Shown piece after piece: positions 1 through 48,850 of a stretch of DNA of 48,850 nt. The notes under the pieces are model-generated. The model did not search any database. It worked only from the letters and a program-made list of their open reading frames with translations, and had not been told where the DNA came from. Origin of the DNA: a virus; IMG/VR virus record IMGVR_UViG_3300030390_000536, positions 3,697 to 52,546 of that record, one strand, 5' to 3'. Every line of letters begins with the position of its first letter. Position 1 is the first letter of the stretch. The translations under genes were made by a program, and so were the position numbers.

Positions 1-433
1 AGCCACCGACCTATCCAGCCACTCACCAGCTCCCTACCAGCCCTTACCAGAGTCCATCCAGTCCCTTATCAGGTTACAATCCCAGTATCTATGCAGTCTC
101 TAGCCAGTTACTATTACCTCTGACTATACCTGTTTAGGGTCGGAGCTACTATCTAGTTCCAATTAGACCTGATTAGCTGCTAACAATGGCTTATCAGGTA
201 GGCTCCACACGATTGTAAGCTACCTATACTATAATCTCCCTATACCTCTCTTTAGAGCCTAGTCACTGCACTAGTCTCTTTCGCCCTTGCTTTAGGGCAC
301 TACCGCTTCTATTAAGACGAATTAGTAGATAATAAGAGGTATAGCTATCATTAAACGAACTTTTATGGTCGGTACGCGCCAGAGTTGTAGCGCTCAGTCA
401 GTTGCCATCCTTGGCCTAGATCATCCTACTCCC
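1..433. other. Non-coding left end of the window
   Basis: No open reading frame of useful length or with a ribosome-binding site is seen here on either strand, which is unusual in a window where genes otherwise abut. The first ~115 bases hold a degenerate 11-base repeat (listed separately). A small inverted repeat CTAGT/ACTAG lies at 259-274 and a GCCCT/AGGGC hairpin at 283-298; neither has a T-run. The region is downstream of the second RNA polymerase gene. It could hold a promoter region, a packaging or terminal repeat signal or an origin; the sequence alone does not decide. Confidence 0.6.
15..107. repeat. Degenerate 11-bp phased CCAG repeat array
   Basis: CCAG (or TCAG/GCAG) starts at 15, 26, 37, 47, 58, 69, 82, 93 and 104, a spacing of 10-13 bases and mostly 11. 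The sequence between is pyrimidine-rich on the plus strand, so the minus-strand RNA would be purine-rich with repeated CTGG. The array may begin before the window edge. The regular helical-turn phasing suggests a protein-binding array rather than chance, but the units are divergent. Confidence 0.5.
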
Positions 434-2425
434 TTACTTAGCGAAGTAGTATGAAGTACCAGTGTTATCTAGCTCATTGCGAAGGTTATTAATCAACGCT
501 GGGAGCTTCTGGCCATTGATATGCTTCAACTTACGCACAACCTTACCAGTACGTGCTGATGTAGCAAACTGGCTAGGCAATGATGTAAGGTTAGCACCAG
601 CCTCACTAACACCTTTGAAGTACAGATTGATGATATCTGTACCCATTGGCAACATCTTAGTCTTCACATTCTCTGTAGAACCGAACAGATCCATGTAAGC
701 CAACTTAATAGCCTGATGTAGCTTACCATCAATCATATCATTGATGTTTACACGGAAGCAGTCATGTACAGATACGATATGCTGAGCACCAAGATCTTCC
801 AAGTGGCTCACGATTAGACGAGCAAGCAACGCATCAGTAGCCTGAATCAGGTTAACGAAGCCAGTACGAGCGTGATCATACAATGCAACCACATCAGTCT
901 TGAATGTAATGGCATTGAACTTCAACTCGTTAAGGCCTAGCTTGATTGATACAGTATCAGGCTCTGAATCGAACTTAACAGCATCACCGTGGATGTCCAC
1001 CTTGTTAGTGTAGTCCATCTTAACCTCCAAGCCATCAGACATGAAGTATGAAGTAGGCTTAGTAGTGTTCATTACCATCTGCATACCATAGTCGGTATCT
1101 TCAAAGTGGTAGTGAGCCTTACGAATAGCCTTACGAAGAGTGGACATCTCACCAAAGCTAGACTCAATAGCCTTATGAAACAGCTCACCATTCTCTTCCA
1201 TGTCATCACCATTACGCATGACCACATTCAGCAGCTCATTAGTCTTGAGCTTCTTAGAGTTAGAGGTAGGAGTGTTGAAGTTAGCAACATCAGAGTATGC
1301 CATCTTACCTTCACCGTAGAACACACCCATGAATGGCTTCTTAACTGTATTACGACCAACAGTACCGAAGTTCTTAACTAGGTTAGCACTACCATGTGCA
1401 TAAGCATCAGCAACTACTACATCAGAGAAGCCACAAGCAGCAGCAATCTTCTGATCACCAGTCATCAAAGCACCTAACTGTGGACCTGAACACTTAGCAT
1501 CTAAGCCAAATGCCATACCAATGTAAGGCTTCTGACCCTTCTTCAGAGCTACTAAGGTCTTAACAGCCTTAACAACTGACCATGGCTTCTTCACACCCTC
1601 GAACTCACCAGATATGCATTGCTTGATGAACTCACTAGCTGATCCAGCAGCTTTCCAGCCATTCACAGCCTCTTCATAGGTAACTGACATCATATCAGCT
1701 AACTCGTGGTTCATCAATGTGATAGCCTTGTCAATGTCATAGTCCTGAGCAACACCTGACAAGTCCTGAAGTGCACGAGCCATGTCTGATGACTGACCAT
1801 TTGAGCCATGGCAATCAGCTTGGTTAAGACGAGCACGATCATCAGCCTTAAACTCTGAAGTACATGGCACGTTACCATCAGCTATCAGCTTAGCACAGCC
1901 TTCAAGTATGTAACGCTCATCACAAGGCTTACCAACTGGGAAGACCTGCATAGCAACTTCATGCATATAGGTGTCGATTGTAACCTCAGTCTTCTGCAAG
2001 GCTCCAACTGCCTTCTTAAGCAATGGAGTGCACTTAGCACCACTCTTGATAATCTTACGATTACGAGCGATACGAGTAGCAGAGGCAGGCATTGGATAAG
2101 CTTTAGGCTTAACCTCATCAAGCTTCAGCAAGTACTCACCAGCAGTACCATCATCATTAACTAGATCACATGACTGAGCCATTGCAAGCCAGTTGTTGAC
2201 ACGCATGCCAGTCTTAACCTCACCAGCTATCTCCATCTCAGTGTTGAAGATGGCATCATCCATAGCATCTAACCAGATGTCCAGACCATACTGCATCTCA
2301 GACTGGTTGATGATCAAAGCAGCAGCCACGACCATTGCCTCTTTAGGAGACATGCCCTTGTTGAACAGGACAGTAGTGATTGCAGAAGACTTAGCAGAGT
2401 TATTAGTTAGCTTGTTCATAATCAT
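434..2425 (-). CDS. Single-subunit DNA-dependent RNA polymerase, divergent (RNAP 2)
   Basis: This is a 663-residue protein with the catalytic motifs of the T7/N4 RNA polymerase family. Motif A is GLDAKCSGPQ with the metal-binding Asp at residue 309. Motif B is around GRNTVKKPFMGVFYG, with Arg358, Lys362 and Tyr370 in the same R-x3-K-x7-Y spacing as T7 Arg627, Lys631 and Tyr639. Motif C is SVHDCF with Asp555. All key catalytic residues are present, so it is probably active. It is much shorter than T7 RNAP (883 residues), and motif A comes ~230 residues earlier, so the N-terminal promoter-reading domain is reduced or different. It is clearly diverged from RNAP 1 at 29980-31809. The start could be residue 1 or Met3 (2419); a weak AGAGA lies upstream. 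It is last in the window's direction of transcription, behind an ART-like gene and a host-type promoter. Family assignment is firm; its role (early, virion or auxiliary RNAP) is inference. Confidence 0.85.
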   Translation of the reverse strand: MIMNKLTNNSAKSSAITTVLFNKGMSPKEAMVVAAALIINQSEMQYGLDIWLDAMDDAIFNTEMEIAGEVKTGMRVNNWLAMAQSCDLVNDDGTAGEYLLKLDEVKPKAYPMPASATRIARNRKIIKSGAKCTPLLKKAVGALQKTEVTIDTYMHEVAMQVFPVGKPCDERYILEGCAKLIADGNVPCTSEFKADDRARLNQADCHGSNGQSSDMARALQDLSGVAQDYDIDKAITLMNHELADMMSVTYEEAVNGWKAAGSASEFIKQCISGEFEGVKKPWSVVKAVKTLVALKKGQKPYIGMAFGLDAKCSGPQLGALMTGDQKIAAACGFSDVVVADAYAHGSANLVKNFGTVGRNTVKKPFMGVFYGEGKMAYSDVANFNTPTSNSKKLKTNELLNVVMRNGDDMEENGELFHKAIESSFGEMSTLRKAIRKAHYHFEDTDYGMQMVMNTTKPTSYFMSDGLEVKMDYTNKVDIHGDAVKFDSEPDTVSIKLGLNELKFNAITFKTDVVALYDHARTGFVNLIQATDALLARLIVSHLEDLGAQHIVSVHDCFRVNINDMIDGKLHQAIKLAYMDLFGSTENVKTKMLPMGTDIINLYFKGVSEAGANLTSLPSQFATSARTGKVVRKLKHINGQKLPALINNLRNELDNTGTSYYFAK

Positions 2426-2440
2426 ATTCTCTTATTGGTT

Positions 2441-2472
2441 GGGGATTCTTCCCCGGGTTGCCTCTTATGAGG
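2441..2472 (-). promoter_or_regulatory. Tandem hairpins upstream of RNAP 2
   Basis: Two perfect short hairpins lie side by side in the 78-base gap before RNAP 2: GGGGA-TTCT-TCCCC at 2441-2454 and CCTC-TTAT-GAGG at 2461-2472. Neither is followed by a T-run, so they may be processing or translation-control structures rather than terminators. Confidence 0.4.
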
Positions 2473-2503
2473 ACTTGTTATTCACTTACTGTACAGGTAA
2501 TGC

Positions 2504-2896
2504 TTAGAACGGGACATTGATCAGGCTGTTCTGAAACTCTTGAACATCACGATCCATCTTAGCCTGTTCAGCATCTAGTTCAGCATCTAGCTCAGCTTCT
2601 TCCATGTCTACTATCTGGGCCTCTAATGCAATTAGCTCATCATTCAACAGGTCATACTCAAGCTTATCACCGTCATGGTATGTCTCAACCATCTGGTCAT
2701 ACTTAGCATCGGCTTGTTCTTTCAAAGAGCTGAGGCTCTCACGTTCCTGTAGCTGGCCTATCTCGATCTCGATAGCCTTATTCAGCATGCCCAGCTTACG
2801 CTCAAGTTGTAGGTACAGCTCACTGTCCACATCCATGCCAACCATGTCACACTCTAGGTTGATACTGTCATGTAGCATCTGGTCAAATGTATTCAT
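2504..2896 (-). CDS. Acidic coiled-coil protein of unknown function
   Basis: This 130-residue product begins at an ATG at 2896 preceded by TGAGGA with a 7-base gap. The open frame extends further upstream, but that part translates the short tandem repeat at 2909-2944 and is unlikely to be coding. The protein is almost wholly helical and very acidic, with heptad-like Leu/Ile spacing and Glu/Asp-rich stretches such as AELDAELDAEQAK near the C-terminus. I recognise no family. It lies between an ADP-ribosyltransferase-like gene and RNAP 2. A small acidic early protein could be a host-takeover or RNAP-binding factor, but that is guesswork from position only. Confidence 0.6.
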   Translation of the reverse strand: MNTFDQMLHDSINLECDMVGMDVDSELYLQLERKLGMLNKAIEIEIGQLQERESLSSLKEQADAKYDQMVETYHDGDKLEYDLLNDELIALEAQIVDMEEAELDAELDAEQAKMDRDVQEFQNSLINVPF

Positions 2897-2908
2897 GGTG
2901 TTATCCTC

Positions 2909-2944
2909 AGTAGTGATAGAAGTAGTGATATAAGTAGTGATAGA
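2909..2944. repeat. Three tandem 12-bp repeats
   Basis: AGTAGTGATAGA, AGTAGTGATATA and AGTAGTGATAGA follow each other without a gap in the short space between the ART-like gene and the coiled-coil gene. The ribosome-binding site of the latter starts just beyond. It may be an operator or a slippage-derived spacer. Confidence 0.7.
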
Positions 2945-2960
2945 CTTAACAGCAGTTTGA

Positions 2961-3257
2961 TTATACATAGTAAACATCCTCAGCATTAATAAACACATCA
3001 ATTGGTCGTTCTGTTGACCATTCAAGGCCATTCTCTAAACACTTGCTAAACAAGCTTGGATCATCAAGATAACGCTTATCAATAGGTGAGAAGCGAATGT
3101 CATCATGAACTTCAAGACAGATCACGTTCTTACCGTATTGCTTGGCTGTCTCTGCACAGTTAGTGAAGTAGAAGCCAAAGCCGTTAATGTTACGAGTTGG
3201 CCAAGCATCAAGCTCAAGCTGCTCAATGGTTGCATTAGTACCATGATAAAGCTTCAT
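2961..3257 (-). CDS. Small ADP-ribosyltransferase-like protein (ART-PolyVal/DUF3990-like)
   Basis: This is a 98-residue product from an ATG at 3257 with a textbook GGAGG five bases upstream; the longer open frame has no such site. It opens with KLYHGTNATIEQ, followed by GFGFYFTNCAETAKQYGK. This is the His-Gly-Thr, then G-x-x-Y-F/L-T, then Ala...Tyr pattern of the H-Y-E class of ADP-ribosyltransferases, as in ART-PolyVal and DUF3990 proteins. It ends with DVFINAEDVYYV, matching the C-terminal strand of that fold. The third catalytic Glu is not obvious, so activity is uncertain. In T4, the ARTs Alt and ModA modify host RNA polymerase. A similar role here, next to a phage RNAP gene behind a host-type promoter, is a plausible inference. 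It could instead be a toxin- or defence-related ART. Confidence 0.65.
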   Translation of the reverse strand: MKLYHGTNATIEQLELDAWPTRNINGFGFYFTNCAETAKQYGKNVICLEVHDDIRFSPIDKRYLDDPSLFSKCLENGLEWSTERPIDVFINAEDVYYV

Positions 3258-3571
3258 ATCAACCTCCAAAGGGTATGATGAATATAACAAGGAATACTGA
3301 ACCGTAAACAACACCACGAACTAAGTTATTAATATCAATCATATCACACACACCTTAGAAAGAATAGAATAGTAAGAAGCAATAGAGACTCCTTTATACA
3401 CACACACACCAAGCATCACGAGGAAATCTATATATTATATTATTTCTACCATCACTGCCCAAGCCTGTACCTACCCTCTACCCACCAATAATCATTCCTA
3501 TCAAGATCTCCATATATTTTATAATATTGAGGAGTACCTTATTAGGAATGGTTCTCATCTAAACGGAAGAA
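3258..3571. other. Non-coding spacer between fibre gene and ART unit
   Basis: This is an AT-rich spacer with no supported gene. It contains two related AT-rich blocks read on the minus strand (3509-3526 and 3427-3442, both ending in ATATAT(G/A)GA), the promoter candidate at 3434-3462, and a CA-dinucleotide run near 3398-3410. The fibre-gene terminator borders it on the high-coordinate side. Confidence 0.6.
3434..3462 (-). promoter_or_regulatory. Sigma70-like promoter for ART/coiled-coil/RNAP 2 unit
   Basis: On the minus strand, TTGGGC (3462-3457) is followed by exactly 17 bases and then a perfect TATAAT (3439-3434). The -35 matches TTGACA only in TTG. It lies just downstream of a strong hairpin that ends the fibre gene and ~170 bases before the ART start, so it would restart transcription by the host polymerase. 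Confidence 0.5.
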
Positions 3572-3595
3572 GGGTAGTCCGGTTAAGGACTACCC
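3572..3595 (-). terminator. Terminator after tail-fibre gene
   Basis: A perfect 9-bp stem GGGTAGTCC/GGACTACCC with a 6-base loop lies 16 bases after the fibre stop codon. On the minus strand it is followed by TTCTTCCGTTT, a T-rich tract. It would end the structural transcript. Confidence 0.75.
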
Positions 3596-3611
3596 ATGAC
3601 TACTTATATTA

Positions 3612-5126
3612 CTAACCTAATATCGCCTTCTCCAACGCACTAAGTCTATCTTCCATCTCATTACTATACTCTTCCAAGCTCTCGATACGCTGCTTAGCTT
3701 CCTTGAGTACAACTAGTCCTTTAGTGTACATCTCCTGATAGTTAACAGTCTTAGGAGCCTTGATGGGATTACCATCAGCACCCATAGAGAACTCCATCTC
3801 CTCATCATGCTGTACTACTAGAGCCGAGGTAGATTCATTTTCCAACATCTCATCAGCTATTACACCAACCTTGAGAGGAGCATCCACACCGCCAGCATCC
3901 ATGTCGTACAGATCTTTGTACAGCTGATAATTCTTGAACTCTACATCATCTAGGAAGTTCCACTCAGATACTGCATCGACTATATCCTTCTTAGCTCGTC
4001 TGTCTGAGATAGGAGTAAGGGTGCCGTATGCTAGTATGCCCTCGAACCTTCCGTTACGATCACACTGTATGTCCCGTTCTACTGTTAAGTCACCTACCTC
4101 GCCGCCGAAGCCTGCTGTGACATTAATACGACCGCAGGTAAGTCCTCTCATTGATAAGTCTGAGTAGTTTGCACTACCTCCGTTGCCAACTATCCTCAAC
4201 CCTGTAGAGCCACGTACATGGACTAAGGCAGTAGCAGTTGCACCACTTGCGTGAAAGCCTAAGAATACATCACCAGCATTAGATTTAAGTTCAAGGTTAC
4301 TAACTGTGTAACTAGAGCTATTATCTCTCTCTATAACTAATTTGTCAGTCTTTACAGCTACACCTGCTGAGGGTACTCTAGTAGCAACTTGAGCATCAGC
4401 ATAAGCCTTATCAGCGGTTGAGTGAATAACATCCTGAGCATCAGCATAAGCATTAGCATCTATTATCCGAGAGTCTGTATATGCTCTATCAGCTGTGGAG
4501 TGAGAAGCATCCTGAGTATCCGCATAGGTATTAGCATTGGCTGTGATAGTATTATCCCGGCCATCTACATAGTCCTTACGAGTAAAGGAGTTAGCATTTG
4601 ATGGCTGGGCTATGTCTGTAAGTACTATACCGGGGAATACTGATACACCAGTTGCCCTAGTGTAAGCCATTATGTTCACAGCATTTGCGTTACTTACGTC
4701 AACAGCTTGCCAGTAGTTAGTAGTACCATTACTGTCCCAACGCTGGCCTAGCTTACCGCCACTACCCGGCACACCAGATTGAAACATTTGGTCCCCTGCA
4801 AATATGTTAGCAGTAGCAGTACCTACTAAAGTAACACCATTAGAAGCAGTAATTACCCTGTTAGTTCCTCCATGGGTCAGTCTAGTAATCTCGTCTATAT
4901 CTTCCTTAACATACTTAGAGTCTTCCAATGCCTTAGCAGTTGCATACAATGCGTTATTAGTACCGCCATCAAGAACTGGCCCGGTAGCTGGACCTAATGT
5001 ACCCGGAGTATTAATCTTCCAGTATCCGGTAGCACCGCCACCTGAGGTAGCTATCCAAGTATATGTCACGCCTTGGTACGTGTATGTCGAGCCGTTTGTA
5101 GGGCTGTTCGGGAAATTAATAGCCAT
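3612..5126 (-). CDS. Tail fibre with C-terminal S74-type chaperone domain
   Basis: This 504-residue protein has an N-terminal segment (INFPNSPTNGSTYTYQGVTY) typical of phage fibre attachment regions. A tandem 26-residue repeat around residues 198-249 has consensus ANxYADxQDxxHSTADxAYxD. From about residue 370 there is an intramolecular chaperone domain of the endosialidase/S74 type, with SDRRAKKDI and GVIADEM, ending in a coiled coil. In this family the chaperone trimerises the fibre and is then cut off by itself, at the Ser of SDRRAKKDI. The start ATG follows AGGAGG, which is itself part of the 12-base palindrome AGGAGGCCTCCT (5127-5138) that also overlaps the upstream stop codon. It probably recognises the host surface. 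It is the last gene before a strong terminator. Confidence 0.85.
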   Translation of the reverse strand: MAINFPNSPTNGSTYTYQGVTYTWIATSGGGATGYWKINTPGTLGPATGPVLDGGTNNALYATAKALEDSKYVKEDIDEITRLTHGGTNRVITASNGVTLVGTATANIFAGDQMFQSGVPGSGGKLGQRWDSNGTTNYWQAVDVSNANAVNIMAYTRATGVSVFPGIVLTDIAQPSNANSFTRKDYVDGRDNTITANANTYADTQDASHSTADRAYTDSRIIDANAYADAQDVIHSTADKAYADAQVATRVPSAGVAVKTDKLVIERDNSSSYTVSNLELKSNAGDVFLGFHASGATATALVHVRGSTGLRIVGNGGSANYSDLSMRGLTCGRINVTAGFGGEVGDLTVERDIQCDRNGRFEGILAYGTLTPISDRRAKKDIVDAVSEWNFLDDVEFKNYQLYKDLYDMDAGGVDAPLKVGVIADEMLENESTSALVVQHDEEMEFSMGADGNPIKAPKTVNYQEMYTKGLVVLKEAKQRIESLEEYSNEMEDRLSALEKAILG

Positions 5127-5137
5127 AGGAGGCCTCC

Positions 5138-6103
5138 TTAAGGTATTAGGTTATATAAAGCCACAATAGCATCTTGTACGTTATCTACTCCGAGGCTGGT
5201 TAATACATCATCATAGTTCACATCCTCAGCCTTGCTAACAGGCAATGTAGGAGGACTCGCTGGAACCCATTGAGTACTATCCCCATCATCAATATCTATG
5301 TAGGTAATACCATCATCAAGATTGTACCAGCCTTGGCCAGATCCTGCTACGGGTGGTGGAGGTGATGTGGATACTGTAGTGCTAGTAACCTTAACCCAGT
5401 TAGAACTTGAGCGACCATATATAGGTCCATCAACAGGAGCATCAGGGATAGTGCCTGCTACTTCAACTTGTGTGGGCGGGTGAGCTTCGTGATAGATACG
5501 TGATACTGTTGCAGCACCGGGTATGATAGACTTGCCATCAGGCCGTACAGTCACACCATTATCAATAAACAGCATCTCGCCATTCACATTACCAAGGGCC
5601 CAGTTAGGCAGTCCAGCTGTGGCGTTAGATATGTTGAAGGCTATGATGGCATTAGAGTTCTTGATAGTTACATCATTGCCGTCCCAAGTAGTAGCAGTAG
5701 CTCGTGAGTTGACTCCATCTATTAAGATGCCATCAGTCTGCTCAAGGTTGCCTACAGAAGCAGGGCCGAATAAGCCTGCACCAGTTGACCAGTATGAGAA
5801 GGTTGTATCTAATGAGGGTTGTGCTCCTGTTACAGAGTCGCTAAGACTTGCTGTATGGCATACGTATAGTTTGCCTCCATCTATTACACTGGCACCAGCC
5901 TGATACTGAATACCAGCTTCCCATAGCAACTGACCTTGTTCGGCAGATACTAGGATGTTCTTAGTAGTATTTGATAACACATAGTTGAAGTTCTGGAAAG
6001 TAGGTATCTCGGCTACCCAGCCTAGGGAGTACTTGGAAGGGCTTACAGGGGTCTGTCCCCCACCGTCTGCCCATACTAAGGACAGGTCTGTTTGAGTTGT
6101 CAT
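5138..6103 (-). CDS. Tail fibre / fibre-connector protein
   Basis: This 321-residue virion protein lies between the gpI-like baseplate gene and the S74 fibre. The N-terminus (VWADGGGQTPVSPSKYSLGW) resembles the baseplate-binding segment found at the start of many myovirus fibre proteins. The middle has a carbohydrate-module-like stretch (WEAGIQYQAGASVIDGGKLYVC). The end holds Pro-rich and Asp-rich linkers and a short VDNVQDAIVALYNL helix. It probably joins the distal fibre to the baseplate. No enzymatic motif is visible. The start is supported by AAGGA upstream of the ATG. Confidence 0.65.
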   Translation of the reverse strand: MTTQTDLSLVWADGGGQTPVSPSKYSLGWVAEIPTFQNFNYVLSNTTKNILVSAEQGQLLWEAGIQYQAGASVIDGGKLYVCHTASLSDSVTGAQPSLDTTFSYWSTGAGLFGPASVGNLEQTDGILIDGVNSRATATTWDGNDVTIKNSNAIIAFNISNATAGLPNWALGNVNGEMLFIDNGVTVRPDGKSIIPGAATVSRIYHEAHPPTQVEVAGTIPDAPVDGPIYGRSSSNWVKVTSTTVSTSPPPPVAGSGQGWYNLDDGITYIDIDDGDSTQWVPASPPTLPVSKAEDVNYDDVLTSLGVDNVQDAIVALYNLIP

Positions 6104-6117
6104 AGTTAGATCCTTAT

Positions 6118-6801
6118 CTAAGTTCTGTTAATAATAAATGTGAACCCTGTCGGGATGAAGTAGCGTGACATATAATCTACTAAGGCTATATCCTCTAAGG
6201 ATACTTCTGACCTGTCACAGTTAAGTTGTATAGTATTGGCACCTAAGGTCACACCTGAAGTGTCTGCACTTACCAGCTCAAGCAATGCCGGGACCTTACC
6301 TATCAAGGTCTGAATAATAAAGTACTGGGTATTCACATCCATAGTAGGGCTGTTATTACATAAGGCCTTGACTAGTAATACCTTACGGTATGTGAAGTCA
6401 TCAAGAGGGGTAACAGCGAATCCAGAATTGTTTTCATCACGGAATCGACCACCTTCAGCGGGTGACGACTCATCAGCCATCTGATCAGCCTCGGCAGGGT
6501 TAAGCCCTGTGTCACCATCCTTGAAGCCGAACCATGTCTTAGGTAACGACACAGCTCGTGACTGTCCAAGTATAATGCCAATAACATCCTGCTGTGCACC
6601 TGTGGCGTATTCAAGAAACCTACCAAGGTACACGTTATCAAGTTCTTTGAACAGGATGTCCAGCTCTGCTATGAACGCTCCCATGTACTCTTTCAAGTTG
6701 GGGCTATTGTGGTACTGCTGAAGAAGTAAGCTTTCCATCATCTGAGTACCTTTGTCCTGAGTAGGAAAGATACCCTGTGGATTAAAGTATTCAGAGTTCA
6801 T
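6118..6801 (-). CDS. Baseplate/tail protein, DUF2612 (gpI-like)
   Basis: This 227-residue protein follows baseplate J directly, with a TAATG stop-start overlap, the usual place for the P2 gpI/DUF2612 protein. The N-terminal half carries LKEYMGAFIAELDILFKELD and ATGAQQDVIGIILGQSR, the 'length of a cylinder then G-x-x-LD-x-I-G-x-I-L-G-x-x-R' pattern of that family. The C-terminal part has the expected F-x-I-Q-T-L-I-G region and ends FIPTGFTFIINRT. In the family it attaches fibres to the outer wedge. Confidence 0.8.
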   Translation of the reverse strand: MNSEYFNPQGIFPTQDKGTQMMESLLLQQYHNSPNLKEYMGAFIAELDILFKELDNVYLGRFLEYATGAQQDVIGIILGQSRAVSLPKTWFGFKDGDTGLNPAEADQMADESSPAEGGRFRDENNSGFAVTPLDDFTYRKVLLVKALCNNSPTMDVNTQYFIIQTLIGKVPALLELVSADTSGVTLGANTIQLNCDRSEVSLEDIALVDYMSRYFIPTGFTFIINRT

Positions 6802-7994
6802 TATATGTTACTCACGGTTATGGTAATATCGTCAACAGAACAAGTAGCATACTCAAAAGAGCTGATATCTACATTGCTCGGTGCAGTAGGTAGTGTTACG
6901 TTATTACCAACGAACAGCTGTGGCACGAAGGTGTCAATGTCTACTGAGGCTTTACCGAACTGGGTAATCACCCCAAACAGCCTAGACCAGTCAACGTACT
7001 CACCAGTAATGTAAGTATTGATATCATCTACTACGGCTTGCTTGATCTGCTCCTCAGCTCCGGCATAGTCATCGTCTAGGAAGGTTATAGTCATACCTAC
7101 ATAGATAGGTACAGCAACTGCCTCATCAAAGTAGATTCTATGAGTAACCCCTTGATTGTCCTCAACCTCTTCCCAATTACCTCCAGTACTAGCATCTTTA
7201 CCGACTGACCATGTAGGGCAGCCTAGCCCTTTGGCTTCTAGTATGGTAAGTGCGATTTGCTGACGAGACACTCCTGAGTATTCTCCTACGGTTATGTGTA
7301 GGTTCTGTGGAGGGGTTCCATCTGGTAAGGTGTCTACTGAGGAATCGTTATTGACTACTGAGGTCTGTTCAAGTCCTAACTCGTAGAGGCGCGAAGCAAC
7401 GACGTCTGCGACAGATGAAGAGTTCCTCATTACTGTGCGATCACGAAGGTTGCGATACTGCTGAGGAGTCTGTGCGATGCCTCCCTCTTTTCCGTCAACT
7501 GACTGAGTAGCTGTGGTCCAGCCTGATACAACTGTCTTGATAGTGTAAGTATTGGCAGCTGGGACCAGAATAGGTCCAGCCTGTAGTGCTACACACTCAG
7601 TAGATCCCGGCAAGGTAACTGCAAAGGATGTGCTGTAGTCGTTGCCGTCCTGATCAGTTAGAATAGAACTCTTTGGTACAGGAGTACCTGCTGTACCGCC
7701 CAGTGCGAGATTCACAGTAGATCGGCTGGCAGCTCCAACAGGTAGTCCTGTTAGTAGGCCTACGTTACGCAAGCCCTTGCCAGAGGTAATGTCTGGGTTG
7801 TAGCTATCATAGACCATGGCCATTTGCTGCCACAATGTTGCTACCTCAAATGAGAAGATGGATACGTTCTGTCCATCAGGTGAAGCTATGTCCAGATCTA
7901 TCTCTGGATCGTATACTTTTAGTCTGCCCTCGATACGTGCTTGGATTGCACTCAAGGTATCAGCAGTAAAGCCTTCGTCTGTTAAGCCAGCCAT
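6801..7994 (-). CDS. Baseplate wedge protein, J-like
   Basis: This 397-residue protein matches the baseplate J/gp47 family. The N-terminus reads LSAIQARIEGRLKVYDPEID followed by an F-x-x-x-x-A-x-x-W-x-x-M stretch. A central substrate-like repeat domain contains TSFAVTLPGSTECVALQAG and GWTTATQSVDGKEGGIAQT. RNLRDRTVMRNSSSVADVVA is the family signature for Y/R-x-R-x-x-x. The C-terminus has the DDDYAGAEEQIKQAVVDDIN helix and a final F-x-P-x-LF segment. It forms the inner wedge ring that triggers sheath contraction. An AGGAGG lies six bases before the ATG. Confidence 0.9.
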   Translation of the reverse strand: MAGLTDEGFTADTLSAIQARIEGRLKVYDPEIDLDIASPDGQNVSIFSFEVATLWQQMAMVYDSYNPDITSGKGLRNVGLLTGLPVGAASRSTVNLALGGTAGTPVPKSSILTDQDGNDYSTSFAVTLPGSTECVALQAGPILVPAANTYTIKTVVSGWTTATQSVDGKEGGIAQTPQQYRNLRDRTVMRNSSSVADVVASRLYELGLEQTSVVNNDSSVDTLPDGTPPQNLHITVGEYSGVSRQQIALTILEAKGLGCPTWSVGKDASTGGNWEEVEDNQGVTHRIYFDEAVAVPIYVGMTITFLDDDYAGAEEQIKQAVVDDINTYITGEYVDWSRLFGVITQFGKASVDIDTFVPQLFVGNNVTLPTAPSNVDISSFEYATCSVDDITITVSNI

Positions 7995-8003
7995 ACGGCC
8001 TCC

Positions 8004-8357
8004 TTAGATGCCCCAAGGGACAGTGGTTGATATCTCGCCGTATATAGTAGAGGCGGTGAATGTGATTGATAAGTTACGATTGCTGTAGAGTACATCCATT
8101 GATTCAATAGACTGTACTCCTACTGTGCCAAGTATTACTTGACGGGCGCGAGTCTCTATATCGAACTGATCGTAGTTCCTACCAAAGTCATCGTAGTTGA
8201 TCCACCCTTGAGATGTATCAAGTTGCCACTCACCTAGCCAGACCTTCAACCTAGATCGACACTGCTGAACAGTGTAACGACCTTCGGATACTCTGTACTG
8301 ACCTTGTGAGGGTTTGATCAAATCATTGGTGGTCTTGTCTAGTGCTAGATTAGCCAT
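8004..8357 (-). CDS. Baseplate wedge, gp25-like
   Basis: This 117-residue protein between the spike and J genes shows the gp25/lysozyme-like wedge pattern. The N-terminus has a strand ending in VSEGRYTVQQCRSRLKVWLGEW, the early 'Q-x-x-x-x-L-x-x-x-x-G-EW' motif. This is followed by GWINYDDFGR and a C-terminal strand region (NLSITFTASTIYGEI). Order (spike, gp25-like, J, gpI-like) is the standard baseplate operon. The start overlaps the spike stop codon (TAATG). Confidence 0.85.
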   Translation of the reverse strand: MANLALDKTTNDLIKPSQGQYRVSEGRYTVQQCRSRLKVWLGEWQLDTSQGWINYDDFGRNYDQFDIETRARQVILGTVGVQSIESMDVLYSNRNLSITFTASTIYGEISTTVPWGI

Positions 8358-9040
8358 TAGTTGTTAGCTCCTGTATTTCCGGGAGGTGTGCCAGCTGGAT
8401 GATTATGTCCAGTTAGCTCCTTACCGCCTGTAACCATGCTAGGAGACACGACAGATGTGTTTGATGTGATTGTACCATCTACTGTTAGATCGCCTGTCAC
8501 GGTCACTAGAGGAGCTGTGATGGCTATTGCACCGTCCTTAGTAATGTTTATGACAGTCGTACCAGCTTTGATGTCTATGGACAGATCCTCATTAAGACTG
8601 ATCTGCTGCAAGGCATCTGCGTTCCTCCACTGGCTATGTACCGCTGAGTAGTCCTGTACGGCCCGTGGCAGCGTGTTGTATCCTACCAGTGCATATCCAT
8701 CGTCTTCTGAGAACTGACGGTACAGGTGGGGTTTAGGGAGCCCTGATAGGGTTCCTGATTCATCCTTGTCATTAAACAGCCAGTAGTCGTAACCGATCTG
8801 GCTAAAGGTAAGCTGACACGTATCGCCTTCCTTGATTGGAAAGGTCATGTGCCAGCCTCCACCGCCCGGAGTATGTACTGGTACGTCCTGTAAGTCTTCT
8901 CTTATAGTCTTGCCAGCCTCTACCTCGGTGTCACCATAGGTCTTCTCCACACAGATCTTGACCGTAGCCGTCTGAGTTTCTGGGAAGTACTCTACGATGC
9001 GGCCGGGCAGATTCACGCAATATTGGTCAGGGCTCATCAT
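8357..9040 (-). CDS. Baseplate central spike (gpV/Gp138-like)
   Basis: This 227-residue protein has an N-terminal OB-fold-like region (GRIVEYFPETQTATVKICVEK) of the Gp138/gp5 family with VPVHTPGGGGWHMTFPIKEG. A beta-helical stalk rich in short T-V-x-x-D-L repeats follows (TVTGDLTVDGTITSNTSVVS). The apex GHNHPAGTPPG carries the H-x-H that binds iron in spike tips. It punctures the outer membrane. Either of the first two Met codons could be the start (9040 or 9037). Confidence 0.88.
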   Translation of the reverse strand: MMSPDQYCVNLPGRIVEYFPETQTATVKICVEKTYGDTEVEAGKTIREDLQDVPVHTPGGGGWHMTFPIKEGDTCQLTFSQIGYDYWLFNDKDESGTLSGLPKPHLYRQFSEDDGYALVGYNTLPRAVQDYSAVHSQWRNADALQQISLNEDLSIDIKAGTTVINITKDGAIAITAPLVTVTGDLTVDGTITSNTSVVSPSMVTGGKELTGHNHPAGTPPGNTGANN

Positions 9041-10035
9041 AATATGTTACCTGATTCTGTGGCTTCGGTGTTAGGTACTACTTTAGTAATAATAGTGGCA
9101 GGGGTTGAGGTAGGCTTAGAAGCAGAACCTACTACGTCATCGGCAGTTGGTAAGTCTTGGAAGCTGTCAGGGCTTGTGCCACTTAATACGTCAGGGCTTG
9201 GAGCTACTATGAAGTCGCTTGTGCCATCAGTGTCCAGAGGCCCACCTACGTTAGAGATAGATATGTCCTCGAAGTATGAGCCATAGATAGACTCGTTCAA
9301 GTTACCTTTCTCAGTTTGCCCGCTGTCTCCTGCAACGGAGTCCAGATCTCTGTGGACCTCGTACCCGTATGCATCAGTGGTCTTATCCTGACCTTTGCTG
9401 ACGAATGTAGTGTTCTTGACCACTCCTTGTTCTGTGTGGTTCTCTACTACGAAGTCTGTGCCGAGGGGCATGGTGCACTCGTACAAGGATGACTCTAAGC
9501 TAACATCATACCCTTGTAAGTAAAGCTCGTCACGGCGAACTCTTGCTTCCTCATCTGATAGTACTGAGAAGGATAAGACAGTAGGTGCAGTCTTGTTAAG
9601 ATTACCTTTGACCTGTAGCTGCTCACCTTTGAGTACGATCATAATAGCATTGGACCAATCTTTGTCGGTCTTAGTACTATAGCTAGTAAATACAACTGGA
9701 TCGTAGTTTCCAAGGTTTGATACTACTTGGCAGACTTGTGCGTTGTCTACTAAGTCCCCAAGAGCTTTGTGCATTGTTTTGCTGATATCACCTGTCATTA
9801 CGTCAGAGTTGTTAGCGTCTTCTAATACTGTGTTGGTGAATACAGCTGTTACAGTAAACTCTCTGTTCTTCTTAATTGCATTACGAGATACTTCATATCC
9901 TGTCATCACCGGGAATTTGGTAACGACAGTCTTAGCTGCGTGTTGCTCTACCATCACAGCATGGAACCTGATCTGTTGTTCGGTCTCACTGGTTGCGTCT
10001 GTGAAGGTTATGCGGCATGCTGTTGGTTTAGCCAT
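9037..10035 (-). CDS. Baseplate protein, Dit-like
   Basis: This 332-residue protein starts at MAKPTAC (ATG 10035), overlapping the hub gene's stop codon in TAATG. A longer start at 10047 puts the purine tract directly on the ATG and is less likely. The N-terminal half (FHAVMVEQHAAKTVVTKFPV) resembles the Dit-like tail protein N-terminal family of contractile phages, where the protein surrounds the hub. The C-terminal third is Ser/Thr/Pro/Asp-rich and probably flexible. Position between hub and spike fits a baseplate hub-associated role. Confidence 0.65.
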   Translation of the reverse strand: MAKPTACRITFTDATSETEQQIRFHAVMVEQHAAKTVVTKFPVMTGYEVSRNAIKKNREFTVTAVFTNTVLEDANNSDVMTGDISKTMHKALGDLVDNAQVCQVVSNLGNYDPVVFTSYSTKTDKDWSNAIMIVLKGEQLQVKGNLNKTAPTVLSFSVLSDEEARVRRDELYLQGYDVSLESSLYECTMPLGTDFVVENHTEQGVVKNTTFVSKGQDKTTDAYGYEVHRDLDSVAGDSGQTEKGNLNESIYGSYFEDISISNVGGPLDTDGTSDFIVAPSPDVLSGTSPDSFQDLPTADDVVGSASKPTSTPATIITKVVPNTEATESGNIL

Positions 10036-11009
10036 TACACATTCCATCCTCTTATTGGTGAATCCTTACCCTTGGTAGGGCTGGATGCTGTTACAATTGT
10101 ATCCCACTGTCCAGTATAATTAGAGCCTCTATGTTGTACAGTTAACGCCTGATACTTTGTAAAGCCTGCTATGGCTTGCTTCAAGTATTCAGGAGCTAGT
10201 TGTAGAGTTACCTCATCAGCATCTGGTGCTGCTGTTACTATGTTGGATATATCCAAGATAGAAGTGGGTTTGATCTCTCCGTCCAAATTACACTCGACAA
10301 CTAACTGGCCCGGCCCGATCTTAGGAGCTGCGCCAAGGTTGTTAGAGTCTAGGACAATATCTGCTTTTGCTGTTACCAGATCCGTCTGGTCAAGGTTGTC
10401 GGCAGTAGGCTGGTACATTAGTACAATGTCTTCACCTATTGTAAAGTACTTGAAACGGTAAGGTACTTTAAGAGTCTCTAGCAACCCTTCTACAGATCCT
10501 GACCTTGGCTTTTTAAAGCGGGGAGGTACATATTCTAATGCAGCTCCCGGAAAGTTCTTGTAGACTACCTTACCTAGAAAGGGATTATCCCCAGTCTTAG
10601 TCTCTTGCACTACCTGAGTCATTATGTTCTCAAGTGAAGGATTACTTACAGTAAACTTAACCTGCTTGTTCAGAAAGTCTTTACGAATAACAGAGTAACC
10701 AAAGATATTGGTTACACTGTCAGGAACTATAGTCTGTTCAAACGCATTAGATACAAAGAAGCCATCTGCAAGTATCATAGGCGTATCATCGTGCAGGGTA
10801 CAGGTAAGCCTTACGTAGCGCTCACCATGTTGTATCTGCTTTACCATATTGTCGGTAAGGTTCCATACCTTGAAAGTACCCCGAGAGAACCCGGGGATGT
10901 TCACGATGTCGAAGTCTACCCTCAACCCATCTGAGTCAAATACTACTGTCTTCCTGTCAGGGCCAAGCACTTCCATCTTAACTGCTTGGCCAAATCTTTT
11001 AATAGTCAT
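10035..11009 (-). CDS. Baseplate hub protein (gp27/gpD-like)
   Basis: This 324-residue protein directly follows the tape measure gene. The N-terminus reads FGQAVKMEVLGPDRKTVVFD then DFDIVNIPGFSRGTFKVWNL, the beta-barrel opening seen in phage hub proteins (late-control D / gp27 type). FGYSVIRKDFLNKQVKFTV and the helix ENIMTQVVQE followed by YRFKYFTIGEDIVLMY fit the second barrel and linker. It sits at the end of the tube and anchors the spike. The ATG has the same AGGAGGCCGT leader as the J gene. No cell-wall hydrolase domain is visible in it. Confidence 0.75.
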   Translation of the reverse strand: MTIKRFGQAVKMEVLGPDRKTVVFDSDGLRVDFDIVNIPGFSRGTFKVWNLTDNMVKQIQHGERYVRLTCTLHDDTPMILADGFFVSNAFEQTIVPDSVTNIFGYSVIRKDFLNKQVKFTVSNPSLENIMTQVVQETKTGDNPFLGKVVYKNFPGAALEYVPPRFKKPRSGSVEGLLETLKVPYRFKYFTIGEDIVLMYQPTADNLDQTDLVTAKADIVLDSNNLGAAPKIGPGQLVVECNLDGEIKPTSILDISNIVTAAPDADEVTLQLAPEYLKQAIAGFTKYQALTVQHRGSNYTGQWDTIVTASSPTKGKDSPIRGWNV

Positions 11010-11017
11010 ACGGCCTC

Positions 11018-14000
11018 CTAGTCTTGGCTGTAGGTTGTGCTAGTGTCTATGTATTCCTCACCATTGTCATTCACTGTCGTGCTGACTCCTTCTGGAGATA
11101 CTTCGACATTAACGGTTACGTTGCTGTTCAGGTTTGTGCCAGCACTTGAAGCAGATTGTGAGGAAGCTACTCCTAAGTCCTTGCTTGGTACTGTTGAGTT
11201 TGCCTTTGGAGACATTGAAGACTCGTAAGCATCCATAGCAGCTACTGATGCCTGAGCTTCATCATTACCAAAGAAGGCTAAGGTGTGGGCTATGCCAGAT
11301 CCTATGGAGTCACCTACTGAGGTCCCTTCTATCAAGGTCTTGTTAAGTACTGTGCCAACTCCATAACCTACTGCACCAGCAGCCAATATAGCACCACCAG
11401 TAGCAGCGGCTGTTGAGGTCAAAGCTGTAGCAGCCATTCCAGCACCTTTAGCAGCAACACCAGTCTTAGCTGCTACATAACCAAGCCCTGCAACTGTTGC
11501 TGAACCTGCTACTCCTGCTGCTACAGCTGTCCCGCCAACTACTAAGCCAGCAGTCTCTCCACCAGATATTCCGGTAGACGTCCACTCCTTAGACTCTTGT
11601 ACTCCTTGACGTACTCTGGAAAGTCCCTTGTTAGTATCAAGACGTTCATCCTTCTTAATATTGGCAGTAGCATCTGTCATGTCTTGGCCAGTTACCCTAT
11701 CCACAGCTACAGCCATGTCAGACATTCCCAACTCTGCTAAGTAATCCCTTCGACCTTCTACGTCAAGACCTTTTGACCTATCCAAAGCCATTGAAAGTAC
11801 TTCTTGAGTACTCTTACCTTGCAAGTCATTGTAGTCCAACATAGTCATATTATTTACTGACTCGTTATTAGACTTGCTTTGGAATTTCGCCATACGAGTT
11901 TGGAACTCGGCAACACCCTCTCTGTTTGCCAACTGCTTGGAGATTACGCCAGCCTTAGATACAAGTCCTGATGTAGCTTCTTCTGCTACGCCACCCTGCT
12001 CTAGTGCGAACTTCATGCCCCTGACATTGTTCTCATCAGCGCCTGTTGCAGCAGCTAGACGGATATCACCCATCTCAGTCTTATTACCTTGGGTGTACAC
12101 TGCTGCTAGTTCTGTTATAATACCAGCTGCTTGCTTAGCAGTTCTTCCAAACTCTTTCAAGTTCTTGGAAGCTTCCTTAGTAACTTTAGCAGCTTCCTTA
12201 TCTGCATCTGACTTGCGCTCAGCATCCTCTATGGCTTTGTCAGCAGCTATGCCAGCAGCGTTCTCTGCCAAATCCATCTTACTCTGTTCACGCACTACAC
12301 GCTTACCAAACTCTTTACTGGATATTTGAGTAACTCCTGATCCGTTACCGAATGCAGGACTAGAGTTAGCTTCGGAGATAGCAGCAGATAGCGGGTTGGC
12401 ACTCATAGGTGCAGGTGCTACAGCCTTGGCCTTTTCCTCCTTAGCTTTCACAGAGTCAACGATAGCTTTGTCAGCAGCTATGGCAGCAGCGTTCTCTGCC
12501 AGCTTACTAATGTTCTCTTCACGTTGAAGGCGCTCACCAAATTCTTTCTTGGATATTTGAGTAACTCCTGAGCCGTCACCAGATACTGTTCCGTTAGCTT
12601 CTGAGATAGCACTAGACAGCAGGTTGGTTGAGGCTTTACTTAGATCCATGACAGTAGCTTTAGCAGCCTTTGCCTTTTCTTCAGTCTTCATTACGGTAGC
12701 TGGGCCAGCTTCTTTGTTAGCTTGTCTCTGCCCACTACTTGCGAGTTTCTTTTTCAAATCATCCACTCCTTCAGCGGTTAAGGTTGAGGCAAGCTCCTGT
12801 GCATTCTGTCCACGTTGGATCAGTTCTGCTTGACGTTCTGGATCGGCCCTTACTAGATCATACTTGTGCTCACCAGTACGCTTATTCATGCGATAGAAGT
12901 GGGCTGACTTAACCCCTGTCACAGCCATCTGAAGTTGCAGCTGATCTTCATAGGTCTTCATAGACTTGTTCATCGACTTTTCAGATGCCAAGTACTTGAG
13001 TTCCAGGAGAGATCGGTTGCCGTCTTCATCATACAGGTTAGCATCTGGGGAGATACCAAAGCCGGGTAAGTCTGGGTTAGTTTCAAAGAAGGCTTCTTTC
13101 ATTGTCAGGCCAAGCTTGTTGCCATAGTTAGACATGAAATCTTTACCTACCTTATCCTCGTACAAGTTACCTTCTTTTACATGGCCAGAGGATACGAACT
13201 CAGCCTCATTACCAAGTCTCTGATTAGCTAAGCCAATGGCTAAGTCTTCAGTTGACTGTCCGATAACAGATGCTGTTATATTACCCTTACGCTGTTGAAG
13301 CCATGCATCTGATCCTTGACGGATTGGCATAGGGCCTACGAAGGCTGTACCCGATAAACCATCTTGCACGAATTGGTTACGGTCTGATATTCTGTCACCA
13401 CCACCATACATGCCACCTACCTCAGATCCTGTAGAGGATGCTGGGTTCAATTGTCCAGCTGTGATTATCCACTCGGCCTGCTTAGCTAGGTTATCCTTAC
13501 GTATGGCATACTGTTCTTCATCAGATATCATTTGCTCTGGAGATGAGGTAGGACTCCACTGCCTCACATCACGGTCTGGTTGATCCGCTTTAAGGTTCTT
13601 AGGAAAGTTTGTGCCTTCCATAAATCCGGGAAGTCTTGGTATCTCAACAGCATTACCTTGTAGATTGAAACCACCACCAGCATAATGTCCAACAGGTGCA
13701 GTACCTCCAAAGGAGAATACACCACCAGCAAGTCTAGTTGATTCACTCTCACCACCTGTTAAGTATTGAGTGTCCTGATCCAGACCTTGTATGGCTGCAT
13801 CATTGTACAGCTCATTCTTAATTACTTGCTCAGGGTCTACTGCATAACCTGACCAGCGCCTGCCCTTGTTCATAGGGTCTGTCTCGTTCTGGTTAGTAGT
13901 CATCTGGGCATTGATAATATCTGAGGCTCTCTGGTAGTCTTCCTTCTCCTGATTGTAAGCTACTCTTCGGTTCTTATAAAACTCCGTACCTTCTGGTGAG

Positions 14001-15046
14001 TCATACTTGATACCTGAAGGCTTAGGGAACAGACTACCCATTACGTTAGGTGCAGCAGCTGCTAAGTACTCTTCAGAGTGACTACCAGTTAGTACAGCCT
14101 GCTGATACTCTCTCTCGGAGAATTCAGAACCTGATACGTACTGTCCAGCTACATAACCACCTACTGCGCGGTTGTCGATAAGTCCCGGTACATTTAAGTC
14201 TAATGGGGCTGGCAAGCTCTTCTTCTCATCGAACATGAAGTATGAACCTTCAGCACCCGGCTTGTTGTATCGAGTACCTTCTAACATGCGGTCAAGGATT
14301 GCAGACTGAGTAGCCTCTTTACGTATACCGTAGATTGAAGAGTCCTTGGTTTCCTGTGGGATATACTTATCAGCTAGGGTATTGGTATAGTTGATAGCCC
14401 ATTCCATTTCATCAAGCTGCTTCTGATCAGTCTCGGCATTACCACTGTGCAGGTTCAAGCGACCGCCCGGACCTACATCTAAGTTGGTTCCTATACCTTC
14501 CAAAAACTTAACAGCCTGCCTTACTTCATTACGGCCATAGTTCTGTGCCTCTTTAGAAGTCCAGCCACTTTTAGTAGTTACCTTCTGAGCCGTCAGTGAT
14601 CCGTCAATGGTAAGACCTTGTGAGAACTCGTGTGGTGAGATCTCCATGGCACTACCAGCTCGTGAGCGTACTGCATCAAGCTCAGCAATGCTGGCCACAC
14701 CGTATGTGTTCATACTACGGAACTGGTCAGAGGCTAAGTCCTTGATAGCCATGCGAGTACCCATTGAGTACCCTGTCATGTCACTGGCCTGATCACCTTG
14801 AAGACGACGAAGCTGCAAATCCGCAGCCGTCATTCCACCATAGCCCTCTTCTAGTGAGGTTGGCTCACTATCAGGATCAGAACTATAAGATCCTTGTACT
14901 TCATTACGCTGACCTTCGTAGCTAGTCAATACTCCAGTAAGTTTTGCACTAGCTGCTGCTAAGATCTCAGGAGCTAGGTTCATGCCTTGTAAATTCTCCA
15001 GCCCTCGTCTTGCTTGAGCAGCTTGGTCAGATGTGATAATATCCAT
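11018..15046 (-). CDS. Tape measure protein with embedded YqaJ-type nuclease domain
   Basis: At 1342 residues this is the longest gene, directly after the frameshifted tail chaperone, the invariant place for the tape measure. It has long helical Ala/Glu/Lys-rich stretches and a hydrophobic Gly/Ala/Val segment at about residues 1160-1240, typical of the membrane-inserting part. Residues ~576-742 are not tape-measure-like. They match the YqaJ viral recombinase/lambda exonuclease PD-(D/E)XK fold, with GSDAWLQQRKGNITAS, then Glu625 in GHVKEGNLYE, Asp668 in GISPDANLYD, Glu682 and Lys684 in LLELKYL, and YEDQLQLQMAVTG. All expected catalytic positions are present. Residues ~806-957 contain a 77-residue tandem duplication. 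The tape measure sets tail length and can be ejected into the cell; the nuclease could act there, which is inference. GAGG lies seven bases before the ATG. Confidence 0.88.
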   Translation of the reverse strand: MDIITSDQAAQARRGLENLQGMNLAPEILAAASAKLTGVLTSYEGQRNEVQGSYSSDPDSEPTSLEEGYGGMTAADLQLRRLQGDQASDMTGYSMGTRMAIKDLASDQFRSMNTYGVASIAELDAVRSRAGSAMEISPHEFSQGLTIDGSLTAQKVTTKSGWTSKEAQNYGRNEVRQAVKFLEGIGTNLDVGPGGRLNLHSGNAETDQKQLDEMEWAINYTNTLADKYIPQETKDSSIYGIRKEATQSAILDRMLEGTRYNKPGAEGSYFMFDEKKSLPAPLDLNVPGLIDNRAVGGYVAGQYVSGSEFSEREYQQAVLTGSHSEEYLAAAAPNVMGSLFPKPSGIKYDSPEGTEFYKNRRVAYNQEKEDYQRASDIINAQMTTNQNETDPMNKGRRWSGYAVDPEQVIKNELYNDAAIQGLDQDTQYLTGGESESTRLAGGVFSFGGTAPVGHYAGGGFNLQGNAVEIPRLPGFMEGTNFPKNLKADQPDRDVRQWSPTSSPEQMISDEEQYAIRKDNLAKQAEWIITAGQLNPASSTGSEVGGMYGGGDRISDRNQFVQDGLSGTAFVGPMPIRQGSDAWLQQRKGNITASVIGQSTEDLAIGLANQRLGNEAEFVSSGHVKEGNLYEDKVGKDFMSNYGNKLGLTMKEAFFETNPDLPGFGISPDANLYDEDGNRSLLELKYLASEKSMNKSMKTYEDQLQLQMAVTGVKSAHFYRMNKRTGEHKYDLVRADPERQAELIQRGQNAQELASTLTAEGVDDLKKKLASSGQRQANKEAGPATVMKTEEKAKAAKATVMDLSKASTNLLSSAISEANGTVSGDGSGVTQISKKEFGERLQREENISKLAENAAAIAADKAIVDSVKAKEEKAKAVAPAPMSANPLSAAISEANSSPAFGNGSGVTQISSKEFGKRVVREQSKMDLAENAAGIAADKAIEDAERKSDADKEAAKVTKEASKNLKEFGRTAKQAAGIITELAAVYTQGNKTEMGDIRLAAATGADENNVRGMKFALEQGGVAEEATSGLVSKAGVISKQLANREGVAEFQTRMAKFQSKSNNESVNNMTMLDYNDLQGKSTQEVLSMALDRSKGLDVEGRRDYLAELGMSDMAVAVDRVTGQDMTDATANIKKDERLDTNKGLSRVRQGVQESKEWTSTGISGGETAGLVVGGTAVAAGVAGSATVAGLGYVAAKTGVAAKGAGMAATALTSTAAATGGAILAAGAVGYGVGTVLNKTLIEGTSVGDSIGSGIAHTLAFFGNDEAQASVAAMDAYESSMSPKANSTVPSKDLGVASSQSASSAGTNLNSNVTVNVEVSPEGVSTTVNDNGEEYIDTSTTYSQD

Positions 15047-15070
15047 AGTAGGGCCTCTTCAGCCCCATGA

Positions 15071-15675
15071 CTATTCAGGAGGCGGTGCTGGTGGGTTCAT
15101 ATGTTTTTGTAGTTCCATGATATGATGCATACGTTCTATGTCGTATAGGTTGTACGTACCGTCATCAAGCTCTCTCAAGGAACAAAGTGGTGGATCATTC
15201 AGTACTGGCTTCAGTAGATAACCGTTCAGTTCAGGGAAGATCTCAGAGTAGTCTAGTCCGACACCTCCACCTTCCTGAGCAGTATTTAGCTGGCTAGGGA
15301 GCTGTCCTCTACTGAGCCGTGTCCGAAAAACTTAGCGTAGACCGCGTGTACTACATGGGTAAAGATCTCAAGTGGTACATTGATATCCTCTGAGAACATT
15401 GCATCAAAGGTGTTAGGCAGAATACGCTTGCCATCCATGCCTACAGTACATACGAAGTGAGACATAGCATCATACAAGAGCTTGCCATCTTCGCCATCCA
15501 TAAAACTAGCACGAGCATTGGCCATGCTGTGCTCATCAAGCTTTGCTATAGCTTCAACCCGAGCTGGGCCAAACGCCTTACATACTTGTGTTAAGTTCTG
15601 ATACGCAACGGAAGCACTCCATTGAGCAATATAAATTTCTTGTCCGTCTTTAAGAACGGCGTGGTAATCTTTCAT
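15071..15675 (-). CDS. Tail assembly chaperone, -1 frameshift fusion (G-T type)
   Basis: In the -1 frame relative to the upstream chaperone ORF, an open stretch runs past its stop codon to a TAG at 15071-15073. The frame is closed upstream by a TAA at 15334-15332 and has no good start of its own. Its product ends with LRELDDGTYNLYDIERMHHI and a Pro-rich tail, the typical T-like half of myovirus and siphovirus tape measure chaperones. The shift must occur between 15331 and 15289. The best slippery site is GTTTTTC at 15331-15325, read as TTT TTC in frame 0 and re-pairing as GTT TTT. The fusion would be about 201 residues. It wraps the tape measure during tail assembly. This is a one-base programmed frameshift, not a mutation. 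Confidence 0.8.
15286..15675 (-). CDS. Tail assembly chaperone, short form (G-like)
   Basis: This 129-residue product starts at an ATG at 15675 with GGAG six bases upstream; an in-frame TTG at 15687 lies inside the ribosome-binding site and is unlikely. It begins KDYHAVLKDGQEIYIAQWS and lies between tail tube and tape measure, as expected for the G protein. It ends 17-18 codons after the suggested slip site. The unshifted form is normally made in large excess over the fusion. A rho-independent terminator sits just upstream of its start. Confidence 0.75.
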   Translation of the reverse strand: MKDYHAVLKDGQEIYIAQWSASVAYQNLTQVCKAFGPARVEAIAKLDEHSMANARASFMDGEDGKLLYDAMSHFVCTVGMDGKRILPNTFDAMFSEDINVPLEIFTHVVHAVYAKFFGHGSVEDSSLAS

Positions 15676-15699
15676 AAGTTTCTCCAAATAGTTTAACGT

Positions 15700-15729
15700 A
15701 AAAAGCCCTACCTCATAAGAGATAGGGCT
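15700..15729 (-). terminator. Rho-independent terminator after tail tube gene
   Basis: The 7-bp stem AGCCCTA/TAGGGCT (15704-15710 and 15723-15729) has a further CTC/GAG pairing and an ATAA loop. On the minus strand it is followed by TTTTT. It lies between the abundant tube protein and the chaperone, so it should lower expression of the chaperone and tape measure. Confidence 0.8.
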
Positions 15730-15738
15730 AGGTATTAC

Positions 15739-16224
15739 TTAAAGGTTATCTAGGTCAGCACCACTATTACGGTCGTATTCGACTTTCTCGAATGACAGAA
15801 CCCATGTAACTGTGTTCATAGTCTGGCCACGAACCATACCGGGCATAGCTAGGATCACACCATTGGTACATGCTGCTTGGTCCTTACCCATGTTATCTCG
15901 GAAGGCAACTTGGATAGGCTGAATCAACTCACCGCCAGCTTCTGCTTGTGCCTGAAACCAATTGGCCCAGTCTTGCAGGTACTTATTCTCGGGAGCATTC
16001 ATAAGAACTGGGAAGGCTACATCACCACCTTTGATACGTAGCATGGAAATAACCATGTCACCGTAGGCACCGAACATGGTAGTGGCAATAGGAGAACGGC
16101 GTTGGATATTAATCAGGCCTTCACCAGCAGCATAGCCACGAATCTTAAATGTAGCTGGGTTGGTGTTGCCGGGATAGTCTGCTGTGACGATTAGGTCAGT
16201 ATTTGCAAAGCTGTACTGATACAT
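15739..16224 (-). CDS. Tail tube protein (DUF3277-like)
   Basis: This 161-residue protein comes directly after the sheath gene. The opening YQYSFANTDLIVTADYPGNT, the central GLINIQRRSPIATTMFGAYG and the final WVLSFEKVEYDRNSG match the DUF3277 family of tail tube proteins in phages with a DUF3383 sheath. It stacks as hexamers to form the inner tube. It has a good AGGA leader and is followed by a strong terminator, consistent with high expression. Confidence 0.85.
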   Translation of the reverse strand: MYQYSFANTDLIVTADYPGNTNPATFKIRGYAAGEGLINIQRRSPIATTMFGAYGDMVISMLRIKGGDVAFPVLMNAPENKYLQDWANWFQAQAEAGGELIQPIQVAFRDNMGKDQAACTNGVILAMPGMVRGQTMNTVTWVLSFEKVEYDRNSGADLDNL

Positions 16225-16241
16225 ATTGTATCCTCATTAGA

Positions 16242-16255
16242 GGGGCCGTAGCCCC
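16242..16255 (-). terminator. Hairpin between sheath and tube genes
   Basis: GGGGC-CGTA-GCCCC, a 5-bp GC stem with a 4-base loop, lies in the 40-base gap. No clear T-run follows on the minus strand, so it may be a weak terminator or an mRNA-stabilising end. Confidence 0.5.
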
Positions 16256-16264
16256 GTAGTTAAA

Positions 16265-17782
16265 TTACTCTGCGAAGTTACCAGAGATCTCGACTGCATG
16301 TAGTGCACCAGCACCAACCATATCGAAAGAGATACCCATGTATACGCGATTAGCCTTGTCTGAGCTAGGAGTGTCCTCAAGAGATACGGCATTGATACGG
16401 TATCCCTTAGCTAGGAAGTCTCCATTTGGCAAGTATCCCGGAGCACTTAACCCATTACGTACAGCAGCTTGAAGGGAGCGATCCAGAACTCCTACAACAG
16501 TATTGATACCTTCCTGAGTGTAAGGGACTTTAGTAGTACTCTGGTACAGCAAGTTAAAGATATCAACTTCACAGCGATTCTCCAACCACAGTAGACCATG
16601 AGTAGCATCTAACCATGAGCCAGAAGCCATACGAGAATCTACGAAACCGTTACGGGCATTGATACCTGTACCGATCTGGACAATGGCTGAACCGAAACGA
16701 GCACGTAAGTTAGCAAGCTCATTAGGTGTAAGGTTCTCGGCAGCGATACCGGGCATCTGCTTCAGGTTCAAAGTGATGGTGCTATCAACAGCTGAGAAGT
16801 TTACGGAAGCAGCACGACCGAATACTGAGGCTGATGGATATGCATTAACATCTTTACTGAAAGTAGACAAGCTGAACCGTAAGGTACGAGTCTTCAACAG
16901 ATGGATGATATCAGTAGGACTAGCATCAACGTAGGACGAGATGCATGAGAGGTCGTTAGAAGTGTTGCAGAAGATACGTTTAGCAGCTTCAGCATAGATA
17001 GCGATCTCTTCAGTAGTGTTACCGTCAACACCGATTGGGAATACGTCACGCCACTTCTTATCAGTAACAAGACCTACGGCCTCAATACCTTTATCATCAG
17101 CAACTAGTAAAGCAGCTACAGGAGATTCTGCATCAATACCTAGAGACAGCTGAGATTGGTGTACTTGTAGGCCGAGTAACTCAGCAGCAGCACCAGTAGC
17201 GTAACCTAATACGCCAGTACCTGCACCAGTAGCTACACCTTCGATAACGAATTGGTAGCCATTGTGAGTAACGCTAATGCCTGTAAGTCCACTAGCGATA
17301 AGCTGATCTTCAACTTCAGCAGCAATCGCATCGTAGGTAGCAGGGGCGGCTACAGAAGTAAGGTCGAGGTCTGTAACACTGATCACACCTAAGGCATCCA
17401 TCTCAATAGAGAATGCAGCACTGTCACCAGTACCTAAGATAGCAGCTTTCAATTCATCAGCAGTGCCAGTCCCGCCACCAGTTAAGGTTGCAGCCTGAGC
17501 AGTCTCATAACACATCTGGACAACGAAGTCTGTAGGTGTAGGAGTCTGGCCATAGAACGCAGCAGCAGCTTTGTAAACCTCAGAAGAGGCAGACCAGTCA
17601 GCAGCAACGCCTGTAAGATCTGTGTAAGAGCGATAACGCTCAGCTGGTAAGATGTCCTTGCCCATGTTGGCAGCATCAGCATCAGATGCTAGGAATCCTA
17701 GTATGCCAAAGTTACCACCTTGTACGCCAGTAGCGGCGACAGAGATAGATACGTTAGCGAATTCTGTAATATCAATAGCCAT
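16265..17782 (-). CDS. Contractile tail sheath protein (DUF3383)
   Basis: This 505-residue protein shows the DUF3383 sheath pattern. An N-terminal strand (VSISVAATGVQGGNFGILGFL) is followed by a Tyr-rich SYTDLTGVAADWSASSEVYK segment and an Ala/Gly-rich inserted domain. The C-terminal handshake region has NARNGFVDSRMASGSWLDAT, WLENRCEVDIFNLLY and QEGINTVVGVLDRSLQAAVR. The length is usual for the family. It polymerises around the tube and contracts on infection. It makes the assignment of a myovirus tail secure. Confidence 0.9.
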   Translation of the reverse strand: MAIDITEFANVSISVAATGVQGGNFGILGFLASDADAANMGKDILPAERYRSYTDLTGVAADWSASSEVYKAAAAFYGQTPTPTDFVVQMCYETAQAATLTGGGTGTADELKAAILGTGDSAAFSIEMDALGVISVTDLDLTSVAAPATYDAIAAEVEDQLIASGLTGISVTHNGYQFVIEGVATGAGTGVLGYATGAAAELLGLQVHQSQLSLGIDAESPVAALLVADDKGIEAVGLVTDKKWRDVFPIGVDGNTTEEIAIYAEAAKRIFCNTSNDLSCISSYVDASPTDIIHLLKTRTLRFSLSTFSKDVNAYPSASVFGRAASVNFSAVDSTITLNLKQMPGIAAENLTPNELANLRARFGSAIVQIGTGINARNGFVDSRMASGSWLDATHGLLWLENRCEVDIFNLLYQSTTKVPYTQEGINTVVGVLDRSLQAAVRNGLSAPGYLPNGDFLAKGYRINAVSLEDTPSSDKANRVYMGISFDMVGAGALHAVEISGNFAE

Positions 17783-17796
17783 GTATATGGTCCTTG

Positions 17797-18348
17797 TTAG
17801 TTTGGATAGTCAATGTCGTAAGGATTTACAACGATGTCTGGTAAGATTATTTCATCTAGGCCGGGGTTAATAAACTTACCTGCCACGATTACTTTCTGCA
17901 TGTTATCTACAGTCTCTTCAAAGTTACGCTCAACATACACATCAAGGCTGAAGCCCTGACGAGGTTCCCACTCGGTATGTTCAAGCTTAGCAGCCTCGTT
18001 ACTTAGTGGAGTACATAATATAAAGCCGTAGCCAGTACTGAACATAAGAGACTTCATAGCCTCGCTAGTCCAGCCATGCATGATCCTTGTACCAGCTTCA
18101 CCGTCATCATCTACTAGACCAATGCGAAAGCGTAGGCGAGCTAGTGATCGAGTAAGGTAAGTGGTAGTCTCATCAGTTTGTTCTTTTATGTATTGAGCTG
18201 GAATACTTTCTTGATACTCTTCAAGTAGTTTTACAGAGCAGAAGTTTCCAGAAGGACGTTCTCCTTGCTTGTTAGCTGGGTAGGAGAACTTAGGAATACC
18301 TACCATCTGATCTATGAAGTACTGTATAGCACGTATGTCTGATCTCAT
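17797..18348 (-). CDS. Neck / tail terminator-type protein
   Basis: This 183-residue protein lies immediately before the sheath gene and after two head-tail connector genes, with a TAATG overlap to the latter. It contains YLTRSLARLRFRIGLVDDDG and a C-terminal SLDVYVERNFEETVDNMQKV, which recall the neck or tail terminator proteins of contractile phages. These cap the tail tube and join it to the head. The assignment rests mainly on position and general fold pattern. Confidence 0.55.
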   Translation of the reverse strand: MRSDIRAIQYFIDQMVGIPKFSYPANKQGERPSGNFCSVKLLEEYQESIPAQYIKEQTDETTTYLTRSLARLRFRIGLVDDDGEAGTRIMHGWTSEAMKSLMFSTGYGFILCTPLSNEAAKLEHTEWEPRQGFSLDVYVERNFEETVDNMQKVIVAGKFINPGLDEIILPDIVVNPYDIDYPN

Positions 18349-18725
18349 TAGGATGGGCTCCAGTTCTTGTCCTTCTCAAGCAGATACTCACGATATCCGT
18401 AAGTATCTTCATCACTCATTTGAATGACTCGATAGTACTTGCCCTTGTAGCTGGCCATGTCACCATGATCAAGCTTGTACTTATCTATACAGCTCATACT
18501 TATATAATCACGAAGTCGTTCACCACCGGGCATGGCATCTACAGAGATACCTTCCTCTAGTTGTGAGAACTTGTTACCAGCTATAATAACTCCGAAGATG
18601 GTCGAGACTACTTGAGAGCCTTCCACCCAATCATTGTTAGCGTCATAAGAGCCAGCTGAGATAGTATACTTGGTAAGCCTTGTCAGCATGTCAGCGTCAA
18701 AGGCTTCTGTCATTTGCATAGTCAT
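18348..18725 (-). CDS. Putative head-tail joining (head closure) protein
   Basis: This 125-residue beta-rich protein lies between the DUF4054 connector and the tail terminator. Its DYISMSCIDKYKLDHGDMAS and YKGKYYRVIQMSDEDTYGY match the strand pattern of head closure/stopper proteins (a small beta-barrel that 'senses' a value and then YRV). The start could be the first, second or third Met (18725, 18719 or 18713). No direct motif proves the function. Confidence 0.5.
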   Translation of the reverse strand: MTMQMTEAFDADMLTRLTKYTISAGSYDANNDWVEGSQVVSTIFGVIIAGNKFSQLEEGISVDAMPGGERLRDYISMSCIDKYKLDHGDMASYKGKYYRVIQMSDEDTYGYREYLLEKDKNWSPS

Positions 18726-18726
18726 A

Positions 18727-19086
18727 TTAGATACCTACTGGCCCGGCGAACATCATGTCTCGATAGAACATGTAACGCTTACCGTAAGAGGTAGATCCGA
18801 AGTCATCAGCAGATACATTGGAAGTGCCAACAGCCCGTTTGATTACTACATCATTAGTCTCTTTATGAGATACTGGAGCCAAGGCACCTGCATCACCAGC
18901 TTCTGTCTTTAGCGCGGCGTATAGCCAATGTGCGGCTAAGTATACCTGTGCAGGATCATACACATCCATCCACTTGCCGGGAGAGTTCATGACAAGGGCA
19001 GCGTCATCTAAGAATAGCTGCACACGAGCATCAGTGTAAGTATCGAACTCTGGAAGTCTTACACGGAAGTCTGCCAGAGTAGCCAT
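18727..19086 (-). CDS. Head-tail connector, DUF4054
   Basis: This 119-residue protein begins LADFRVRLPEFDTYTDARVQ and continues with a helical LFLDDAALVMN and YLAAHWLYAAL, the clear signature of the DUF4054 adaptor family. It then has GSTSYGKRYMFYRD near the C-terminus. It forms the first ring under the portal. It overlaps the preceding gene by a stop-start TAATG. Confidence 0.8.
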   Translation of the reverse strand: MATLADFRVRLPEFDTYTDARVQLFLDDAALVMNSPGKWMDVYDPAQVYLAAHWLYAALKTEAGDAGALAPVSHKETNDVVIKRAVGTSNVSADDFGSTSYGKRYMFYRDMMFAGPVGI

Positions 19087-19430
19087 TACTTAGCCTTCTT
19101 AGCAGCTGGCTTCTTAGGAACTTCTTCAGCTTCTTCTTCAGCCAGTACAGCACGAGCAGCAGCAATCTTAGCAGCACGAGCTTCTTTAACTTCCTTATCG
19201 GATAGCTTAGGAGCAACTAGCAGGACTAGCTCACCATTTTCAATCATACCTTCAGCGGCAGCTGAGAACTTCTTCCACTCTTCATCAGACAACTCAACTG
19301 TCGAGCCAGATGGAATGTTTAAGTACTCAGGCATTAGTCCACCAATAACTACAGTCTGGGACTCCTTATCAACAGTCTTGTGACGAGCTAGTATAGAAGT
19401 GTTGAATGGTAGTTTGGATTGAATTTTCAT
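19086..19430 (-). CDS. Small virion-region protein, unknown
   Basis: This 114-residue protein starts MKIQSKLPFNTSILARHKTV, has a beta-rich middle (PSGSTVELSDEEWKKF) and ends in an Ala/Lys/Glu-rich charged tail (EEVPKKPAAKKAK). It sits between a one-membrane-segment protein and the DUF4054 connector in the head-tail region. I do not recognise a family; it may be a minor head or connector protein. A good AGGA leader and tight spacing support that it is a real gene. Confidence 0.6.
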   Translation of the reverse strand: MKIQSKLPFNTSILARHKTVDKESQTVVIGGLMPEYLNIPSGSTVELSDEEWKKFSAAAEGMIENGELVLLVAPKLSDKEVKEARAAKIAAARAVLAEEEAEEVPKKPAAKKAK

Positions 19431-19449
19431 ATTAGATTCCTCTTTTTAT

Positions 19450-19701
19450 TTATTTGATTTCGCTTTGTGACCTAACCATATCCTCTCGGATGTAGTGCAC
19501 ATTGCTGTCAATTCTTATGATGAGATCACGCATTTCACGCACCTCTTCGTTTACTTGCTTATCAATTACCTGCTCTGCTTGTATTACAGCAACGGCTTTG
19601 CCTACGCTGAAGATGGATAGTACTACCCACGTAGAGAACGAGAGCAAGCACGTACCTACGATGTTCTCGAAGCAGAGAAGTTTTGAGGGCTTTATTGTCA
19701 T
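19450..19701 (-). CDS. Small protein with one membrane segment and coiled coil
   Basis: This 83-residue protein has a hydrophobic segment at about residues 14-38 (GTCLLSFSTWVVLSIFSVGK) followed by a charged helical coiled coil (NEEVREMRDLIIRIDSNVHY). It lies between the major capsid gene and the connectors, directly after a strong inverted repeat. It resembles no lysis protein closely. It could be a holin- or spanin-like accessory, or a minor membrane-associated virion protein. GGAG eight bases before the ATG supports the start. Confidence 0.6.
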   Translation of the reverse strand: MTIKPSKLLCFENIVGTCLLSFSTWVVLSIFSVGKAVAVIQAEQVIDKQVNEEVREMRDLIIRIDSNVHYIREDMVRSQSEIK

Positions 19702-19716
19702 AAATAATCTCCAAGG

Positions 19717-19745
19717 CCCGGGACCTATGCTTAGTAGATCCCGGG
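19717..19745 (-). terminator. Inverted repeat after the major capsid gene
   Basis: The 7-bp stem CCCGGGA/TCCCGGG (19717-19723 and 19739-19745) has a 15-base loop and lies 20 bases after the capsid stop codon. There is no T-run, but the GC-rich stem could reduce read-through or protect the capsid mRNA end. Confidence 0.6.
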
Positions 19746-19764
19746 ACTATTTAGTAAAGGAAGA

Positions 19765-20880
19765 TTAGATACCTACCCAATGCTGTACAGCAGCGGCACG
19801 AATCATCTCAACACCAGCGAAACGGCCATAGCAGTTTACTTCAAATTCCAAGCCCTTGTACTGGACTGGCAAATGCATGTAAGGGAATGGCTCACGAACG
19901 CGCATGTTGTCTGCACCAGAAGCAACTACAGTGAAACCTTCACCGCCATTTCCGGGCTTGATCTGATCAGACAAAGCACCAGTAGGAGTACCAGCATCGT
20001 TGGTAGCTGGGTAGATGCCTGCAACTTCGTTTACATCTTTGATCTGGTCAGCAGAAGTAATGAAGTCGTTGTTGGCCAAGAACCAGTTAAGGATTGACAC
20101 ATCGCTCTGCAAAGAACGTGGAGTGTTCTGCAACAGCTTCTTGTTAGCAACAGACATGAGGATCATATCAGGACGGAAGATCTGCAAAGTATCTGCATAC
20201 ATCTTGGTCAGTGCAGTGGTCAAGTCAGCAATGATCTCGTCTGGAGTCTTAACACCACGCCAGCGAACATTAGAACCAGCAGCAGCCTGTGCTACCACAG
20301 TACGGTCAGCAGTCAAGCAAGGTGCATCAGCTGGACCATCGTAGAAGCCGTGAAGCTTATTGGCACGATCACCAAAGAAGATTAGCTGGTTTACTTTCTC
20401 TTCATAAGACAGACGAGATGCGTTAGCCTTCTGAGCTTCAAGAGGTAGGCCAGTCAACTTAGCAGAAGCAAGTTCCTGACGAGAGAAACCAAAGGCATTA
20501 CCCAAGGTCTTGACAGAGATGGTATTCTCTACACCGCTGATGTCACCACGAGGTAGGTCAGTTGCCTTACCAGCAATCACCTGAGTCTCACCACGCTTGT
20601 CATAGCTACGGTAAGTGATAGAGTTAATACCTTCACCACCTTCAGTATTGAGTGCGAACAACTCACGACCTTTTAGGTTCGGGTAGAGGATATCAAAGCT
20701 TTGAGCCTGAATGTATTCAAGCTGACGCTGAAAGAATACGCCCTCATCATCCGTTGCCAGAACACCAGTACTGATGAGATGCAACGTAGCATCGTCAAGG
20801 GTAAAGTCAACCTTGGCTTGATCAAACATTAGATTGCCAGAGACTTCATCAATTGCGTACGCTTTTACTACTTTAGACAT
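19765..20880 (-). CDS. Major capsid protein (DUF2184 family)
   Basis: This 371-residue protein matches the DUF2184 group of HK97-fold capsid proteins. The sequence has FFQRQLEYIQAQSFDILYPN, EGINSITYRSYDKRGETQVI, GNAFGFSRQELASAKLTGLP, KANASRLSYEEKVNQLIFFG and a C-terminal PVQYKGLEFEVNCYGRFAGV. It follows protease-scaffold and cement protein genes, as expected. It is flanked by hairpins on both sides, consistent with a separately tuned abundant transcript. The start is clear (AAGGA before the ATG). Confidence 0.9.
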   Translation of the reverse strand: MSKVVKAYAIDEVSGNLMFDQAKVDFTLDDATLHLISTGVLATDDEGVFFQRQLEYIQAQSFDILYPNLKGRELFALNTEGGEGINSITYRSYDKRGETQVIAGKATDLPRGDISGVENTISVKTLGNAFGFSRQELASAKLTGLPLEAQKANASRLSYEEKVNQLIFFGDRANKLHGFYDGPADAPCLTADRTVVAQAAAGSNVRWRGVKTPDEIIADLTTALTKMYADTLQIFRPDMILMSVANKKLLQNTPRSLQSDVSILNWFLANNDFITSADQIKDVNEVAGIYPATNDAGTPTGALSDQIKPGNGGEGFTVVASGADNMRVREPFPYMHLPVQYKGLEFEVNCYGRFAGVEMIRAAAVQHWVGI

Positions 20881-20907
20881 AATAGAATCCTTATAAATAT
20901 TTTAAAT

Positions 20908-20926
20908 GGCCCGTAGTGTACGGACC
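20908..20926 (-). terminator. Hairpin between cement and capsid genes
   Basis: GGCCCGTA-GTG-TACGGACC forms an 8-base stem with one mismatch. On the minus strand it is followed by ATTTAAAATATTTAT. It may be a partial terminator or processing site ahead of the capsid gene. Confidence 0.55.
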
Positions 20927-20948
20927 TTAATAGAGTTGTAAGTATGGC

Positions 20949-21482
20949 TTAGATGTCGATACGTACTTTGATGACATCACCTTCACCACCTAGCTCGTCT
21001 GGGTAGACGTTAGAGGTAGCTTTAATACCAGTACCAGCAGAGACAGCAGTAAAGTCACCTAGCACGATATCTTTACCATCTGACCCAGGAGTAATACCAC
21101 TTGAGGCAGTTGTAACAACATTCAAAGGTACTGACAAATCAGTAACAGCAGTTGAACCTACTAGGCGAATGTACAAATAGCCTTGACGAATAATAGATAC
21201 TGATTCAGTCTGTAGGTAAGAAGTAGAGCCATCAGAAGGGCGAGTACTTGCTTCATGGTTGTATTCACGTTGAGAGATAGCGAACACTTTAACATCAGCA
21301 GTGTCAGCAGTACCACCTTTCACGCCGCGAGGATTTGCAACAGAAGCATCTCGGGACATGGCTTTACCGAAGCCTAAGGTGGCATCAGTTAGGATACCAG
21401 TTTGAACAACGCGAGGACCTGAATCAACTAAGTCGCCAGCGTAACCGTTCTTGGTGTATAAGTTAAAATCTTGAGTAGGCAT
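20949..21482 (-). CDS. Capsid cement/decoration protein
   Basis: This 177-residue protein directly precedes the capsid gene. It begins NLYTKNGYAGDLVDSGPRVV, has GFGKAMSRDA and ends with a Gly-rich YPDELGGEGDVIKVRID. This is the beta-tulip or structural cement pattern found in phages with DUF2184 capsids. It probably stabilises the expanded shell from the outside. Confidence 0.7.
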   Translation of the reverse strand: MPTQDFNLYTKNGYAGDLVDSGPRVVQTGILTDATLGFGKAMSRDASVANPRGVKGGTADTADVKVFAISQREYNHEASTRPSDGSTSYLQTESVSIIRQGYLYIRLVGSTAVTDLSVPLNVVTTASSGITPGSDGKDIVLGDFTAVSAGTGIKATSNVYPDELGGEGDVIKVRIDI

Positions 21483-21511
21483 AATAATTCCTTAATAATT
21501 GGAGGGTGTTG

Positions 21512-22561
21512 TTACTTGCTGCCAGCTTTCTGGCGAGCGATCATACGTGAACGAGCATCAGCTACTTTCTGCACAGGCTTGGCATCAACTACTACATGCG
21601 TTTCCTGTTGCTTCAGTAACTTACCCATAGGTGTTTCACCTTTAGAAGAGTCTACTAGGATCTCGAACATGGCTGAAATATAAGCCTCGCTCTTACCAGT
21701 AAAGTCCTTGTCAGGCATTTGGTCTTCTACTACTAGACGGTGAATGTCAGCAATAGACTTACTACCAAGGTCACGCATGTCTGCGATCAGACGAGCATCC
21801 TCGATAGTTTGACAGCGTTCAATTACGCCCTCACTCGCGGCAGTCACAGCATCAGCTAGTTCTACCTTAAGACTTTCTACAGCAAGCTCAGCTTTGTCAG
21901 CAGACTCTTTGAAGTCTACAACAAGTTGCTTCTGAGTTTCTAGCTCGGCGTTAGCCTTGGCCAGTTCATCTACAACTAGCTGGTGATCTTCATCAGTAAC
22001 CATTACAACTTCTTCATCGGCTACACGACAGCTTGATCCAGCACGACCTTTAGCAACGATTGCAATATGATTCGCACGAATGTTGCGTTGGAAGTACTTG
22101 CCATCTACTTCTTCGATGTCGCATAGATAACCCGCTGAGAGTTCCTGTGTGCCATCCTCAAGGACATCAATAGCAGCCTGATCTGTTAGGATCAACATGC
22201 CTGATAAGGTATCCTCATCACGAACTGGCATGCCCTCAAGCATACCTACCTGAAGGTCAGAAGCATTCTTTGCAGTAACTGCAATAGCTTTACCTTCAGC
22301 ATCTTTAGGATGGCCAATAGTTACTGGTGCAGAACGGAAGGTACTCATAGAGTCTTCAGCGAACACATCAGCTTCATCACGCCATACTGTGATTACTTTA
22401 TTAGGATCTTCATCTTGTATGCCCAGCTGCTTGGCTGAGTATAGTTGCGAACCAGTACGGGCAAAGGCGCATGGTACATGCATCTGGCCAGAGTCGGTAA
22501 GCTTTCGCTCCGTAGGTACTTCGATACGGTCAGCGAGTTTTACATCACTTAGAATCGCCAT
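21512..22561 (-). CDS. Prohead protease-scaffold fusion (DUF2213)
   Basis: This 349-residue protein starts at ATG 22561 (MAILSDVKL) with AGGAAA upstream and overlaps the portal gene by 17 bases. The first ~190 residues are the DUF2213 protease: SAPVTIGHPKDAEGKAIAVT, LSAGYLCDIEEVDGKYFQRN and NIRANHIAIVAKGRAG, containing the usual His-Pro and N-x-x-A-I-V/G-R-A-G motifs. After that comes a long coiled coil (VVDELAKANAELETQKQLVV) that serves as internal scaffold, and a basic C-terminus. In the family, the protease matures the prohead by cutting scaffold. Confidence 0.85.
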   Translation of the reverse strand: MAILSDVKLADRIEVPTERKLTDSGQMHVPCAFARTGSQLYSAKQLGIQDEDPNKVITVWRDEADVFAEDSMSTFRSAPVTIGHPKDAEGKAIAVTAKNASDLQVGMLEGMPVRDEDTLSGMLILTDQAAIDVLEDGTQELSAGYLCDIEEVDGKYFQRNIRANHIAIVAKGRAGSSCRVADEEVVMVTDEDHQLVVDELAKANAELETQKQLVVDFKESADKAELAVESLKVELADAVTAASEGVIERCQTIEDARLIADMRDLGSKSIADIHRLVVEDQMPDKDFTGKSEAYISAMFEILVDSSKGETPMGKLLKQQETHVVVDAKPVQKVADARSRMIARQKAGSK

Positions 22562-23858
22562 TAGGTTTTCCTGTAGTTGGTGGTAGTTTATTCGGGTCAA
22601 TGCCTACTACGGCATCCTTCGATACTGATCCATACTCCTTGAGTTCGTTTAGTGCAGACTCAGGACTTAGGATACCCGCTGTGGTATAGTTCAACATCTC
22701 CTCAGACTTCAGGCGCAATCGCTCAGCCTTCTGTGCAGCAGACTCAGGGAAGATACAATTCCATTCGTACTCGAACTCTTCCTCACCTAGCCCGAAGTGT
22801 GCAGCTAGTAATTGATCTACAACTATAAGTCGAGGATCGTATACAGACTTGTGCTGCCCCTGAAGGGTTTCTATATAGTTTACTAAGTCAGATTCACCTG
22901 TGGCATTCATACCGTCTGGTGAAGCAGAGAGGAAGCGTGTAGCTGGGATAGAGACTGATGCGGATACCATCTTTAGGTATTCCCATATCAGATCCTTCAC
23001 ACCGGATAGCTGTATCTTCTTCTGCTCATACTCCTCAGTCGAATCCAATATGGATACTCCGAAGACTGACTTAATACTTTTCCATTCTGAGAAGCGATTC
23101 AGCATAGCACTGGTGCCAGCGTCAGACTGTAGAATGTTTCTTAGGCCTTCTACCTTGATGATATCAGTGTTAGACTCTTGTACCATCTGAGCAGCAGCTC
23201 GGCTAGTAGTGTGGAAGTCATCCATTTGTGTCATCAAAGGTATTAGGATACTGTCACTATACCAAAGGTTACGTTGACGTTCGTAGATAGGCAGTTCAGT
23301 ACCTTCAAAGCGTATCAACCGATCCTTGTGAATAGGTGAAGTAGTGTTAACGAACTGGTAATGATCAGGCATACCAAAAGTAACACTCATAGGCCTCTGA
23401 TCAATCTCTCCTAAGGTTACGATACGTGTACGGTCAACAACATGCATTGATCGTAGGCATCCGGGCTTTAGGTTCTTCCAGTTCACTGGCTTGTCTGTAG
23501 TACGACCGTCATCAATGTCTAGGACAATAAACGATGTACCATACAGCCTTGCCCACTTATGAGCCTCACGGAATATATTTGATACTTCAAAATGCCTGTC
23601 GGCCTCTTGTGCAGCATCCGATTTAAGCTTTCGCCATTCTCTTGTCAAGTCTTGTGGGATGATCTGGCATACCTTTTGAGATAGCCAGTCTTCCCGGTAA
23701 CGTGCTGATAAGGCAACATGGTCATAGTTCTTGCCACTATGGTCCCATCTGTTTTGTGTGCCTTTATCCTTTGCAGTACCTAGTCCAGTTGCAAGATTGG
23801 ACAGACCATCAAACATAGAGACAGGCTTAGTATCATCATTGATAATTGTCTCAGTCAT
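22545..23858 (-). CDS. Portal protein (DUF1073-like)
   Basis: This 437-residue protein has the DUF1073 portal pattern. LSQKVCQIIPQDLTREWRKL is followed by FREAHKWARLYGTSFIVLDI with its G-x-x-x-I/L-x-D core, VDRTRI, the clip region around RNLWYSDSILIPLMTQMDDF, and the C-terminal SIPATRFLSASPDGMNATGE with Y-x-x-I-x-x-x-Q. It lies between the fibre cluster and the protease-scaffold gene. It forms the 12-subunit DNA gate. The start is supported by AAGGA. Confidence 0.9.
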   Translation of the reverse strand: MTETIINDDTKPVSMFDGLSNLATGLGTAKDKGTQNRWDHSGKNYDHVALSARYREDWLSQKVCQIIPQDLTREWRKLKSDAAQEADRHFEVSNIFREAHKWARLYGTSFIVLDIDDGRTTDKPVNWKNLKPGCLRSMHVVDRTRIVTLGEIDQRPMSVTFGMPDHYQFVNTTSPIHKDRLIRFEGTELPIYERQRNLWYSDSILIPLMTQMDDFHTTSRAAAQMVQESNTDIIKVEGLRNILQSDAGTSAMLNRFSEWKSIKSVFGVSILDSTEEYEQKKIQLSGVKDLIWEYLKMVSASVSIPATRFLSASPDGMNATGESDLVNYIETLQGQHKSVYDPRLIVVDQLLAAHFGLGEEEFEYEWNCIFPESAAQKAERLRLKSEEMLNYTTAGILSPESALNELKEYGSVSKDAVVGIDPNKLPPTTGKPNGDSK

Positions 23859-23867
23859 GTTTAGTCC

Positions 23868-24098
23868 TTATGATATTTCCTTTACAGACAACCGGGAAGA
23901 CCAAATGCCTGACCTAGCCCAGATAGATTCTCCTGTTGCTGCCGGAAAGAAGCTTGGGGAGTTATCTGGTAGAGTAAAGTTATTGTCATCTGTGGTAGGT
24001 GCACCGTCAGAGTACGCGAGCACGACCGGGTAAGGGCCATGCCTTTGCAGCACTGCTGAGGTTGAGGATACCTCTACCCATGTGGATGTTATTTCCAT
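23868..24098 (-). CDS. Small virion protein, paralogue of a fibre N-terminal domain
   Basis: This 76-residue protein is a free-standing copy of the first ~80 residues of the protein at 25397-26149. Both begin M-E-(I/L)-T followed by W, share SS(T/S)S-V, PV-L-YS-G-P, FTL, FPA-GE-IWAR and a final V-x-E. The pattern resembles a small capsid- or tail-decorating beta domain. It sits directly before the portal gene with GGAG before the ATG. Function unknown; virion attachment module is the best guess. Confidence 0.65.
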   Translation of the reverse strand: MEITSTWVEVSSTSAVLQRHGPYPVVLAYSDGAPTTDDNNFTLPDNSPSFFPAATGESIWARSGIWSSRLSVKEIS

Positions 24099-24110
24099 TC
24101 GTATCTCCTA

Positions 24111-25397
24111 CTATGGCACATCATTAATGATGTTTGCCGCTGTCATGTTATACATTTGGAAGATGCAATTAGCTTCTGTACCACTATCTTGCAGGTAAGG
24201 ATAAGTATCTCCGTCACCCATTCTCCACCAATGCTTAGGTTGTGTTGATAGAGTATCTAAATCTTTAGGGACTCCACCGTTATATATGTCAGAAACATTA
24301 GAGCTTTGGTCAGAGTCAAATACTGCAAACTCATCTACCTTACAATCTCTCATGTAATTCCCTGCACTATACCTACCTACTCTAAAGTTATCGGAAGGTA
24401 TATCTCCATTGTACCCGAACGCTGTATGGCTGTTGCTGGTACTTTTCAGTACGCCATCAATGTAGATATTAAACCTACCGTAGTAGTCATTTATCTGAGT
24501 ACTTTGAGATCCTGTAGTACCGCCATCATAAGTAATCAACACATGCTGCCAAGTGTTAGGAGTAAGTGTTGCCGCTTGTGTTTGCAGCTGAATCCTATTA
24601 TACTGATGTCCATACCTAAACCTTAAGCACTTTCCACCACTTGCATTTACCTGATGGAGTACTATATGGCCTCCATTAGTAGTGGTAGAATCCCCGTAAT
24701 AGAATATGGTTTGCCCTTGTGAGGACGTACTTGCGTTGTACCAAAAAGATACTGACCAAGAATCAGAAGCACCCGAACCATTTCCAGAACGGCCTAGTAT
24801 GCCACTTAGCAGGGAAGCGTTGGCCCCTATGTAGTCTTGGTTCTCAAACTTAGTACTCTTTGTATTTGCAAACGGAGGACTGGATACTGTCAAAGTTAAC
24901 GTCTGAGAATCTTCCCCGTTATAGTTTATAGCCTTAACAGGTATGGAGTAAGTGCCCTCCACTAATGAGGACCCTCCTATAAGCTTTCTAGGGTTGCCTT
25001 CTACTGTGGTAACACCCACAACAGAGGACAGGTCCCATTCGTAGCCTACTCCTAAGTCGGCAGTAAGCTCATAGTTCAGTGTTTCCCCTTGAGTCAAGGA
25101 TACACTTAGAGAGCTAGTGACTGTAGGAGCTTCATTGGTAGGAGTACCCGCACTTGAGAACATAGCATTTAAGGTGTTGCACACATCTATCTCAGAACCT
25201 GTGTATGGATTGTCATCCTTATCTACAAAATCAGAGTGATCAACTTCAGAAACAATCTCAATTTGTCTAGCTAGGTCTATGATGGTTACTTTGTCTACAG
25301 GCACAGTAGCTTGTAGGCTATTTACAAACTGTGCACCGTTAGCATCTTCTATAAATATAGAGTTAGCTTCTAAGTCTTTATATATTTTTATACTCAT
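24111..25397 (-). CDS. LamG-domain virion fibre protein
   Basis: This 428-residue protein has an N-terminal attachment-like part (IYKDLEANSIFIEDANGAQF) common in aquatic phage virion proteins. An Ig-like segment follows at ~95-175 (GETLNYELTADLG). The C-terminal LamG/concanavalin domain (~180-410) has SWSVSFWYNAS, NTWQHVLITYDGG, RFNIYIDGVLKS and VDEFAVFD, the signatures of that fold. It probably binds carbohydrate on the host or particles. It is located between terminase and portal, so a head fibre is more likely than a tail fibre, which is inference. Confidence 0.8.
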   Translation of the reverse strand: MSIKIYKDLEANSIFIEDANGAQFVNSLQATVPVDKVTIIDLARQIEIVSEVDHSDFVDKDDNPYTGSEIDVCNTLNAMFSSAGTPTNEAPTVTSSLSVSLTQGETLNYELTADLGVGYEWDLSSVVGVTTVEGNPRKLIGGSSLVEGTYSIPVKAINYNGEDSQTLTLTVSSPPFANTKSTKFENQDYIGANASLLSGILGRSGNGSGASDSWSVSFWYNASTSSQGQTIFYYGDSTTTNGGHIVLHQVNASGGKCLRFRYGHQYNRIQLQTQAATLTPNTWQHVLITYDGGTTGSQSTQINDYYGRFNIYIDGVLKSTSNSHTAFGYNGDIPSDNFRVGRYSAGNYMRDCKVDEFAVFDSDQSSNVSDIYNGGVPKDLDTLSTQPKHWWRMGDGDTYPYLQDSGTEANCIFQMYNMTAANIINDVP

Positions 25398-26149
25398 TAA
25401 ACTGTTCTCCTCACTACAGAGACCACCGATCCAGCATTCACAAGCTGGCCATTACCTGATGTCTTAATCTCAAGACCTATAACATTGTTTAAGGTATTGG
25501 TATCTCCCATGTAGATTTCATCCACACCTAAAGAGTAACGGTAAGGTATGCCAGAACCTTCATCCATCCTTCCCATATTCTTAGATAGTGTATAAGAACC
25601 TCCACCTCCACCTAAAGTATATCTAAACTGAACAGCTTGATTATTGGTGGCTGGGGTTAGGGTATAGTCATTTCTGACGAGAAAGAAGTCACCTAGAGAT
25701 AACTCTGTAGGGTCAATATAGCCGCTACTGTTCATTAACTCTGTAACTCCGTAAGGGCTAAAACCTTTATTAGTAAAGGCACCAGCTCCATCATTAGTTA
25801 TCCTAGTCCACACATCTGCCTGTAACGCTATAGGACTGGCAGATGTGGCAGTGTCATTGTAGTCCATGAAGCCACCGTTCTTACTGGCTATAACTACATC
25901 TCCACTAGCTCCTGATGAAGTAAACTCCGCTACTGTTATAGTTGCAAGTTCCTTAGTTGCCCTAGCCCAGATACCTTCTCCGTCCACTGCCGGGAATATG
26001 TGAGCTACACTCTCTTGTAGGGTGAATAAACTTCCAACACTTGAAGAGGGCTCACCTACAGAATAGACTAAAGCTACTGGACTGTTTCCTTGTTTCTGCA
26101 CCACAACTGATGAGGAGGATATCAATGTCCATTCAGTAGTAAGTTCCAT
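25397..26149 (-). CDS. Virion fibre/decoration protein, two-domain
   Basis: This 250-residue protein has an N-terminal ~80-residue domain duplicated as the free-standing gene at 23868-24098, and a C-terminal ~170-residue domain of jelly-roll type. The second domain has NDGAGAFTNKGFSPYGVTEL, SLGDFFLVRNDYTLTPATNN, GGGGGSYTLSKNMGRMDEG and YMGDTNTLNNVIGLEIKTSG. This pattern recurs in aquatic phage structural proteins. It ends VVSVVRRTV. It overlaps the LamG gene by one base. Probably part of a head fibre or decoration complex. Confidence 0.65.
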   Translation of the reverse strand: MELTTEWTLISSSSVVVQKQGNSPVALVYSVGEPSSSVGSLFTLQESVAHIFPAVDGEGIWARATKELATITVAEFTSSGASGDVVIASKNGGFMDYNDTATSASPIALQADVWTRITNDGAGAFTNKGFSPYGVTELMNSSGYIDPTELSLGDFFLVRNDYTLTPATNNQAVQFRYTLGGGGGSYTLSKNMGRMDEGSGIPYRYSLGVDEIYMGDTNTLNNVIGLEIKTSGNGQLVNAGSVVSVVRRTV

Positions 26150-26157
26150 ACTAACTC

Positions 26158-26334
26158 CTATTTAGATGTCCAGCCACTTGGCTTAGCAAGATGAATGGAG
26201 GGATTTGTTTCAATTTCTAGTTCGACTTTAGAATTACTGGCTACAGTTACGCGACCTATAGTATTTCCGTCTTCATCAATGAATAGTACTGTGTCGTTCT
26301 TCTCAGATCGACCGTCTAGCCGTGTTCTTAACAT
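26158..26334 (-). CDS. Small beta-rich protein, unknown
   Basis: This 58-residue product starts at ATG 26334, one base after the terminase stop codon, with GGAG five bases before. The longer upstream frame only shadows the terminase. The sequence has a hairpin-like DTVLFIDEDGNTIGRVTV followed by SKVELEIETNPSIHLAKPSG. The order of strands loosely recalls CsrA, but the CsrA RNA-binding Arg is not there. I do not recognise it. It is translated with the terminase and fibre cluster. Confidence 0.65.
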   Translation of the reverse strand: MLRTRLDGRSEKNDTVLFIDEDGNTIGRVTVASNSKVELEIETNPSIHLAKPSGWTSK

Positions 26335-26335
26335 A

Positions 26336-27928
26336 TTAGCTCCAGTCTCCGTAAGACATACCCTCGTTAGCAAATGCAATAGCCACAGCGTCTGAGAAGT
26401 TATCAGCTGCATCATCGTGTCCAGTTGCACTACCATATTCGGATTGACCAAGGAGTTCTCTTTTAATGTAATCATAATGCTCGTGACTTCTAGGAAGTCG
26501 AATACGTCCTGCTTTAAAGTAGGGTAATGTATTCAGAAAGCGTGAAAATTTATCGTTGCCAACCGTACCATCTCTAGGTACTGGCCTGACATTTACTGTA
26601 CCATCCTTCAGAAACTGCTGGTTAAGGAACAGGCCTGAGGATTTATCTTCCATGTAGAATGCCTGAGGCTGCATAGTTGGCCTAGACATATCAAACTCAC
26701 TATGCTTCCTCCAGAAATCTCTCATAGCTGGTATGAGTTCTGGCACTTCCCACTTGTCAATAATGCAATCTATCAGTATCAGCTCCTTGTTAGTTGTCAC
26801 ACCCCAAAGGCATGCAACTGAATAATCGGAGTAGGTCTGAGTAGTAGCAGCAGTATCAGCTGTGATGAAGGTATAGCGTATGCGGAAGTCTTCTACATTG
26901 TTGTAAGAGTATATGTCCTCTGCCTTTAGAGCAGCCTTACCTTTGCCAACAGGCATACCCATGTACTGAGAGAAGAAGGTATAGGCATCTTTAATGTAAA
27001 GTCCTAGCAAACTCTTTAGGTTCTTACGGACTGACCAGAAGCTAGACACCAACTGCTCCTTACCTTCAAACATATGAGTCTCATACTTACGCATTTCAGA
27101 CTCTGGTAGACTATATAAGATAGGGTTGACCGAGGTGTACCCGTAGTCATCAATCTGTTTCTGATACCAATCGGCTGATCCTGTCTCAGGAGTCACTATG
27201 CCGGGTATGTTAAGCCAGTCATATGTGTCTGAGGTGTTACCTTTCATGATGAACCCACATAGGTCATCAGCATGTAGCCGTTGCATTATCACAACTAGTG
27301 GGGTAGTCTCAGAAGCTAGACGGCTTAATATTGTATTCTGGAATCTGTTGTTTACCTTATCACGCTCAGTAGGACTGTTAGCGTCATCAGGTTTGATAAC
27401 ATCATCAATGCACAGAATGCCTGCGAAGTCTGGTGCCAATGTACCTGCACCCTTACCAGTAAGCTTACCAGTAGTAGGGATAGCATGGACAACTCCAGCA
27501 GACATCGTACCCAATTTTTCAACTGACTTCTTATTTACATCTAACTTAACGTCAGGGAAGACAAGTTGAAAGTCTGGATCTGTCATAATAGTTCTAATGT
27601 AGCCAGATGATTCGGCTAATACATCAGAGTTGAACCCGGTCAGGATAGTGTGGCCTGATGGATTACGAGCCCATGCAAAGAGTGGAAGCAACTGAGATAC
27701 AATCAAAGTCTTACCAGCTCTAGGTGGGATATTAATAATCATACGAGTGCTGTCTTGGTCAATCATCTTCTGAATGGCTTGGAACAGAACCTCGTAATAG
27801 TCTACATGTAACAGCATAGTGCCTGTCAATATCTTAAAGCAGAACTTGGAGAAGGCCTCGAAATCGTTCTTCAAAAACTTCTCCAGTGCTCTTAACTCTA
27901 CTGCATCTTTGCCTGAGAAATAGCTCAA
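26336..27928 (-). CDS. terL: Terminase large subunit
   Basis: This is a 530-residue packaging ATPase-nuclease. Walker A is PPRAGKT at residues 68-74. Walker B is GILCIDDVIKPDDANSPTER near residue 170, followed by the coupling motif region. The C-terminal RNase H-like nuclease begins with FITADTAATTQTYSDYSVAC, whose first Asp is the metal ligand, and includes the later MEDKSSGLFL and HDDAADNFSDAVAIAF. The start codon is TTG at 27928 with AAGGAG seven bases upstream; no suitable ATG is near. It cuts and pumps DNA into the prohead with the small subunit encoded just upstream. Confidence 0.92.
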   Translation of the reverse strand: MSYFSGKDAVELRALEKFLKNDFEAFSKFCFKILTGTMLLHVDYYEVLFQAIQKMIDQDSTRMIINIPPRAGKTLIVSQLLPLFAWARNPSGHTILTGFNSDVLAESSGYIRTIMTDPDFQLVFPDVKLDVNKKSVEKLGTMSAGVVHAIPTTGKLTGKGAGTLAPDFAGILCIDDVIKPDDANSPTERDKVNNRFQNTILSRLASETTPLVVIMQRLHADDLCGFIMKGNTSDTYDWLNIPGIVTPETGSADWYQKQIDDYGYTSVNPILYSLPESEMRKYETHMFEGKEQLVSSFWSVRKNLKSLLGLYIKDAYTFFSQYMGMPVGKGKAALKAEDIYSYNNVEDFRIRYTFITADTAATTQTYSDYSVACLWGVTTNKELILIDCIIDKWEVPELIPAMRDFWRKHSEFDMSRPTMQPQAFYMEDKSSGLFLNQQFLKDGTVNVRPVPRDGTVGNDKFSRFLNTLPYFKAGRIRLPRSHEHYDYIKRELLGQSEYGSATGHDDAADNFSDAVAIAFANEGMSYGDWS

Positions 27929-27938
27929 GGGTTTCTCC

Positions 27939-28373
27939 TTAGGAAACTAAGAAGGCTCCTAAGATCTCTGAGGCGTCTTCCTTACTGACAATGGCTATAG
28001 CAGCCTTGCCTGACATATTAACACTCTTGCTTTCTGCAATGAGCCGTGATATTTCTTTTGAGCAATCTATGATTACCTTAGGATCTGCTGGTATCATCTT
28101 ATCCAGATCACCGAAGGCTTGGTCCTGTAACTTTTTAATTACTAGGATGCGCTCGGCAATGTGTAAACCAGAACTCTCCAGCTCCTCTGCCAACAATACT
28201 TGGTAGCGGTTGCGGATAGCAGGCTCAGATGCTACAAGCTTTCGTAAGGCCATAGCGTTGTACTGGACTGTATCATGTCGAGATGCCTTAGCCAAGTCAC
28301 CGTGTTCGGCAAGCATGGCTTGGGCAATCAGTTCGATATCAGTCGCTGAAGTCACTAGCTCCTGAGACATCAT
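27939..28373 (-). CDS. terS: Terminase small subunit (putative)
   Basis: This 144-residue helical protein directly precedes the large subunit. ATG at 28373 follows GAGGAG by four bases, making it a better start than the frame's first ATG. It has a helix-turn-helix-like N-terminal region (IAQAMLAEHGDLAKASRHDT), a helical oligomerisation part and ends with a short strand (AAIAIVSKED). Order and size fit a small terminase that recognises the packaging site. Sequence motifs alone are weak. Confidence 0.65.
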   Translation of the reverse strand: MMSQELVTSATDIELIAQAMLAEHGDLAKASRHDTVQYNAMALRKLVASEPAIRNRYQVLLAEELESSGLHIAERILVIKKLQDQAFGDLDKMIPADPKVIIDCSKEISRLIAESKSVNMSGKAAIAIVSKEDASEILGAFLVS

Positions 28374-28524
28374 CAAGCTCCTCGTCATAATTGTCGAAGA
28401 GTGCTTTCATGTCATCGGAAGCGTCTGTGAAATCTTCAAAGCTAGGCTCATTTGGATCGCCTTGTATTTCTAATGGATCGTCTGATCCGAATTCATCTAT
28501 TGTATCTTGTATCCAATAACTCAT
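28339..28524 (-). CDS. Small acidic protein before terminase
   Basis: This 61-residue product is extremely acidic (about 40% Asp/Glu near the C-terminus: DNYDEELDDV). It has ATG at 28524 with GGAG six bases upstream, and overlaps terS by 35 bases. No family is recognised. It could be a DNA mimic or a packaging cofactor, but there is only charge and position to go on. Confidence 0.55.
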   Translation of the reverse strand: MSYWIQDTIDEFGSDDPLEIQGDPNEPSFEDFTDASDDMKALFDNYDEELDDVSGASDFSD

Positions 28525-28542
28525 AAGTTTCTCCTATTATGT

Positions 28543-29850
28543 TTAAGTCTCATACCAGCCATTGTTGCACCCTACAGGAACTGTATTTACAAACGGAGTC
28601 TCGCCAAAGTTAACTAATCCTTTTGTAGAGGTATTTTGTAATCCTACTATAGGGTAGAAAACCTCATCAGGTAGCAATCCCGAAGTGGGTTTTATTTGAA
28701 ATATAGGCTGTCCCGTTACAATTACCGAAGCTATGTGGTTATCCAAGTCAACCACTATCATTGCTGTTCCTCCGCTCGAAGTTGGCGAGGCTCCACCTGT
28801 CCACCCTAAATTGGAATGGTAGCCGTCTGAAAAATAGCCCCAAGAGTTATAAGACCTATTCCCTAGTGTAGCTGAGTCATTACCTATGTATACGTTTTCT
28901 AAGTAGGTAGGTTCGTAAGTTGTACCCATACTTAAGGAGAAACCTGACCCAGACTCAAAAGTAACCTCAAAACACCAAACCCCAGAGCTTTTACCCATCA
29001 ATGCAACGCATCTTCTAGGTGTATTGTCGGAGATAGTAGTATTTGTAAGCCCTAAACCGTTATCCGATATGGCTACGTCTAGTCCACATGATGCGGCAGT
29101 GAACACTGGGTAAAGTGGTAGTGGAGGGGTGTCCCCAGTCTCGTTAGCCAGTATTGTTATTTCTGCCTGAGTTAGCACCCTGTTAAATGTGCGCCTCTGC
29201 TCCATAGTTCCATTGAAATAAAGGGTGTAAACGCCGCTATTATAAACCGCGCCGATAGTGTTTGCGGAGGATTCAATAGCTCCAGTTATGTTGGTTGCGA
29301 CTGATGAAGCTAAGGAGCCATCAATATATACGTCCATAAAGCCTTGTTTTTGGTAATTAACAGCAACATGGTGCAGTCCAGAAATTGTTGCGGATTGCGA
29401 GTTATACATTTGGCCGCCTGCCTCTCTGCTCTGGGCCGCTGTAATAGCCGAATTTATTGAAAATAGAACCGTATCTGATTGTGTTGTTAGCTTATCACCA
29501 TAATAGTTAATTATACCATCGCCGCTCAATCGTTCAGTCCAGAAAGACCAACTAAACTCTGTAACACTTGGAGGCAGCTCATTGTTAACCTCGGCGTATT
29601 GGCTTGAGCCATTGAACAGCATAGCTCCACCAAACCTGCCGGGAACAATCGACGGGGTATTGCTCACCGTTCCATTGTTGCCATTGGGTGATTCATCAAT
29701 AAGGGTTGATCCTGATACATTTGACATAGTATAAAAGGTTAACAGGTCTGGATAATCAGGTTGTAGTATTGGCGAGGAAGGCGCATCCCCACCAGAGCTT
29801 AATAGAAAACTACCAAACTCTGTAACTGTGTTTCCTAAAGTTAGGAGCAT
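28543..29850 (-). CDS. LamG plus SPRY-like virion protein
   Basis: This 435-residue protein has two carbohydrate- or protein-binding modules. Residues ~40-245 form a LamG/concanavalin domain (FSWSFWTERLSGDGIINYYG, HHVAVNYQKQGFMDVYIDGS, RRTFNRVLTQAEITILAN). Residues ~260-430 match a SPRY/B30.2-like fold: SGVWCFEVTFESGSGFSLSM, SYNSWGYFSDGYHSNLGW, MIVVDLDNHIASVIVTGQPI and GLVNFGETPF. It lies at the junction between replication and packaging genes, away from the tail fibres, and may be a head fibre. Domain identification is strong; its place in the virion is not proven. Confidence 0.75.
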   Translation of the reverse strand: MLLTLGNTVTEFGSFLLSSGGDAPSSPILQPDYPDLLTFYTMSNVSGSTLIDESPNGNNGTVSNTPSIVPGRFGGAMLFNGSSQYAEVNNELPPSVTEFSWSFWTERLSGDGIINYYGDKLTTQSDTVLFSINSAITAAQSREAGGQMYNSQSATISGLHHVAVNYQKQGFMDVYIDGSLASSVATNITGAIESSANTIGAVYNSGVYTLYFNGTMEQRRTFNRVLTQAEITILANETGDTPPLPLYPVFTAASCGLDVAISDNGLGLTNTTISDNTPRRCVALMGKSSGVWCFEVTFESGSGFSLSMGTTYEPTYLENVYIGNDSATLGNRSYNSWGYFSDGYHSNLGWTGGASPTSSGGTAMIVVDLDNHIASVIVTGQPIFQIKPTSGLLPDEVFYPIVGLQNTSTKGLVNFGETPFVNTVPVGCNNGWYET

Positions 29851-29867
29851 GATATATTTCCTATTAT

Positions 29868-29900
29868 TTGTTTAGAATTTATTTAGAATATGTTTAGAAT
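29868..29900. repeat. Three tandem 11-bp repeats before the LamG-SPRY gene
   Basis: TTGTTTAGAAT, TTATTTAGAAT and ATGTTTAGAAT follow each other in the ~130-base gap between RNAP 1 and the structural block. The rest of the gap (29901-29979) has no gene, and holds a possible long-loop CCACC/GGTGG hairpin. It is a candidate control region for late genes. Confidence 0.65.
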
Positions 29901-29979
29901 CCCCACCAAACCTCCCCTTTAAATAGTCAGGGTGGTAACGGTTTAGTGAGCTTCTTACATTAGCACATAGTTTTGTCTT

Positions 29980-31809
29980 TTATAAAAAGAACCTTTTCAA
30001 ATCGCGTACAATCTCAGGATTCCACTCACCTAAAACTGGTGGGCGATCTATCTCGACATCATAACGAAGTGTCCAGTACTCGTGCAGTTGTGCCAGATAA
30101 TCCATATCGTATAGATCCGCAAAGGTATTCACGATCGCTGAGTAAAGCTCGTCACGGTAATTACAGTGAGTTGCAAAGCTATCGTGGATAAATATCATCG
30201 GTAGTCCCAACTCCTTCAAGACTCGTGCCACCATTCTTAGGTGTGTCGCATCAAGACTGTGGATTATGTTAGGGGCTATCGCTGATTTGTGCTTGGCCGT
30301 ATTAGGTATCGGTGGAGTGTAGTCAACAATCTCAAGGGCGAACTCTTCACCATTGGACAGAGTTACCTCAAGCCTTCTACGCTTTCCCTTAACCTTACGC
30401 TGCATGCATTCAAACTTATCAGGAGTGATCCAATGTATTTCAGTATTATCAGCACTGGAAATTATTCCAGCGGCCATCGTCACCCACTCTACAGCAGCCG
30501 TCAGAGGCCCAAGCATATCATTGATGCAATCGTATAGCTCACATCCCAATTTGCCCGTCACGGCTCTCTCAAGCCCATCTCCGACTGTCACATAGCATTC
30601 CTGATCGACATCCCATTCCTGTTTAGCCCCGAACATTTTGCCGAGGTGCTCCATAGATGTCATACGGGTTGCATTATATCCCCATGTCATAACAGGAACC
30701 TTAGCAGCCTTTCGAGTTGCTAGGTACATCAGGGTACGAGGTAGTGTTTTCATCCAAGCATCTGCTATGTATTCGTAGATGTCTAGTTCGTGTTCTTCCT
30801 GTTGCATCCCGAGGTGGGCTGTGATCGCAGTCGAACGAACCACAGCGCTCCAATGCTGTAACCCAGAACAACGACCATCCAAGGGTATGAATGCGGGAAT
30901 AGGTTGATCAGGATTATCGAGGTACTGGCGTATAATGTTAGCACAAGCAAGATAACTATAGGGCTTGTCGGCTTCAAGCCATTCCAGATTAGTTTCCCAA
31001 TTACGTGCATGGTATGCCATTGTAGCGGCTGTCCAAGGTTTCTCTGAGTATCCAGCTGCCGATTCACATAGCGCTGCAAAGCCCTTCTCCGTGAGCGTTT
31101 CGCTATATGACGGTTGTGTGAGTGCCTTTTCATGGTCTGCTCCTTGTGGGGACATACCGCAAGTGGTATCTGAATACATCCTACTCCTTGAATCTAAGAA
31201 GTAAGGGTAGCAGTGTTCCGTTCCTAGTAAGTCTTCGGCAGTCTTCATCGTTCTCTTGAACATGAGATCTGAGCCTTCCGTAGGAGGAACTACTTGCAGT
31301 ACGTTAAAGATAAATTGATTGACTGTGAACTTCTCACGAGCCATTGTGTTTGATATATTACTTACTTCCTTATTGCGATCATTAGATACGCCTCCCCGGA
31401 TAGGGCTTACCGGGATCTTCTCACCAACTAACTTGGGATAGGTCACGGCAGTAACTGGACCTTCAAGGCCAGCTATGTTCAGGTCTAGCAACTTCTTAGT
31501 AGGCTCTACTACTCGTTCATCGAATCCTCTGGTCAGTTTAATGTACCCAGCTAACTCCATCTCTCCCATAAATCGTAAGGATACGTTCAGTGGGTCTGTA
31601 GCTTCTAACATGCGCTTTGACATACGAGGCACAGCAGAGTGTAAGGGTATCCCAAACAGTCCGTGTAGAGAGAATAGGCAGTGCTCATAACAGCGCTGCC
31701 ACATTCCCGGTTTCATAGTCTGCCACTTATTAGAGCTGACATCATCAGGTCTCTTAAAGCCTTTACCTTTACCGTCTGGCAATATAACGCCGCCTGATAG
31801 TTCGATCAT
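29980..31809 (-). CDS. Single-subunit T7-like RNA polymerase (RNAP 1)
   Basis: This is a 609-residue RNA polymerase with canonical motifs. Motif A is IPLDGRCSGLQHWSA with Asp311. Motif B is RKAAKVPVMTWGYNAT with Arg366, Lys370 and Tyr378. Motif C is FIHDSFATH with Asp543. It is shorter than T7 RNAP, with motif A ~225 residues earlier, and the same compact layout as RNAP 2 (Asp309/311, Lys362/370, Asp555/543). The C-terminal part, including TNIIHSLDATH-like NIIHSLDATHLRMV, matches the classical T7 enzyme better than RNAP 2 does. It closes the replication gene block and lies directly before the structural genes, which fits a late-gene polymerase. AGGAGG precedes the ATG. Confidence 0.93.
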   Translation of the reverse strand: MIELSGGVILPDGKGKGFKRPDDVSSNKWQTMKPGMWQRCYEHCLFSLHGLFGIPLHSAVPRMSKRMLEATDPLNVSLRFMGEMELAGYIKLTRGFDERVVEPTKKLLDLNIAGLEGPVTAVTYPKLVGEKIPVSPIRGGVSNDRNKEVSNISNTMAREKFTVNQFIFNVLQVVPPTEGSDLMFKRTMKTAEDLLGTEHCYPYFLDSRSRMYSDTTCGMSPQGADHEKALTQPSYSETLTEKGFAALCESAAGYSEKPWTAATMAYHARNWETNLEWLEADKPYSYLACANIIRQYLDNPDQPIPAFIPLDGRCSGLQHWSAVVRSTAITAHLGMQQEEHELDIYEYIADAWMKTLPRTLMYLATRKAAKVPVMTWGYNATRMTSMEHLGKMFGAKQEWDVDQECYVTVGDGLERAVTGKLGCELYDCINDMLGPLTAAVEWVTMAAGIISSADNTEIHWITPDKFECMQRKVKGKRRRLEVTLSNGEEFALEIVDYTPPIPNTAKHKSAIAPNIIHSLDATHLRMVARVLKELGLPMIFIHDSFATHCNYRDELYSAIVNTFADLYDMDYLAQLHEYWTLRYDVEIDRPPVLGEWNPEIVRDLKRFFL

Positions 31810-31821
31810 ATTGCCTCCTAG

Positions 31822-32673
31822 TTAATCCATATCTTCAACGTACTTATCATGACGAATAGCTTTGAACCGAGGCTCACGTAAGCTTCCGTCCTTTAACTTC
31901 TTCATGGCCTTAACCTCAACTATCTGGCCAAGGATCAAGTCCTCATCAGCCCACCATTCATCACGTTGAGTATCTGTCATACCGCTGATACGATGCCTGT
32001 ACATATCTAGGCCAGCAACTATCAATCCACCTAAGGTTCCAAGGTACTTGCCCTCGCCTTCAAACATGCCCACTACTTCCAAGTCCAGAGTCAACTCTTC
32101 CTTGATCTTCATCATGTTCGAGTTACGCTTGCCGGGTTCAAAAGGAGCTAGTAAGGCTTTTAGGATTACACCTTCACCTCCTCGGCTCCATACGTCCTCA
32201 GCAATACGCTGCCAGCAGTCAGGGTTGCTTGAAGCTGTGATAGGGACTACCAAAGTCATCTCAGGAAGGTCTATCCTACCTACGAGATAGGAGGCCAACT
32301 TCCAACGATGTTTAAAATCTAACGTAGCATTAAAAGGGTCTATCCAGTCATGCACCTTCAAGTAAGCACCCAATGCAGGCTCACGCTTACGATTCAGGAT
32401 ACCATTCAGGTCTGAGAATACTGGGAAACCCTCTACAAGGATCTCAAAGATTAGGATACCTTCCATGCAAGGTCGCTTGTCATGAATCTTCTTAGCCAGC
32501 CACTGTACAGAAGGGATAGCTCGGCCAGCTCGTGAGTAGATCACGCCATTCTCATAGTAACCATACCAGCCATCATACTTCTCAAGTACGGCATAGGTCT
32601 TGCCAATGTACTTAGGGTTCTTCTTGTCAGCTTCTAGGAACTTGTGTAAAGCTCTCTGTACTTTGAATGTCAT
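31822..32673 (-). CDS. ATP-dependent DNA ligase
   Basis: This 283-residue protein has motif I LEKYDGWYGYY with the adenylated Lys at residue 32. The other conserved motifs are YSRAGR (III-like), EILVEG, GGEGVILK (motif IV) and MMKIKEE (motif V). The C-terminal OB-fold (GQIVEVKAMKKLKDGSLREP) carries the family's end. The short length is usual for phage T7-type ligases. It would seal nicks during replication and repair. It overlaps the preceding small gene by four bases, with GAGG before the ATG. Confidence 0.92.
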   Translation of the reverse strand: MTFKVQRALHKFLEADKKNPKYIGKTYAVLEKYDGWYGYYENGVIYSRAGRAIPSVQWLAKKIHDKRPCMEGILIFEILVEGFPVFSDLNGILNRKREPALGAYLKVHDWIDPFNATLDFKHRWKLASYLVGRIDLPEMTLVVPITASSNPDCWQRIAEDVWSRGGEGVILKALLAPFEPGKRNSNMMKIKEELTLDLEVVGMFEGEGKYLGTLGGLIVAGLDMYRHRISGMTDTQRDEWWADEDLILGQIVEVKAMKKLKDGSLREPRFKAIRHDKYVEDMD

Positions 32674-32891
32674 ACTAACACCTCAATAGGAAGGATCACA
32701 TAGTAGTTGTTTTCAATATTGTCCTCTTCTTCAGAGGCATTAATTAGCCCTCTATCCCACGGGGACGGATACTCAGTATCAGCAGCGAGCATTCTACGTG
32801 CTTTATCTTGCAGGTGAGTGAAAGACGAAGATACACACACAAGCTCTGTAAACTTATAATAGTCATAATGTACTTCAAATAGTCCAAACAT
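32670..32891 (-). CDS. Small hypothetical protein
   Basis: This 73-residue product starts at ATG 32891, preceded by GGAG at six bases. An earlier in-frame ATG at 32903 has no such site. The sequence (FGLFEVHYDYYKFTELVCVS) is beta-rich with a helical middle. No family recognised. It sits in the replication block between an unknown small gene and DNA ligase. Confidence 0.6.
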   Translation of the reverse strand: MFGLFEVHYDYYKFTELVCVSSSFTHLQDKARRMLAADTEYPSPWDRGLINASEEEDNIENNYYVILPIEVLV

Positions 32892-32910
32892 GGGCTTCTC
32901 CATAGTTATG

Positions 32911-33102
32911 TTAATGTATAGTAGGACTGTTAGTTTTGTCCAAGATCTCTTCCAGTGTGGCCAGTACTCCAGCTACGATAGCATGAGAGTCTAGGATGTA
33001 CTGTTGAGCTTCTTCTTCAGTAGAATCGGCAGGCATACCGCCCACCAACCCCTCAACTGTCGCTACTATCTGTTCGTCAATTGACTCCTTACTCAGTGCC
33101 AT
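32911..33102 (-). CDS. Small helical hypothetical protein
   Basis: This 63-residue product starts at ATG 33102 (MALSKES), with GGAG six bases before. It is acidic and helical (ILDSHAIVAGVLATLEEILD). No family recognised. It is the next gene after the phosphoesterase, with a stop-start junction only one base apart. Confidence 0.6.
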   Translation of the reverse strand: MALSKESIDEQIVATVEGLVGGMPADSTEEEAQQYILDSHAIVAGVLATLEEILDKTNSPTIH

Positions 33103-33103
33103 A

Positions 33104-33871
33104 CTATACTCCGTAATCAGCAATCAACCGTTCTAGGCTTACGAACTCAACATCATGGTCAAGGTACTCATAGCGATTGGTAAAGGATTTCATATGCACG
33201 AAGCCACGAATCTCAGTGTTGTTAGCACCTCGGTAGTCTTCATCATGCATATAGAAAGAGCCTGCACATACACCGAAGTGTGGCTTGCCTAGAAGGTTCT
33301 GACGGCGAGCATACTGGAACTGCTGCTGATGGCCGTGTACGAGGCTGTGCGGGAACTTGTTAAGTTTGTTCTCCATACTGCCACCGACCGGGCGACCTGA
33401 CATAGCATTTTCCATGTAGTGATTGAAACATACATCATCAATCCATAGAGGACTGGTGAAGTCATGTACCTGCCAACCTTGATCAGCTACGAACTTAGGA
33501 AGATCGAAACAGCCTTCTAGTACCGGGTGAGAATCAATGAATCGCTTGAGGCGGTTCTCATGATTACCCATACAGAAATGTAACTCAGGCTTATAAGGCA
33601 CCCGTTTAGCAGCCTTGTTACGGTCGTTAGTGTACTGCATGATGATCTTGAAAGCATCAAAGCCAGCTTCTAAGTCTGCATAAAGGCGTTTACCTTCCTG
33701 TTCCTTAGCACTAGCATAGGTTGAGAGGCTTGGAAGATCCCAATGATCGCCAATATGCACAATGTACTTAGGCTTGTGGGCCCAGATGTATCGTGCCAAT
33801 GCTTTCAAGTGGTCAACTGGAGCACCTTCTTGGATTTGCGTATCAGCGATTACTAAAATATCATTACTCAT
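33104..33871 (-). CDS. Calcineurin-like metallophosphoesterase
   Basis: This 255-residue protein follows the binuclear metallophosphoesterase order: D10 in VIADTQIQ, where the usual D-x-H has Gln in place of His, then IVHIGDHWDLPS, HFCMGNHENRL and LVHGHQQQFQYA. These give the metal-binding Asp, Asn and His residues. The N-x-H substitution at the first motif is seen in some phage members. Substrate is unknown; related phage proteins act on nucleic acids or small phosphates. It overlaps the endonuclease VII gene by four bases. Confidence 0.85.
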   Translation of the reverse strand: MSNDILVIADTQIQEGAPVDHLKALARYIWAHKPKYIVHIGDHWDLPSLSTYASAKEQEGKRLYADLEAGFDAFKIIMQYTNDRNKAAKRVPYKPELHFCMGNHENRLKRFIDSHPVLEGCFDLPKFVADQGWQVHDFTSPLWIDDVCFNHYMENAMSGRPVGGSMENKLNKFPHSLVHGHQQQFQYARRQNLLGKPHFGVCAGSFYMHDEDYRGANNTEIRGFVHMKSFTNRYEYLDHDVEFVSLERLIADYGV

Positions 33872-34251
33872 TTAGTCTTTCTCCTTCGTTTTACGGGACG
33901 CTTAACTGGTTTCTGCTTACCTTTAACGAGGTCATACGTTGGATGTATGATGTTACTTGGAGTCTCTCGATGACTCTCGATGTAGGAAGCAATGTTTCTC
34001 AGGTACTGTACAACATCTGTTCTCGATAGGTGGCCAAGTTTAGCCATATAAGCCGCAGCTTTCAGGACTTTACCTTCCGAACGATTACAGGTGCCACATA
34101 ATGCGGCTCGACAGTGACCAGTTTTGTGGTCGTGATCTAATGTTATGGTCTGGCCAGCTAACGGGCCATTACATAACGGGCATATATATTTCTGCTTAGC
34201 AGCAAACATGTTACGGTACTTAGCAATCTCAGTCGTTTTGATCTGGTGCAT
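33868..34251 (-). CDS. Recombination endonuclease VII
   Basis: This 127-residue protein has the His-Me endonuclease zinc core of endonuclease VII. Cys24 and Cys27 are in YICPLCNGPL, Asp39-His40 in TLDHDHKTGHCRAALCGTCN, and Cys52 and Cys55 close the zinc site. The C-terminus is very basic (KPVKRPVKRRRKTK). It resolves branched DNA before packaging, so it belongs with the replication and packaging genes. The ATG is inside the exonuclease gene's end. Confidence 0.9.
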   Translation of the reverse strand: MHQIKTTEIAKYRNMFAAKQKYICPLCNGPLAGQTITLDHDHKTGHCRAALCGTCNRSEGKVLKAAAYMAKLGHLSRTDVVQYLRNIASYIESHRETPSNIIHPTYDLVKGKQKPVKRPVKRRRKTK

Positions 34252-35122
34252 CGGTTATCTTCCCAGTTTTGATGTTCAAATACTGATCTCGATTATCGAA
34301 CGTCCACATTTTTACTTGATCGCCCACGTACTCGCGTGACATGTATAGTAGATTGGCCTGAGTCTCCATCATGGATTTCCAGTCATCACCAAACTCTGCA
34401 TAGTAAGCTCGGGCTACTTGCTTTAAAGCTTCAGGAGGACTACGCCCTTCCAATAGCTTAAGAGCTGCCATGGGGCCTACTCCTTCTCGTGCAAGCCTTG
34501 GCTCACCTTTCTTCTTACCAGATTTCCACTCACCCCAGACACGTTTGCCACAGCCTACGATCCAGTCAGTGCTATCACCTGTAAGTAGTTGTAAGTAGAA
34601 TCCGATCAGCCCGTTGAAGTAAACCTTCTTACCACGCTTCTCGATAAGTCCTACATCATCAACTGTCACGACCTCCATAGATTCATCATCAAGGTGAGCA
34701 CCCGGAACCTGTCTCAGATCTTTATCTAAGCTCCAGATTACAGTGTCCTCAGTCTGATGAATACCTAACAGATCATCGGCTTCTAAGTAAGGTACAGCTT
34801 CTGCCCCGTATTCTGATACAGCCAAACGCTTAGCCCATGCCAGATGGATTGGACGTTCCTTATCAGATCGGTTAGCTTTGTAATCATCTACTAAGTGATC
34901 TCGGAAGTTCTTCTTAGTAGTAACAAAGAATCGGTAGTCATCGCAACCAGCAGCACTCGTCAGCTCTGATATCTTACGCTCAATAGCCAACTTAATACTT
35001 CGCCGGGCAAGTGGGCCATATTCATTGTAGGTACAGCAAGGTCGATATACTACGATGTCTCCATCAATTAGTAAGGTCTTGCCAGATTTGAAACAGTCTA
35101 AATCATCGTACTCTTCGCTCAT
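34229..35122 (-). CDS. 5'-3' exonuclease (FEN/T7 gp6-like)
   Basis: This 297-residue protein shows the FEN-family metal site: LLIDGDIVVYRP with the first Asp, DYKANRSDKE, VPYLEADDLLGI, WSLDKDLRQVPG and the helix-hairpin-helix region LLTGDSTDWIVG followed by GVGPMAALKLLEG. It would degrade DNA ends or primers during replication and host DNA breakdown. GGAGG lies four bases before the ATG. Confidence 0.9.
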   Translation of the reverse strand: MSEEYDDLDCFKSGKTLLIDGDIVVYRPCCTYNEYGPLARRSIKLAIERKISELTSAAGCDDYRFFVTTKKNFRDHLVDDYKANRSDKERPIHLAWAKRLAVSEYGAEAVPYLEADDLLGIHQTEDTVIWSLDKDLRQVPGAHLDDESMEVVTVDDVGLIEKRGKKVYFNGLIGFYLQLLTGDSTDWIVGCGKRVWGEWKSGKKKGEPRLAREGVGPMAALKLLEGRSPPEALKQVARAYYAEFGDDWKSMMETQANLLYMSREYVGDQVKMWTFDNRDQYLNIKTGKITDAPDQND

Positions 35123-35131
35123 ATAGCCTCC

Positions 35132-35347
35132 CTACCAACGATCATCGAATCCATACTTAGGTTTTAGTACTCCATCTTCCCCTATTGTGAACTCTTCAGT
35201 AAATACCTCATCAGGTATTGGCCCACCACAGTCTTCATAGTTATCTTCGTCTATGAAATCCTCAGCTGCTTCCTTACTGCTAAAGTAACGAATGGTACTT
35301 GTGCCATCTCCACAGTCTTCAATTATTGTAAATGATTTAACTTTCAT
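35132..35347 (-). CDS. Small acidic hypothetical protein
   Basis: This 71-residue acidic product (MKVKSFTIIEDCGDGTSTIR, then FSSKEAAEDFIDEDNYEDCG) has a clear AGGAG start site at 35347. It is a beta-then-helix pattern ending in GEDGVLKPKYGFDDRW. No family recognised. It lies between SSB and exonuclease and follows a terminator-like hairpin. Confidence 0.6.
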   Translation of the reverse strand: MKVKSFTIIEDCGDGTSTIRYFSSKEAAEDFIDEDNYEDCGGPIPDEVFTEEFTIGEDGVLKPKYGFDDRW

Positions 35348-35366
35348 ATACTCTCCTAAAGTTGAA

Positions 35367-35392
35367 AGCCCTGACCAGTATTGATCAGGGCT
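35367..35392 (-). terminator. Terminator after the SSB gene
   Basis: An 8-bp perfect stem AGCCCTGA/TCAGGGCT with a 10-base loop lies six bases after the SSB stop codon and is followed by TTT on the minus strand. It would raise SSB relative to the downstream genes. Confidence 0.7.
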
Positions 35393-35397
35393 ATTGC

Positions 35398-36063
35398 TTA
35401 GAATTCTAGTTCAGCGTCCAGTTCACCTTCAGATGCTGATACTGCTTCAATATCAGCATCATCTAATGCTTCGATACCGAATGCATCCATGTCAACCTCA
35501 CCTTCACCACCAGCGAACTCTACCAGCTCAGTAATGCACAAGGCATTAGGATATAGGTACAGGCCGAAGTCATTACGTACAGGACGGAACTGTAAGTGAC
35601 CTTTAGTGCCATAGCCCAGCTCAGTAGTCTGGATAACCTCAACACCTAGACGATCCTGAACCTCGCCCTTAATACCAAATTGGGTAATAGGCTTAGACAA
35701 CTTACGAGTATCAGTACCTTCAGAGTTCTGGAAGACTTTGCCAACCAATGCGGTTTGTGCAAACTTGATCAGCACCATATCCTCATCAACATCAATGTTC
35801 AACTTATCCTTACAATCATCAATGTCATAGTCCTTAGACTTGTCAAAGTTCTTAGCACCTTTGAATTCCTTCTTCAGCTTCTTGTAACGATCTTCGGTGA
35901 TCAATACCTTGACCTCGAAAGAGTGGCCTTCAAGAGGGTTGAGGGTGTCATAAGGCTTATTGTCAGGGTTCAACTGCTTCTGAGGAGTATTAACAGAAGT
36001 GTAGAAGAACAGAACATCGTGTAAAGTCTTAGTAGTAGCAGTCTTAGTAGTTGCGTTAGTCAT
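35398..36063 (-). CDS. Single-stranded DNA-binding protein (T7 gp2.5-like)
   Basis: This 221-residue protein starts at ATG 36063 (MTNATTKTA) with GGAG six bases upstream. The OB-fold-like part includes VLFFYTSVNTPQKQLNPDNK and KPITQFGIKGEVQDRLGVEV, a layout like T7 gp2.5 and its relatives. The C-terminus is highly acidic and ends in Phe (GELDAELEF), the partner-docking tail with a terminal aromatic residue of that family. It protects ssDNA and recruits polymerase and primase-helicase. A weak host-like promoter may lie upstream (TTGCAT, 16 bases, TTTAAT in 36064-36110). A strong hairpin follows. Confidence 0.85.
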   Translation of the reverse strand: MTNATTKTATTKTLHDVLFFYTSVNTPQKQLNPDNKPYDTLNPLEGHSFEVKVLITEDRYKKLKKEFKGAKNFDKSKDYDIDDCKDKLNIDVDEDMVLIKFAQTALVGKVFQNSEGTDTRKLSKPITQFGIKGEVQDRLGVEVIQTTELGYGTKGHLQFRPVRNDFGLYLYPNALCITELVEFAGGEGEVDMDAFGIEALDDADIEAVSASEGELDAELEF

Positions 36064-36152
36064 AATATTCTCCAATAATTAAAATAAGGAGCAGGTACGA
36101 TGCAAGCGGGTTGGTTTTAATGTCTCACCGGACAGGCATATTGCTGTTTAAG

Positions 36153-36506
36153 TCAGCTTGCCAGATCTTCTTCTTTGATGAATACGCCATCACGCATCTC
36201 ACCCTTTCTATCCTTGATATCATCCCAAGCCTTAGCTAGGCATTCCACAATAGTAAGGTTGTTACGCTCAGCAATATTAATAAGCACAACCATCATATCA
36301 CCAATGTCATCAGCAATATCTTTACCTTTACAGATGTTATCAGACAACTCACCAGCTTCCTGAATAAGCTTCATGTACTGGTCTTTGTCTGTTGATCCAT
36401 GGATAAGGTTACGGTCATAATGCCATTCAGCTATATAACTTATGTAGTAAGGTGCTGGTGCGTTCGCTACATTCAAACCATTTACGTTAACTGGCACAGG
36501 CTTCAC
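36153..36506 (-). CDS. MazG-like nucleotide pyrophosphohydrolase
   Basis: This 117-residue protein has the helical MazG-type metal site: LIQEAGELSDNICKGKD and DDIGDMMVVLINIAERNNLT, followed by CLAKAWDDIKDRKGEMRDG. The E-x-x-E and E-x-x-D-like residues coordinate magnesium. Such phage enzymes hydrolyse (d)NTPs or may adjust alarmone levels. The start is GTG at 36506, with GAGGAGA upstream; there is no near ATG. The bases around this start are repeated 155 bases away at the start of the small NrdA-like ORF. Confidence 0.85.
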   Translation of the reverse strand: MKPVPVNVNGLNVANAPAPYYISYIAEWHYDRNLIHGSTDKDQYMKLIQEAGELSDNICKGKDIADDIGDMMVVLINIAERNNLTIVECLAKAWDDIKDRKGEMRDGVFIKEEDLAS

Positions 36507-36672
36507 TCTCCTCGTTTTGGGTTTCCATAGTACAGGGCATGAATTGCTTCTTCTTCTACAGACATAGGATGCACACGTTCTTCATAGGACATATCTACGA
36601 CCAGATTAATGCTTTGGCCATTAGATATAAACTCTTCTCTACTAGCTTGCACAGGCTTCACACCCTCCTCGT
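36494..36672. repeat. Direct repeat pair carrying RBS and GTG start
   Basis: GCACAGGCTTCAC followed by a near-identical CTCCTCGT occurs at 36494-36515 and 36649-36672, with an offset of 155 bases. On the minus strand each copy is a ribosome-binding site plus GTG AAG CCT GTG C, starting the MazG gene and the small NrdA-like ORF. The repeat flanks the small ORF exactly, suggesting a tandem duplication or recombination scar. Confidence 0.8.
36503..36661 (-). CDS. Small NrdA C-terminal fragment-like ORF
   Basis: This is a possible 52-residue gene from GTG 36661, starting within the end of NrdA (20-base overlap) and ending over the MazG start. The product reads KPVQASREEFISNGQSINLV and later MSVEEEAIHALYYGNPKRGE. 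It aligns with the C-terminal ~60 residues of the NrdA just upstream (ASRRQRFICQGQSTNLFF ... FEDDNIKSLYYLRSKAG), but lacks the redox Cys tail. It may be a remnant of a duplicated NrdA end, or a small regulator. Coding status is uncertain. Confidence 0.5.
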   Translation of the reverse strand: MKPVQASREEFISNGQSINLVVDMSYEERVHPMSVEEEAIHALYYGNPKRGE

Positions 36673-38330
36673 GATGCTTGTACGCCTGCTTTAGATCGCA
36701 AGTAGTACAAGGATTTAATGTTATCATCTTCAAATGCATATTGATGAACGTATGAGATATATGCCTCATCTTCATCAGCAGCGAAGAATAGGTTAGTACT
36801 CTGGCCCTGACAGATAAAGCGTTGTCTACGGCTTGCAGAGTTAATGATTTCAAGCTGGTTAATCTCGAAGGCTGTCTTTAGAACTTCCTTCTCAAGGTCA
36901 GTTAAGAAGTCTAAGCCTTGTACAGATCCGTTATCATCTAGGACTTCCCGTAGGACTTCCTGATTATACTTACCATGATCTTTAAGGATCTGGATAAATA
37001 CTGGGTTGACTCGGAACATACCACCAGCAGCTGTACCTTCATTGAATACATTGCCATACCAAGGAGTAGTACCTTGTGACTCTGCACCGAAGATCAAGGC
37101 TGAGGATACGTTAGGAGCTAAGGCTGTACGGTGTGTAAAGCGTTCTCCAGTGCCCTTACACCACTCAGGCTCTCCTAAGACACCTGCTAAGTACTCACTA
37201 GCCTTAAGTGACTCATCATCAATGTGCCTAAACACTTCCATATTGAACTGGTGAGCTTGGAAACTACCCCAAGGTAGCATTCTTTGCTGCAAGGCTGAGT
37301 GATATCCAGTAGCTCCTAAGCCAATAGCTCTACCTTTCTCAGTACCAGCTACTATCTTCTCAAGACCACGGACTTGCTTAGCCTGTTCAAGGAAGTCAGA
37401 GACCAAACAATCAAGGAAGACTGTCATTGCAAAGACTGCATCAGTATCTTTCCACTCATCATAGGTGGTCAGAACCATGCCAGATAGCACACAAGTATAG
37501 CTATGGTCTTCATCAGCATGTAAGGTGATCTCTGTACAGAGGTTAGATGCTTTACTTCTTAAGCCTAGCTTATTATAACACTCAGGCTGCATACTAGCAA
37601 CCTTATCAGGGAAGTAATAGTAACCCTTACCTGTCAGACACTTCAGGTACTGAGTCTCTTGGAAGCGTAATGTAGCCTCCTTGTCACCAGCCTGAAGTTT
37701 AATCATGTCACTATCGTAGATATTCCAACCGACATTACTGCCATCGGGATTGTTTCTAACTTCGAGAGCAATCTCCCAAAAGTCATTATGGCCAATGTCA
37801 ATATAACCAGCCCATGCTCCACGGCGAGTTGAACCTTGGGAGATGTTCTCTGCCATAGTAACCATATCTTTAAATACTGGTAAAGCTCCATCTGCTGTTC
37901 CTCCTCTGGAAACTGGTGCACCACGCTCACGGATCTCTCCAAGGTAAGCACTCGTACCAAATCCATTTTGTGACAGTACTGCTGCCTCCAGTCTAGCACT
38001 ACCGAAGTCATACACACTATCACCAATGACTGCACCTGAGCAAGACACTGACATGCCTCGTTTGGTTCCAGTATTGGCCAGGACAGGCGTAGCTAGGTAG
38101 GCATGATTATCCATCAGTAGCTCTTTCCAGCGAGCCTCATAGTATGATGGATCTGGAGAGAACTTGGAAAGGTGTTGTACAATACGGTCAATCTGTTCTT
38201 CAAAGGTCTCTGCTTGATACAGGTACTTTCCTTTAAAGGCTTGCCAGCTTAGTGTGGTGAACCATTCAGGCAGTTTGCCTTGATCTTGCAAGGCCTTTCT
38301 CTCAGCTGATAGCTGCTCAAATAAGCTCAT
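36642..38330 (-). CDS. nrdA: Ribonucleotide reductase class I, large subunit
   Basis: This is a 562-residue enzyme that reduces ribonucleotides. It has the SCSG redox Cys (MSVSCSGAVI), the NLCTEI active-site loop, the second redox Cys in YTCVLSG, GFGTSAYLGEIRERGAPVSR, LAPNVSSALIFGAESQGTTP, and the C-terminal CEAC disulfide shuttle. It is shorter than the E. coli form (761 residues) and lacks an N-terminal ATP-cone, so allosteric activity control is likely lost. It overlaps NrdB by 14 bases. With NrdB, ThyX, MazG and the dNTP diphosphohydrolase it forms a nucleotide supply block. Confidence 0.93.
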   Translation of the reverse strand: MSLFEQLSAERKALQDQGKLPEWFTTLSWQAFKGKYLYQAETFEEQIDRIVQHLSKFSPDPSYYEARWKELLMDNHAYLATPVLANTGTKRGMSVSCSGAVIGDSVYDFGSARLEAAVLSQNGFGTSAYLGEIRERGAPVSRGGTADGALPVFKDMVTMAENISQGSTRRGAWAGYIDIGHNDFWEIALEVRNNPDGSNVGWNIYDSDMIKLQAGDKEATLRFQETQYLKCLTGKGYYYFPDKVASMQPECYNKLGLRSKASNLCTEITLHADEDHSYTCVLSGMVLTTYDEWKDTDAVFAMTVFLDCLVSDFLEQAKQVRGLEKIVAGTEKGRAIGLGATGYHSALQQRMLPWGSFQAHQFNMEVFRHIDDESLKASEYLAGVLGEPEWCKGTGERFTHRTALAPNVSSALIFGAESQGTTPWYGNVFNEGTAAGGMFRVNPVFIQILKDHGKYNQEVLREVLDDNGSVQGLDFLTDLEKEVLKTAFEINQLEIINSASRRQRFICQGQSTNLFFAADEDEAYISYVHQYAFEDDNIKSLYYLRSKAGVQASRGGCEACAS

Positions 38331-39330
38331 CGTATGTTCTTCCTAGTAAACCACCCTTAACCCAAATGAATGCGGTTCTGGACCAGTTGCGATTATAACT
38401 AGATCCTATGTTATTGAAGAAGTCATGTGACATATCTCCACCAATCATATCATAGAACCAGTCTTGAATAGGTGACTTGGCTGCATTGAACAAAGAGTCC
38501 ATGCCAAGATTACTCAAGGCTAAGTCAACTCTATGCATTACAAACAGTTTCAAGTCATCGGCTGTGATGCCTGTGATGTTTCCTTTCTCGAATACCATGT
38601 CAATAATACGAGACTCATGCTTATATATCTTCATTCCCGCAGCTTTAATCTTCCTATACAACTGTTCATGGTCTGCATAGCCCTCTTCTTCTAGCTCAGA
38701 CAGCAGTGTACGGAATGACCAAGCACCACCTTCACTGTGTAGATTCTCATCTTTTACTGAGAAGGTCAATCCAGCATGAAGGTTCTGTAATTTATTCTTA
38801 GAGCCAGCTTGGAAGTGCATTAGGAAGGCAAAGCTTGAGTACAGGATACAACCCTCTACCATTGAGAAGACTGCAACTGACAGGAGATCACTCTTACCAG
38901 ACACTACTTCATCTAAGAATTTCATACGAGAAGTCAGTGCAGGGTCATCTGCAAAGCTTGAGTAGAACTCATCAGTGTTGAGGCCAAGCAGCTCATCTAC
39001 CTTCTGATAGAATGGCATGTGTACATTGAGTTCAATATCAGAGAACTTAGCAGCCATACGCTGAAAGTCTGGTCGAGGGAACATTCGCTTGAAACGGCCT
39101 CCCCAGTACTCGTTGCCAGCTACAGCTTCATAGATAGTGAACAGTTTCAGAGTAGTCATTACTCCATGTAACTCGGCCGGGGTCAGCTCTGTCTTGATAC
39201 AGTGAAGATCCTTCTCCACTTTAGGTTCTGATGGTAGCCAGAATATCTCAGCCTGAGCCTCCGCAGCTGCAATAGCTGGAAGGTAATCATAGGTCGGAGT
39301 ACTCTTAGGCGTTTGACATTTTACTGGCAT
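38317..39330 (-). CDS. nrdB: Ribonucleotide reductase class I, small subunit
   Basis: This 337-residue radical-generating subunit has the di-iron helices. Recognisable pieces are FTIYEAVAGNEYWGGRFKRM, FSDIELNVHMPFYQKVDELL, FSMVEGCILYSSFAFLMHFQ and VKDENLHSEGGAWSFRTLL, which carry the metal-binding Glu and His residues. The C-terminus that docks to NrdA ends in RTYDELI. It overlaps both ThyX and NrdA genes, so they should be translated together. Confidence 0.93.
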   Translation of the reverse strand: MPVKCQTPKSTPTYDYLPAIAAAEAQAEIFWLPSEPKVEKDLHCIKTELTPAELHGVMTTLKLFTIYEAVAGNEYWGGRFKRMFPRPDFQRMAAKFSDIELNVHMPFYQKVDELLGLNTDEFYSSFADDPALTSRMKFLDEVVSGKSDLLSVAVFSMVEGCILYSSFAFLMHFQAGSKNKLQNLHAGLTFSVKDENLHSEGGAWSFRTLLSELEEEGYADHEQLYRKIKAAGMKIYKHESRIIDMVFEKGNITGITADDLKLFVMHRVDLALSNLGMDSLFNAAKSPIQDWFYDMIGGDMSHDFFNNIGSSYNRNWSRTAFIWVKGGLLGRTYDELI

Positions 39331-39980
39331 GAGTCACCTGTTAGTGCTTCCCAGCTTACTGGGTATAATTTGGATAGCTGTTCTGATACCATTGCAGCTA
39401 GTTCTTGGATCTCTTTCTGAGCATGTGGATCTAGGCGTTGCTTACAGAATCGTGCATAAGCTGCCAAGGAACCTGTCCATACCCAGTTGACCATACAACC
39501 TTGTGGCAGTAGTAGTCGAGCCTGTTCTTCACATATACCATGTGCTAAGGCTTTCTCATACACCTCGATAGCTATGTCCATATTCTCAGCATAAGCAGCC
39601 TGAATCTGCTCTTGAATATCCTGTTCAAACTCCTCACCAGATCCCTGCTTCTTATTAGTTACAGTCTTTCGGAAGGTCGGTACATAGTACTCAGGAGTGC
39701 TTGAGATGTAGCGGCGACTCTCCTCATTCTCCACAAAGCCCTGCTTATGCTTGAAGCATTGTGTACGGATAGGTACAGGAGCCTTCATCTTAAAGGTAAT
39801 GGCTGTGTGAGCGAAAGGTGTCCAGTGATTGTGCTTGGCTAAGTACTTGATAAGCCCAGTGTTCTGATCATCTGTGCGGGAATCATCATCGTCATTTTCA
39901 AAGCTGACTCGTGCAGCATTTACTACTGACAAGTCATCTCCCATGTGATCTACTAATACTGCTTCTAACTCACTTCTCAT
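39321..39980 (-). CDS. thyX: Flavin-dependent thymidylate synthase
   Basis: This 219-residue enzyme makes dTMP from dUMP using FAD. It has the family pieces VVNAARVSFEND, LIKYLAKHNHWTPFAHTAIT, PVPIRTQCFKHKQGFVENEE, SRRYISSTPEYYVPTFRKTV and LLPQGCMVNWVWTGSLAAYA. The usual RHR-x7-S motif appears as HKQ-x7-S, a variant seen in phage ThyX enzymes. GAGG precedes the ATG. It overlaps NrdB by 10 bases. Confidence 0.92.
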   Translation of the reverse strand: MRSELEAVLVDHMGDDLSVVNAARVSFENDDDDSRTDDQNTGLIKYLAKHNHWTPFAHTAITFKMKAPVPIRTQCFKHKQGFVENEESRRYISSTPEYYVPTFRKTVTNKKQGSGEEFEQDIQEQIQAAYAENMDIAIEVYEKALAHGICEEQARLLLPQGCMVNWVWTGSLAAYARFCKQRLDPHAQKEIQELAAMVSEQLSKLYPVSWEALTGDSCQ

Positions 39981-40236
39981 ATTTTACCTCGTACCATTTA
40001 TAAAAGTATTGGGACATAGTTATTCCCACGCTTCCTCCGATACCTGCCCAGATCAGGAAGGTTGTCGGAGGTAGTCCTGCATGAGCAATTGCCCATACGA
40101 AGGAGAACTGTGTCAGTGTTATGAACCATGATATAAAGAACCCTGCAAGAATCTTATCATCTCTCAGTAGCTTAGAGCTTAGCCCTAGGAAGAACACTTG
40201 CCCGAAGGCAGCGCATAGTACGAGTAGCTCCATCAT
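39970..40236 (-). CDS. Small membrane protein with about three segments
   Basis: This 88-residue hydrophobic protein has segments at ~2-22 (ELLVLCAAFGQVFFLGLS), ~30-55 (ILAGFFISWFITLTQFSFVW) and ~57-78 (PTTFLIWAGIGGSVGITMSQ). Small membrane proteins of this size and style are often found next to phage nucleotide metabolism genes, so it need not be a holin. The holin candidate at 46923 is stronger. Function unknown. Confidence 0.6.
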   Translation of the reverse strand: MMELLVLCAAFGQVFFLGLSSKLLRDDKILAGFFISWFITLTQFSFVWAIAHAGLPPTTFLIWAGIGGSVGITMSQYFYKWYEVKYEK

Positions 40237-40751
40237 GTCTCATCTCTGTCTCCGTGTTCTGCCAAGAACTTAGCATTGGCGTGAATGTGATCAATGTGTG
40301 GAAGGCCTGATTCAGGGTCAAGAACCTCACCAGATATATAAGCAGTCAAGTGACGCATCATACTATCAATTAGTGAAGTATCTGGGAAGCCCTTAAGCCA
40401 GTTACCGCGATCATACTTACGGCCTCCGAATTCTAATACTTTAGCTAGTCCAGCTAACCCTTTCGGGCCTTGCAAGACGTAGCTCATCTCAGGCTTACCA
40501 GTGTTGTGACGGTCTGCTACATCAGGGCCCAGCACCTTTTTCTCGCCTGCCTCGACATGGTAAAACTGCCCAACACCTGCCCCTGCCCCGACATGGAACT
40601 CAGTGTCGAGACGAACCATATCTGGGAAAGATTCTACCCTAGCAGGACAGTCCCTGTCATCCCGAACATGTCCCTCCATGTACTCCTCATACACCTTACC
40701 TCTTGTAAAGATCACATTGGGGCCATAAACGCCAGTCCACATATACTTCAT
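40233..40751 (-). CDS. dATP/dGTP diphosphohydrolase-like protein (DUF5664)
   Basis: This 172-residue protein has the DUF5664/dATP-dGTP diphosphohydrolase N-terminal family pattern: DRHNTGKPEMSYVLQGPKGL, GLAKVLEFGGRKYDRGNWLK and DSMMRHLTAYISGEVLDPES followed by GLPHIDHIHANAKFL. It probably tunes the dNTP pool. The sequence before ~residue 75 is a separate, smaller region. GGAG lies five bases before the ATG. No PurZ gene is nearby, so a base-Z modified genome is not indicated. Confidence 0.8.
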   Translation of the reverse strand: MKYMWTGVYGPNVIFTRGKVYEEYMEGHVRDDRDCPARVESFPDMVRLDTEFHVGAGAGVGQFYHVEAGEKKVLGPDVADRHNTGKPEMSYVLQGPKGLAGLAKVLEFGGRKYDRGNWLKGFPDTSLIDSMMRHLTAYISGEVLDPESGLPHIDHIHANAKFLAEHGDRDET

Positions 40752-40759
40752 TATATCTC

Positions 40760-42721
40760 CTAGTGAATATCTGCGTAGGTAACTCCAAAGTCTACATCTA
40801 CATCCAGATCACGGTTAAGTTTTAATTCGTCATTGACCTGAGCAACAGCCCACTTCAACAGTTTAGTCATAGCCTCACGATTACCTACTTTAAGCTCTAA
40901 GATGACTTCATCATGGAACTGGCCAGTAAGCTGAGGACGCTTGGATAGGACATACCATACCCAGCGATCAAAGCAGTAAGTACCAGTTGACTGGTTCAGA
41001 GTACTGAAACGGTCCTTCTCATTCTTGAGCCAGATCCACATCTTAGCTACAGGATTCCATAGCCAGCTCAGACCTCTGGATTTCTTAACCAGTTGCTCAT
41101 CAGCAATAGCTTTGAGTGACCAGTTACGGCTCCAGTAAGCAGCATGTAACTTATTGCCTACGAACTCTTCCACACCAGCAGCACGAGCAATAGTAGCTCC
41201 AGCAGCACCATACGTAGCAGCATAGTTACAAGACTTACCACTGTGGCGTATTAGGGACAGTTCAAAGTAGTCCTTCTTCTCAGCATCTGTGGCTGTCTCT
41301 ACATCGAAAGCCTTGTACCTAGCTATCATTATAGGATCAGCCAGACCAGCTTCTAGCGCAATATCCCAATGAGGGTCAAAACCCGGGACTTGCATAGCTC
41401 GAACATAGTCGGGGTCGTGAGGCCACATGTAGTGCTGCTTCGTTCTATCCTCCAAGGATGACATATCTGAGCCGCATAGTTCGTAACGTCTATCTCTTGC
41501 TGTAAGGAGACCTCGTATTTCAGCTCCGTAAGGTTTTCGTACTGAAGGAAGGTTAAGGCATACTTTATGCTTGAATCGTAGTGTGTTTGTGAAGCCTTGT
41601 ACGAGAGCTTGGACGTAACCATCGGAGTCGACATTCCTAAGGAAGCCTTCGCATACTCCAAGACGATGCTTAACCACTGACATTTCTCTGAGCCAAGCAA
41701 GGGCTGGTGTGGCGGCAATAAGGCGCTCGATGGAATCACAGAGTTCGCCCGTATTCTTATCCTTAACTTGTGGGATCTGTCTAACATCACCAGTCTCCTT
41801 ATCACGTTTGAATTCAAATATTAATGGTTCCCAGCCTAAGTCAAATAGCCAGTCTTTCAACTGCTTGCTAGATCCCGCATTAGGTGGCTTGTACTTTGTG
41901 ATAACCTTGATATCCTCAGTACAGTCAATAGGCGACTTGTACATACCGGGAAAGGTCTCATCTACGAGTGCTACCCATTTCACTCCACCAGCTGATAAGG
42001 TTCCATCCATCTTGAATGGCTTCTTAGGCTTAGTACGCTTGGCATACACTGGTACTTCAGGCATACCAGCTTCCAATGCCACCTTAGCTTCTGCAAACTT
42101 AGTGGCGAATGACTCTACCAAAGCTTCACAGGCTGGGACATCTAATTTCCACTTAGCCTTCTCCTGTAAGGCCGCACAACGGAACTTAAAAGATAGGTGA
42201 CGAACTGCATGCATGATACCCTCATGACTCTTATACAGAAGATGAAGGTGCTTGTACTGCTGTTGCCAGAGCTTTGTCTGGATCTTCACATCTTCCTCAC
42301 AACGGTGATCCATTTTCTTACGGAAGTCTAACCATTCCTGAGGGGAAGCATCCTCGCCCGGGCCATACCATTCACCATCTTCAACGACTGGCTTAGGCAC
42401 ACCGAACTCTTCTCCGTATGCTGCTAAGCCATGGGTAGTACGCTTAGGCTCTAAGTACCATGACAAGGCTAGTGAGTCAATCATCTCAGCCTCGATCTTG
42501 ATGTTCATGTTACGCTCCATAGTTGGGAAGTCATAGAACGTACCGTAATGCATTATGAAGGTGTTATCAGGGTCGATAAGCATAGCCTTCATCTTTTCAT
42601 AATCGTGCAGTGCAAATGATCGCACTGGCTTGTTGTTGTTATCAAGTTCTGTCATGTGAAAGCACCAGATACGGTTAGCATCTAGGCCATTCGCTTCAAT
42701 GTCAGCTGTATATAGTGCCAT
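40760..42721 (-). CDS. DNA polymerase, family A (T7-like)
   Basis: This 653-residue polymerase has 3'-5' exonuclease residues at the start (YTADIEANGL, Asp7 and Glu9) and later LALSWYLEPKRTTHGLAAYG and DHRCEEDVKIQTKLW. The polymerase domain holds motif A LCGSDMSSLEDRTKQHYMW, motif B RHSGKSCNYAATYGAAGATI and motif C GQFHDEVILEL. The layout and length match T7 gp5 (704 residues). It would copy the genome with the primase-helicase and SSB encoded nearby. The start overlaps none; GAGGA lies upstream. Confidence 0.95.
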   Translation of the reverse strand: MALYTADIEANGLDANRIWCFHMTELDNNNKPVRSFALHDYEKMKAMLIDPDNTFIMHYGTFYDFPTMERNMNIKIEAEMIDSLALSWYLEPKRTTHGLAAYGEEFGVPKPVVEDGEWYGPGEDASPQEWLDFRKKMDHRCEEDVKIQTKLWQQQYKHLHLLYKSHEGIMHAVRHLSFKFRCAALQEKAKWKLDVPACEALVESFATKFAEAKVALEAGMPEVPVYAKRTKPKKPFKMDGTLSAGGVKWVALVDETFPGMYKSPIDCTEDIKVITKYKPPNAGSSKQLKDWLFDLGWEPLIFEFKRDKETGDVRQIPQVKDKNTGELCDSIERLIAATPALAWLREMSVVKHRLGVCEGFLRNVDSDGYVQALVQGFTNTLRFKHKVCLNLPSVRKPYGAEIRGLLTARDRRYELCGSDMSSLEDRTKQHYMWPHDPDYVRAMQVPGFDPHWDIALEAGLADPIMIARYKAFDVETATDAEKKDYFELSLIRHSGKSCNYAATYGAAGATIARAAGVEEFVGNKLHAAYWSRNWSLKAIADEQLVKKSRGLSWLWNPVAKMWIWLKNEKDRFSTLNQSTGTYCFDRWVWYVLSKRPQLTGQFHDEVILELKVGNREAMTKLLKWAVAQVNDELKLNRDLDVDVDFGVTYADIH

Positions 42722-42724
42722 CTG

Positions 42725-42946
42725 TTAATCCTCTACAGTTATGTACAAATCAATATTTGTTGCTGGAGTAGTAAAAGTACTTTTGGCAGTATATATCACA
42801 TACACTCCACAATCTAATACTACCTTACATACGTTGCTGTATGTATCGGTATTTGGCCTTGCTTCAGGGCAGCTTTGACCTGTTGCACAAACAACACCAT
42901 TCTTACCTTCTGAATTCCAAGTATGGTTAAATACAACAGTACTCAT
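42725..42946 (-). CDS. Small hypothetical protein with conserved-looking Cys
   Basis: This 73-residue product has four Cys residues (GVVCATGQSCPE, SNVCKVVLDCGVYVIY), spaced like a disulfide- or metal-binding beta fold. It ends three bases before the polymerase start codon. No family recognised. GGGGAG precedes the ATG. Confidence 0.6.
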   Translation of the reverse strand: MSTVVFNHTWNSEGKNGVVCATGQSCPEARPNTDTYSNVCKVVLDCGVYVIYTAKSTFTTPATNIDLYITVED

Positions 42947-43152
42947 AAGTCACTCCCCATTCCTTCTATGCCAAAGCACAAGTCTACGTCAGTTTCATTG
43001 TGCACCAAATCTAAGACATCTTTCAATACCGTCATATTTGGCAAGATCATATGAGTACTCACACTTCCATGGTGTTCTTCCTCGTACTCTATCAGCTCCT
43101 TATAAGTTGTTGCACCATCAGCCTTATAGCTGTTCCAAAGTAATACTTTCAT
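42943..43152 (-). CDS. Small hypothetical protein
   Basis: This 69-residue acidic product (MKVLLWNSYKADGATTYKEL) has an alpha/beta pattern and a clear AGGAG site. It overlaps the next gene by four bases. No family recognised. Confidence 0.6.
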   Translation of the reverse strand: MKVLLWNSYKADGATTYKELIEYEEEHHGSVSTHMILPNMTVLKDVLDLVHNETDVDLCFGIEGMGSDL

Positions 43153-43160
43153 AGGTTCTC

Positions 43161-44882
43161 CTATTTCTTCTTCTCGATTACAAGACTGTCATTGTTCCAG
43201 TCCCACTCATTCTGTAACAGTCTGCCAGTTTCCTGATTGAACTGAGTCTTAACCTTACCCTCACCACCGAACTTACGATTCTTCAGGACCGAAGTATAGC
43301 TGTAGCAAGCTGCACCATCTGGCGCGTACTTATTACGTTGGAATCCCATCATTACAGGGAAAGACCGCATCATACCTTTCGAGCCAGTAAACTGACTAGG
43401 CACAACCTCAGCACCCTCTTCATGACTAGCACCAAACTTAGGAGCATTCAAGTGGCTGAACACATCAATATGAATCCCTAGCTCGACTGATAAGCCTTCT
43501 AGTTCTGACGCATATTTGTTGATGAACTCGTTAGCATCTGAGGCTGATAAGTGATCTACAAGTCGTGTCATGTTATCCAAGGCCACAAACTTCACACCAA
43601 ACTCGGCTACATTGAATCGGATAGCTGATATGATCTCATCCATCTCGAACCGTTGCTGAGTATTACCTTCATCATCCCATAGTAGTACCTTGCCTTGGAG
43701 GGACTGGACAGTTTCCATGAACTGTTCAGTGTCATACTCAGCATCAGGTTTATGGTAAGGTAATGAGTCTAGTTTGCCACACACATTACGAATAGTATCA
43801 GGGTTAGACTCTTCTAGCAGTACCATGAAGGTAGACTCGCCATGCTCTTTGAAGTTATGAGCAGCCAGTTCGTGTGCTATTACGGTCTTGCCACAACCTG
43901 TACCGCCACCAATAGCAGAGCACTCACCAAAGCGTTGGCCATAGGTAAGTTCTGTGATGTCGTCCCAAGGGTATGATAGGCCCATAGTAGGACGTTCCTG
44001 AATCCTGCCCAGTATGTCAGCTACTTGGATAACTCCCTTGATAGGAGGCTTATGTGCGTTCCAGAGCATATTGCTGGCCAGCTCCATGTACTTGCCATTC
44101 TGTAGAGCATCGTTAGCGTCCTTACAGCCTGTTGGCATCTGGACACGCTTCATCATGTTCGGTAGTAGGGAGTGAGCTTGCTTCTCAGCGGCTTGGCCTG
44201 CTTCATCTCCGTCCATAAGGAACACAATCTCTTTGAACCCACGAGCCTGCACACGTTTGAGGATCTTTTTAAGCGTTGCTGCAACAGATCCTGCTCCGCT
44301 AGGTAGAGAGACAACAGGATATGCTTCTCGTGCAAACTTCTTCCCTGCTTGTGCCTTAACCAAACAGTAGTCAGCTGCAATCGCATCATATTCTCCTTCA
44401 GTTACGTACAAGGACTTGCCACCAAGCTTCATAGCTCGTTCAAATCCGAACGGGTCTGAGCCTTTAGTATCACCTAATGACCAGAATGCTTTCTTCTTCA
44501 TAGTAATACACTTCCAGCCAGATAACGTGCCTTCATCAGAGTAAGGGAAAGCAACCGCATAAGGTGTCTTGCCATCATACTCAGACACCAGTAGCCGTAC
44601 TGACCACTGCTTCCACTGAGACTTGGGTATGCCTCGGAAGTCTTCATCGAATACCATGCAGGACTTAACATCCTGAATCTCTTCGTAGATCTCTTCAGGC
44701 GTCTTAACCACAATGTCAGGTGCTGCATCAGGGTCAGTGCCGTAAGGATCATCATAACCCTTCATACCACAACCACCAAAGCAGATGGCGTAGTATTTCT
44801 CTTTAACATCGTCATAGAATGTTTGAAGGCAATCAGAGCCTCCACATTCTTCACATGCTATCTTCTCAACACACTGTCCCAT
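43161..44882 (-). CDS. Primase-helicase (T7 gp4-like)
   Basis: This 573-residue fused enzyme has an N-terminal zinc domain with Cys10, Cys13, Cys34 and Cys38 (ACEECGGSDC and CFGGC). A TOPRIM primase follows (GGKSLYVTEGEYDAIAADYC and EIVFLMDGDEAGQAAEKQAH). The DnaB-type helicase has Walker A GGGTGCGKTVIAHELAAH and Walker B near FGVKFVALDNMTRL, and a C-terminal arginine-finger region. T7 gp4 is 566 residues. It unwinds DNA and makes primers at the fork. Confidence 0.95.
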   Translation of the reverse strand: MGQCVEKIACEECGGSDCLQTFYDDVKEKYYAICFGGCGMKGYDDPYGTDPDAAPDIVVKTPEEIYEEIQDVKSCMVFDEDFRGIPKSQWKQWSVRLLVSEYDGKTPYAVAFPYSDEGTLSGWKCITMKKKAFWSLGDTKGSDPFGFERAMKLGGKSLYVTEGEYDAIAADYCLVKAQAGKKFAREAYPVVSLPSGAGSVAATLKKILKRVQARGFKEIVFLMDGDEAGQAAEKQAHSLLPNMMKRVQMPTGCKDANDALQNGKYMELASNMLWNAHKPPIKGVIQVADILGRIQERPTMGLSYPWDDITELTYGQRFGECSAIGGGTGCGKTVIAHELAAHNFKEHGESTFMVLLEESNPDTIRNVCGKLDSLPYHKPDAEYDTEQFMETVQSLQGKVLLWDDEGNTQQRFEMDEIISAIRFNVAEFGVKFVALDNMTRLVDHLSASDANEFINKYASELEGLSVELGIHIDVFSHLNAPKFGASHEEGAEVVPSQFTGSKGMMRSFPVMMGFQRNKYAPDGAACYSYTSVLKNRKFGGEGKVKTQFNQETGRLLQNEWDWNNDSLVIEKKK

Positions 44883-44892
44883 GATGGGCCTC

Positions 44893-45150
44893 CTAATCTA
44901 TATATGCGCTTGTGCCATACTCTAGCCCAAGTCGCTTACGAGTTAATGCCTCTGCTTTAACTACCTTCCACCAGTATTCCGTACTCTGAGGTGATTTGTA
45001 AAAGTTAAAGTACCCAGAAACGCAATGGTAATCAAGAGAATTGTGCACGAAACAATTACTATGAGCACGACCATTGGCCAGTAACTGTGCAAAAATCTTC
45101 TTACCCTTGCGAGCACCGTATGTCATCTTTAGGATTTTTAATGTCTTCAT
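44893..45150 (-). CDS. Small basic hypothetical protein
   Basis: This 85-residue product starts at ATG 45150 (MKTLKILKMTYG), with GGAGAG four bases upstream; an earlier in-frame ATG at 45183 lies in the upstream gene. It is basic and contains CFVHNSLDYHCVSGYFNFYK. No family recognised. It may bind nucleic acid, given its charge and place before primase-helicase. Confidence 0.6.
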   Translation of the reverse strand: MKTLKILKMTYGARKGKKIFAQLLANGRAHSNCFVHNSLDYHCVSGYFNFYKSPQSTEYWWKVVKAEALTRKRLGLEYGTSAYID

Positions 45151-45163
45151 ATTACTCTCCAGA

Positions 45164-45439
45164 TTAATTAAGTTCGCCAGCACCTTTTACTGATAGCACG
45201 AACTCGAACTTGCAGGTAAAGTGATTGGTATTAAAAATGTTAGCAGACCAACGAGTGCTAGTCACGTTGTCTGTCAATCGTATCTCATCTATCTCCTCGT
45301 CATAGTCTGCCTCTAGCACTATATAGTTAGAGCCTACATCAAGATATTTACTATCTGACTCAGTACATACCAGCACATCGCCAGCTTCGTATTGTATCTC
45401 ATCAACCATGGTGACTACTTTCTTCTGTGTAATTATCAT
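45164..45439 (-). CDS. Small beta-rich hypothetical protein
   Basis: This 91-residue product has strands such as DVLVCTESDSKYLDVGSNYI and IRLTDNVTSTRWSANIF, suggesting an SH3-like or OB-like small barrel. No family recognised. GGAG precedes the ATG and it overlaps the next gene upstream by four bases. Confidence 0.6.
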   Translation of the reverse strand: MIITQKKVVTMVDEIQYEAGDVLVCTESDSKYLDVGSNYIVLEADYDEEIDEIRLTDNVTSTRWSANIFNTNHFTCKFEFVLSVKGAGELN

Positions 45440-46080
45440 TTCAATGCTCCAGTAATAGTTGATACCATGTGCTTCACTTCCTCAGAAGATAGGCTCACAA
45501 GGTCTTTAGGTGTCTGGCCAGCAAGCAACACAGCTCTGTGCCACTTCTTACCAACCTTAACACGTAAGCTATCTACCCTAATAGAGTAGCCTAACTTACT
45601 AAAATGCTTGTTTAAGTACTGATTACGTTCTGTAGCCTTCGTATGAGGCTCCTTCAAAGCCTTAACAGCCCTATCATATACATCGACAATATCATCAATA
45701 TACATCGCACCACGACCTTTAGCGTACAGCTCAGTGGCTAACATATCCATCACGGCCTCAGCAGTAGTTGTGCCAGCCTCTGATAGATAATTGAATACTT
45801 CTGGTACGGTCTTGAACCTAGACTTAGTACCGAATTCATACACCTTACCAAGTTCCTGACACGCTGCTATCAACTCGTTCTGAGTTAGCAAGTCGTATTT
45901 GTCAGGTGTTAGTAAGGTAGCTCGTATGATACGTATAGCTTCTGGCAGGCTTAGCGAGTGCCATGTATAGTCACTGCTCCTGCCAGTCAAGGAAGAGTAA
46001 TAGACTATACAGTTCTCTTTACATAAGTAAGAGGCATCGCGTGAATCTAGCCAGTCACTGCATAGGTCTATTATGTTCAC
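45436..46080 (-). CDS. Hypothetical protein, 214 residues
   Basis: The product starts with a GTG (46080) overlapping the stop of the preceding gene in GTGA. It has a helical middle (AEAVMDMLATELYAKGRGAM) and a basic C-terminal half (TKATERNQYLNKHFSKLGYS, then RVKVGKKWHRAVLLAGQTP). No family recognised. It sits between lysis genes and the replication block. Confidence 0.55.
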   Translation of the reverse strand: MNIIDLCSDWLDSRDASYLCKENCIVYYSSLTGRSSDYTWHSLSLPEAIRIIRATLLTPDKYDLLTQNELIAACQELGKVYEFGTKSRFKTVPEVFNYLSEAGTTTAEAVMDMLATELYAKGRGAMYIDDIVDVYDRAVKALKEPHTKATERNQYLNKHFSKLGYSIRVDSLRVKVGKKWHRAVLLAGQTPKDLVSLSSEEVKHMVSTITGALK

Positions 46081-46406
46081 TCTGTAGGTATACCTTTTAA
46101 GTATAGGTACTCATCAAGTGGCTTTCCAATCTTACGCCACAAGGAATGGCTTCCACAAGCTTTGTACCCTAACAACTCTTCCTTAGCAAATGGTGATAAG
46201 TTCAGTAGCTGATGCAACAATACCCAGTCCTCTTTAGTTAAATCAGAGTATGGTAAAGGTACGTTACGGCGACTAGCTATCTCGTCAGCATACTTAATAA
46301 GCCTACGACATATAACTTTATACAGTTTCCCAGTACCTATTGACTTTGCTATCAAGTCATACAACAGTTCTGATTCTTCTCTTGTCAATTCTGCTTTAAT
46401 CTTCAT
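46077..46406 (-). CDS. Hypothetical helical protein
   Basis: This 109-residue product starts at ATG 46406 with GGAG seven bases upstream; the earlier ATG at 46421 is inside the lysozyme end with no site. It is helical and Leu-rich (YDLIAKSIGTGKLYKVICRR) and ends DEYLYLKGIPTE. No family recognised. Confidence 0.55.
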   Translation of the reverse strand: MKIKAELTREESELLYDLIAKSIGTGKLYKVICRRLIKYADEIASRRNVPLPYSDLTKEDWVLLHQLLNLSPFAKEELLGYKACGSHSLWRKIGKPLDEYLYLKGIPTE

Positions 46407-46884
46407 TAGGTACTCCATCAATTGCGTAATCGTAAACAGATAGTGAGCCTTCTTCTAATACTCGGGCATGTCGTGAAGCTCGCTGAGGAGTCTGACGATA
46501 CCATAACGAATCCTTAGCCTGTATGCTGGCCTCGAACCATTGACCTTTACGAAGTGCTGTCCACATCTTAGTAAAGCCCATAAGACCTGAATAGCCCATT
46601 TGATAAGCCATAGAGATCAGGATAGTCTGACGCTCAGTGTTCATTCGGTTGAAGATATTAGCCTTACGACCAGTACGTAAGCGAGTTGCCACCTTCTCCA
46701 CATCTTTCTCAAGCCAGAGATATGCAGTATCTTCATTGATCCGTAGAGGGAAATCGTTAGGGTTCATTCCCTTCTTAGCATACAGTACAGTGCCGTATCC
46801 GATTGTTACATAGCCTTCTGAGCATAGGTAAGGGATAAGGCGTAGACCTTCTTCAAATGCTAGTACGTCTTTAATAGTCTTCAC
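46396..46884 (-). CDS. T4-type lysozyme (endolysin, GH24)
   Basis: This 162-residue muramidase starts at GTG 46884, with GGAG six bases upstream. The catalytic triad is E-8aa-C-5aa-T, with Glu12, Cys21 and Thr27 in FEEGLRLIPYLCSEGYVTIGYG; T4 lysozyme has Glu11, Asp20, Thr26, so this start matches the family's numbering almost exactly. Cys replaces Asp, as in some phages. The C-terminus has QTPQRASRHARVLEEG. It cuts peptidoglycan at lysis, released by the holin encoded just upstream. The same frame is open for 87 more codons upstream with its own ribosome-binding site and a membrane segment (see the separate entry), so an anchored long form is possible. Confidence 0.88.
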   Translation of the reverse strand: MKTIKDVLAFEEGLRLIPYLCSEGYVTIGYGTVLYAKKGMNPNDFPLRINEDTAYLWLEKDVEKVATRLRTGRKANIFNRMNTERQTILISMAYQMGYSGLMGFTKMWTALRKGQWFEASIQAKDSLWYRQTPQRASRHARVLEEGSLSVYDYAIDGVPNED

Positions 46885-47145
46885 GTAAATCTCCAAGAGC
46901 TGTTGCTCAGTTAATTGTTTAGTTACAGTTTCTTTGCGTAGGCTTTTACTACTACTTCTATGACTGGTATTACTAACCTGCGGTATCCCCACACGCTTAT
47001 TAACATCATTCCCAGACTGTACATGTACCACTCGGGCATCGTTGACAGTACTTGGAACCCTGCTTGTATGTGAGGTACGCATGAGGGTAAGAAGGCCAAT
47101 GGCACAGGTAACAGCCACAATAAGAAGGATAGGTCGTCTGCCCAT
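46885..47145 (-). other. Alternative N-terminal extension of lysozyme overlapping the holin gene
   Basis: The lysozyme frame continues open to an ATG at 47145, which is preceded by GGGAG at six bases. The added 87 residues start MGRRPILLIVAVTCAIGLLT, a positively charged start plus ~17 hydrophobic residues like a signal-anchor-release domain. A Ser/Thr/Arg-rich linker follows. 223 bases of this part overlap the holin gene in another frame. It could yield a SAR-type endolysin in addition to the short form, or may be chance. No direct proof of translation. Confidence 0.45.
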
Positions 47146-47348
47146 GGAATTCTCCCGTTAGCATTAGCATCCATTTGAATATCAGCGTCTTCCCCTTTAC
47201 GGATAGACTCCAGTTTAGTTTCTAGGCTGAGCTTTGACAACTCATCCTTACGTTCTGACTTAGCAGCTTTGATCTTCTGACCTTCAGTGAAGTAGGTCGC
47301 TACAGGTGCTACTAGACCTGAGAAGAAACTTCCGATTGCTGTCCACAT
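46923..47348 (-). CDS. Holin of GTA 3TM type (DUF3154-like)
   Basis: This 141-residue protein starts at ATG 47348 (MWTAIGSFF) with GGAGAG upstream. The N-terminal part is a helical membrane-proximal segment and charged linker. ANGRIPWADDLSFLLWLL with a membrane segment and then MPEWYMYSLGMMLISVWGYR with a second follow the pattern of the gene-transfer-agent/phage 3TM holin family. The next gene is lysozyme, as expected. Its 3' third also encodes the possible lysozyme extension in another frame. Confidence 0.8.
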   Translation of the reverse strand: MWTAIGSFFSGLVAPVATYFTEGQKIKAAKSERKDELSKLSLETKLESIRKGEDADIQMDANANGRIPWADDLSFLLWLLPVPLAFLPSCVPHIQAGFQVLSTMPEWYMYSLGMMLISVWGYRRLVIPVIEVVVKAYAKKL

Positions 47349-47349
47349 A

Positions 47350-48531
47350 TTAACTCTCCGCAAATTCTAGTTTAAGTTGCTTGATATGTTCTATAACCCA
47401 CTCCTCATAGTCTGATGCAATATCATCATGTACCCAGACTTCTTCGCCTTCCTCATTTTCGAGTTGTACGCAGTTGCTAGGGTGACATATTTCAGGCTCT
47501 CCATCCAGCTTAGTAATGGCTTCCACTACATCATAAGTAAGGAAATAGTCCTCATCATAATCTGAGAAGGTTGCATCCTCCCGTAGTATCCAGTGACATT
47601 CATACTCTGAGTAGCATATAGTTTCATAATCCTCAACATGGTAGTAGTCATGATTGATGCAGACAATGTTCTCATCCTCAGTCGCAACAGAATCGCCTAA
47701 GTAATCTACGTAGACATGAAGATCACTGTGACAATCTAGACACATCTGTTCCTCATGGTAATCTGACCAGTACATCTCATCTTCATGACCAACCTCACCA
47801 CAACGCTCACAAGAACGTCCAAGCACTCCATCAGTACTCTGACCACCATCACCTCTGCAAGAGATTACCATACGATCACCAGCTACTATGTAGCCTAAAT
47901 CATCATCACGGTATGGTGCGTAGTACGAGTCACGATGCTCAATAGCTGCAATAGTCAAACCTTGAAAGCTACCTGACACGTAACCTGCTGCATCTAGTAA
48001 TGGCCTGATAATATCATTATTACCGTATATGGACATCCAGATCTTTTCCTCTTGATTACAAGATACTAAGGTTCTGGCCACAATACGATCATCTATCTTT
48101 ACATAAGCTACGCAGATATCAACAGAATCATATGCACGTATAGACTCACAATGTGCCATGCAAGAGTATGGGCCATTCTTATATACATCAACAGCCTCAT
48201 CACCGTTCTCTGTAAATAACAGCTTAGCACCTTTAACCATCTCAACAGAAGCTCTCAACCTACTGGAAGCCTCTCGGCATGTATCAGCATCAAATCCACG
48301 ACCGTGTAAGTACTTGCCAAACTTCATCTTAGTACTCTTCTGGTCTGAGATCTGTATCTCTACTAAGCCGCTTTCCAGATCCACGCCAGTGATACCAGCA
48401 AATTTCTTGGAAGCTCTGAAGCGGCTAGTGCCGGGGAACAGTTCAGTGTCTGACAATACATCTGACAAGGTTGTGATAATCTGATGTCCAACTTGTAATT
48501 CTCTTTCGTCTAATGCGTTTTTCTGCCACAT
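47350..48531 (-). CDS. Cys/His-rich zinc-binding protein, unknown
   Basis: This 393-residue protein starts at ATG 48531 with GAGG eight bases upstream. The N-terminal half has features of a phage family of unknown function: NGPYSCMAHCES, then VDICVAYVKIDDRIVARTLV, and KIWMSIYGNNDIIRPLLDAA. The C-terminal half is rich in Cys/His pairs (SCERCGEVGHEDEMYWSD, MCLDCHSDLHVYVDYLGD, DENIVCINHDYYHVEDY), suggesting several zinc ribbons, and is very acidic with repeated Asp/Tyr. Function unknown. Confidence 0.65.
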   Translation of the reverse strand: MWQKNALDERELQVGHQIITTLSDVLSDTELFPGTSRFRASKKFAGITGVDLESGLVEIQISDQKSTKMKFGKYLHGRGFDADTCREASSRLRASVEMVKGAKLLFTENGDEAVDVYKNGPYSCMAHCESIRAYDSVDICVAYVKIDDRIVARTLVSCNQEEKIWMSIYGNNDIIRPLLDAAGYVSGSFQGLTIAAIEHRDSYYAPYRDDDLGYIVAGDRMVISCRGDGGQSTDGVLGRSCERCGEVGHEDEMYWSDYHEEQMCLDCHSDLHVYVDYLGDSVATEDENIVCINHDYYHVEDYETICYSEYECHWILREDATFSDYDEDYFLTYDVVEAITKLDGEPEICHPSNCVQLENEEGEEVWVHDDIASDYEEWVIEHIKQLKLEFAES

Positions 48532-48584
48532 GATCAAATCCTCTTAATTAAACATACTCATAATAACTTAAGTAAGAAAACTTA

Positions 48585-48604
48585 CCCCACCTCGAAAGGC
48601 AGGG
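48585..48604 (-). terminator. Hairpin with UUCG-type loop before the Cys/His-rich gene
   Basis: On the minus strand the stem reads CCC-TG-CCT, a TTCG loop, AGG-TG-GGG, followed by TAAGTTTTCTTAC. It lies directly after the right-edge gene's stop codon (48616-48618). It is likely a terminator with a stable tetraloop. Confidence 0.6.
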
Positions 48605-48615
48605 CAAAGTACTAC

Positions 48616-48850
48616 TTAGGCATTCATCCAAGACTCATCATCACCTTCATCAAGGTCTGCTACAGTCTCTACGGCCTCTCCAGTTACTGCATCAGATATT
48701 GCAAGTTCTTCAGCTGATTCAGGAGCAGGAGCGCCAGCATCAACCCATGTCAAGAAGTCTACAATGATATTGATCTTGCCTTTAGCGTTCTTATTAGACA
48801 AGCCCTTGTACTCAGTGTACGCATAGGCAGTAGCAGTGGCCTCAGCAGCA
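48616..48850 (-). CDS. Partial gene cut by window edge, acidic C-terminus
   Basis: The minus-strand frame stays open to the last base of the window, so the 5' end lies outside. An internal TTG (48801) is not a convincing start: the frame before it reads AAEATATAYAYTEYKG without stop. The visible part ends IIVDFLTWVDAGAPAPESAE and EGDDESWMNA, an acidic tail. No family recognised. An acidic tail of this kind is common in phage DNA-binding or structural proteins. A terminator-like hairpin follows. Confidence 0.65.
   Translation of the reverse strand, partial: AAEATATAYAYTEYKGLSNKNAKGKINIIVDFLTWVDAGAPAPESAEELAISDAVTGEAVETVADLDEGDDESWMNA

Follow-up and report, generated by a model that had tools for sequence, protein, structure and literature searches.

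Tape measure proteins (TMPs) of phage tails are known for cell-wall enzymes, not for DNA enzymes of the recombination type. The present locus raises the question of whether a phage can build such a nuclease into its tail ruler and, if so, what the nuclease would do there. The window, a stretch of 48,850 nucleotides from the IMG/VR virus record IMGVR_UViG_3300030390_000536, holds a gene for a 1342-residue protein in which an earlier reading of the sequence, called the original prediction below, had recognized a domain of the YqaJ/lambda-exonuclease type. Here, we examine this domain by means of profile searches, structure prediction and comparison with relatives, and we weigh the different functions that it might have. 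The features of the locus are collected in Table 1.

The tail genes lie on the minus strand in the order terminator, sheath, tube, tail assembly chaperone, the 1342-residue protein, hub, Dit-like protein, spike and wedge genes. The 1342-residue protein is encoded by the longest of the tail genes, which adjoins the chaperone gene on one side and the hub and Dit genes on the other. The chaperone gene has an extension in the -1 frame that stops shortly before the TMP gene begins. The sequence of this extension is kept in all six relatives checked. This matches the frameshifted chaperone pair expected before TMPs, and a programmed frameshift is probable here, while no obvious slippery heptamer was found near the end of the chaperone gene. 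On the basis of the gene position, the conserved chaperone frameshift frame and the helical parts, the protein is the TMP of a contractile-tailed phage related to the Chaseviridae. The homologous gene of the chasevirus 4HA13 is annotated as tail tape measure protein, and its product is present in virions.

The AlphaFold model of residues 151-1342 (overall pLDDT 55) is too weak for reading the overall architecture; it gives 70% helix for residues 751-1190, much of it at low confidence, and 42% for residues 151-570. A second folded region of alpha/beta type is seen in this model at moderate confidence (residues ~204-381, approximately positions 13904-14437; pLDDT about 62-92 by blocks), and no identity was obtained for it. 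The Gly/Ala-rich hydrophobic stretch is shared with three of the relatives (L002, L005 and L006) and absent from most cultured chaseviruses, the TMPs of which mostly lack a strongly hydrophobic segment.

Table 1. Features of the tail locus, with positions in the window.
Feature	Position	Strand	Basis
Dit-like tail protein	9037..10047	-	PF21821, 64 bits
Baseplate hub protein	10035..11009	-	phrog_196
TMP with embedded nuclease	11018..15046	-	Single ORF, 1342 aa
Gly/Ala-rich hydrophobic stretch, TMP residues 1165-1234	11345..11554	-	Kyte-Doolittle maxima 1.3-1.7
TMP part after the nuclease, mainly helical, residues 751-1190	11477..12796	-	AlphaFold model of residues 151-1342
YqaJ/lambda-exonuclease domain, residues ~575-750	12797..13324	-	PF09588, phrog_434, AlphaFold, Foldseek
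Glu682-Leu-Lys684 codons, ExK motif	12995..13003	-	Glu682 and Lys684 invariant
Asp668 codon, SPD motif	13043..13045	-	Invariant
Glu630 codon, glutamate of GxxxE (G626-x-x-x-E630)	13157..13159	-	Invariant
Tail assembly chaperone, 15286-15687, with -1-frame extension to ~15071	15071..15687	-	PF21822, 30.1 bits
Tail tube protein, probable (KPP10_Orf10 family)	15739..16224	-	PF11681, 35.6 bits; phrog_280
Tail sheath protein	16265..17782	-	DUF3383, 192.6 bits; phrog_205; 39% identity to VPs20

In its general make-up, the 52.5-kb record agrees with the Chaseviridae, which are defined by a myovirus-type gene order with a single-subunit RNA polymerase, a DNA polymerase and a helicase/primase, and by a genome of 52-56 kb (PMC12842549). 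By way of the sheath protein, the nearest cultured relatives are found in this family at no more than 39% identity (chasevirus VPs20), and IMG/VR contigs with a related sheath reach 53-82%. With 39% as the best sheath identity to a member, the virus probably represents a sister or a new group relative to the Chaseviridae.

Some other genes of the window can be mentioned here. Two genes, at 434-2425 and 29980-31809 and both on the minus strand, encode relatives of the single-subunit RNA polymerases of T7/N4 type; one product has 609 residues (phrog_414, 244 bits) and the other, more divergent, has 663 (phrog_414, 90 bits; PF00940, 18.4 bits, below cut-off). Chaseviruses have been described with one such polymerase (PMC12842549). 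At 33868-35122, also on the minus strand, an endonuclease VII-like gene overlaps a 5'-3' exonuclease gene. A weak match to STING_LBD in another gene of the window was taken as noise.

Turning to the nuclease domain, the YqaJ profile PF09588 matches residues 582-712 with 31.9 bits (E 1.9e-7; Pfam cut-off 22) and scores 36.8 bits in the six-frame search, and the PHROG 434 profile 'RecE-like exonuclease' (phrog_434) matches residues 574-840 with 55.6 bits. These matches confirm that a YqaJ-type nuclease lies inside the single open reading frame of the TMP. The AlphaFold model of residues 560-791, built on an alignment of 58 sequences, has a pLDDT of 91.5 and a pTM of 0.84, and its top PDB matches in Foldseek are LHK-Exo (E 6e-11) and lambda exonuclease (E 3e-10), with TM scores by target length of 0.73 and 0.61, respectively. 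The proposed PD-(D/E)XK fold is thus borne out by structure prediction.

The original prediction had named Glu625, Asp668, Glu682 and Lys684 as the catalytic residues. The last three are invariant in all 27 TMP-embedded domains, while Glu625 turned out to vary among the relatives, and the correct residue is instead Glu630, which is unchanged both in the 27 embedded domains and in an alignment of 58 YqaJ sequences from TMPs and standalone enzymes. Together with Gln702 and Gln704, the residues Glu630, Asp668, Glu682 and Lys684 are invariant across the embedded domains and the wider YqaJ alignment. The motif series as a whole is intact as claimed: of 12 positions checked in the 27 domains, 11 are invariant (Trp582, Arg586, Thr591, Gly626, Glu630, Asp668, Glu682, Lys684, Gln702, Gln704 and Met707), and one is either Ser or Thr. 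The domain in the middle of the TMP is hence predicted to be a catalytically competent YqaJ PD-(D/E)XK nuclease.

It could be argued that the domain has a structural or DNA-binding use without catalysis, for example in gripping the first-entering DNA end or in serving as a plug. Inactive PD-(D/E)XK proteins are known to exist, and in known phages the TMP and the DNA are close together at ejection. Such a use, however, would not require the metal and catalytic residues to be invariant in 27 of 27 divergent TMPs, and we consider it very unlikely.

We next consider how widespread the arrangement is. Searches with single-sequence patterns of the whole protein or of the domain found no close relatives in IMG/VR, the same patterns found no relative in bacterial genomes, and megablast against phages found no close relative of either the whole protein or the domain. 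The relatives were reached through the sheath protein and then by domain alignments. A mid-protein YqaJ domain is present in 16 of the 16 TMP-position proteins of relatives, i.e. in 13 cultured chaseviruses from both subfamilies and in three IMG/VR contigs, recognized in some of the cultured phages by alignment or six-frame search and not above the Pfam cut-off; it is also present in further IMG/VR contigs that share the gene order. With coliphage and Shewanella phage queries, the domain was found in phages of E. coli, Shigella, Erwinia, Pantoea, Proteus, Pectobacterium, Aeromonas, Shewanella and Vibrio. All the Chaseviridae TMPs examined, and those of the uncultured relatives, thus share the YqaJ domain.

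The 125 matches in IMG/VR are of two kinds, namely standalone open reading frames of 204-356 residues and domains within long ones. The latter have at least 1043 residues, except where the end of a contig truncates them, and hundreds of residues flank the domain on both sides. Within the reach of their contigs, these uncultured relatives retain the neighbouring genes for sheath, tube, chaperone, hub and Dit-like protein. Outside the Chaseviridae-type phages, the YqaJ matches are standalone genes where checked; the second IMG/VR scan covered the best 80 of 400 matches, and other fusions could exist. In the coliphage, Erwinia and Proteus chaseviruses (L010, L013, L014, L016 and L020), the TMP combines the nuclease, recognized in L014 by alignment and six-frame search, with an SLT transglycosylase at the C-terminal end. 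The TMP of the window clade is without this transglycosylase.

An artefact of assembly, or a functionless insertion that happened by accident in recent times, has practically no probability left as the source of the fusion, and nothing was found in its favour. The same arrangement recurs both in IMG/VR contigs of independent origin and in cultured phages with complete genomes, which excludes the fusion of two genes during assembly that had been raised as a possible objection, and the purifying selection described below speaks against an accident.

The nuclease is also better preserved than its surroundings. When the profile of the window clade is compared with that of either cultured subfamily, the nuclease is still detected (97-99% probability) and the flanks are undetectable, and between distant relatives the identity is 34-51% in the nuclease versus 18-27% in the flanks. 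Within groups the nuclease is usually the most conserved part of the TMP, the flanks being about equal to it in two comparisons of the coliphage group. Wherever dN/dS could be estimated for all three parts, the domain has a lower value than both flanks (e.g. 0.115 versus 0.22 and 0.35), with several pairs saturated at synonymous sites. At the level of sequence, these ratios show that the nuclease domain is under purifying selection. As to the origin of the fusion, which may have arisen once or more often, the domain tree does not separate the branching of the three groups of TMP domains; with long branches, the AU test allows a single TMP clade (p 0.499) but does not demonstrate it. An intact lambda-exonuclease that is kept throughout a family, and better conserved than the ruler around it, would imply an important and hitherto undescribed step in DNA entry.

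Another scenario considered was that the freshly made TMP serves late in infection as a recombination exonuclease, working on DNA that is being replicated or packaged, before its incorporation into tails. YqaJ enzymes normally serve recombination, and the cytoplasm is where the TMP is synthesized at this late stage. The six-frame search of the 52.5-kb record found the TMP-embedded domain as the sole YqaJ, and the same holds for seven of the seven other chasevirus-type records searched. No RecT or ERF recombinase could be detected in the 52.5-kb record, which is possibly incomplete, and no ERF in the five relatives searched; the claim that the phage has no separate YqaJ or recombinase therefore stands within this scope. 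These last results speak against a late role, since no single-strand annealing partner of these types was found; such a partner nearby is the usual setting of a YqaJ enzyme, albeit no strict part of the family's definition. Furthermore, a TMP is complexed with chaperones and is already shut inside the tube, apart from the DNA, by the time a head is attached. A separate gene would also be simpler, yet the fusion is kept in every chasevirus checked. We judge this scenario to be quite unlikely.

We now return to the nuclease as a part of the tail. In LC-MS/MS of 4HA13 virions, the tail tape measure protein ranks second among the most abundant signals (PMC9699118). The nuclease domain falls within the 4HA13 tape measure gene and has 83% identity to the domain of chasevirus flopper, a carrier that grows on E. 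coli K-12 MG1655. Presence of the TMP polypeptide in virions has thus been published for one phage, 4HA13. In our reading, the nuclease segment would be part of the mature virion too; that some TMPs undergo cleavage counts against this.

The tail length of the same phage provides a further piece of information. At 116.5 nm (PMC9699118), it needs ca 780 helical residues at 0.15 nm each, and the protein has 1204. Subtraction of the nuclease and the C-terminal SLT transglycosylase part leaves ca 820 residues, corresponding to 123 nm. This arithmetic from a single phage, 4HA13, suggests that the enzyme parts of the TMP are not counted in the ruler length.

As for delivery, the complete TMP of a diffocin is a trimer that fills the tube with its C-terminus at the spike (PMC11329794), the T5 TMP leaves the tube upon receptor contact (PMC10038345), and in lambda the TMP picks up label from a protein of the inner membrane in the course of injection (PMC13190303). 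It is probable that the present virus likewise delivers the nuclease into the cell along with its genome. Our main proposal is that the tail holds an active exonuclease that is ejected ahead of the genome and acts on DNA ends at the entry site. Its delivery, activity and substrate are all deduced, and we give it about an even chance of being correct. The scarcity of strongly hydrophobic segments in the TMPs of cultured chaseviruses counts against it as regards passage through the membrane.

According to this proposal, the TMP would lie inside the tail tube, where its nuclease would be kept inactive in a squeezed or unfolded state. Storage would have to involve unfolding, because a folded domain of such size should not fit the lumen of the tube, and this counts as a point against the proposal. 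The TMP would be ejected tip-first and before the DNA. In the coliphage chaseviruses, with the transglycosylase at the tip end and the nuclease deeper, wall cutting would come first and the nuclease next, so that the two can be likened to an enzyme set deployed in order at entry. The nuclease would then fold on arrival in or at the cell and, where the genome enters, act on double-stranded DNA that has free ends.

It is important to note that enzymes of the lambda-exonuclease family digest from DNA ends, and that an intact circular chromosome offers no start for them. By this requirement, linear DNA, of which the phage genome coming in is one example, is at least as good a candidate as an intact circular host chromosome. 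The likeliest substrate would be the incoming linear genome, with linear competitor or broken host DNA second. Resection of the 5' ends of the phage genome would expose direct terminal repeats for annealing or circularization, and the resected ends would be poor substrates for RecBCD. Direct terminal repeats of about 3 kb are present in cultured chaseviruses (PMC12842549), and those of 4HA13 have 3120 bp (PMC9699118). The end-processing reading is weakened by the lack of a detectable RecT/ERF annealing protein and by the phage's own 5'-3' exonuclease and endonuclease VII, which could process the ends instead. We have also considered that the TMP bundle, trimeric in other tails, joins three YqaJ domains into a lambda-exonuclease ring after ejection, which would resect the genome ends, expose the terminal repeats and block RecBCD. 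If this doubtful variant were true, the tail ruler would double as a pre-packed DNA-end processing machine.

A nuclease delivered at entry might alternatively be used for attack, degrading broken host DNA, plasmids or the DNA of competing phages. The evidence for delivery is the same as for the main proposal. The need for a DNA end prevents a nuclease of this type from beginning on an intact circular chromosome, however, and the copies of TMP per virion are few. In infection by the Carltongylesvirus phage Tiny, nucleoid condensation and a falling DAPI signal were observed, which the authors read as degradation of the host genome (PMC13340011), but these changes come late, at 40-60 min, and there are other phage nucleases. 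A precedent is given by the contractile injection system of Streptomyces davawensis, in which a tape-measure-related effector with an EndA-like nuclease targets DNA (PMC11126660). Taken together, we regard attack as unlikely, albeit credible. We prefer the main proposal, in which the nuclease works on DNA ends where the genome enters.

The annotation of the gene differs widely between sources. PHROG 149 labels the Nefertitivirinae-type protein 'exonuclease' over its full length, and RefSeq uses the same name for some, while the PHROG 19855 label for the Chaseviridae TMP-position proteins is 'virion structural protein'. The record of ZPAH14 carries 'yqaJ', and other records have tail fiber, hypothetical or tape measure. 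The present results correct this annotation, in which one gene goes under several of these names. A separate error in the public records is the 'recombinase' of VPs20 (L007:1345-3240), which by profile is a ribonucleotide reductase.

In the open-access literature, no paper treats YqaJ together with Chaseviridae, and a search for tape measure and nuclease gave only the injection-system effector Tme, which has a different nuclease fold. The original prediction had called the arrangement unusual. This calls for revision, since the arrangement is present in every Chaseviridae TMP examined and the protein family was already labelled exonuclease. In the open-access literature, no paper discussing YqaJ in a TMP was found. 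Enzyme-bearing TMPs and lambda exonucleases are both known; their combination and its family-wide conservation appear to be undescribed.

Finally, the domain can be compared with known systems. It has the fold, the motif series and the active-site residues in common with lambda exonuclease, LHK-Exo and YqaJ (PF09588), but the known PF09588 members are standalone enzymes in recombination modules, whereas here the nuclease is an internal domain of a virion protein of ~1150-1340 residues. The TMP-position proteins of the Chaseviridae (phiEcoM-GJ1 gp62, ST32 ORF66 'tail fiber' and 4HA13) agree with the window TMP in gene position, size and mid-protein YqaJ; beyond the nuclease their sequence is not recognizably like it, and the coliphage members add the C-terminal SLT domain. 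The TMPs of mycobacteriophage TM4, T5 (pb2) and phiIPLA35 likewise have a built-in enzyme used at entry, but their hydrolases target peptidoglycan, while the window nuclease should target DNA. Tme of the S. davawensis system (PMC11126660) is also a tape-measure-related protein with a nuclease in a contractile injection machine; it has a C-terminal EndA-like (DRGH) endonuclease and belongs to a bacterial injection system, in contrast to the mid-protein PD-(D/E)XK domain of an infectious phage. SNIPE (PMC13190303), similarly, is a nuclease acting where the TMP brings DNA across the inner membrane, but it is a GIY-YIG nuclease encoded by the cell for host defence, whereas the window nuclease would be brought by the phage.
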